Virus record (IMG/VR): IMGVR_UViG_3300042900_000214
Span: 1-33,548 of that record
Length of the DNA stretch: 33,548 nt
Origin: a virus
Strand: one strand, 5' to 3'
Position 1 is the first letter of the stretch; the number at the start of each line of letters is the position of its first letter. This document shows, piece by piece, positions 1 to 33,548 of this stretch. A model generated the notes under the pieces. The model saw only the letters and a list, made by a program, of their open reading frames with translations. It did not search any database and was not told the origin of the DNA. The position numbers and the translations under genes are program-made.

Positions 1-154
1 CAGAGCCTGGTCCGCTGTATAATCACCTTTCTTTAACTTGTTGGCTATATTAAAAAGATTTTGTCTTTGTCTGCCTGTTAAGTTTTTAAGGTGTTCGTTA
101 ACTTGTATTTCTTCTTGTATTACAGTTGCAGTTGGTAAACCAATTTCTGCAGCT
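1..154. repeat. Terminal overlap, copy 1 (pairs with 33395-33548)
   Basis: These bases match the last 154 bases of the window except at two positions (3, g versus a; 28, t versus c). Both differences are synonymous in the portal reading frame (Leu CTG/TTG and Lys AAA/AAG). The frame runs through the join without interruption. The simplest reading is that the sequence closes into a circle or is circularly permuted, and that the assembled ends come from slightly different genomes. A true short terminal repeat inside the portal gene is less likely. Confidence 0.9.
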
Positions 155-1353
155 TCAATCTTTAACCCGTATTTTTCAATAATATAATTAGTTACGATAT
201 TAGGATCACGTGCATTTAAAGCATTGATAACATTTTGATTTTCTAATGGAAGTTCCTTGCCTATTGGCTGAACTTGTTCTACTTCAAATGTAATATCTAA
301 ACCAGTTTTTAGTTTAAACATTTTATCAATAAACTTATTAAAAGCTACTTGTTCAATCTTAGCATATTCGTTAATAAATAATTCATGTGCTAAATCTAAT
401 TCGTTACGATCGCCTAAAGTACCTTCAGTTTTGATTTTAAACAATATTCCTGGCACGTTATGTCCTGTGATTATCTTTTGTTGGTTTCTTTTATTTAAAG
501 CTTCGTATTGGTCCGCTAATCCTGTTGGAGTTACATTTACAACTTCTGCTCCTTTGCCGTCGGGATTAGTGAATGATAAAACTACTTTACCAGCATTTTG
601 TGTGCCTTGATGTTTCTCTTGAAAACGTTCTTTGATATCTTCTTTAACTTCAGGTGTTAATTTACCACTAAAGAAAGTTATAATATGACCAGCACTAAAT
701 CCATTCTTTACCAAACTATGAAAAAAGTTACTAATCTCAATATCGGTATTAATGTCCAATAGAACGCTTGAATAATCGGGTGAAGGGTAAAGTCCATCTA
801 ATTCATTTAAAGACGGTGTAAAGTCCTTAGAATAGTAAATTGAGGCACCTATAAACCCATCCTTGTAAAATGGAAAGTAAGTTTTCTTTAAATGGTAACT
901 TTTAGCAGTCCAATCTTCACTATACCAAACTCCGCAATTATCAGCACTTAGTCTAAGCTTACCCATATCTAAATGGTAAAACTCAATCGGTTGCCCTATT
1001 AAATTTGTAGTTACTTGACATGCGAAACCTCCGTATATAGCCTTATCGGAATCACATTTTTTTCTTAATTCATACCAGCTATCAAATCTATTTGCCTTGG
1101 CTAAAAATTGTTGAACTTGTGGTAAATCTTGACTTGGTACTATTTTCAGTCCGCTAAGATAACGTGCTTTACCTTTTAAAATAGCAGCATGCTCAGGATG
1201 ATTGTTATAAGAATTTAATAATTCTTTAGGGAAGTTATTGTCTTTGCCCCACTTAACAAATTCTCCAGCTGTATCTATTTTATAAGTAGGAAGTTGGTTA
1301 ACATCCATCTTAATAGTAATTATGTCATTATATACTTCTAATTTTTTAGCCAT
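1..1353 (-). CDS. Phage portal protein, N-terminal 451 codons (continues at 33394)
   Basis: The frame opens at ATG 1353 and is still open at base 1. Through the terminal overlap it continues in frame to the stop at 32612, giving a 711-residue protein. The N-terminal part has the pattern of Bacteroidetes phage portals: a WGKDNNFP segment near residue 36, an FYHLDMGKLRLS core strand, and a later NGFSAGHIITFF segment followed by a region rich in Gln, Asn and Lys. The portal forms the dodecameric ring at the capsid vertex through which DNA passes and on which terminase and connector dock. The start overlaps the previous gene by 8 bases (ATGGCTAA), suggesting coupled translation. At 711 residues it is longer than most portals, the excess being a charged C-terminal extension. 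The family call is by sequence pattern and position next to the connector gene. Confidence 0.8.
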   Translation of the reverse strand, partial: MAKKLEVYNDIITIKMDVNQLPTYKIDTAGEFVKWGKDNNFPKELLNSYNNHPEHAAILKGKARYLSGLKIVPSQDLPQVQQFLAKANRFDSWYELRKKCDSDKAIYGGFACQVTTNLIGQPIEFYHLDMGKLRLSADNCGVWYSEDWTAKSYHLKKTYFPFYKDGFIGASIYYSKDFTPSLNELDGLYPSPDYSSVLLDINTDIEISNFFHSLVKNGFSAGHIITFFSGKLTPEVKEDIKERFQEKHQGTQNAGKVVLSFTNPDGKGAEVVNVTPTGLADQYEALNKRNQQKIITGHNVPGILFKIKTEGTLGDRNELDLAHELFINEYAKIEQVAFNKFIDKMFKLKTGLDITFEVEQVQPIGKELPLENQNVINALNARDPNIVTNYIIEKYGLKIEAAEIGLPTATVIQEEIQVNEHLKNLTGRQRQNLFNIANKLKKGDYTADQAL

Positions 1354-1732
1354 TGTAAACCTTGTTAGTTATTGCTCCACCTTGATATTCTTTAAATGTA
1401 ATTTTTGTTAAATCAAAACAAGTTGCATAACCCACCTCCACTACATTTAATCCAGTTGGATTAGTATTACTATTGCCTACTTGTTCGTAAATCGTATATT
1501 CGTAATCGCCTACTGTTAATGAAATCTGAGCAGTTGTTGGTGTTGCTGTTTCAACTATTATAAATTCATTATATCGTTCCTTTTGTGTGCTTATATCCGC
1601 TGGTAAAAAATATTGTGATGTATTTGTTTGAACGTTTTTAAACTGAAATAAAAAATAAGGATTTGCTAATAAACATTTCTCCTGTAATGTTAAGATAACC
1701 GTATTACTATTATTCTTATTAATTGTTATCAT
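1346..1732 (-). CDS. Small structural protein of unknown role, upstream of portal
   Basis: This 128-residue protein is rich in Asn, Thr and beta-branched residues with an alternating pattern that suggests an all-beta fold. No signal peptide, membrane segment or catalytic motif is visible. It follows a strong terminator and a promoter-like box and overlaps the portal start by 8 bases, so it may head a portal-connector-fibre transcript. Its start has the leader CGTTATATAAGT directly before ATG, shared with three other late genes. Position between a probable tail tube gene and the portal suggests a small virion protein such as a capsid decoration or head-tail joining protein, but the sequence alone does not decide this. 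Confidence 0.7.
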   Translation of the reverse strand: MITINKNNSNTVILTLQEKCLLANPYFLFQFKNVQTNTSQYFLPADISTQKERYNEFIIVETATPTTAQISLTVGDYEYTIYEQVGNSNTNPTGLNVVEVGYATCFDLTKITFKEYQGGAITNKVYNG

Positions 1733-1746
1733 ACTTATATAACGTA

Positions 1747-1777
1747 CAAATATATCAATTTGTTATTTAAAAAAAAA
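1747..1777 (-). promoter_or_regulatory. Candidate Bacteroidetes-type promoter before the portal operon
   Basis: Read on the minus strand, TATATTTG (1754-1747) matches the TAnnTTTG box of Bacteroidetes promoters. About 19 bases upstream is the T tract of the terminator, which could serve as a weak -33 element but lacks the usual TTG. Transcription would begin about 10 bases before the ATG at 1732. Position right behind a terminator favours the call; the poor -33 element weakens it. Confidence 0.4.
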
Positions 1778-1801
1778 GCCCAAGCTTACGGGCCTGAGCT
1801 T
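1769..1801 (-). terminator. Rho-independent terminator after the capsid/tail-tube genes
   Basis: In the minus-strand RNA, ten bases (AAGCUCAGGC) pair with GCUUGGGCUU through a six-base loop (CCGUAA). Two of the ten pairs are G-U, so the stem is complete as RNA on this strand but has two mismatches on the other. Nine uridines follow at once. The stem lies 20 bases after the stop of the gene ending at 1821 and before the promoter-like box at 1747-1754, so it probably separates two late transcripts. Confidence 0.85.
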
Positions 1802-1820
1802 AACTTTAAAAAGTTATTGA

Positions 1821-2348
1821 TTAAGCTATTAAGTTAGCTATCAAAGTACTTGTTACTTTGTAAATTGGAGCTATCTCCTTACCTTTAAAAGAAAGTTTTT
1901 GCCCGTTAAAATCAGTAAGTGCAGTTCCACTTTCTAAACTCCAAGTCATTAAATCCATTCCTTGATCCTTACCAAATAACCAATAATCACCGTTAATATC
2001 TTCAACCATCATAGTTAAAACATTTTGAGCAACTAAGTGAATTTCTTGAATAACTGCAGTAGTTAATTTTTTAATAGTGAAATCAATTTGTGGTTCGTAT
2101 GAAATAGTTCCCGAACCTGGAGTATAGACGCCTGGACTAGTCATGTTCGACATCTCCTTATCGAGAGAATATACCCGATATTTCGTGCCTGTAGCTAAAG
2201 TATAAGCTGTAACTAATCCAGCAGTTGCTGTAAAAGTAGAACCAGTTCCTGAGTTGTTTGCAAATTCAGTTATATAAACTTTTTTTATTCCTCCAGCTCC
2301 ACCTTTACATCCGAGAAAGGTATAACCTGATGTTAATACGCATGCCAT
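1821..2348 (-). CDS. Probable major tail (tube) protein
   Basis: This 175-residue protein follows the major capsid gene. It has a beta-rich pattern with short turns and a C-terminal run containing FGKDQGMDLMTWS, then a TALTDFNGQKLSF segment. The arrangement (Gly-rich turn, 'tG.a..D.nG..l.f', then a short Pro-containing tail) resembles tail tube proteins of Bacteroidetes phages. Tube proteins polymerise around the tape measure to form the channel. No export signal or membrane segment is present. It ends before a strong terminator, so it would be the last gene of the transcript carrying capsid and scaffold. A head decoration or head-tail joining protein is the main alternative. Confidence 0.55.
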   Translation of the reverse strand: MACVLTSGYTFLGCKGGAGGIKKVYITEFANNSGTGSTFTATAGLVTAYTLATGTKYRVYSLDKEMSNMTSPGVYTPGSGTISYEPQIDFTIKKLTTAVIQEIHLVAQNVLTMMVEDINGDYWLFGKDQGMDLMTWSLESGTALTDFNGQKLSFKGKEIAPIYKVTSTLIANLIA

Positions 2349-2378
2349 ATTTTTATAATTTTAATTTGTTTATAATAA

Positions 2379-2394
2379 GGAGGGTTACCCCTCC
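2379..2394 (-). promoter_or_regulatory. GNRA-capped hairpin between capsid and tail-tube genes
   Basis: The minus-strand RNA holds GGAGGG, the tetraloop GUAA, then CCCUCC: six perfect pairs capped by a GNRA-type loop. Only a weak U-rich stretch (UUAUUAUAAAC) follows, so it is a poor classical terminator. It lies 7 bases past the capsid gene stop and 31 bases before the next start. It could protect the capsid mRNA 3' end, reduce downstream expression or mark a processing site. Confidence 0.5.
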
Positions 2395-2401
2395 ATTAAA
2401 T

Positions 2402-3409
2402 TTATCCAACGTAAAGAACATTCATTGCTTGATTCACAACGTGAGCGAAGATTGTCATGATGTTTTTTACAAACATATCTTCTCTGTTGAAAGCAATTTT
2501 GTTAACTTCAAACTTATTAATATCAGATACTAAATCAGTACACCAGTAAATATAATCTGGTCTTGCAGCTACAACAACGTTCTCAGCTAAAGGCACGAAT
2601 TGAATTTGAATTCCATTGTAGAAATAAGCTTCAGTTGGTTGACCTAAATTAGTTACTGCGAATAAATCACGGTAAGTAGCAGATACGTTATAAATATTTA
2701 TAAATTGTTTGTGTGAATAAGGAGCATAAATAAATGGCTTAACTGCACCATTAATAACTCTTGCTGGGATAGCTGCATACACTTTTGCGTATTCAGTTTG
2801 GATATTAGTACTAGATATAGTCGTTCCTAAAACCTTAATACGAGTTCCTAAAGCACCACCATTATAAATCATTCTAGTTGCAACACCATCAAGTAATGAA
2901 GCTGAACCTGAAGCAACTAATGCTTGTTCAACTGAACTAACTTGATTCTGAGCAGTTCCTGGAGTTAAAGCTGCAACTGCAGTACGTGTAGCACTTGTTG
3001 CACCATTCCAAAACTTACTTTGTAAATCTTCAGCAATTAAATTACCATAAGACTTTAATACTACTGAACCAAATTCACTTGATTCAATCTCCCAAGCTCC
3101 TGGCTTCATTGTTCTGTTGAAACGTGAAGAACGTAAAGCGTTCGGGTCGAATTCTTGGTAGTACATTATTTTAGTTGGAGTGATCAAAGTATCAACTAAT
3201 CCAAAAGTTCCTGATGAAGTTGGAGCACCACTTGCAAAAGCTTGAGCTGTTACGGTGTTATCATTCTCAGTAAAGATTGTGTCTGATTTTATATCAGTTG
3301 CTAAAGTTACTAAATTCTTATTTACAGTATCATTTGCAAATAAAATCTCTTCGATAATCGGCTCAACCGCTTTACCTCTGATGTCTACTATTGTTGCTGA
3401 AATTGCCAT
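2402..3409 (-). CDS. Major capsid protein (HK97-like fold)
   Basis: The 335-residue product sits directly downstream of protease and scaffold genes, the usual place for an HK97-fold capsid protein. It opens with a short amphipathic region (IVDIRGKAVEPIIEEILF) and has an E-loop-like section rich in Thr and Ser around residues 45-75. The segment MKPGAWEIESSEFG, the RMIYNGG turn and a C-terminal FAHVVNQAMNVLYVG strand are typical of capsid proteins of Bacteroidetes siphoviruses. It is expected to assemble into the icosahedral shell around the scaffold and then expand during DNA packaging. No large N-terminal delta domain is present, in keeping with the separate scaffold gene. The start is preceded by an A-rich leader without a Shine-Dalgarno site. 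Confidence 0.85.
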   Translation of the reverse strand: MAISATIVDIRGKAVEPIIEEILFANDTVNKNLVTLATDIKSDTIFTENDNTVTAQAFASGAPTSSGTFGLVDTLITPTKIMYYQEFDPNALRSSRFNRTMKPGAWEIESSEFGSVVLKSYGNLIAEDLQSKFWNGATSATRTAVAALTPGTAQNQVSSVEQALVASGSASLLDGVATRMIYNGGALGTRIKVLGTTISSTNIQTEYAKVYAAIPARVINGAVKPFIYAPYSHKQFINIYNVSATYRDLFAVTNLGQPTEAYFYNGIQIQFVPLAENVVVAARPDYIYWCTDLVSDINKFEVNKIAFNREDMFVKNIMTIFAHVVNQAMNVLYVG

Positions 3410-3438
3410 TTTATATTTTGTTTTAAATTATTAATTAA

Positions 3439-4050
3439 TTATTTTGTTAGTCTAAATTTTTCTAAAGGACTTAATTCTTCCCAATTTTTAGAAACCTTAG
3501 TTTCATTTTGTATTGGTGTGTTTAAAATCTCGTTTACTACTTTGTTAAGTAAAACAACTTGTTTTTTCAAACTAGATATTTGACTCTCTAAAGAAACTTG
3601 CATTGCACTCATTTTGTACATATCCTTTTTCATTTCTTCAGGAACTAATTCTTTTTCTTTTTCTTTTTCTTTTTCTTCAGGAGTTTTTGCAGTTTCTACT
3701 TCTGCTTCCTTACTTGCTATCTCAGCTACTACTCCGCTTAAAATTTTAACTACATTACCATCTTCCATTGTGTATTCACCATCCATTACTGGACTAGCTG
3801 TTCCACTTGTAATGTCCATGATTGCAGTTCCGATAACTAATTCCCCATCATAAGCAAATACTAATCCATCAACTGTTTTAGCTTCTTTTAATTTAACTTC
3901 AGGTGTTTGCTCGGTACTTGGTTTTTTTTCTTCAGTTGGCATTGTAGCGGGTGCAGCAACTGGATTAAGACCTTCTAAGGCCACACGTTCATCAACACTT
4001 AATTTAGTAATGATAAAGTCTTTAATTTTTGAGATAACATTTGTTTCCAT
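3439..4050 (-). CDS. Scaffold-like capsid assembly protein
   Basis: This 203-residue acidic protein lies between the prohead protease and capsid genes. Residues about 65-115 contain two short beta repeats built around 'DG' turns (TVDGLVFAYDGE, VMDGEYTMEDGNVVKI), a pattern seen in Bacteroidetes phage scaffold or protease-linked proteins. A low-complexity Glu/Lys tract follows (alternating EK), then a long helix from about residue 145 to 180 with heptad spacing, consistent with a coiled coil. Scaffold proteins fill the procapsid and are digested before DNA entry, which fits the protease gene next door. The start has the same CGTTATATAAGC leader before ATG as three other late genes. Function is inferred from order and composition. 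Confidence 0.7.
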   Translation of the reverse strand: METNVISKIKDFIITKLSVDERVALEGLNPVAAPATMPTEEKKPSTEQTPEVKLKEAKTVDGLVFAYDGELVIGTAIMDITSGTASPVMDGEYTMEDGNVVKILSGVVAEIASKEAEVETAKTPEEKEKEKEKELVPEEMKKDMYKMSAMQVSLESQISSLKKQVVLLNKVVNEILNTPIQNETKVSKNWEELSPLEKFRLTK

Positions 4051-4052
4051 GC

Positions 4053-4643
4053 TTATATAACGTTTAAAGTTTTTAAATTGTTTATTATTTTTATTACTTG
4101 TTCATCTGACATAGTTACTTTATTGACTTCAGCTGTTTTAAAAAGGCCATCAATCGAAACACCGTTAACTTCACCCGACTTGATTTTTGTCCATACATCA
4201 TCCGATTCAACCTTGCCCGTAAGAAACCAAGTTCCTTCTGGCAGTCCTTCGAAGCCTTTTGCTGTTGCAAATCTTTCATTGTTTAATAATACTGATTCAA
4301 AGAATGTAACCCCATCTATTAATTTACTTGAATGCTCAATATCTACAGCACTTGATAAATTATCTTTAACCCATTTTTGTTCTACTAATTCAATCGTTTC
4401 TTTATCGAACATCAAGTTAAATTCCTCACCAGCTATATTCCGATAAATTAATTGATTTGGTATAAGTACAGGTGTGAATATAATTCTCTTATCTTCGTTT
4501 TGAATTGCTAATTTGATTTCAGATTGTTTGTTGAACTTAATCCAATTTATTTGTATTGCTGGATCGCTAACTAAACTAACTGTCTTTAATCCCATCTCTG
4601 AATCTTCGACATCTATTATTGCTTTCTTAATTGGTAATTCCAT
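4053..4643 (-). CDS. Prohead protease, XkdF-like
   Basis: The 196-residue protein matches the outline of XkdF-like phage serine proteases. An N-terminal 'LKTVSLVSDPAIQ' strand is followed by a segment with TPVLIPNQLIYR, a VDIEHSS motif near residue 100 holding the candidate catalytic His, an 'FFESVLLNN' strand, GLPEGTWFLTGKV and a final IKSGEVNGVSIDG segment with the candidate Ser. These blocks and their order are the signature of the family, which cleaves scaffold and capsid termini inside the procapsid. It lies just upstream of scaffold and capsid genes and uses the CGTTATTACAAT leader before its ATG. The exact catalytic residues are inferred from family layout. Confidence 0.8.
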   Translation of the reverse strand: MELPIKKAIIDVEDSEMGLKTVSLVSDPAIQINWIKFNKQSEIKLAIQNEDKRIIFTPVLIPNQLIYRNIAGEEFNLMFDKETIELVEQKWVKDNLSSAVDIEHSSKLIDGVTFFESVLLNNERFATAKGFEGLPEGTWFLTGKVESDDVWTKIKSGEVNGVSIDGLFKTAEVNKVTMSDEQVIKIINNLKTLNVI

Positions 4644-4662
4644 ATTGTAATAACGTTTAAAT

Positions 4663-6801
4663 TTATCCGTATGTTGATTCCGATACTAATTTGTTTACTC
4701 TATTTGTTGTACTTCGGTTTTCAGTTTCAACAACGTATGCTTTAACAGGAGCAAAGTTATTATTTTGATTACCAGTAAATGTAGTTGATTGCCCTTGACC
4801 TGGTCCATATATTGAAGGAGCTTGAGCTGTACTTGGTGCTGAGGTTTCTGCTGCTGGTATTCCACCCGCTGAACTTCCGCCCTCATCAAATTGTGTAGCA
4901 TTTATCTGAGCAACGTTTGCGGCTGTACTTGCAACTAAAGCGACTGCCCTTATTGCTGACATTATTCCTAACGTTGGGTCGGGAATTGCAAAGATAGCTC
5001 CTAATCCTAAGATACCATTCATTATAGCACTAGCTCTATTAAACTTCTTTTGTGTTTCAAATTGTTGCCTTGCTAAATCTTTTTCATCTTTTGCCTTTTG
5101 ATCTAATATTGCTTTTTCTTCTTTAGAACCTTGTTTAACATTTTTTAATTTATCCGCATAAAGTTTATTTATCTTTTGAGTTTCCTTCATGTAATAAGTA
5201 TCCGATAAAGTTTTTGAAACTGCTAAAGTTGTTTGAGCTGCAAGATTTACCGAATCAACTATATCTTGTTGTAATTTTTTTTCTTTAGCTTTTTTTCGTT
5301 CCCTTGCAGCATCTTCTGCAGCTTCTTTATCTTGCAAATATTTATTTTCAATATTAGTAACATCTAATCCTAATAATTCAGCATTGGCAATATTAATATG
5401 ATAAATTTCTGCAAGATGTGCTCTTTGTAATTCTACTTTTTTAGCATTATTTTCTTCTTCTGCCTTTGATCCTTCTTGTAAATTTTTACCTTGATTTGTT
5501 AATCTTTGTGATTCTAATTGATATTCACTTTCTAACCTAGATAAGTAATTTGCTATTTTTCCTTTTTGAGTGGTTTGAAATAAAAGTTCATCTGCCTTAT
5601 CTTGTGCATCTTTTTTTTCTTTAGCCGCTTTTTCTACTGCTTCTTGTTTAACTTTATAATCTTTTTGTATTTGTAATATATTATCTTGTAAAGTTATTTC
5701 AGCTTGAGCTAATGCTTTATTTTTTATTGCTTGACTTGCTGTAGTTGAATTTATACTTGCTATTAAATCATTATTTTGAAATTGTGCTTTAGCAATAGCC
5801 TGTGTTTGTTCACTTTTTAAAGTTTTTATATATGATTCTTCTTTTGCTTTTTCTATATCCGCTAATAACTTTTTTTCATCTTCTAATCTTTTTTCTCTTA
5901 ACTTATTTGCTGCATCAATAGCTGGTTGATTAATTTTCTTTATATCATCTTCACCCTTAGCAATTACACTAGCTTTATCAACGTTTGCAGCTCTTAAAGC
6001 TTCTAATTCAGTTTTTTGATTTTTTAATGTATTATCTAATGCTCTGTTTTTAGTTGTTATTTCAGATTCATAACTTGAACTTGTACCAGCAGCTCTTAAT
6101 TGTGATTGTCTTAATAAAGCTTCATTTTGTATAATTTCTTTTTTAGTTACTTCAATTAATGCTTCTTGTTTTTTTATTTGTTCATCAATACTTTTTACTT
6201 GTACTCCTGTAATTTTTTGTCTTAATTTAACTTGATCTTCAATACTTGCATTTGTTAATTTTAATGTTTCAAGTTCTTTTTCTAAAGAACCAATATAATC
6301 ATCCAATGATTTTTTTGAAGCATCTTGTTGTTTTTGTAATGCTTCTAATGCCTCTTTATTATTTTTAACTTCATCAGTAGTATCAAATAATAATGCTTTA
6401 ACTTTATCAAAATTCTCATATAAATATTCTAAACCTTTTATAATTAAAAATATTGGTATAGCACTCATTGCAGATGCAATACCTCCAAACCCTATTTTGA
6501 TTTTATCAAAATCAAAATTAGCAATACCTTCACCTAATAATCTAAATGAAGATGATAGTTTTTCAATTCCGCTACCAGCTAAACTTTTAGTTGCATCGTT
6601 TAAATCACCAACCCTATCTTGTAACCCAGCTAATTTTTGACCAGCTTTTGTTGCTTCAATAGAGTTTTCTCCAAACTTCTCAGTCATTGCTATCTGCTCA
6701 TCCTTGGCTGCCTTAATTGCTGTTTTTAAATCTTTAAAAGAACTGATTGATTTTTCAGCTCCCTTAACCTCGACTTCTATTCCTATTTTTTCAGTTGCCA
6801 T
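4663..6801 (-). CDS. Tail tape measure protein
   Basis: This 712-residue, Lys/Glu/Gln-rich protein is almost entirely helical by composition, with long coiled-coil stretches around residues 130-320 and 330-560. Two hydrophobic patches interrupt it: residues about 105-125 (SAMSAIPIFLIIKGLEYLY) and about 595-635 (IMNGILGLGAIFAIPD and following). A Gly/Ser/Pro/Gln-rich tail ends the protein. This is the classic tape measure layout; the protein occupies the tail lumen and sets tail length. At about 0.15 nm per residue a tail of roughly 105 nm is predicted. No peptidoglycan hydrolase domain was seen. The gene lies downstream of tail-tip genes and upstream of the prohead protease, an unusual neighbour. 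Confidence 0.9.
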   Translation of the reverse strand: MATEKIGIEVEVKGAEKSISSFKDLKTAIKAAKDEQIAMTEKFGENSIEATKAGQKLAGLQDRVGDLNDATKSLAGSGIEKLSSSFRLLGEGIANFDFDKIKIGFGGIASAMSAIPIFLIIKGLEYLYENFDKVKALLFDTTDEVKNNKEALEALQKQQDASKKSLDDYIGSLEKELETLKLTNASIEDQVKLRQKITGVQVKSIDEQIKKQEALIEVTKKEIIQNEALLRQSQLRAAGTSSSYESEITTKNRALDNTLKNQKTELEALRAANVDKASVIAKGEDDIKKINQPAIDAANKLREKRLEDEKKLLADIEKAKEESYIKTLKSEQTQAIAKAQFQNNDLIASINSTTASQAIKNKALAQAEITLQDNILQIQKDYKVKQEAVEKAAKEKKDAQDKADELLFQTTQKGKIANYLSRLESEYQLESQRLTNQGKNLQEGSKAEEENNAKKVELQRAHLAEIYHINIANAELLGLDVTNIENKYLQDKEAAEDAARERKKAKEKKLQQDIVDSVNLAAQTTLAVSKTLSDTYYMKETQKINKLYADKLKNVKQGSKEEKAILDQKAKDEKDLARQQFETQKKFNRASAIMNGILGLGAIFAIPDPTLGIMSAIRAVALVASTAANVAQINATQFDEGGSSAGGIPAAETSAPSTAQAPSIYGPGQGQSTTFTGNQNNNFAPVKAYVVETENRSTTNRVNKLVSESTYG

Positions 6802-6803
6802 AA

Positions 6804-9710
6804 TTATATTATAAAGACGTTAGTTGCGTTTGATTTAATTGTTATTATTGAATATTGCCCTGTAATAATTGTTTGTGGTAAAGCCACCCCGTTTAATGTT
6901 TCTGCTCCAGCTCCGTATAACTTTACTAGGTTAGCAGTTGCATCAGTTCTAAAGAATGTAAATTCGTAATCAATAAATAAAGTAGCATCAATAGTTATAT
7001 TTATATTTCCAGCTGTTGCGGTTACATAAAAGAATGTGCAACTTCCATCAATGGTATAATCGGCTGTTATTGTTATTGACTTTTTTACTACTTGACTTGT
7101 ATTTATTTTAGCTAAATAACTTCCACTTGAATTATCTATTGTAATGGCATCCGATAAGTTAATCCCACCACTTGTTATTGTGCTATTGGCTGTTAAATTA
7201 ACGCCTGTAAAATTACTTACTGATGATTCTATAACTACATTGTTTGAGTTCGTTAGCGTAACGCTATTTGCCCCTGAAGCTACAAAGTTATTATCACCAC
7301 CTACTATATTACTATTATAACCAAAGTTTATATTACTGCCACTTGCAGAACTTAAATTTTGTAATTGACTTATATTACCTATTCTATTACTTAAAGGTTT
7401 TTCAATATCGTTATCAGGTATAAAAACAGCATAGTCAGTTAATTTTAATAGTTCGACCATTGTCGATTGTGGCTTCATAAAGTTGTAATCCTTTATCGCA
7501 TTTACTATATAATACCCATCATCCCAAACTACATTTCTAAAATCAAAGTTCTTAATATCGTAAGCACTTAAATTATAATATCGCCTTTCAATCTTTGAGT
7601 TCTTATCAGTTAATTGATTTATCATTTTAGAATAAAACCTATTAAACAAATTGTTATCGGTATAAGTCGCTTGTTGATATGTATAATAAATTTCTCTTGG
7701 TGTGTCCCAATTTAATGTTAAAGTAGGATTATAAGGATTATCGCAATCTCCAGCAAATGGATATGTAGTATAAGTTGTTGATGTATTACCACCTGAATAC
7801 CATAAACTCCAATTACCAAAACTTAAAGAAAGTAAACCGCCATAATAAAGAGATCGTATGTTTGCTCCTATTGAACCTATTACCCCGTTATCATTTTTTA
7901 AAATATAAGGAATTACCAAACCATTTACATTATTACCAACTAATGGAGTAGCCGAATAAATTACACTTACATCTTTTGTTTGAGTAATAAAATCATTATC
8001 TATATATTCATAATGTTTACCGAAAGTTTCTTTATAATCATTTTGATATTTATCATTATAATAATCAGCATCTTCTTTATACGATAATTCGTATTTTAAA
8101 AAATCTAATTCTCCTATTGGCAATACTTCACGCTTCATAGAATAATCTCTTTTATCGGACCAGTCTATTGAGCCACTATAAAAATTCTCCCTATCTTCAA
8201 TAAAATAATTATATTCATTTGTTTTGTCTTGCACCATATAAAGATTATGCAATTTAAACTCTGACATTAACCAGTCTATTTGTTTTATATTATTAGGTAA
8301 AACATTATTTAAGTCTACTAAATCACCCTCGACTATTTGTTGATTTTCGTAATTAGCATAAAACTCTGAGCCACTTTTTATATTTGCTGTTATTGTTGAA
8401 GTTCCTGTATTTACTAAAGTGGTTGTATCTGAGCGATATAATTGATAATTTATACCACTTAAATAAAACTGAACATATAATGGACCTCCAGGCCCAACCG
8501 TTGTTGATGGAGCTACAACTGTTATTTGTAAATTAGCTGTAGTACCTACCAAATAATCAGTTACCGAGCTACTTATTAAACTATAAGTTCCGTATGTTGG
8601 TGGAGCACCTTCAATTACTATATTAAAATTTAATGAAATTAGTTTTGCATAAACTGCTGTAGCACTTGAAGCTGTTATAACTAAATCAAAAACAATAGTT
8701 GAGCCAGCTGTATAGTTAATAAAACTTGATTGTGTAAAGAAACCAGTTGCCGAACTATAATGGCTACCAGCATCGTTATATGGAGATGTACTAGTATTAT
8801 TAAATAATACTGTTTGAGGATTTGATGAGTTAGAATACCAATTACCAAAAAGATTAGTTGTACTTATTACAGGAGTTGATAAAGTTGTTGTTAAACCAGC
8901 ATAGAATTGATTTTGTGCTAATTGAGCTTGAGACTTATCATACTTATCATTTGTAGAAGGAATGATTTGCCTTTTGTAAAAAGCTGAATTAAAAAAAGTT
9001 GATGTATAGGTATAACCAGCATCGGAGAATATCTTATCTAATATAGTTTTTTTATATAATGCGGGCCTAAAGAACTTTATATTGTAATCGGCTTCAGCTA
9101 CTTGGTTATAAGGATTAGGAGCTACTACTGATGTCTTACCATAATTAATTAAAGGATAAACATATCCATTACCTAATGCAAATGCAACAGGAGAACCAGC
9201 TACTTGTATTGATGTGGCCCAGCTATTAGTTACGTTGTTAAAAGTTAGATTGTGATTATAAGTGCTAAAGTTTAAACAATTAGTAAACGAGGTGTCATCG
9301 GGATTCGATAATAACTTATCTCCTATTTTTGTAAATACATTTCCGATAGTTCCTTTGCAGCTAGTTTCATAAACCACCTCACCAGTTGAATCATCAACGT
9401 TAATTTTGATTAGTTGTAAATCCCCTTTAAACTGAAGTACGCTATTAACATAATAATATATGTCACATTTCTTGTTAGGATTGAAATAATTTAAACTTAT
9501 GTTAGACTTCCAAATTAACTCAAAGAATTTATTAATATCCTTAGTTCCTGGGAATGTTATTGTCTTTGAAAAACTTGCATTCTTTTTATCAGGGTTTCTT
9601 ATGTCCGATATTAAAAAGTTAAAGCTAATAGGTATCTCATCAATATAACTTACATCGTATTCAATCGGAGTTGCGTCTTGTGTATATAATAAAATCTTAA
9701 TATCGTTCAT
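6804..9710 (-). CDS. Large tail-tip/baseplate protein with adhesin-like C-terminus
   Basis: At 968 residues this is the longest product in the window. The N-terminal part (YDVSYIDEIPISFNFLISDI, then SFSKTITFPGT and FELIW) is characteristic of large tail proteins of Bacteroidetes phages. The middle is Tyr/Asn/Ser-rich and beta-like. From about residue 790 it changes to short repeats such as NINFGYNSNIVGG, GANSVTLTNSNN and ESSVSNFTGVNL, resembling trimeric adhesin or tailspike heads, and closes with a compact beta domain. A role at the tail tip, perhaps touching the host surface, is likely. The stop overlaps nothing; the next gene (tape measure) begins three bases later. Its own ATG shares one base with the preceding gene's stop. 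Confidence 0.75.
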   Translation of the reverse strand: MNDIKILLYTQDATPIEYDVSYIDEIPISFNFLISDIRNPDKKNASFSKTITFPGTKDINKFFELIWKSNISLNYFNPNKKCDIYYYVNSVLQFKGDLQLIKINVDDSTGEVVYETSCKGTIGNVFTKIGDKLLSNPDDTSFTNCLNFSTYNHNLTFNNVTNSWATSIQVAGSPVAFALGNGYVYPLINYGKTSVVAPNPYNQVAEADYNIKFFRPALYKKTILDKIFSDAGYTYTSTFFNSAFYKRQIIPSTNDKYDKSQAQLAQNQFYAGLTTTLSTPVISTTNLFGNWYSNSSNPQTVLFNNTSTSPYNDAGSHYSSATGFFTQSSFINYTAGSTIVFDLVITASSATAVYAKLISLNFNIVIEGAPPTYGTYSLISSSVTDYLVGTTANLQITVVAPSTTVGPGGPLYVQFYLSGINYQLYRSDTTTLVNTGTSTITANIKSGSEFYANYENQQIVEGDLVDLNNVLPNNIKQIDWLMSEFKLHNLYMVQDKTNEYNYFIEDRENFYSGSIDWSDKRDYSMKREVLPIGELDFLKYELSYKEDADYYNDKYQNDYKETFGKHYEYIDNDFITQTKDVSVIYSATPLVGNNVNGLVIPYILKNDNGVIGSIGANIRSLYYGGLLSLSFGNWSLWYSGGNTSTTYTTYPFAGDCDNPYNPTLTLNWDTPREIYYTYQQATYTDNNLFNRFYSKMINQLTDKNSKIERRYYNLSAYDIKNFDFRNVVWDDGYYIVNAIKDYNFMKPQSTMVELLKLTDYAVFIPDNDIEKPLSNRIGNISQLQNLSSASGSNINFGYNSNIVGGDNNFVASGANSVTLTNSNNVVIESSVSNFTGVNLTANSTITSGGINLSDAITIDNSSGSYLAKINTSQVVKKSITITADYTIDGSCTFFYVTATAGNINITIDATLFIDYEFTFFRTDATANLVKLYGAGAETLNGVALPQTIITGQYSIITIKSNATNVFII

Positions 9711-10921
9711 TATCCTTTTTGTCTTTGGTTATTGTGAGTAAATAATAAATCAAAAGTTAAGTTTCTTAGCTTATCGTTATTCTTAGATACATAAGTTCCA
9801 TTAGTTACCTTTACTGATGCATAACCCTGAGCAGTTCCTAAATCTAATTTAACATCGGGAGAAGAAAACAAATCTTTATACTTTAATAATTCTGCTTTTG
9901 TTACCCAGTCGCTATTTAACTTTAATCCATTTTGAACGTTTACAATAGTTGGTTGCTCTACAGCTACCGAATAATCTAAAGTCATTACATTAGACACATT
10001 GGTCCAAGGTGAGCGTTTAAAAGTTGTACTTGTTTTAGTTGAGTTTAATTCCGATACCTTACTACAATGTAAAGTTTCATAAGCCCCTGTAGTCGATAAG
10101 TAATGAAGTGTAAATACATCAAAACGAGGACTGCATTTTATTGTATATCTTTTAATTTTGAATGGAGCAGTTTCTGAATTTATCTCAGCCATTATATCGT
10201 AATATTCAACCCCTGTTAAGTAAGCTGCATTAATCCCATCAATTCCTTTTTTACCGACATCAATACAAACCATGTTAGTTCGATAAGTTCCTGTGCTTAC
10301 ACTATTTGTTATCGTATAAGTATTTAACACTGATCCCGCAGCATTATAAGTTCTTAAATATATTTTAGGTAAATCAGTTTGCCCCTCAAGCATCATCCAA
10401 TATAAAAAGTTACTTCTATTATTAAACGTGTAGTCATCTGCTAAATCCGATAACAATACAGGGTAATTAAGATTAGGAGTTGTACTTAAATCCCAAGTAT
10501 AATTTTTACTATTGTATTGTGAAAACGTAAGCATTTCTAAACTACCATTCCAAACATTATACTCAATATCAGTTCCTGAAGTAATTGTGCCAGGTAATGG
10601 CGAACCATATATTTCACCGATGTTAACTCGTATCTTACGAATACTTGTATTTTGTTGAAAGCCATAAACGTTAACTGGAATGTAATTAGTCATTAATAAC
10701 TCACTAAACTTCGAAGCATCGAATTGAAGCTTACCACTTGGATTAGGTAAAAACTTTTCGGTTACACTATAACCACTTAATATGTCCGTTACTACTATGT
10801 AATATTTAAAGTTAGCTGCTAATGTTTGATCACTCGAAGCCACAAACCATTGATTATTATAACAAGGTACATAACCATAATATAATGCGTCTGTAGGTTT
10901 ACTAAGTATTGTTATCGCCAT
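9710..10921 (-). CDS. Tail protein, distal-tail type, Bacteroidetes phage family
   Basis: The 403-residue protein is rich in Tyr, Asn, Thr and Ser and looks all-beta. The opening ITILSKPTDALYYGYVPCYN and the later FDASKFSELL and KIRVNIGEIYG segments recur in structural proteins located next to the large tail-tip gene in Bacteroidetes phages. No enzymatic motif, signal peptide or membrane segment was seen. The gene touches the 968-residue tail gene and follows the neck-type gene after a 24-base gap. It is probably a hub or distal tail component; the assignment rests on context and general resemblance rather than a defining motif. Confidence 0.65.
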   Translation of the reverse strand: MAITILSKPTDALYYGYVPCYNNQWFVASSDQTLAANFKYYIVVTDILSGYSVTEKFLPNPSGKLQFDASKFSELLMTNYIPVNVYGFQQNTSIRKIRVNIGEIYGSPLPGTITSGTDIEYNVWNGSLEMLTFSQYNSKNYTWDLSTTPNLNYPVLLSDLADDYTFNNRSNFLYWMMLEGQTDLPKIYLRTYNAAGSVLNTYTITNSVSTGTYRTNMVCIDVGKKGIDGINAAYLTGVEYYDIMAEINSETAPFKIKRYTIKCSPRFDVFTLHYLSTTGAYETLHCSKVSELNSTKTSTTFKRSPWTNVSNVMTLDYSVAVEQPTIVNVQNGLKLNSDWVTKAELLKYKDLFSSPDVKLDLGTAQGYASVKVTNGTYVSKNNDKLRNLTFDLLFTHNNQRQKG

Positions 10922-10945
10922 ATCTATTTGTCTTTATTATTATTT

Positions 10946-11539
10946 TTATTCCTTTTCATATCTATTAGTCTTAATTATTATCTCTATATCTTTTTTCATT
11001 GCAGCCGCAATGTCTTTAGTTAATTGTTGTTGCCTTCCATCTTCCATTACAGCATCAAAAAAGTAAATACCTTCATATCCTTTATTTTGTATTTTTCTTC
11101 GTACTAAAAAGTCCATAGCTTCTAATGCATCGGCAAAAGATAATTTTTGTAATACTTTTTTTTCTCTTTTAGTTTTATTATTTTTTTGCCTTGCTAATCG
11201 GTCTTCTAAATTACTCTTTATAAAACTAGATATTATATTACGTTTCTTAATCCATTTATCAATCTTTGCTTCTTTAAGAACCCCAGCTGGTTTACGACCA
11301 GTATCAACAGCTTCCCAATAATCATTTAATAAAACGTTTAACTTAATCCCATCAGATGAATCTACTATCCTATATTTAATTGAAGCACCCAAAGCACTTT
11401 CACCAGGATTAGTAGAACCGCTATTATATTTACTTTGATACCTTGATGCTTTAGCCTGTAGTTTGTCCGATAAGCTTTTACGCAAATCAACTACTACCTT
11501 AGTTCCAAATGCTTCTAATATTTTTTCAACTTCATTCAT
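10946..11539 (-). CDS. Neck / tail-completion protein, HK97 gp10-like
   Basis: This 197-residue protein has the pattern of gp10-type head-tail joining proteins: an N-terminal helix, a serine/glycine stretch, then 'LNDYWEAVDTGRKPAG', where the Y/W...GR.PaG motif is the most recognisable part. It is followed by a basic helical region (KIDKWIKKRNII, then KNNKTKREKK) and a C-terminal helix. Such proteins close the tail tube end or join it to the connector. The ATG overlaps the end of the frameshifted chaperone reading frame by 8 bases (ATG at 11539, stop TGA at 11534-11532), so translation is probably coupled to that product. Confidence 0.65.
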   Translation of the reverse strand: MNEVEKILEAFGTKVVVDLRKSLSDKLQAKASRYQSKYNSGSTNPGESALGASIKYRIVDSSDGIKLNVLLNDYWEAVDTGRKPAGVLKEAKIDKWIKKRNIISSFIKSNLEDRLARQKNNKTKREKKVLQKLSFADALEAMDFLVRRKIQNKGYEGIYFFDAVMEDGRQQQLTKDIAAAMKKDIEIIIKTNRYEKE

Positions 11540-12280
11540 TTATTGATTGTGCAAATTGTTCACTTTCCGCTTTATGTTTCATATATTGTATTCGATTTAA
11601 AAACCTAGCAATCGACCACTCCATTAATTCATCCTCTTTAAATGGATCGCCACCTGTTATCGAATCTATTATAAAGTACCAACCATATTCTCGCCTGAAG
11701 CTTTTAACTCCCTGTTCACTTCCTCCATGTGTATCGCTATCTCCTTCTGAACTTCCTCCAAAGAGTTCAACAAATCCGCTTTCAATTTTTCGGACCTGTT
11801 CGAGTAAAAAAAAAGTGTGCCGTACACATCACCCACCTTTCCATAATTATAAATAACATCACTTATTTCTTCAACGTTATCTGAGTTAAATTTATACTTA
11901 GTAAATACAGGGCATTTAACATATATCAATGCTAATATTTTATGAAGGTTATTAATGACATCGGTTTCATATTGCTTCAGAGCAGTGTATTGATTTGTCT
12001 TAAAATCTTTCTCATCTTTACAAGCTTTGTATCTTGTGCCATCGTGCCAAAACGTATTCTTTAGCCTTGTGTTGGGCTTTGAATTAATAAGTAGTAATAC
12101 TTTACTCTTTACTTTTTCAAGTTCGTTAAAAGACATATTTTCGTATTCCGATACCGAAATGTCAGTAAAGCTAGAAGCTATCTGAATTATCTTGTCAATG
12201 TTTTCTAAACTAGAAGTTCTTATATTTTCGTATTCGATAAACTCCTTTATTGTTAAATTGTTTACATTTGTTGGAATCAT
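11532..12280 (-). CDS. Tail assembly chaperone, -1 frameshift product (gpGT-type)
   Basis: The same start as the 203-residue product, but a -1 slip on the T9 tract (11814-11806) moves ribosomes into a frame that stays open to TGA at 11534-11532. The fusion would have 158 residues from the zero frame plus 91 new ones, about 249 in all. The new part includes REYGWYFIIDSITGGDPF and MEWSIARFLNRIQYMKHKAE, a Trp/Tyr-containing block resembling the T portion of tail chaperones in Bacteroidetes phages. No start codon lies at a useful place at the head of the -1 frame, and the frame ends inside the next gene's start, both as expected for a translational fusion. gpG/gpGT pairs load the tape measure and recruit tube subunits. 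The slip itself is inferred from sequence. Confidence 0.75.
11669..12280 (-). CDS. Tail assembly chaperone, unshifted product (gpG-type)
   Basis: This 203-residue, mostly helical protein has no membrane segment or catalytic motif. It begins MIPTNVNNLTIKEFIEYENI and carries a compact central part with FWHDGTRYKACKD and a helical tail. Its sequence continues 46 residues past a nine-T slippery tract, while the -1 frame after that tract carries a more conserved-looking domain. That layout is typical of lambda G-like chaperones, of which most molecules are the short form. It follows terminase and precedes the neck and tail genes. The start uses the CGTTATATATAT leader directly before ATG shared with other late genes. 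Confidence 0.7.
   Translation of the reverse strand: MIPTNVNNLTIKEFIEYENIRTSSLENIDKIIQIASSFTDISVSEYENMSFNELEKVKSKVLLLINSKPNTRLKNTFWHDGTRYKACKDEKDFKTNQYTALKQYETDVINNLHKILALIYVKCPVFTKYKFNSDNVEEISDVIYNYGKVGDVYGTLFFYSNRSEKLKADLLNSLEEVQKEIAIHMEEVNRELKASGENMVGTL
11807..11813 (-). promoter_or_regulatory. Slippery heptamer T TTT TTT for -1 frameshifting
   Basis: In the zero frame the codons read CTT TTT TTT TAC within nine consecutive T bases (11814-11806). The heptamer fits the X XXY YYZ rule, so both tRNAs can re-pair after a one-base backward slip. The -1 frame downstream is open for 91 codons. No strong downstream stem was verified by eye. Confidence 0.75.
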
Positions 12281-12376
12281 ATATATATAACGTTTAAAAT
12301 TTTACTTTTGTTTTCCGAACCATTGGTTAGGATTTATATTCATTATTCAAATCAGTTGGTTCCAATTTGTAGCCAA

Positions 12377-14353
12377 CTAATCAAAGTCCATCCAGTCCGA
12401 TAACGAACTTAACTTATTCATTGCCAAATATCTGAGTGCGTCTATGCAATTATGAACTAATATACCATTAGCAAAATACTCGTGTTCATCTTCAATCATT
12501 AAATCATAAACATTAGCTTGATAGCTTTCTCCTAGCTCTAAGTGCTTTAGCTTTGCAGTTTTGATGACAGTACTTTGTTCTTCCTGTATGTCTTGTTTGA
12601 TATTCTTTTTTACATACTTCGCATACATGTTTATTAAATATTCTTTTAGCATAAATTTCTTTACCATGTTCTGAATGCCACTTTTTACCATCATCTGACT
12701 TATGCCATTCTTTAGCGGATTCAACACCTTTTTCATAAAAAGATTTAAACCATTCAGGATTATTTTTAACCCTTTGCTTACCATGTTCCGATAAATGTTT
12801 ATTGACTTCAATACATTCCAAGTTATTAATATTATTATTCCAAGTATTAGAATCCTTGTGATGTATTTGATAACCTTTAGGCACTTTGCCATTAAATGAT
12901 TCATAAACAACTTTATGTAGTCTATTGCAACCTTTAGAAAAGTATCTTTCTTTTGGGTATAAATAATATTCTTTTCCGTTGAATCTTTGTGTAGGTAAAC
13001 CATTTGACCCGATTTCAATTTTGATATTTGTTTCCATCCTTTAGTAGTTTTTATTTTATGTTCTTTTGTAGAAACTAAAGTTACATTAAAAATATCGTTT
13101 TGTATCGAATAGTTAATAACTTGTTGCAACCCGTTATTAAATACTTTTAAAACTTTCTTATATCCATTTGATGTTAATACTAAATCATTTACTTTTATTT
13201 CATCAATCCTAACTAAACCCTTATTAGTTGTAATTAAAGTTTCTCCTATAAAACAATGGTTATTGTCATCAACAGGCACTTGCATTTTATTTCCATCCCT
13301 ATCAACATCCCAACAATAGTTTCTAAGTTCCTTAATTAAGTTGGTGCTATTCTCAGTTACCTTAAAGTGTATTTCTTGCAATAAAGATATTGAAGCTCGA
13401 ATACTATCAGGTCCTTTCTTAGCTGGACTTACTGAAAAACCTCTACGCCTTAAATCTTCAATCGACTTAGGTTCTGCACTATCCGCAATGATATCTGAAT
13501 ATTCCGATACCCCGAGTTTAATTAGTTTGTCTATAATATCGCTGTTAGTTAGTTTAGTTTGGTATATCAATTCATCGAAGTAATATTCTTGCCCCGATTT
13601 ATAACAAGCTACTAATGCTGTAGGGTCATTTGAATATCCCCAGTCTAAAGAATAAGCAATCAATTCAGCATCCTTTGGTATTGAGGGAGCAATGGACCAA
13701 TTCTCAAAGACCGTTCCTTGTAACGTGCCGATTTCGCCAAGACCATATACACGATACCAGTTTTGCCAATGTTTACTTGTCTTTGCTTTCTCTTTAGCTT
13801 TTAATATAAAGTTCAATGCACTTTCAGGACATGCTTCGTTATCTAAATAATTGATAGTTAAAAAGTCGACATCGTGGTCACCCTTTAATTCTTTGTGAAA
13901 CCAAAATTCGTTAACAGGATTCCAGTCTAAATAAATACCTTTCTTTGTTCGAGCTGCTAATTCAGTATAACTATGCAAGGTCATATTATTGCACTCATTC
14001 ATGTATAGATAATCACGTCTTGCACCCCTTAATTTCGAATCACTATCAGCACTAAAGAACTCAATAACCGATTGATTAGCAAACGTATATTTAAAGTCAG
14101 TACCATTCCACCTATCATCTTGCCAGCGTTTAGTTTCTACCATTATTTTTTTAAAGTCTTTGATTGCACCCCTCTTTAAATGCGGAATAGATTCAGCAAC
14201 AACACTTGTTTCGGTTAAAGGATATTCAGCAGCATCATCTATTAATATTGGCAGAATCCCAAATGTTTTACCAGCACTCGTGCCTCCTTGAATACCTTTG
14301 ACAAATTTAGTTAATTCAAGTATTTTATCAATCGCTGTGGTTCTGAGAAACAT
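12377..14353 (-). CDS. Terminase large subunit, interrupted by an intein
   Basis: The 658-residue precursor is a packaging ATPase-nuclease. Walker A is GGTSAGKT at residues 23-30; Walker B is DYLYMNE at 114-120. The RNase H-like nuclease part has SLDWGYSNDPTAL (first acidic residue), IIADSAEP (second) and the final NNH...CIDALRYLA motif. An intein of 269 residues is inserted inside that last motif, between His366 and the Cys that follows it in the mature protein. Without it the terminase is 389 residues, normal for the family. Splicing is therefore expected to be required for nuclease activity and packaging. The start overlaps the small subunit gene by 26 bases. A second protein, an HNH nuclease, is encoded in another frame within the intein. 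Confidence 0.93.
   Translation of the reverse strand: MFLRTTAIDKILELTKFVKGIQGGTSAGKTFGILPILIDDAAEYPLTETSVVAESIPHLKRGAIKDFKKIMVETKRWQDDRWNGTDFKYTFANQSVIEFFSADSDSKLRGARRDYLYMNECNNMTLHSYTELAARTKKGIYLDWNPVNEFWFHKELKGDHDVDFLTINYLDNEACPESALNFILKAKEKAKTSKHWQNWYRVYGLGEIGTLQGTVFENWSIAPSIPKDAELIAYSLDWGYSNDPTALVACYKSGQEYYFDELIYQTKLTNSDIIDKLIKLGVSEYSDIIADSAEPKSIEDLRRRGFSVSPAKKGPDSIRASISLLQEIHFKVTENSTNLIKELRNYCWDVDRDGNKMQVPVDDNNHCFIGETLITTNKGLVRIDEIKVNDLVLTSNGYKKVLKVFNNGLQQVINYSIQNDIFNVTLVSTKEHKIKTTKGWKQISKLKSGQMVYLHKDSTEKNIIYTQKKDTFLKVAIDYIKLFMNHLMAKCLKVIKYITRILILGIIILITWNVLKSINIYRNMVSKGLKIILNGLNLFMKKVLNPLKNGISQMMVKSGIQNMVKKFMLKEYLINMYAKYVKKNIKQDIQEEQSTVIKTAKLKHLELGESYQANVYDLMIEDEHEYFANGILVHNCIDALRYLAMNKLSSLSDWMDFD
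12449..13255 (-). mobile_element. Class 1 intein in the terminase nuclease motif
   Basis: The intein starts with Cys (CFIGETLITTNKGLVRIDEI, block A), has block B with the T-x-x-H pattern in VSTKEHKI followed by GWKQISKLKSGQMV, and ends with block F (NVYDLMIEDEHEYFANG) and block G (LVHN). The next residue is Cys, the C-extein nucleophile. All residues needed for standard splicing are present: Cys1, block B Thr and His, penultimate His, terminal Asn. It is 269 residues long. The stretch between the blocks, about 130 residues, is Lys/Ile-rich and looks like no protein family because the DNA there is used by the HNH gene in another frame. Confidence 0.92.
12513..13037 (-). CDS. HNH homing endonuclease nested out of frame in the intein
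   Basis: This 174-residue protein is a recognisable HNH endonuclease. An N-terminal block (FNGKEYYLYPKERYF) leads to RLHKVVYESFNGKVPKGY, then QIHHKDSNTWNNNINNLECI with the His-His/Asn metal site, and KHLSEHG. The C-terminus has CEVCKKEY and CHQNC, which look like a zinc-binding finger, followed by a basic tail. It lies in the -1 (+2) frame relative to the terminase-intein frame. TAA two codons upstream of its ATG rules out a simple in-frame fusion, so it should be started independently. Homing nucleases cut intein-free alleles and spread the element. It stops just before block F of the intein. Confidence 0.88.
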   Translation of the reverse strand: METNIKIEIGSNGLPTQRFNGKEYYLYPKERYFSKGCNRLHKVVYESFNGKVPKGYQIHHKDSNTWNNNINNLECIEVNKHLSEHGKQRVKNNPEWFKSFYEKGVESAKEWHKSDDGKKWHSEHGKEIYAKRIFNKHVCEVCKKEYQTRHTGRTKYCHQNCKAKALRARRKLSS

Positions 14354-14777
14354 CTAATTTTGGGATTCGTCTATCAGGGAATAATGGTTGTTCAGTGAAT
14401 ACTGTTTGAATAATTTTTTCACTTAATCCTAATTGTTTGGCTATTAAACTTTCTTTATATATTCCGACTGCTGCTCTGCTAAAGTTATGCTTATAAATAT
14501 AGTCCTTTATGCGTGTAACGATTGTACAATAATCATCATAACTATTATTAGAATTATCAATATAGTGTTTAATTGTAACGTTGTCTTTGCCTTTGATTTC
14601 AAAGTAGTTAGAGCCGAAATATTTGAAGCCTTCCATTGTTGGAGGTTCTTGTGTGTGAATTTTGACTGTGCCTAATTTAACGTGAGGTACTTCCATTTCT
14701 AATACTTCTAGTGAGTTTAGGTATTCTTGAAACATGGTCCAAAGTTCTTCAGGTGTGTCTATATATTTTTTAGGCAT
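14328..14777 (-). CDS. Terminase small subunit (DNA-packaging protein)
   Basis: The 149-residue protein precedes and overlaps the large terminase gene by 26 bases. Its C-terminal half contains NFSRAAVGIYKESLIAKQLGLSEK, where the pattern 'aa.GiyK..LIakqLGL' is shared by terminase small subunits and small DNA-packaging proteins of Bacteroidetes phages. The N-terminal part starts MPKKYIDTPEELWTMFQEYL, with a helical, acidic character. Small subunits bind the packaging site as oligomers and regulate the large subunit. A short gene for a very basic protein lies just upstream. Confidence 0.8.
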   Translation of the reverse strand: MPKKYIDTPEELWTMFQEYLNSLEVLEMEVPHVKLGTVKIHTQEPPTMEGFKYFGSNYFEIKGKDNVTIKHYIDNSNNSYDDYCTIVTRIKDYIYKHNFSRAAVGIYKESLIAKQLGLSEKIIQTVFTEQPLFPDRRIPKLDVSQNHSD

Positions 14778-14796
14778 AGTTTAGTCCGATAAGAGT

Positions 14797-14916
14797 TTAC
14801 CCTTGTCCTTTGTTTGGTTTAGTTTTACGATCTCTTTTACAAATTGATTTCTTGGCCTTACCGACCTTTCGTTTACCGAATGTTTTTTTAATAGTTATTT
14901 CTTTAGTCTTTGCCAT
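14797..14916 (-). CDS. Small, very basic protein upstream of terminase
   Basis: A 39-codon frame reads MAKTKEITIKKTFGKRKVG, then KAKKSICKRDRKTKPNKGQG. About 40 percent of residues are Lys or Arg, and the FGKRK.GKAKK pattern resembles short basic proteins found next to terminase in other Bacteroidetes phages. It begins at an ATG directly after the stop of the tiny frame at 14917 and sits 19 bases before the small terminase gene. Such charge suggests nucleic acid binding, possibly in packaging, but no domain can be assigned. Confidence 0.65.
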   Translation of the reverse strand: MAKTKEITIKKTFGKRKVGKAKKSICKRDRKTKPNKGQG

Positions 14917-15012
14917 TTAGTTTAGTATAATATAGAATGTTCCGATAAGACTACTTGTATAGCAGTCAAATGTTGGAACTAAAGTTGTGTATGTTATATA
15001 ATTATATTTCAT
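14917..15012 (-). CDS. Possible 31-residue peptide
   Basis: A short frame starts at ATG 15012 inside the end of the gene above it (10-base overlap) and stops at TAA 14919-14917, exactly abutting the ATG of the small basic protein. It would read MKYNYITYTTLVPTFDCYTS and then SLIGTFYIILN. The exact packing between neighbours is the only evidence. There is no recognisable domain, and it may simply be spacer. Confidence 0.3.
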   Translation of the reverse strand: MKYNYITYTTLVPTFDCYTSSLIGTFYIILN

Positions 15013-15247
15013 TTTTTTTCTTTTTAACTTCAATTTCTTTAGTTTGGCTTATGGCCCATCTAAGCATATCTAATAAACATTCCTTGCAGTTTGATGTTCC
15101 GATAGCTTGTTGCGGGAACTCCTCGTTGTAAACTTCAATTACAGGCTGTAATACATCCATTGAGTTTTGAAGATGCTCGTTGTTTGCTACCCACATTCTG
15201 AATAGTTCAACGTTTTCTTTAATGTGATTTAAGTTTTCTACTTTCAT
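15002..15247 (-). CDS. Hypothetical protein, coupled to the sigma-like gene
   Basis: This 81-residue protein is helical by composition with a Lys-rich C-terminus (EVKKKKNEI). A single pair of cysteines in the segment NCKECLLDML could bind metal but is too little for a zinc finger. Its ATG overlaps the stop of the sigma-like gene (ATGA), so both are translated from one transcript. No family was recognised. Position between the putative late regulator and the packaging genes suggests a late regulatory or packaging accessory role. Confidence 0.65.
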   Translation of the reverse strand: MKVENLNHIKENVELFRMWVANNEHLQNSMDVLQPVIEVYNEEFPQQAIGTSNCKECLLDMLRWAISQTKEIEVKKKKNEI

Positions 15248-15804
15248 TTTAATTGGTTTTTAAGTTTAACTCTTGCATTCTCGTAAGCTTTCTTTAAGCT
15301 ACTCCGATTTATTTTAGTTCTTTGTTCCATTCTGTAAAGCGGTTCTATTTGAGCCATTACAAATACTTCTATATCGTGATCTTGATTTAACAGTCCATCA
15401 AATATACAATTTTTTATTCGTTCGATATTAATTTCATCTATTGGTAATAACTCTATTGGTTCGTCAGCAAAATCTCGTATCTCGTAATTAGACATTTCGT
15501 GTAAGCTGGATGTGTTTCCATCAATATGCTGGAGTGTTCGTGTTCGGTTTCTGAATAAGTCTCTTAGCCTATATAGTCCGAGAATGTAAAGTTTACCATC
15601 TTTATTATATTTATCTATACATTCAGGTTTCTCAGCTAATAGTTTGAAATAAAGTTCGTGAAGCATATCTTCGGCCAGGTACCTACCATTGTAATACTTT
15701 TTACATATCCTTTTATAATAAGAATAATAGTCCGCGAAGTGTTTATCGATTGTTGTTTTGATTGACAAATGTAATATAAGTAATTTTATTTTGCAACTTA
15801 TCAT
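15244..15804 (-). CDS. Sigma-70-like protein, candidate late-gene regulator
   Basis: The protein (up to 186 residues) resembles small sigma-70 family factors. The segment YYSYYKRICKKYYNGRYLAEDMLHELYFKLL has the character of sigma region 2 (aromatic residues, then 'aeDmlhE.yfkLl'). The C-terminal RMEQRTKINRSSLKKAYENARVKLK looks like a region 4 helix-turn-helix. It is the first gene of the long leftward operon, so switching on late promoters is the obvious inference. The first residues (MISCKIKLLILHLSIK) may not be translated if the promoter-like box inside them is real; no good alternative ATG follows before the conserved part, so the start is uncertain. Confidence 0.6.
   Translation of the reverse strand: MISCKIKLLILHLSIKTTIDKHFADYYSYYKRICKKYYNGRYLAEDMLHELYFKLLAEKPECIDKYNKDGKLYILGLYRLRDLFRNRTRTLQHIDGNTSSLHEMSNYEIRDFADEPIELLPIDEINIERIKNCIFDGLLNQDHDIEVFVMAQIEPLYRMEQRTKINRSSLKKAYENARVKLKNQLK
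15766..15797 (-). promoter_or_regulatory. Candidate promoter for the late operon
   Basis: On the minus strand GTTG (15797-15794) precedes TACATTTG (15773-15766) by 20 bases, a good match to the Bacteroidetes consensus. It lies inside the first codons of the sigma-like frame as opened at 15804. If used, translation would have to start at a non-ATG codon downstream, so either this box or the long start is wrong. Confidence 0.35.
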
Positions 15805-15821
15805 TTTATTTTGTAAATTTG
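15789..15821 (+). promoter_or_regulatory. Promoter of the early operon, probably leaderless
   Basis: TTTTG (15789-15793), a 20-base spacer, then TAAATTTG (15814-15821) closely matches the Bacteroidetes promoter pattern. The expected start of transcription, a few bases after the box, coincides with the ATG at 15826. The mRNA would therefore have almost no 5' untranslated region. Confidence 0.7.
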
Positions 15822-15825
15822 CAAT

Positions 15826-16035
15826 ATGAAAGATTTATTATCAGTTAGCGAGTTCGCATCCTTACATAGTGTAAGCCACCAAGCCATTTACTATAAAATT
15901 AAAACTAATCAAATAAAATATATTATGATTGGAAAAACAAAATTTATAGACAAAACATCAAAATATAAGAAGAGAGCAAAAAATAATTGCTTTGATAATC
16001 AAATAGTTAGCAATAAAAGTAAAAATAAACATTAA
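15826..16035 (+). CDS. Small helix-turn-helix protein (excisionase/MerR-like)
   Basis: The 69-residue protein opens MKDLLSVSEFASLHSVSHQA, then IYYKIKTNQIKYIMIGKTKF. This is the classic small winged helix-turn-helix found in excisionase, AlpA and MerR-type N-termini: 'vsefA...gvs.qaiyykI....i..i.igk...i'. The tail is Lys/Asn-rich and probably flexible. It is first in the rightward block and probably binds DNA in the divergent region it shares with the sigma-like gene, perhaps controlling the early-late switch. No integrase is present, so an excision role is not supported. Confidence 0.7.
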   Translation: MKDLLSVSEFASLHSVSHQAIYYKIKTNQIKYIMIGKTKFIDKTSKYKKRAKNNCFDNQIVSNKSKNKH

Positions 16036-16039
16036 ATTA

Positions 16040-16071
16040 TTTTGCAGATATTAAAAATAAGTTTACCTTTA
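16040..16071 (+). promoter_or_regulatory. Promoter before the small early genes
   Basis: TTTTG (16040-16044), a 19-base spacer and TACCTTTA (16064-16071) resemble the Bacteroidetes promoter; only the last base of the TAnnTTTG box differs. It lies just after the helix-turn-helix gene and about 32 bases before the ATG at 16103. Confidence 0.55.
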
Positions 16072-16102
16072 CAATATATTAATAACTTAAAAAGAAGAAA
16101 TC

Positions 16103-16345
16103 ATGACAACACAATTTACAAATTCAGGTTCTAATTACAAAACTACAAGATTAATTATTAAAGGTAACGTTTGGAGCATAACAGTTGTTTCAGGAACATG
16201 TAATTATGTTTCAATTTTAAAAGTAACAAATAACCCTCATAAAATATGCGGTAAACAATTTAAAAATTTTGATTCAGCTCAAGAAAATTATAAATGTGTT
16301 GAAATGAAAACAGCATTATTAAAATTAGAAACTAACTTAATATAA
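16103..16345 (+). CDS. Hypothetical early protein
   Basis: An 80-residue protein with alternating hydrophobic and polar residues in its first half (TTRLIIKGNVWSITVVSG), suggesting beta strands, and a helical C-terminal end. Three Cys residues are spread out without a zinc motif. No family recognised. It is the first of a run of tiny genes that share the pre-start leader AAGAAATCATG and lie between the early regulator and the recombination genes, a typical place for host-takeover or anti-defence proteins. Confidence 0.65.
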   Translation: MTTQFTNSGSNYKTTRLIIKGNVWSITVVSGTCNYVSILKVTNNPHKICGKQFKNFDSAQENYKCVEMKTALLKLETNLI

Positions 16346-16371
16346 TAACTAACCCCAAACAAAAAGAAATC

Positions 16372-16599
16372 ATGAAAAATTTTAGAATTAAATCAAGTGA
16401 CGAAATTAAAGCTTCGGTATGTTGTGCAACAACTGGTAGATTTTTAGCTCAGCTATATGATAGCGGATTCTCAACTATTAGAGGTGTTCAATATTCTTTG
16501 CTTACAAAAATACCGCATACTTCTGCAAAAGAATTAAGTATTAGAATTGTAAATCTTACAAAAGATGAATATAAAGAATATGTAATTAATGTTAACTAA
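16372..16599 (+). CDS. Hypothetical early protein
   Basis: A 75-residue protein beginning MKNFRIKSSDEIKASVCCAT. It has a central basic/hydrophobic part and ends NLTKDEYKEYVINVN. No family recognised and no membrane segment. The 20 or so bases before its ATG contain CCCCAAAC and AAAGAAATC, almost identical to the leader of the next gene, indicating a shared translation signal in this small-gene cluster. Confidence 0.65.
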   Translation: MKNFRIKSSDEIKASVCCATTGRFLAQLYDSGFSTIRGVQYSLLTKIPHTSAKELSIRIVNLTKDEYKEYVINVN

Positions 16600-16619
16600 C
16601 CCCCAAACAAAAAGAAATC

Positions 16620-16778
16620 ATGAAAAAATTTAAAATTGAATTCCTGGATAGCGATAAATGTATTGCTTTCACAAAATTTACTAAATGGGAAACTATTGAA
16701 GACTGCAGACTTTATGCATACGTTGTAATGATGAACAATGTTACTACAATACAAACCTTTAATATTAGTGCTGTATGA
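16620..16778 (+). CDS. Short hypothetical early protein (52 residues)
   Basis: The frame opens at the ATG after CCCCCAAAC...AAAGAAATC and reads MKKFKIEFLDSDKCIAFTKF, then a helix-like section and NNVTTIQTFNISAV. It looks like a small alpha/beta protein. The start-site leader is nearly identical to that of the gene before it, which is the strongest evidence that it is translated. Its stop overlaps the ATG of the next tiny gene. Confidence 0.6.
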   Translation: MKKFKIEFLDSDKCIAFTKFTKWETIEDCRLYAYVVMMNNVTTIQTFNISAV

Positions 16779-16894
16779 ATATAGATATTAGAGCATCAAA
16801 CGTTGTTTACATAACAATCGGAGAATACACCTATTATATAGATGATTCAACTGGAGAACAAATAATTGAAGTATACCCAACTCACGACTTTTAA
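16775..16894 (+). CDS. Short hypothetical early protein (39 residues)
   Basis: The ATG overlaps the stop of the previous gene (ATGA), a sign of coupled translation. The 39 residues read MNIDIRASNVVYITIGEYTY, then YIDDSTGEQIIEVYPTHDF, an acidic, Tyr-rich sequence with alternating strand pattern, possibly one beta sheet. No family recognised. Confidence 0.5.
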   Translation: MNIDIRASNVVYITIGEYTYYIDDSTGEQIIEVYPTHDF

Positions 16895-16912
16895 CCCCTA
16901 AAAAAACAAATC

Positions 16913-17182
16913 ATGAAAATCGAAATCAAATCCACAAAAGAATTTATTGAGGTTGTAGACATCCAACTTCCTAAATTTAGAAAGTCTTTAGTTTTTTATT
17001 ACAAAATCTTTAGCGAAGATAAATGTATCATGCTTGAAACTGGAACAACCCCCTCAATTAGTGTATGCCCTATATCAAGAGCTTATTATTCCGATACGAT
17101 ACAAGATTGCTCAGAAGCTGATTACATGGCTGTTTATCACGATACTTTAAAAACTATCCTAGATGAAAAACATGAGCTGTAA
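16913..17182 (+). CDS. Hypothetical early protein
   Basis: An 89-residue acidic protein beginning MKIEIKSTKEFIEVVDIQLP, followed by FRKSLVFYYKIFSEDKCIML and a helical C-terminus with DTLKTILDEKHEL. The fold is probably alpha/beta. No family recognised. The leader before the ATG (CCCCTAAAAAAACAAATC) is a variant of the common early leader. The next gene starts inside its last codons. Confidence 0.65.
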   Translation: MKIEIKSTKEFIEVVDIQLPKFRKSLVFYYKIFSEDKCIMLETGTTPSISVCPISRAYYSDTIQDCSEADYMAVYHDTLKTILDEKHEL

Positions 17183-17297
17183 TCAAATATGGTGCATGGC
17201 CCGTTATTGTCATGCTTTGAATTGGTGGCAAAGTAATGGTCGATTTAACAAAGAACTTTATGAACGTTTTTTAGCTATCCGATATGCCGACAAATGA
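17172..17297 (+). CDS. Short hypothetical early protein (41 residues)
   Basis: The 41-residue frame overlaps both neighbours (11 bases upstream, 14 downstream). It reads MSCNQIWCMARYCHALNWWQ, then SNGRFNKELYERFLAIRYADK. Three Cys and one His in the first 14 residues and a Trp-Trp pair are unusual in such a small protein and could form a small metal site. Continuous overlap with genes on both sides supports its being real, but it is below the usual length cut-off. Confidence 0.5.
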   Translation: MSCNQIWCMARYCHALNWWQSNGRFNKELYERFLAIRYADK

Positions 17298-17493
17298 ACC
17301 TTTTATTAAAAAATCAATGATGTATATTGAACTAGACATAGACCAACTTAACCGACTACAAATGTTTAATGATCGTTTAAAATTACATATTGATAACCTA
17401 CCAAGAAATTCAACTGGCAAACGTTCGAGATACTTTGAACAAGTAAAAGTAATGGAACTATTTATACAACAAAACATTAAAAAATTTATATGA
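17284..17493 (+). CDS. Hypothetical early protein
   Basis: A 69-residue, helical protein with DIDQLNRLQMFNDRLKLHI and a second helix EQVKVMELFIQQNIKKF, suggesting a helical hairpin. No family recognised. It overlaps its neighbours on both sides and is therefore translated as part of the same polycistronic early message. Confidence 0.65.
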   Translation: MPTNEPFIKKSMMYIELDIDQLNRLQMFNDRLKLHIDNLPRNSTGKRSRYFEQVKVMELFIQQNIKKFI

Positions 17494-17669
17494 AAAAAGA
17501 AATAGCAGAATCATACGAGAAAATATTTAAACTAGAAAGTTTAATTTTAGAACAGGCAGCTCAAGGACAAATAACATGCGGACTTGAAATGCAGATGCGA
17601 ATAGAGACAAGTAATTATTTACGTTTAACCCATTCAATTTTAAAATATGATGTACGACTTAGACCCTGA
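17490..17669 (+). CDS. Short hypothetical early protein (59 residues)
   Basis: Begins at an ATG overlapping the stop of the gene before it (ATGA) and reads MKKEIAESYEKIFKLESLIL, then EQAAQGQITCGLEMQMRIET and a short basic end. It is helical with a coiled-coil-like first half. No family recognised. Its last 23 bases overlap the next gene. Confidence 0.55.
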   Translation: MKKEIAESYEKIFKLESLILEQAAQGQITCGLEMQMRIETSNYLRLTHSILKYDVRLRP

Positions 17670-17880
17670 AGATTACACTAGCGGAAGCTACAACCAATGC
17701 TGGTTAACCGAACACTGGTATCCTAATGAGTTATTAGTATTAGATATTAATTACCCTGAGCATCGTTACATATTTAAAGATGAAGCAATCCGATACGTGG
17801 AGCTTATATCTAAAGAAAATGAGTTTACAAATGAGGAAAAATTAAACTACTTACTTGACATTTTAGAACAAAAAATATAA
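17647..17880 (+). CDS. Hypothetical early protein
   Basis: A 77-residue, very acidic protein beginning MMYDLDPEDYTSGSYNQCWL, with TEHWYPNELLVLDIN and a C-terminal helix ending in NYLLDILEQKI. Strong negative charge in a small early phage protein can indicate DNA mimicry or binding to a host factor, but that is only a suggestion from composition. The two adjacent ATGs at 17647 and 17650 leave the exact start open. Confidence 0.6.
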   Translation: MMYDLDPEDYTSGSYNQCWLTEHWYPNELLVLDINYPEHRYIFKDEAIRYVELISKENEFTNEEKLNYLLDILEQKI

Positions 17881-17900
17881 ACCAATAACCCCAAATAAAT

Positions 17901-18191
17901 ATGCAAAAAAAATTAAATTTTATGAAAAAATCAAACATCAAAGATAAACAACTAAACATTAAATTAAGTGTTGAAGATTTAAAATCTATTAAAAACAATA
18001 TAGAATTTTATAAAAACCAAGGCATTAAATTAAATATCAGTAAAATTGTTAGAGATGTATTAGTAAACTTTCCGAAAGCAAATGATTATGGTCATGAGGC
18101 CGAAATAACTTTTATAAAAGACAAACCAAAAAACGTTAATCAAAATAAAGAGGTTTCATTGTTTTGGGGCCTAATTAAAATAAAACGCTAA
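17901..18191 (+). CDS. Ribbon-helix-helix-like small protein
   Basis: The 96-residue Lys/Asn-rich protein has a segment KQLNIKLSVEDLKSIKNNIE, then GIKLNISKIVRDVLVNF, which fits a ribbon-helix-helix: a short basic strand, helix, turn with Asn-Ile-Ser, second helix. Such proteins bind DNA as dimers and often repress early promoters. The tail is basic and ends in FWGLIKIKR. An internal ATG at codon 8 could be the true start. The call rests on pattern only. Confidence 0.5.
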   Translation: MQKKLNFMKKSNIKDKQLNIKLSVEDLKSIKNNIEFYKNQGIKLNISKIVRDVLVNFPKANDYGHEAEITFIKDKPKNVNQNKEVSLFWGLIKIKR

Positions 18192-18223
18192 TAATAATAT
18201 AAACCAATAAACCCAAATAAATC

Positions 18224-18466
18224 ATGAGTAAAATTATCGCAGCATCAATTGATCTAACAAAGTTAGACAAAACAAGAATCAAACCAGGTAAGAACGGGGC
18301 CGAATACTATGACATTAGTATTATCCTAAACGACCAACCAAATCAGTATGGGCAAGATGCATCCATAACTACTGGACAAACCAAAGAAGAACGAGCTGCC
18401 AAAGTTAAAGCAACTTATATCGGAAACGGAAAAACCGTATACGATTCAAACAACACACCATTCTAA
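18224..18466 (+). CDS. Conserved phage protein next to recombination genes
   Basis: An 80-residue protein starting MSKIIAASIDLTKLDKTRI, then NGAEYYDISIILNDQPNQYG and QTKEERAAKVKATYIGNGK. I recognise it as a type of short protein that Bacteroidetes phages carry beside replication or recombination genes, without a known function. The strand-rich first half and position just before the annealing protein suggest a single-stranded-DNA or recombination accessory. It uses the common early leader. Confidence 0.55.
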   Translation: MSKIIAASIDLTKLDKTRIKPGKNGAEYYDISIILNDQPNQYGQDASITTGQTKEERAAKVKATYIGNGKTVYDSNNTPF

Positions 18467-18483
18467 AACCCCAAAAAGAAATC

Positions 18484-19023
18484 ATGAGCAACGAAAACAA
18501 TTTAGTAAAAATTCAAAATGAATTAAAAGTACCAAAGACAAATGTAAACGCATTTGGCAAATACAAGTATAGAAGTGCAGAAGATATATTAGAAGCGGTT
18601 AAACCTATTCTTTTACGTTATAACGCTACTTTAACCCTTAGTGATGAAATAGTAGCAATAGGAACTAAAGTGTTCTTAAAAGCAACTGCAAAGATAAATG
18701 ACACTATTTGTTATGGTTATGCAGAAACAAGCGAACATAAAGGAATGAGTGCAGAACAAGCTACTGGAACTGCTTCAAGTTATGCTCGTAAATATGCACT
18801 TAATGGTTTATTCTTAATCGATGAAACCGAAAGTGATGCGGATAGTCAAAAACAACCAGAGCAAAAGAATGATAGTAAACCAATGCTAACACCAGAAACT
18901 TTAAAGAAAATGATTACTGCTATTCAAGAAGGTAAGTCCGATAAAGTAAAGGAAGCAATGGAGAACTATACAATTAGCGGTCCGCAATCTAATGTACTTA
19001 AACTTGCATTGATAAATGTTTAA
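18484..19023 (+). CDS. erf: ERF-family single-strand annealing protein
   Basis: The 179-residue protein matches the ERF superfamily: an N-terminal NAFGKYKYRSAEDILEAVKP block, a core of beta strands, then GYAETSEHKGMSAEQATGTA and SYARKYALNGLFLIDE, the best conserved part of the family. A polar linker and helical tail follow. ERF proteins anneal complementary single strands in phage recombination and genome circularisation. The gene overlaps the exonuclease by 8 bases, making a two-component recombination system like Red. Its leader, CCCCAAAAAGAAATC before ATG, is that of the early gene group. Confidence 0.85.
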   Translation: MSNENNLVKIQNELKVPKTNVNAFGKYKYRSAEDILEAVKPILLRYNATLTLSDEIVAIGTKVFLKATAKINDTICYGYAETSEHKGMSAEQATGTASSYARKYALNGLFLIDETESDADSQKQPEQKNDSKPMLTPETLKKMITAIQEGKSDKVKEAMENYTISGPQSNVLKLALINV

Positions 19024-19690
19024 CGATTTAAAATTCAGAGCATCGGCTATTGGTCAGATAATGACTAATGGCCGAGCCAAAAACGAAATGGGTGAGACCT
19101 GTAAATCGTATTTAAAGAATCTATTCATTGAAAAAACTTATGGCATAAGAAAGGAATTTACTAATAAATATGTTGAGAAAGGGCTTGAAGTTGAGGATAT
19201 CGCTATTAGTACCTATTCAGTTTTTAAAGGTGGATTTTACACAAAGAATGAACAATGGTATACAAATGAGTTTTTAAGTGGAACGCCTGACATCGTAGCG
19301 GATAATGTAATTGATATTAAAAGTAGCTGGGACATTTATACGTTTCCACACTTTGAAACCGAGATCCCGACTAAAGGATATTTTTATCAGTTGCAAGCTT
19401 ACATGGAATTAACAGGATTGAATGATGCTTGTTTAGCTTATGTTTTAATTGACACACCAACTCAGTTAGTAGAAGATGAGAAACGAAGATTAAGCTGGAA
19501 GATGGGAATGATTGATAGTGAGAATCCTGAATACTTATTAGCTGTAGAAGAAATTGAACGCAATCACAGTTACAATAATATTCCGATAAATAAACGTATA
19601 AAGGAATTCCACATTAAAAAGGATAACCAAGTAATTGAATCAATGTACTCCAGGATTAAAGAATGTAGAACTTACTTAAATAATTTATAA
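19016..19690 (+). CDS. YqaJ-like PD-(D/E)XK exonuclease
   Basis: The 224-residue protein has the core of the lambda-exonuclease/YqaJ group: RASAIGQIMTN near the start, EKGLEVEDIAI, then SGTPDIVADNVIDIKSSWD with the acidic residues and Lys of the nuclease site, followed by YFYQLQAYMELTGL. It should degrade one strand from double-stranded ends to give single strands for the annealing protein whose gene overlaps it by eight bases. The Pfam-level call is firm from the motif order; the residue that binds the second metal is inferred. Confidence 0.85.
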   Translation: MFNDLKFRASAIGQIMTNGRAKNEMGETCKSYLKNLFIEKTYGIRKEFTNKYVEKGLEVEDIAISTYSVFKGGFYTKNEQWYTNEFLSGTPDIVADNVIDIKSSWDIYTFPHFETEIPTKGYFYQLQAYMELTGLNDACLAYVLIDTPTQLVEDEKRRLSWKMGMIDSENPEYLLAVEEIERNHSYNNIPINKRIKEFHIKKDNQVIESMYSRIKECRTYLNNL

Positions 19691-19694
19691 AAAA

Positions 19695-20450
19695 ATGATA
19701 ACCCAAACAATAGAACCAATGGTGAAGCACAGTAACCAAGTTCACACGACAACAGACTATTTTATGTTTAAAACTTTAAATGGTAATAGAGATATTAACC
19801 AACTTCATCTTACAAGATTGAAAGAAAGTTTTAATAAAAATTATTTAACAACCATAATAATGGTTAATGAAAATTTTGAAATAATTGATGGTCAACATAG
19901 ATTTTTGATATGTCAAGAATTTAAATTGCCAATAAATTATATTATTTGTAAAAATTATGGATTAAATGAAATTCAGATTTTAAATGCAAATATGAAAAAT
20001 TGGCAAACTACTGATTATGTAAATGGATACTGCGATTTAGGATATAAAGATTATATTATTTATAGAGATTTTGTTGAAGAGTATGGTTTTCAACATCAAG
20101 TATCAGTTTTATTATTAAGTGGAGAATTTGTAAGTGGTTCTAATTTAACAAATCCACAAACAAGATTTAAAGAAGGTCTTTTTAAAGTTAATAACTTAAA
20201 TAATGCAAAAAAAATAGCTGATAAAATTATGATGATTGAACCTTACTATAAAGGGTTTTTAAGAAGAAGTTTTATTTATGCTTTAATAGGAATGTTTAAA
20301 AATGAAAATTTTGAGTTTACCGAATTTATTGCAAAATTAAAACAACAACCTACAACTCTTCAAGATTGTAATGATACTTCACAATATAAAACTTTGATTG
20401 AAGAAATTTATAATTATCGGAGACGTGAGAAAGTAAACTTAAGATTTTAA
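19695..20450 (+). CDS. ParB/Srx-like domain protein
   Basis: A 251-residue protein with IDGQHRFLICQEFKLPINYI near residue 63, the core motif of the ParB/sulfiredoxin-like nuclease fold (a 'dGqHR' loop in place of GERR). The region before it (LHLTRLKESFN..., TIIMVNENFE) supplies the preceding strand and helix. The C-terminal two thirds are helical and unrecognised. Phage ParB-like proteins serve as nucleases, regulators or partners of DNA modification; which applies here is unknown. Its DNA looks more AT-rich at third codon positions than neighbours, perhaps a later arrival. Confidence 0.7.
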   Translation: MITQTIEPMVKHSNQVHTTTDYFMFKTLNGNRDINQLHLTRLKESFNKNYLTTIIMVNENFEIIDGQHRFLICQEFKLPINYIICKNYGLNEIQILNANMKNWQTTDYVNGYCDLGYKDYIIYRDFVEEYGFQHQVSVLLLSGEFVSGSNLTNPQTRFKEGLFKVNNLNNAKKIADKIMMIEPYYKGFLRRSFIYALIGMFKNENFEFTEFIAKLKQQPTTLQDCNDTSQYKTLIEEIYNYRRREKVNLRF

Positions 20451-20462
20451 TTAAATAACAAT

Positions 20463-20981
20463 ATGAAAATTAAACTTAAACAATGTAAGCAATGTGGCGA
20501 GATGTATAAGCCTTTCAATACCTTACAAGTTGTTTGTTCGGCTATCTGCTCAATGGAATTTAACTCAGAAAAGGAAGTGAATAAGAGAGTTAAGCAAATG
20601 AAAGTAGATAGCCAAAGTTTAATCCAGTTGCGAAATTTAGCAAGAGTAAGTTTTCAAATATATATTAGACAACGTGATAAAGACCTACCATGTATTAGTT
20701 GTAATAAGTCCGATGCTAAATGGGATGCTGGTCACTATTTAAAAGCTGAAATATATACCAAACTAATATTTAACGAAGATAACGTTCACAAACAATGTTC
20801 TTATTGTAACCTACAATTAGCTGGTAATCTTATCGAATATCGTAAAGGTTTAGTAAAGAAAATAGGAATAAATAAAGTTCAGGAACTTGAGGATATGGCA
20901 GACTTGTCACGATCTTATAAATTTACAAAGGATGAATTAATTACCTTAGCAAAAAATTATAAACTAAAAATAAAAAAATAA
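20463..20981 (+). CDS. ninG: NinG (Rap) recombination endonuclease
   Basis: The 172-residue protein matches NinG. A zinc-finger start (CKQCGEMY...VVCSAIC) is followed by a helical section, then FQIYIRQRDKDLPCISCNKS, WDAGHYLKAEIYTKLIFNED, KQCSYCNLQLAGNLIEYRKG and IGINKVQELE. The four-cysteine DNA-binding region and the conserved H/N residues in the second part are characteristic. NinG acts on branched DNA in phage recombination. It lies in the early block with the annealing protein and exonuclease. Stop and next ATG share one base. Confidence 0.9.
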   Translation: MKIKLKQCKQCGEMYKPFNTLQVVCSAICSMEFNSEKEVNKRVKQMKVDSQSLIQLRNLARVSFQIYIRQRDKDLPCISCNKSDAKWDAGHYLKAEIYTKLIFNEDNVHKQCSYCNLQLAGNLIEYRKGLVKKIGINKVQELEDMADLSRSYKFTKDELITLAKNYKLKIKK

Positions 20982-21964
20982 TGAGAAATGAATTTATAAG
21001 TAATTTAATTAAATCTTATTTGACTAAGTTCCCGAAGCTACCATCTTTGACATTGGCTAAAAAAATCTATGCAGAAAACAATAAAACTTTTAAAGATGTT
21101 GATGCTGTTAGAAGTTGTTTAAGATATTACCGAGGTAAAAAAGGCGAAAAACAAAAATCACAATTAGGAAGTAGGGAGTTCTTAGATCAAAACATTGAAT
21201 TTGTAATGCCCGAATCCTATGCAGAAACTTTTGAGCCATACGAGATTAGTCAGTCAAGAACTTTAATCATATCGGACTTACATATACCTTACCAGGATAA
21301 CGACTCAATTCAAAAAGCAATTAATTATGGTAAAGAGAAAAAAGTAAATTGTATTTTAATCAATGGGGATGTTTTAGACTTCGCTGGTATATCAAGACAT
21401 GAGAAGGACTGGAGACAAAGAAGTGTGCATGAAGAATTTGAAGCTACACGTGTATTTTTAAATTCGTTACGTGAACATTTTCCGAAAGCTAAAATAGTTT
21501 TTAAATACGGGAACCATGATGAAAGATTTGAAAAATACTTATTCTTAAAAGCACCTGAGATATTTGATTGTACTGATTTTCAACTTGAAGTTTTATTGAA
21601 ACTTGGCGAATTAAAGATTGAAGTAGTTAAAGAAAAAAGGCCTATTCGTATCGGAAAACTAACTGTATTACATGGACACGAATTGTTTGGTGGAAGCGGT
21701 GGAGTTAATCCAGCTCGAGGTACTTTTTTAAAAACTTTAGAGAATGTAGTTGTTGGCCATTACCACAAAACATCAAGTAATACTGAAGCTTCTATGTATG
21801 GGGATGTATTCAGCGTTCATTCCGTTGGTTGTTTGTGTGGTAAAACTCCTTACTATATGCCAATAAATAAATGGAATACAGGATTCGCATATTGCGAACT
21901 TGAAATTAAAACAGGTAATTATACTTTTTACAATCTAAAAATTATTAACGGGAAAATATATTAA
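20981..21964 (+). CDS. Metallophosphoesterase
   Basis: The 327-residue protein has all calcineurin-type motifs in order: SDLHIP near residue 97, NGDVLD near 126, GNHDE near 178, LHGHE near 233 and GHYHK near 258. These bind two metals. An N-terminal region of about 90 residues has a helix-turn-helix-like character and may bind DNA, a layout seen in phage phosphoesterases related to DNA repair nucleases. Possible activities include DNA nuclease or phosphodiesterase. The gene follows NinG by a single-base overlap, so a role in recombination is plausible. Confidence 0.82.
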   Translation: MRNEFISNLIKSYLTKFPKLPSLTLAKKIYAENNKTFKDVDAVRSCLRYYRGKKGEKQKSQLGSREFLDQNIEFVMPESYAETFEPYEISQSRTLIISDLHIPYQDNDSIQKAINYGKEKKVNCILINGDVLDFAGISRHEKDWRQRSVHEEFEATRVFLNSLREHFPKAKIVFKYGNHDERFEKYLFLKAPEIFDCTDFQLEVLLKLGELKIEVVKEKRPIRIGKLTVLHGHELFGGSGGVNPARGTFLKTLENVVVGHYHKTSSNTEASMYGDVFSVHSVGCLCGKTPYYMPINKWNTGFAYCELEIKTGNYTFYNLKIINGKIY

Positions 21965-22004
21965 AACCTAATTTTAACACAGCATTAAAACCTAATTTAA
22001 ACAC
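21961..22004 (+). repeat. Two direct repeats, 24-base period
   Basis: A 20-base unit beginning TTAAAACCTAATTT occurs at 21961-21980 and 21985-22004 with one internal difference. The pair lies right after the phosphoesterase stop and just upstream of the ATG at 22011. It may be a protein-binding operator or a duplicated leader. Confidence 0.5.
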
Positions 22005-22010
22005 TAACTT

Positions 22011-22172
22011 ATGACAGGATTAAGACACGCCCTCAAAGAATACTTTATGGTTCATCAAATAGCTGGTAGCAACCCGATATTGGCATTCGATAACTTAAAA
22101 CAACAATACGTGGTTTTTTGGTACTTTAAAAAAAATACTATTATTAATTTAGGATATGAAATAATTTTATGA
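22011..22172 (+). CDS. Short hypothetical protein (53 residues)
   Basis: The frame reads MTGLRHALKEYFMVHQIAGS, then NPILAFDNLKQQYVVFWYFK and a short hydrophobic end. It lies directly after the direct repeats and shares ATGA with the methyltransferase start, so it may serve coupled translation. No family recognised. Confidence 0.5.
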   Translation: MTGLRHALKEYFMVHQIAGSNPILAFDNLKQQYVVFWYFKKNTIINLGYEIIL

Positions 22173-22771
22173 CAATAACTAATGAAGATAATATGCATTT
22201 AATGGCTCGTTATCCTGATAAGTATTTTGACTTGGCTATTGTAGACCCTCCGTATGGAATTAATTATAGTGGTCGAGATGGACAAAAAACAATTAAATAT
22301 GATAATACAAAGCAATGGGATAAAGAAACGCCAACACAATCTTATTTTAATGAACTATTTAGAGTTTCTAAAAATCAAATTATTTGGGGTGCAAATTATT
22401 TCACAGAATATTTTAATTTAGGTAAAGGTATGATTTGTTGGTTTAAACATCAAAACGGTAATTTTTCTCAATTTGAATTAGCATATACAAGTATTGGGAA
22501 CGCACAACATTTTGATAGAAGCTATCAGCAAGACCAATATAATAAGATACATCCAACTCAAAAACCAGTTGCACTTTATAAATGGATTTTAGACAAATAT
22601 GCAAAACCAAACGATAAAATACTAGATACTCACTTAGGAAGCGGAAGTATTGCAATAGCTTGCCACGATTATGGATTTAATTTAACAGCTTGTGAATTAG
22701 ATAAAGAGTATTTCGATAAAGCAATGCAAAGAATTAACAATCATATTAATCAACAAAATTTATTTTTGTAA
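22169..22771 (+). CDS. DNA methyltransferase, beta-class N6-adenine/N4-cytosine
   Basis: The 200-residue protein has VDPPYGINYSG (catalytic motif IV, DPPY) near residue 25, before the S-adenosylmethionine-binding motif I, LDTHLGSGSIAIA near 155. That order marks the beta group. HPTQKP near 128 and the final ACELDKEYFDKA fit the same enzymes. No separate target recognition domain is visible and no restriction enzyme gene lies nearby, so it is an orphan enzyme, probably protecting phage DNA from host restriction. The target sequence cannot be read from the protein. Confidence 0.88.
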   Translation: MTITNEDNMHLMARYPDKYFDLAIVDPPYGINYSGRDGQKTIKYDNTKQWDKETPTQSYFNELFRVSKNQIIWGANYFTEYFNLGKGMICWFKHQNGNFSQFELAYTSIGNAQHFDRSYQQDQYNKIHPTQKPVALYKWILDKYAKPNDKILDTHLGSGSIAIACHDYGFNLTACELDKEYFDKAMQRINNHINQQNLFL

Positions 22772-22795
22772 TGTAAATTATTATTATTATATTTG
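22764..22795 (+). promoter_or_regulatory. Promoter of the replication operon
   Basis: TTTTG (22764-22768), a 19-base spacer and TATATTTG (22788-22795) match the Bacteroidetes consensus fully. The upstream box lies in the last codons of the methyltransferase. Transcripts would start near 22800, about 95 bases before the next gene's ATG, leaving room for the structured leader. Confidence 0.75.
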
Positions 22796-22805
22796 CAATA
22801 GTTAT

Positions 22806-22885
22806 AGCTTAGTGGAGCTTTTTAACAATCAAAAAATATTGCCTTATTTCCTGAGTAGTGCCACTACACGAAAGGGATATAAGGC
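22806..22885 (+). ncRNA. Structured 5' leader with competing stems
   Basis: The leader holds a small stem (AGCU 22806-22809 with AGCU 22816-22819) followed by UUUUU, and then a long stem. In the long stem GCCUUAU (22841-22847) pairs with AUAAGGC (22879-22885), extended inward by UUCCU/AGGGA with one bulged base, and topped by GUAGU/ACUAC around a GCC loop. UUUUU follows at once. The loop of the first stem, UAGUGG (22810-22815), is complementary to CCACUA (22861-22866) in the top of the second. The two foldings exclude each other, as in attenuators. No known riboswitch class was recognised. Confidence 0.6.
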
Positions 22886-22896
22886 TTTTTATTTAT

Positions 22897-23487
22897 ATGG
22901 CAATTAACAAAAAAGGTTTTATTTTATATGCTGACCAAAAAGCATTATTCGACCAATTAACAAATGATAAAGCTGGAGAATTAATTAAGTTTATTTTTTC
23001 GTATGTTAATGATGAAAATCCAACAACTGAAGATATAATAATTAATTTAGCTTTCACTCCGATAAAACAACAACTTAAAAGAGACTTGGCTAAGTTCAAT
23101 GAAATCAAAGAGATAAGGAGTAAAGCTGGTAAAATTGGAATGGAGAAAAGATGGCAAAGTATAACAAATGATAACAAACCATTACAAACCATAACAAACA
23201 TAACTGTTAATGATAATGTAAATGATAATGTAAAAGTAAATGATAAAGTAAATGTTAATGTAAAAGATATTAATAATTATTTTAAAGAACTTCCAACCTC
23301 AACTAATTTTGAATTAATTGCTATTGCTTTAAATATTCCAAAAGATAAATTAACTTTAAAAATTGCAGACTTTAAAAAAACTTCTAAAATTGATTATCTT
23401 AACTTTAACGAATTTTGCAACCATTTTAAGAACTGGGCCAATAAAAATAATTCATCTAACCTAAAACTAAAAACAAGCTTCAAATGA
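22897..23487 (+). CDS. Replication protein, replisome-organiser-like (DUF6291 type)
   Basis: I start this at ATG 22897 because the longer frame from GTG 22858 would run through the leader stem. The 196-residue protein begins MAINKKGFILYADQKALFDQ, then KAGELIKFIFSYVNDENP, a conserved N-terminal domain of small phage replication proteins (DUF6291-like). Basic residues around IKEIRSKAGKIGMEKRWQ follow. A low-complexity linker of V/N/D/K repeats (residues about 105-125) leads to a C-terminal domain. It ends in an ATGA overlap with the DnaB gene, so it probably loads or recruits the helicase. Repeats in the DNA of this gene may be the replication origin. Confidence 0.7.
   Translation: MAINKKGFILYADQKALFDQLTNDKAGELIKFIFSYVNDENPTTEDIIINLAFTPIKQQLKRDLAKFNEIKEIRSKAGKIGMEKRWQSITNDNKPLQTITNITVNDNVNDNVKVNDKVNVNVKDINNYFKELPTSTNFELIAIALNIPKDKLTLKIADFKKTSKIDYLNFNEFCNHFKNWANKNNSSNLKLKTSFK
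23161..23262 (+). repeat. Iteron-like tandem repeats, candidate replication origin
   Basis: Four 10-base units follow one another from 23161: ATAACAAATG, ATAACAAACC, ATTACAAACC, ATAACAAACA. From 23209 a second array has 12-base units (AATGATAATGTA twice, AATGATAAAGTA, AATGTTAATGTA) separated by one 6-base partial unit. Both arrays lie within the replication gene, upstream of the helicase gene, and are extremely AT-rich. Lambda-type phages carry their origin inside the initiator gene. The encoded linker is low in complexity, so selection may act on the DNA. Confidence 0.5.
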
Positions 23488-24785
23488 TACCAGCAAATAC
23501 AAAATTAGAATGTCAATTTCTCGGAGGATTATTAATTAATTCAAGTGAATTCAAATACATTCAGGAACTATTTCACGAAGAGTTATTTTACGATGAAAAA
23601 AATCAATTAATTGCAAAAGCTATTTTAGGCTTAAATAACGCATCCAAAACTATTGACCTTATAAATGTATCAAACGAGTTAGAAAGTACGCTTAAAATCA
23701 ATCCTATTAGCTTTTATGACCTATCCTTGCTTACTAATGATGCTATACTAAATAGGTTCGATGAGAAAATACTAATTTTAAGCGAGTTTTATATCAAAAG
23801 AAAAATGATGTATAAGCTTTCAGAACTCCTAGAAAAAACCCAAGAATCAACATCAGATGTTTTTGAACTTTTAGCCGATAACGAAAAAAATACAAATGAG
23901 ATATTTAACAAAATTTCTATTAGTAAAACTTTTACAGCTTTGGATTGTGCTATTGAAATGGACCAGCATTTAGATAAAATTGATAAGTTAGTTGATGGGG
24001 AGTTAATCGGTTGTGATACTGGATTTAGTGAACTTAATAAACTTACTTCGGGTTGGCAAAATAGCGATTTAATTATATTAGCAGCAAGACCTGGAATGGG
24101 CAAAACATCCTTAATGCTTAACTTTGTTAATTCAGTATTGAATCAAAATAAATCGGTATTAGTCTTTAGTTTAGAAATGTCTAAGCTTCAGTTATATGCA
24201 AGGATGTGTTCACAAATTACATCGATTCCACTTTACAAATTTTTAAAAGAAAAAATGAATCCTTATGAAAAAGAACTTTATAAAAATGAGACTTTTAAGT
24301 TATCGAACTCACAATTATTAATAGAAGATAAAAGCGGTATTAATATAAATTTTATTAAAGTAAAGGCCCGAAAATTAAAGAGAGATAAAGATATTAGCAT
24401 GATAGTTATTGATTACATTGGACTTATTGACAAAGGTAATAATAACAAAAGTACAAACGATCAAGTTGCTGAAATATCGGGAGCATTAAAAGGATTAGCA
24501 AAAGAATTAAACATACCTATTATATTATTAAGTCAGTTAAGTAGGGAGGTTGAAAAGCTAAATGATAAACGACCAATGCTATCACATTTAAGGGATTCAG
24601 GAGCTATTGAACAAGATGCGGATATGGTTATGTTTATTTATCGACCTGAGTATTATGGTATAATGGATGATGGAGCTGGGAACTCAACTATTGGCAAGGC
24701 AGAATTGATAGTTGCTAAACATCGGAATGGAGCATTAAGCGATATAATTGTTAACTTTAACGGGAATTGTACAAATTTTTATTGA
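23484..24785 (+). CDS. dnaB: Replicative DNA helicase, DnaB family
   Basis: The 433-residue protein has a full DnaB layout. The N-terminal domain starts near LECQFLGGLLINSSEF. The RecA-like ATPase domain has GCDTGFSELNKLTSGWQNSD, Walker A ARPGMGKT near residue 203, VLVFSLEMSK, the Walker B region MIVIDYIGLI, H4 LSQLSREVEKLNDKRP and the final RDSGAIEQDADMVMFIYRPE. It unwinds DNA 5' to 3' as a hexamer at the replication fork. The gene is slightly shorter than bacterial DnaB (about 450-480) but all catalytic motifs are present. It is fused translationally by ATGA to the replication protein gene. Confidence 0.94.
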   Translation: MIPANTKLECQFLGGLLINSSEFKYIQELFHEELFYDEKNQLIAKAILGLNNASKTIDLINVSNELESTLKINPISFYDLSLLTNDAILNRFDEKILILSEFYIKRKMMYKLSELLEKTQESTSDVFELLADNEKNTNEIFNKISISKTFTALDCAIEMDQHLDKIDKLVDGELIGCDTGFSELNKLTSGWQNSDLIILAARPGMGKTSLMLNFVNSVLNQNKSVLVFSLEMSKLQLYARMCSQITSIPLYKFLKEKMNPYEKELYKNETFKLSNSQLLIEDKSGININFIKVKARKLKRDKDISMIVIDYIGLIDKGNNNKSTNDQVAEISGALKGLAKELNIPIILLSQLSREVEKLNDKRPMLSHLRDSGAIEQDADMVMFIYRPEYYGIMDDGAGNSTIGKAELIVAKHRNGALSDIIVNFNGNCTNFY

Positions 24786-24786
24786 T

Positions 24787-25065
24787 ATGAATAAGAAAAT
24801 TAAAGTTAAATATTTAAAATTAGGCAGAGAGAATATTTGGGGACTGGCTCATTGCGGACTTAATCTTATCGAACTTGACATTAGATTGAAAGGTAAAAAG
24901 CACCTGGAGATATTAACTCACGAAAGTTTACATATACTTTTACCCGAACTGGAAGAAGATGACATCGTGAAGCTCAGCGTAATTTTAACTAAAACTTTAT
25001 GGTCGGAAGGATATCGGAAAATAGATAATAACAATGATATGCAATTACAAGATGGAAGTAAGTAA
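24787..25065 (+). CDS. HExxH-containing small phage protein
   Basis: I use ATG 24787, one base after the helicase stop; an in-frame upstream start would lie inside dnaB. The 92-residue protein has LTHESLHILLPELEEDD, containing HExxH, followed by LTKTLWSEGYRK. HExxH plus 'LW..gYR' is a pattern I recognise in short proteins of Bacteroidetes phages. HExxH is typical of zinc metalloproteases, but the rest of a peptidase domain is absent, so activity is unproven. Confidence 0.65.
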   Translation: MNKKIKVKYLKLGRENIWGLAHCGLNLIELDIRLKGKKHLEILTHESLHILLPELEEDDIVKLSVILTKTLWSEGYRKIDNNNDMQLQDGSK

Positions 25066-25116
25066 TATAATCCACAAAAAAGAACTTAATGTAGAAACTA
25101 ACCAACAAAAATAAAT

Positions 25117-25401
25117 ATGAATTACGAAAAATTTAAACAAATTATTGATTTGCAAATAGCTCACAATAAAAGAGTAGATGAACTTTATGCTTTAAAAATT
25201 GATATAGTAGAGTTCTTTAATGAACTTGGTCGAGCAAATGAATTGCTATGGACTGAAGTATTAACCGAAAATGGGGATTACCATTTATGTTATTATCTAT
25301 ACGAGATGAATGGTATGTATGGAACGCCCGACCTTAACGAGGAATATAAAGATATAAAAGAGCTGTATGATTATTTAATAGAAAACAAAGGATTCAAATG
25401 A
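25117..25401 (+). CDS. Hypothetical early protein
   Basis: A 94-residue acidic protein: a helical first third (NYEKFKQIIDLQIAHNKRVD), then GRANELLWTEVLTENGDYHL and a Tyr-rich acidic end (IKELYDYLIENKGFK). No family recognised. The leader ACCAACAAAAATAAAT before ATG is a loose variant of the early leader. It overlaps the next gene by four bases. Confidence 0.65.
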   Translation: MNYEKFKQIIDLQIAHNKRVDELYALKIDIVEFFNELGRANELLWTEVLTENGDYHLCYYLYEMNGMYGTPDLNEEYKDIKELYDYLIENKGFK

Positions 25402-25724
25402 ATGTAACCGATTTTAACAAAGTAATTGAAAAAAGAATTGATTTGATTAAAACTATTATGTTATCGAAAGGCAAAGAATATTCTACCGATTCCGATAAGT
25501 TTCATAATTTTAAACAATCAGTAGGTATTAGCTTTCATACATGCCCCGAGAAAATAGCTTGGGAATTTGCTACTAAACACTTTCAATCTATTAAAGATAC
25601 TTTGGATGCTGTTGATAATGGAGCTGTAAACTTTACTGATAAATATATTGAGGAGAAAATAGGTGATGCAATTAATTACCTTATTCTTATTGAGGGGATG
25701 CTTAAAGAACGTTTACTTGACTAA
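25398..25724 (+). CDS. DUF1599-like nucleotide-associated protein
   Basis: The 108-residue protein has SKGKEYSTDSDKFHNFKQS, then ATKHFQSIKDTLD and EEKIGDAINYLILIEGMLKE. The pattern 'KgkEYs...D.fhNF...' with a C-terminal 'EkigDaINYLiLie' is that of DUF1599 proteins, helical and proposed to act on modified nucleotides, with resemblance to MazG-type pyrophosphatases. A role in phage nucleotide pools is possible. It is the last rightward gene and its end overlaps the leftward lysis gene by 12 bases. Confidence 0.6.
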   Translation: MNVTDFNKVIEKRIDLIKTIMLSKGKEYSTDSDKFHNFKQSVGISFHTCPEKIAWEFATKHFQSIKDTLDAVDNGAVNFTDKYIEEKIGDAINYLILIEGMLKERLLD

Positions 25725-26120
25725 AGCAAAAACTAAACAGGATACTCCGAAAATAATACTGATTCCTTTTAACCGCTTTTGTTTCTTTACCTCCAGGTTT
25801 AAACCTTTCATTTGAATAGTTAGTGATTTGTTTTCTTCGTCTTTAAACTTGATTATAGTTACTTGGTTTCCGATAATACTTTGTAGCTTATCTTCATTCT
25901 TTTTATATAAATTAACTTGGTTAGTTTTTAAAATTAGTTGTTGCTGGCATAATGAATCCGATAAATAATATGCTTCAGCTTTATGGTATTGTTTTGCTAA
26001 GAATTTAGCTTTATCGGAACTAAAACAAATTAAAGTATCTTTGTTATTTATTAGTAAACTTTGCGAATATGCTGTCAAATTCAGCAACAAGGTTATTATG
26101 ATTAAGCGTATCAATTTCAT
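25713..26120 (-). CDS. Spanin-like lysis protein, second subunit
   Basis: The 135-residue protein begins with a signal-like segment (MKLIRLIIITLLLNLTAYSQ), a probable Sec signal with cleavage after the Ala/Ser region and no lipobox Cys. A helical, Gln/Lys-rich middle (about residues 35-110) looks like a coiled coil, and a hydrophobic end (GISIIFGVSCLVFALVK) may be a membrane anchor. It overlaps the first spanin-like gene by 77 bases in another frame, as Rz and Rz1 genes do. It could be the outer subunit or a protein with both roles. Similar gene pairs close lysis cassettes in Bacteroidetes phages. The membrane topology is uncertain. Confidence 0.5.
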   Translation of the reverse strand: MKLIRLIIITLLLNLTAYSQSLLINNKDTLICFSSDKAKFLAKQYHKAEAYYLSDSLCQQQLILKTNQVNLYKKNEDKLQSIIGNQVTIIKFKDEENKSLTIQMKGLNLEVKKQKRLKGISIIFGVSCLVFALVK

Positions 26121-26379
26121 TTACTTTGGTTTTATATTTTATTATTACTGTTTGTTTTTTATTCTCCAATACGTTTAGCTCCTGAGTGTATTTATCTATA
26201 ATTAATTTATTATTTTTAATATCGGAATACAAACTATCATTTATTTTATTTAAACTATCAATTTCATTTCTAAAGTTTTTAATTATTCCTAATTCGTTAT
26301 AAGGAGAATAAAGAAACCAAACAATTAGTAAATGAACACATAATGTTATTATGCACAAAATAATTGATTTATTGAACAT
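26044..26379 (-). CDS. Spanin-like lysis protein, inner membrane subunit
   Basis: I start at ATG 26379; the longer reading from GTG 26409 adds ten polar residues before a clean membrane anchor. The 111-residue form has MFNKSIILCIITLCVHLLIV as one membrane segment at the N-terminus, followed by a long coiled coil (FRNEIDSLNKINDSLYSDIK and IDKYTQELNVLENKK). This is the layout of an inner membrane spanin. Its end overlaps the next subunit by 77 bases. Role in lysis is inferred from topology and neighbours. Confidence 0.6.
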   Translation of the reverse strand: MFNKSIILCIITLCVHLLIVWFLYSPYNELGIIKNFRNEIDSLNKINDSLYSDIKNNKLIIDKYTQELNVLENKKQTVIIKYKTKVNEIDTLNHNNLVAEFDSIFAKFTNK

Positions 26380-26398
26380 GACAAACTTATCAGGTATA

Positions 26399-26488
26399 TT
26401 AATTAACACATTGTGAAAAAAAACAAATCCACAAAATTATTGATGTAATAAATATTATTAAAACTTTATTCTCTTTTATTTTTTTCAT
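26399..26488 (-). CDS. Small membrane peptide in the lysis cassette (29 residues)
   Basis: The ATG overlaps the stop of the holin-like gene (ATGA), so it should be translated by coupling. The product, MKKIKENKVLIIFITSIILW, then ICFFSQCVN, is a basic N-terminus plus one hydrophobic segment of about 18 residues. There is no lipobox in the usual form. It could be a pinholin-like or regulatory membrane peptide. Short length is the reason for caution; without it the gap between the two lysis genes is otherwise empty. Confidence 0.5.
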   Translation of the reverse strand: MKKIKENKVLIIFITSIILWICFFSQCVN

Positions 26489-26709
26489 TTTCTTGTACTA
26501 AATTTATCAATAGTGGTTAATCCTAAACAACCAAATGCTAATGCTGTTACACATTCAACTAAGGTATCTGAAGGTTTAATGTGTTCAGGTGTAAACTGAT
26601 TAGCAAAAAGAGTGCTGCATAGCATAATAGTACATATAATACCACATACTCGTTTACTCGAAATCGTTCCTGTTTCATCTGCTAATATTTGTTTTATAAA
26701 ATTTTTCAT
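26485..26709 (-). CDS. Probable holin
   Basis: The 74-residue protein begins MKNFIKQILADETGTISSKR and then has two hydrophobic segments: VCGIICTIMLCSTLFA and LVECVTALAFGCLGLTTI, separated by a short acidic loop. Two membrane segments, small size and a location in a lysis cassette are typical of class II holins and the 'deTGtiSskR' start resembles holin-type proteins of Bacteroidetes prophages. Holins make membrane holes that time lysis. It overlaps the neighbours by four bases on each side. Confidence 0.6.
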   Translation of the reverse strand: MKNFIKQILADETGTISSKRVCGIICTIMLCSTLFANQFTPEHIKPSDTLVECVTALAFGCLGLTTIDKFSTRK

Positions 26710-26951
26710 TCTTTTTTTCCTCTGCTTTTAGTAATCTTACTTTGTAATTTTTCGATTAACATTTCAATTCGTTGCTCCAATAATTCTATTCTCTTTTTTA
26801 ATTCGTTAATCTGTTCTTCGTAAATTGTAATTACTTTGTTATTACCTGAAGCTTTTAGTTCGTTTCTACTTTTAAAATAATCCCAAACATCTTTTCCTTT
26901 GAGTACACCTATTAAGGCGACAACTATGCCAATAATAGAAACCTGGTCCAT
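26706..26951 (-). CDS. Membrane-anchored coiled-coil lysis-region protein
   Basis: An 81-residue protein: one hydrophobic segment (VSIIGIVVALIGVLKG) at the N-terminus, then a helical, Glu/Leu/Lys-rich coiled coil (EEQINELKKRIELLEQRI, then MLIEKLQSKI) and a basic tail. It overlaps the holin gene by four bases and follows the hydrolase gene by one base. A holin-accessory or antiholin role is plausible; the sequence shows only topology. Confidence 0.55.
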   Translation of the reverse strand: MDQVSIIGIVVALIGVLKGKDVWDYFKSRNELKASGNNKVITIYEEQINELKKRIELLEQRIEMLIEKLQSKITKSRGKKE

Positions 26952-26952
26952 T

Positions 26953-27501
26953 TTAAAATTCTTTTAAAAGTGTATAAGTATAGTTTAATTTTTTTGATTC
27001 TTTTGCTAAAGTTAAAATCTTTTTAAAATCTGCAGGATTATTTAGCACTTGACATCCAGCACTCCATTTATCTATTATTGTAGATATTGATTTTTCATTC
27101 GCCCTGTGTATATTGATACCAAATAACCCCGTATCTAAAGTTTGATTTTCTTCTGCTTTATCATTTAAGTTTTTATCACGATAAACAGTTACTGGCTTGA
27201 CTTGACAAAACGCTTCATACTTGCCTTGATGCATTCCTATTTTCCACGTATCAACGTATTGTGCTGGCTTTAATAATGCTGCTCCTTTTGGATTTAATAA
27301 GTTTTTTAACCAATGAACACCAGGATTAGTTGTACAAGTAAACCATTCTATTTTTTCATTATTAATTACTCCGAATAAGTCATCAAACTGATTAGGTAAA
27401 TCCGCTTTTGAACGTATGCCAACAAAATTAATATCACTAAACCATTTGTAATTGTTTAATAAATATTGTGCTTTTATTTCTTCAATGCTATATTTTTTCA
27501 T
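26953..27501 (-). CDS. Putative cell-wall hydrolase (endolysin candidate)
   Basis: The 182-residue protein contains GLFGINIHRAN near residue 125 and, after a short loop, KWSAGCQVLNNPADF. A His followed by a Ser-x-Gly-Cys motif resembles the active site of L,D-transpeptidase/YkuD-type enzymes that act on peptidoglycan, and a protein of this type stands in the lysis region of other Bacteroidetes phages. No signal peptide is present, consistent with release by the holin. Activity and bond specificity are inferred; it may act as a peptidase instead of a transferase. Confidence 0.55.
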   Translation of the reverse strand: MKKYSIEEIKAQYLLNNYKWFSDINFVGIRSKADLPNQFDDLFGVINNEKIEWFTCTTNPGVHWLKNLLNPKGAALLKPAQYVDTWKIGMHQGKYEAFCQVKPVTVYRDKNLNDKAEENQTLDTGLFGINIHRANEKSISTIIDKWSAGCQVLNNPADFKKILTLAKESKKLNYTYTLLKEF

Positions 27502-27692
27502 TTCTTATGTTCTAATTGTTCAACTCTGCGTTCTAAACTATCATGCTTAACATCCTGGACCATTACCATAGTTTTAATGTCATTAAGGTCTTTACTCATC
27601 TTCATCAAAGCATTAACCCCTAATGCTCCGATGAAAGATAAGATGGCTATCAACCCCGATACAAGCCATAAAAGAATATCAAATTGTGTCAT
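27498..27692 (-). CDS. Small membrane protein with coiled coil
   Basis: I use ATG 27692, which overlaps the preceding stop as TAATG; an alternative ATG at 27713 adds seven polar residues. The product is 64 residues: FDILLWLVSGLIAILSFIGA as one or two membrane spans, then KDLNDIKTMVMVQDVKHDSL, a helical tail likely to form a coiled coil. It overlaps the hydrolase start by four bases. A second holin or holin accessory is plausible. Confidence 0.55.
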   Translation of the reverse strand: MTQFDILLWLVSGLIAILSFIGALGVNALMKMSKDLNDIKTMVMVQDVKHDSLERRVEQLEHKK

Positions 27693-28054
27693 TATATATT
27701 TATTAAATTCCATTGATTATTATTCCAAAAATATTGCTTATCATCGCTAGGATAAGGTATTGGTGCTTCCCATTTATAGTTTACTAAAATCCAATCTTCG
27801 TATGGCTTAGGTGTTATAAAAACATCATTTACACTATCATAAGTAAATCCTATTCCAGCATAAGTATTTCTAAAATTAGAATTATAAGAAGTTTGTTTTA
27901 TCGTATCGTAATCATAAATACTTTTAATATTTAAAGAATCTATAAAATCAATTCCTAATTGTTCAACTTCAATTCCATTATTAGTAATAACTTCGTTATC
28001 AATAACTATTACAGCTATCACAATATTTTCTTTTATAAGTGCAAAATTTGCCAT
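27692..28054 (-). CDS. Tail-fibre-associated protein of the 'MANFALI' type
   Basis: A 120-residue protein beginning MANFALIKENIVIAVIVIDN and carrying TSYNSNFRNTYAGIGFTYDS and ITPKPYEDWILVNYKWEAP. These blocks (a 'rnnYAGIGyTYd' turn and 'PKPY.sW') are known to me from marine phages of other hosts, where the gene lies with tail fibres. It is probably a small virion or chaperone protein for the neighbouring fibre. It overlaps the glycine-rich gene by one base and the membrane protein gene by one base. Confidence 0.65.
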   Translation of the reverse strand: MANFALIKENIVIAVIVIDNEVITNNGIEVEQLGIDFIDSLNIKSIYDYDTIKQTSYNSNFRNTYAGIGFTYDSVNDVFITPKPYEDWILVNYKWEAPIPYPSDDKQYFWNNNQWNLINI

Positions 28055-28920
28055 TATTGAAATTTATATTTTATTATTACTATTCCCGAACCACCATTAC
28101 CACCTTTTGCAAACCCACCAAGATAACCACTTCCACCTCCACCGCCACCTGTATTAACAGTTCCTGGAAGTCCAGCAGAAGCATTATTAGTTCCATTTCC
28201 ACCGCCTCCAGTACCGCCAACTCCAGCTGTTCCCCCGAAACTTCCACCTCCACCGCCACCAGCATAATATGTAGTTGTTCCTGTTATTGAATTTTGTAAA
28301 CCAATACCTCCAACTCCACCAATAGAAGGAGCAACACCATTAGCTCCAACTGCACCAGCTCCACCACCGCCACCAGCAGCTGAACTAGCACCAGTTCCAC
28401 CACCATTTTTTCCTTGACCTACAATTCCAAGACCTCCAACTGCAATTTGACCTGGATAAGAATTTCCACCGCCACTTCCACCATTTGCTCCAACTACTAT
28501 TGCCGCATTATAAAAACCATCATTATCACTTCCACCGCCACCGCCACCCGTTGATACTATTGCATTAAATGATGAATTAACACCACTTGCTCCACGAGAA
28601 GTTCTTACTGTAGAACCACCACCGCCACTGCCTATTACTACTGGATAAGATTGAACTGATATTGATAATCCTGTTGCTGTTAATAACCCACCAGCTCCAC
28701 CACCAGCAGAAATTAAAATCCCACCTCCACCTCCACCAGCTACTACCAAATATTCAACTACATTATAAGGTGCGTTTCCTAATTGACTAACTACAAAATT
28801 ATCAGTTGATAAAAAAGTGTGAACCTTATAATCTCCTACTGTTGTTATAGTTCCACCTGTTGCAACTGTAAAAACTGCTGGAGGTACTTTATTCATTAAA
28901 GGTATTAAGTTGTAATACAT
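28054..28920 (-). CDS. Glycine-rich tail adhesin
   Basis: The 288-residue protein opens with a short beta region (VATGGTITTVGDYKVHTFLS) and then has many glycine tracts (for example GGGGGGILISAGGGAGGLL and GGGGGSFGGTAGVGGTGGG). Runs of this type form sandwiches of polyglycine helices in known phage adhesins such as the T-even gp38 class and S16 gp38. The variable loops between tracts usually determine host receptor choice. It is encoded directly after the large fibre gene, with an overlap of one base, fitting a tip adhesin. Confidence 0.78.
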   Translation of the reverse strand: MYYNLIPLMNKVPPAVFTVATGGTITTVGDYKVHTFLSTDNFVVSQLGNAPYNVVEYLVVAGGGGGGILISAGGGAGGLLTATGLSISVQSYPVVIGSGGGGSTVRTSRGASGVNSSFNAIVSTGGGGGGSDNDGFYNAAIVVGANGGSGGGNSYPGQIAVGGLGIVGQGKNGGGTGASSAAGGGGGAGAVGANGVAPSIGGVGGIGLQNSITGTTTYYAGGGGGGSFGGTAGVGGTGGGGNGTNNASAGLPGTVNTGGGGGGSGYLGGFAKGGNGGSGIVIIKYKFQ

Positions 28921-31007
28921 TATGCTTGTGTGTTAATTCCTAAAACATCAAATTTAGTATCTGTATCATTCCAAACCAAACCAATATAAATAGTTTTACT
29001 TATTGTTGTTGTAGTTGGTAATGTTACTCCGATGGCCCGATAGTTAGTTCCAAAGGCTATTGTTTGTGCTGTGCCATTATCTTTAATTCTTATTATCATT
29101 GCTTGTCCTTCCGACATTGTGCCTGTTGGATTTGCTATTGTTAAGCCTGTAGCTTGAGCTGTTATCTTAACTAAATCATTTGTTGATGTTGGTGTTACCG
29201 TTGCTGAACTTGTTACACTTTGAACTCTCGGAGCATATTCTGCTTTAGCGTTAAATGTACTCCAATCTGCTGAAGTTAATGCACCCCTATTTGAAGCACT
29301 TGCATCAGGTAAATTAAAAGTATGAGTTGCAGTTGCCGAAGATATATTAAAATCAGTTCCTGTAGTACCTGTTGCTAATGATTGTATTTGTGCGGTTAAT
29401 CCATTTAAGGCTGTTAAGCCACTTGTAAAAGTTGTTATGATTTGACATAAATGGCTATTCTCAGTATGCATTGTAATTGTGCGACCACTATTATTAACGT
29501 AAAATCTAATGGCTAACCTATCAGTTAAAGTTAATACAGTTTGTGGAACTGCTAAAGCTGTTATATATAAATCAATAGCTGTACCTCCTGTAATGCTTTC
29601 AGGTGTTGCTGAATTACTTGCAATTAAAGTTAAACTAGTACCATCGTATTTATATAATTCTACATAAAAACTAGGTGTACCTCCAGCTGAAGATGCACTA
29701 AAATATGTTTCAAAATTCCAATTACCTCCTGGTATTAATAATTGATTAGGATCATTTGCATCGGTAATAAAACTTTCAATATAACCATTAGATGAAATTG
29801 TAAAATCAGTACCAGCTCCGATAATAGGTGTTTTATTTAATTCTTTAAAAGCTACTCCACCTAAAGTTCCTTGAGCTACCGAACCATTAAGATAGTAAGA
29901 TATTGAAGAACCGCCACCACTTGACATTGGAAAGTTAGCAAGTGAACCATCACCTCTAACATATTGACTAACCACACCAGCTCCTGTTATTGCTATTGTG
30001 CCACTTGTTGTTATCGGACTACTAGCAACACTAAATGCACTTGGCATTGATACGCCTACACTTGTAACCGTTCCCGTTGTTATGTTTCCACTACCTAATA
30101 AAGTAGTTGAATTAATAGTTTTTAAATTAGTACCCGAAACTAAAGTATCTTGTTTTAAATTTAATGCTGTTTGAGTTGCTGTAGATACGGGTTTGTTTAC
30201 ATCGGAAGTATTATCAACATTGTTTAATCCAACCATTGACTTAGTTATTCCCGAAGTCGTTCCTGTAAAAGTTTTATCTCCAGCTATAGTTTGTGGACTT
30301 GTTGAAATCACACCCCTTGCGGTTGCACTTGCATCGGGAACATTTAAAGTTATTACAGGAGTTGTAGTGCCGTTTGCTACCGATGAACTTAAATCAGTTC
30401 CACTAGTTCCTAAAGTTAAAGCAGCTACACTTGTAACAGTTCCACCGCCACCCGTTGAAGCAATAGTGATTATTCCATCTGCTGTAGTTCCTGTAGTTGT
30501 TAAAGTTATATTACTTCCCTCAACTAATTTTATACTTCCACCTGTAGCCGATAAAGTTGCTGTATGCGAACTTGAATCTGAAGTATTTGCTAATGTTTGA
30601 TTTCCGCTATTTGTACCGCTTGTATTTGTTATAACTGTTTGTTGAGCATCGGTAACATAATTTTTATCTGTACTTGCTGCTATATCCGCTGTTGTTGCAT
30701 CCGCCCCTACAGTTACTAGACCTTTTGAATCATAAGTAATTTTAGTTTTAGTTGCTCCCGTTATAGCTGTATTGCCAGTTACTTTAGTTCCTAATGCTGT
30801 ATTCAAATCGGTTTGACTTGCTAACGTTCCTGTTATAGCACCCCATGAAACAGCACCCGCTGCACTTGGACCAATTAACGTACCACCTAAAGTAGTACCG
30901 TCTCCGATATAAAACATTTTAGTATCAGTTGTATAAGCGACCTCGCCACTTTCTAATACAACCGTTATTCTATCGGCATTCGTGCCACGTCTAATTCTTA
31001 TTGCCAT
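28920..31007 (-). CDS. Tail fibre protein
   Basis: The 695-residue protein starts AIRIRRGTNADRITVVLESG, then GEVAYTTDTKMFYIGDG, the N-terminal domain seen at the base of many fibres and of the Bordetella phage Mtd protein. A long Thr/Ser/Gly-rich shaft follows with repeated units such as TALNLKQDTL, SGTNLKTINSTTLLGSG and VRGDGSLANFP, found in phage tail repeats. A globular beta C-terminal part ends the protein. It should attach to the tail tip and help recognise the host surface. Confidence 0.8.
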   Translation of the reverse strand: MAIRIRRGTNADRITVVLESGEVAYTTDTKMFYIGDGTTLGGTLIGPSAAGAVSWGAITGTLASQTDLNTALGTKVTGNTAITGATKTKITYDSKGLVTVGADATTADIAASTDKNYVTDAQQTVITNTSGTNSGNQTLANTSDSSSHTATLSATGGSIKLVEGSNITLTTTGTTADGIITIASTGGGGTVTSVAALTLGTSGTDLSSSVANGTTTPVITLNVPDASATARGVISTSPQTIAGDKTFTGTTSGITKSMVGLNNVDNTSDVNKPVSTATQTALNLKQDTLVSGTNLKTINSTTLLGSGNITTGTVTSVGVSMPSAFSVASSPITTSGTIAITGAGVVSQYVRGDGSLANFPMSSGGGSSISYYLNGSVAQGTLGGVAFKELNKTPIIGAGTDFTISSNGYIESFITDANDPNQLLIPGGNWNFETYFSASSAGGTPSFYVELYKYDGTSLTLIASNSATPESITGGTAIDLYITALAVPQTVLTLTDRLAIRFYVNNSGRTITMHTENSHLCQIITTFTSGLTALNGLTAQIQSLATGTTGTDFNISSATATHTFNLPDASASNRGALTSADWSTFNAKAEYAPRVQSVTSSATVTPTSTNDLVKITAQATGLTIANPTGTMSEGQAMIIRIKDNGTAQTIAFGTNYRAIGVTLPTTTTISKTIYIGLVWNDTDTKFDVLGINTQA

Positions 31008-31018
31008 TTTATATATTA

Positions 31019-31366
31019 TTAAATAAAGTTACCGCCATCTATTAAAGTATATGAAGTTGCTGCTGCAAAAGTACCGCCATCAATTAATACATTAAAATTA
31101 GTACCGCCACCACCACCACTATATATAGGAATATTTAAAACATTACTTACTAAAGTAGATGCTCCACTTGTCCCCGTTGTTGTTAATGTTATTCCGCTTC
31201 CAGCTGGCAAAAAAGATAAAGCACTTAATTGAGTAGTACCATCACCTAACTTAAATTGACCAGTTGTACTTAAATACGCTGGCTCACCAGCTTTTAAAAC
31301 CATTGTTGCATTGGCTGAAAACCATGCTGAATTTTTTGGATCGTATCTTAATTCTACTACTGCCAT
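31019..31366 (-). CDS. Short fibre-type protein with same N-terminal domain
   Basis: This 115-residue protein has the same domain type as the fibre: VELRYDPKNSAWFSANATMV, then KAGEPAYLSTTGQFKLGDGT. A short Gly/Ser/Thr-rich tail follows. It could be a second small fibre component, or a duplicated fibre base next to the main fibre gene. The TTAATAATA leader is short. The stop of the preceding gene shares one base with its start. Confidence 0.6.
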   Translation of the reverse strand: MAVVELRYDPKNSAWFSANATMVLKAGEPAYLSTTGQFKLGDGTTQLSALSFLPAGSGITLTTTGTSGASTLVSNVLNIPIYSGGGGGTNFNVLIDGGTFAAATSYTLIDGGNFI

Positions 31367-31971
31367 TATGTTAAAGTTTGTATTATTGTTACAGGAGCTG
31401 GGTCAGTTAATGTTTGTATTAGTTGTTGTAATACTTCAATCGTATAGTAAGAACCGCAAGGCACCACCGCAATAACATTTCCATCTTGATCTATTATTCT
31501 TACATCATCAGGATTAATGACTGAAGGCGAACCTGTTATTGGTAAAGAGCAAGCATCCCATTCAAAGATGGATTTAAACTCAATATCAAAATACCAACCA
31601 GCAACCTCATCGTTAAAAGCATCTACAAAATCAGTTAAAGTTGCATTTTCGTTTACATCAATAAGTTCTGAGAAATCAAATTGTTTAAAATAAATTAAAG
31701 TATCTAAAGCTATTTGCTTACAATCCGATAAGACTTCAAGTTGGTTTCTTAATCCCTTCTTGCTTTTATCACAAATGTAAAATCTTATAACAGTAATATC
31801 ACTAGTCCCTTCAACTCTGTTAGGTTGCAAAGTACCAAATAACATAGGATATTTAATTGACTGGCCGCCATTTAATTGATCCCAAGGGTCACCAAAATAC
31901 CAACTCTTAATTTGCTTGTGAGCAGTTGAGTACGTTGCTATTGTTGATATTAATTTGTTTAAGGTAAACAT
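31366..31971 (-). CDS. Neck/tail-terminator-like protein
   Basis: The 201-residue protein begins MFTLNKLISTIATYSTAHKQ and contains YPMLFGTLQPNR, a DITVIRFYICDKSKKGLRNQ segment and FDIEFKSIFEWDACSLP. The pattern, with a core strand followed by 'f...sifeWdaC.lP', resembles proteins placed between connector and fibre genes in Bacteroidetes phages. It likely completes the head-tail joint or tail end. The final 45 residues look like a separate flexible part. Confidence 0.5.
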   Translation of the reverse strand: MFTLNKLISTIATYSTAHKQIKSWYFGDPWDQLNGGQSIKYPMLFGTLQPNRVEGTSDITVIRFYICDKSKKGLRNQLEVLSDCKQIALDTLIYFKQFDFSELIDVNENATLTDFVDAFNDEVAGWYFDIEFKSIFEWDACSLPITGSPSVINPDDVRIIDQDGNVIAVVPCGSYYTIEVLQQLIQTLTDPAPVTIIQTLT

Positions 31972-32028
31972 CTATTAATTTCTTATTTTTTTTAATGTAC
32001 TTTTTAATTTCAATCTTTGTTTTTTTTC

Positions 32029-32610
32029 TTATTGCCATATAGGGTTATCTCGGTTATCTTGAATATTACTATAATCTTTTTTACCTAAAATTCTCGTCCC
32101 TAAATAAATATCAACATCGTAAGCATTACGTTCAGGGAATATATCCGCTCCTGTATTAGTATTGTAAGTTGGGTAAGTAGAGTTATTATAGTTTAAATAT
32201 TTTATCATTCGGTCTCCGTACATCTCACCATTTGTTTTCCAAATATTCATTAAATATTCCATGTCATTAGTAGGTATTGGTTGCCCGTTATCACTACTAT
32301 TTGTCATTATGCCTTTGTTAGCATATCGGAATTTAAACGTTGGTGAGCTTTCATACATAATATAATGAACCATCATTTTTAAAATGTAGTTATCTATTAT
32401 TGTTTTGTAAGCTACTGGAATAGTTGTTGCTGAATTTATATAAGCTAAGATGTGAGTTTCAATAGTATTGTATAAACTCGTTCCCAATAAGGGAAGTATA
32501 TATTTATCCTGTACCAATTCAATAACTGGTGTTATCTTATCGTATTCAGTGTTATCGTCAATAACCGAATGTCTAATTAAATAATCTTGTCCAATCCAAA
32601 GTGTAGCCAT
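32029..32610 (-). CDS. Head-tail connector protein
   Basis: The 193-residue, mostly helical protein has IGQDYLIRHSVIDDNTEYDK, then VIELVQDKYILPLLGTSLYN, a pattern seen in connector proteins (gp6-like) of Bacteroidetes phages: 'I...v.yiLP.LG..ly'. The middle helical section KTIIDNYILKMMVHYIMYES and a C-terminal Asn/Tyr-rich end follow. It is encoded directly after the portal (one base apart) and is expected to bind below the portal ring. The exact family name is inferred. Confidence 0.65.
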   Translation of the reverse strand: MATLWIGQDYLIRHSVIDDNTEYDKITPVIELVQDKYILPLLGTSLYNTIETHILAYINSATTIPVAYKTIIDNYILKMMVHYIMYESSPTFKFRYANKGIMTNSSDNGQPIPTNDMEYLMNIWKTNGEMYGDRMIKYLNYNNSTYPTYNTNTGADIFPERNAYDVDIYLGTRILGKKDYSNIQDNRDNPIWQ

Positions 32611-32611
32611 C

Positions 32612-33548
32612 TTATTTCTTTTTACGTTTTATTCTTGTTTCACCTACCCAAATGTGGCGGCACCAAGGCGTTGTTTCAGTTCCATCATTATAAAATCCAC
32701 CTCTGAAATCCCAGGCACTTTCTCCAAACTCGTTGGTAAAAGCATCTATTTGTTCGTAGGTTAATCTTCGTGCTACATTTTTTCCATCAACAGTTTCTCG
32801 ACCACTTGTTTCAATCATCATTTGTAAACAGAATTCTCTTGTTGTTGGTAATCTTTTTGGACCACTTACATCAGGTCTTTTATCGTATTTATAAACAGTG
32901 TAAATTTCGGTATCGTAATCTTCAGTATCTTTATCTAGTCCTTTTTCGGTTGGTGTAAATATTCCATCTAAGAAGCTACCTAGTTTTTTTTTCTCTAACC
33001 AAGTTATTTCAGTATTTATTTTTTCAATATCTACATTTAATGCCTTAGCAAGTTCTTCAGGTTTCGCAAATGGATTACCTTTAAATTGATTAAGTATTGC
33101 ATTTCGTAAATCAGTAACTGATAATTGTAATCTATTGGTTGTGTATAATTTTTGTTTCGATAATTCGAATCTTAGAACTTGTTTTGAATCTTTAAAGTTT
33201 ACATATTCAAGGTCTATAATTTCGTCATCATCATCTACATCTACAGCATTTGCTTTTACCCATTCAATAAATCTTTTTTCTTTATCAGCAGATTGTTGAA
33301 CTTTTACAACCTCATTATTCATTTCTTCTTGAGCTATTCCTAAGAACGTTAAAGCATCAGCATCACTTAATCCAAATCCTGTCTTAATCATTATCAAAGC
33401 CTGGTCCGCTGTATAATCACCCTTCTTTAACTTGTTGGCTATATTAAAAAGATTTTGTCTTTGTCTGCCTGTTAAGTTTTTAAGGTGTTCGTTAACTTGT
33501 ATTTCTTCTTGTATTACAGTTGCAGTTGGTAAACCAATTTCTGCAGCT
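32612..33548 (-). CDS. Phage portal protein, C-terminal part (continues from base 1)
   Basis: The frame is open from the window end to the stop at 32612. Its first 51 codons repeat the codons at 4-154, so it joins base 1 in frame to give a 711-residue portal. This part is highly charged: VDVDDDDEIIDLEY is followed by AILNQFKGNPFAKPEELAKA, then LNVDIEKINTEITWLEKKK, which resembles a small winged helix-turn-helix. The end is aromatic and basic (WDFRGGFYNDGTETTPW, then RIKRKKK). An extension of this size is unusual for portals; a DNA- or terminase-contacting role is a guess. Confidence 0.75.
   Translation of the reverse strand, partial: AAEIGLPTATVIQEEIQVNEHLKNLTGRQRQNLFNIANKLKKGDYTADQALIMIKTGFGLSDADALTFLGIAQEEMNNEVVKVQQSADKEKRFIEWVKANAVDVDDDDEIIDLEYVNFKDSKQVLRFELSKQKLYTTNRLQLSVTDLRNAILNQFKGNPFAKPEELAKALNVDIEKINTEITWLEKKKLGSFLDGIFTPTEKGLDKDTEDYDTEIYTVYKYDKRPDVSGPKRLPTTREFCLQMMIETSGRETVDGKNVARRLTYEQIDAFTNEFGESAWDFRGGFYNDGTETTPWCRHIWVGETRIKRKKK
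33395..33548. repeat. Terminal overlap, copy 2 (pairs with 1-154)
   Basis: These bases match 1-154 with two differences, at 33397 and 33422, both silent in the portal frame. See the entry for the first copy. The unique circular length is therefore about 33,394 bp. Confidence 0.9.

Follow-up and report, generated by a model that had tools for sequence, protein, structure and literature searches.

The gene for the terminase large subunit (TerL) of a phage was found to contain an intein, and a complete HNH endonuclease gene was found inside that intein in a different reading frame. The DNA analysed, referred to here as the window, comprises positions 1 to 33,548 of the IMG/VR virus record IMGVR_UViG_3300042900_000214. 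The nested gene is real; it is neither a chance occurrence nor a sequencing artefact, and the out-of-frame layout is widespread, not a one-off. The preferred reading, with a probability of about 0.8, is that of a mobile intein whose homing endonuclease would be the product of a separately translated, overprinted HNH gene. Splicing, HNH translation, the target and its cleavage are predicted from sequence.

Intein in the terminase gene

The TerL frame was open over all 658 amino acids, with zero internal stops. The following features were located in this frame.

12377..14353, minus strand: TerL precursor ORF, 658 aa, with Pfam matches to Terminase_3C and Intein_splicing, and phrog_2 at E 3e-33
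13256..14353, minus strand: N-extein, TerL residues 1-366, with the C-terminal end ...DDNNH; equal in aligned length to the empty alleles L009-L018 and L020
12449..13255, minus strand: intein, 269 aa, Cys1 to His-Asn, delimited by its splicing residues and by comparison with empty sites
12377..12448, minus strand: C-extein, beginning with Cys+1 (CIDALRYLAM...) and including the stop codon; empty alleles mostly have Ala at the Cys+1 position
12983..13255, minus strand: ordered N-terminal Hint half, intein residues 1-91, block-mean pLDDT 83-95
12449..12568, minus strand: ordered C-terminal Hint half, intein residues 230-269, blocks F/G, block-mean pLDDT 82-93

In the long frame, Pfam detected Intein_splicing (PF14890) with an E value of 2e-11, Terminase_3C with 2e-10, and PT-HINT with 2e-6. 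The intein extends from Cys367 to Asn635 of the TerL ORF and is followed by Cys636. The full splicing set was present: Cys1, block-B His, His-Asn, and Cys+1. C367, H432, and N635 were invariant in 44 aligned long frames, and C636 was conserved in at least 90% of them. Cys1, Asn, and C/S/T at +1 could be parsed in 102 of the 104 nested cases described below, with a search pattern that itself demanded these residues. Sequence marks of an intein were found: a Hint domain with splicing blocks at both ends; the nucleophile, His, Asn, and +1 residues; and a precise insertion with intein-free alleles. The Pfam matches and invariant residues agree with the earlier note on this DNA, which had described a continuous intein with all splicing residues in the terminase frame.

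The AlphaFold model of the intein frame was a split Hint fold, in which residues 1-91 and 230-269 were ordered. The middle between the ordered halves, which is the overprinted part, was modelled with low to moderate confidence. The model matched intein splicing domains in the PDB, with a Foldseek E value of 1.4e-7 to the Mtu RecA intein (2imz).

HNH gene in the overlapping frame

A 174-residue HNH gene was identified within the intein. Its main features are as follows.

12513..13037, minus strand: HNH endonuclease ORF, 174 aa, ATG to TAA; the host frame is the HNH frame + 1
12807..12920, minus strand: HNH_3 catalytic motif (PF13392), HNH residues 40-77, with H59, H60, and N68 invariant in 44 aligned relatives
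12555..12623, minus strand: Cys4 zinc-finger-like motif (C139, C142, C157, C161), with 4/4 Cys invariant in 44 relatives

The HNH frame has a TAA two codons before its ATG (TAA AGG ATG) and ends in its own TAA. This stop is formed by the Ala-Asn codons GCT|AAT ahead of Hint block F. Pfam matched the frame to HNH_3 (PF13392) with an E value of 1e-14, and the catalytic motif expected of a homing endonuclease was found with its H59, H60, and N68 invariant. The ORF coordinates and the Pfam match confirm what had been noticed earlier, namely a 174-residue HNH in a separate frame with its own ATG and a TAA two codons upstream. The AlphaFold model of the HNH frame was ordered, with a mean pLDDT of 91.5, and its Foldseek match to I-HmuI was weak (E 0.017). 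The in-frame endonuclease of a maxi-intein was not seen; in the window, as in each of the 104 distinct nested sequences, the HNH was out of frame. Read in the intein frame, the HNH motif region (12807-12900, minus strand) is hydrophobic (TRILILGIIILITWNVL), which might affect intein solubility.

About 37 ordered Hint residues share coding DNA with HNH residues. The shared start codon and the two overlap zones are listed below.

13035..13037, minus strand: HNH start codon, spanning the Hint Gly-Trp codon pair GGA|TGG; best start context, with an A-ending preceding codon in 74/74 inteins of shared ancestry
12983..13037, minus strand: ordered Hint residues 74-91 over HNH residues 1-18; flat codon-position rates, as with both frames constrained
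12513..12568, minus strand: ordered Hint residues 230-248 over the HNH C-terminal helix and stop, from ORF coordinates and structure models

Among 46 ATGs in the TerL gene, the HNH ATG had the top-scoring upstream context. The scoring matrix was built from the 34 gene starts of the window, a small set to which the TerL start itself belongs.

Selection on both frames

The probability of an open host frame was calculated under two null models. A random run of the window's base composition would be open with a probability of about 3e-7. Synonymous shuffling of the window HNH gene with its own codon usage, a calculation already proposed in the earlier note, gave 4.5e-4. The shuffle null keeps the HNH protein and its codon usage and is the fairer of the two. 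The previous estimate of 1 in 100,000 falls between these values and holds only for a given null.

Host-frame stops were counted in 56 nested clusters formed at 70% identity, with expectations from synonymous shuffles of the HNH genes. No stop was observed, against about 200 expected (120.7 for the +1 group and 79.5 for the +2 group). Third-frame control stops numbered 959 against 939 expected in the +1 group and 79 against 70 in the +2 group; the free-standing control (21 clusters) gave 148 against 147 and 424 against 455. Chance is ruled out as the source of the open frame, because host-frame stops were absent while the third-frame and free-standing controls matched expectation. These comparative counts are the decisive evidence beyond chance, and they bear out the earlier claim that the terminase frame is held open by selection.

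In the middle of the overlap, differences between relatives followed an HNH-coding pattern, with codon position 3 changing fastest. Where the HNH gene lies over the N-terminal Hint half, change rates in the +1 group were flat across codon positions. The codon ahead of the conserved Trp had A as its third base in all 74 distinct inteins (seven amino acids; about 37 expected) and mid-overlap identity was higher for the HNH than for the host frame in 351 of 351 pairs, neither figure being a set of independent counts because nested relatives share ancestry. The HNH is under purifying selection, stops in the host frame are selected against, and the internal start codon is conserved.

These results bear on the idea that the HNH-like frame is a decaying passenger, whose protein is no longer made and beside which the intein alone matters. 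Loss does occur, as in the relative L360, where most of the HNH gene has gone and the intein persists. Decay is quite improbable as the general explanation, given the invariant catalytic and zinc-ligand residues in 44 relatives, the codon-position pattern of the HNH, the retained start codon in the 74 related inteins, and a tract within the HNH gene of the window lineage that was probably exchanged between elements:

12794..12973, minus strand: HNH tract resembling L087 over the nearest relative L084, with nucleotide identity of 87-90% versus 68-83%; the order is reversed in the exteins

Distribution of the layout

Viral contigs were scanned with the HNH protein, and in each of the 80 best relatives the HNH frame and one further long frame were free of stops (80/80). 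Further scans were performed with other HNH queries, and one scan covered bacterial and archaeal genomes. Loci were classified with HMMs from our own alignments, whose training sequences came out of those searches. Of 136 distinct HNH segments, 66 were nested at +1, 38 at +2, and 0 in frame; the rest were free-standing, partial, or unclear. All 104 distinct nested sequences lay in terminase genes, in phages and in bacterial and archaeal contigs. The contigs were labelled Bacteroidota, Bacillota, Pseudomonadota, Actinomycetota, Patescibacteria, and Thermoplasmatota, and those with bacterial or archaeal labels are probably prophages or binned phage contigs.

The nested HNH was also found in the named phages LS06-2018-MD07 (locus L162), TJE1 (a Tetrasphaera phage; L163), and Highwayman (L164), in whose records terL is the sole annotation over the nested gene. 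The Highwayman HNH used as a query returned 2 relatives only, and a search of phages with the TerL gene DNA gave short extein matches only. A scan with the intein alignment compared terminase inteins with and without the HNH gene, as the earlier note had proposed; among the 80 best relatives, 79 were nested and one (L360) was a mini-intein without HNH. At least three insertion points in the TerL motif were seen, NH|CxDAxRY, DHA|CDALRY, and DHFNDA|CRY (nested loci such as L001, L134, and L115). At locus L263, a second HNH relative lies about 2.4 kb downstream of TerL.

The recurrence of the layout bears on a second explanation, by which the HNH started out as a domain in the intein frame and was moved out of it by paired indels, either ancestrally or in this assembly. 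In-frame HNH_3 inteins are known in phages, and that of the cyanophage CL131 dCTP deaminase excises itself in E. coli (PMC6293099). In-frame ancestry is nevertheless highly unlikely here. No in-frame member of this HNH clade was found among 281 loci or the 80 best intein relatives, all picked by HNH or intein similarity, a choice that in-frame fusions with very different nucleases would escape. The nested HNH genes retain a start and a stop of their own, and the same layout was found in two registers, in many independent assemblies, and in named phage records. An origin from an in-frame gene or from indels in one assembly, which the earlier note had named as a finding that would overturn its reading, is excluded because the layout recurs in more than 100 distinct sequences and in named phage records.

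Insertion and mobility

Intein-free alleles were found at the same site. In L009-L018 and L020, the extein was equal in length to that of the window and the insert was absent, which indicates a precise insertion. The DNA identity of these exteins was 91-93%, and 75% for L020. Empty alleles read NNH|AIDAIRY, and occupied ones read NNH|C...HN|CIDALRY. Cys+1 probably came along with the intein, because empty alleles mostly have Ala where occupied alleles have Cys. The empty allele of L015 deviates, reading NH|LCDALRY.

Extein identity between L100 and L107 was 27%, and Hint identity was 88%, which establishes, as far as sequence comparison goes, horizontal transfer of the intein between divergent exteins. 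The HNH enzyme probably spreads the element. Where the fetched locus of a free-standing relative included a terminase gene, the relative mostly started within a few hundred bases of it. In Brevundimonas phage Poludnitsa (L165), an unannotated free-standing HNH gene directly follows terL.

The position of free-standing relatives, which mostly adjoin terL, would also suit an HNH that aids DNA packaging beside the terminase, as reported for HK97 gp74, and has no part in homing; the HK97 HNH works with terminase, as discussed in PMC10448857. Such a role is highly improbable for the nested genes. Close exteins lack both intein and HNH at the site, and the HNH is therefore dispensable there; intein and HNH also move between divergent exteins.

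Phage group I introns commonly carry HNH ORFs, and removal at the RNA level, with the Hint-like reading secondary, is a further conceivable explanation. It is scarcely credible and was rejected, since no group I intron RNA was matched by Rfam at the gathering threshold in the window, the host frame is free of stops throughout the set and conserves the Hint residues, and that frame is predicted as a Hint fold.

Origin of the arrangement

A quick HNH tree of 98 sequences, weakly resolved, required at least 13 changes among the free, +1, and +2 states. Well-supported branches alone forced minima of 4 changes for the +1 group, 4 for the free group, and 2 for the +2 group. Free-standing and nested HNH sequences were interleaved in this weakly resolved tree. 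The pattern fits repeated entry or exit and is compatible with either direction.

The mini-intein of L360 is 138 aa long, occupies the same TerL site, and keeps an HNH-like start (MDKDFRVEKGADGLPIQQFN) in the other frame. It looks like a deletion product, because the HNH start is retained. The earlier note had proposed that a free-standing HNH gene entered a mini-intein. The nested layout and the selection implied by that proposal were borne out; the direction is no more than plausible. Free-standing relatives adjoin TerL and are interleaved with nested ones, but the tree is weakly resolved and L360, the sole mini-intein found, resembles a deletion product.

A broader account, to which we give even odds, is that free-standing HNH genes neighbouring the terminase repeatedly entered inteins in the terminase nuclease motif, in two out-of-frame registers. 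Entry would be in these registers because only there does a gene with its own stop leave the host protein unended. Repeated out-of-frame entry would therefore make overprinting a general route by which an endonuclease is gained, and the main lineage would have borrowed its start from the Hint Gly-Trp codons.

Comparison with known systems and proposed mechanism

No earlier report of an out-of-frame endonuclease within an intein was found in the open-access collection searched, which was covered mostly as titles and abstract openings. Fractured genes, attributed to Dassa et al. 2009, reportedly contain split inteins with a free-standing homing endonuclease between the intein halves. The window likewise has a free-standing endonuclease gene between two intein halves. 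Fractured genes have a split host gene and a split intein, whereas the terminase frame of the window runs unbroken through the HNH gene.

The closest precedent to turn up is the ShiLan domain, which, with the Pacc40 gp60 insertion, is an out-of-frame HNH in phage DNA methylases and has no intein (PMC11855218). As in those genes, the HNH here is hidden in another frame, the host gene is left open, and the distribution is homing-like. No splicing domain was detected in ShiLan or Pacc40 gp60, and the insertion was predicted to be retained in the protein; by contrast, the terminase HNH lies inside a Hint/intein with all splicing residues. The window therefore shares the out-of-frame HNH in an open host gene with ShiLan-type insertions, but not the absence of self-splicing domains.

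The self-excising CL131 intein also combines a Hint domain and an HNH_3 nuclease in a phage gene, but there the nuclease and the Hint domain belong to one polypeptide (PMC6293099), and the nuclease of the window is a separate overlapping gene. Splicing has been demonstrated for representatives of the mycobacteriophage inteins, which likewise reside in TerL, and active homing endonucleases for two of them (PMC5050341). Those inteins are in the ATPase domain, whereas the present one is in the C-terminal nuclease motif NH|xIDAxRY, with the nuclease overprinted. Collaborative homing, and with it a suggested path by which group I introns became mobile, has been described (Bonocora and Shub 2009 and Zeng et al. 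2009, both as cited in PMC2814812; concept in PMC10448857). It resembles the present case in that a free-standing endonuclease lies beside a gene whose splicing element occupies the target site. It has been described for introns, whereas an intein and an overprinted gene are involved here.

Under the preferred reading of a mobile intein with an overprinted endonuclease, the intein sits within the terminase nuclease motif, and the complete HNH gene overprints the intein loop in another frame, in place of an in-frame nuclease domain. The TerL frame would be translated through, and the intein should excise itself and restore the terminase. The HNH would be translated separately from the internal ATG in the conserved Hint Gly-Trp codons. 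In co-infection, the enzyme should cut intein-free terminase genes, and repair would copy intein and HNH together. The location of the insert suggests the empty terminase site as the homing target. A complete HNH gene that carries a stop codon of its own would presumably be tolerable only out of frame.

One stretch of phage DNA would thus give rise to two proteins that are predicted to fold separately, a splicing domain and an endonuclease sharing codons at both ends. Expression of the nuclease would be uncoupled from that of the host protein. The arrangement offers a testable model for the gain and loss of endonucleases by inteins, and it points to a class of homing genes overlooked by gene finders and annotation, as in the TJE1, Highwayman, and LS06-2018-MD07 records.
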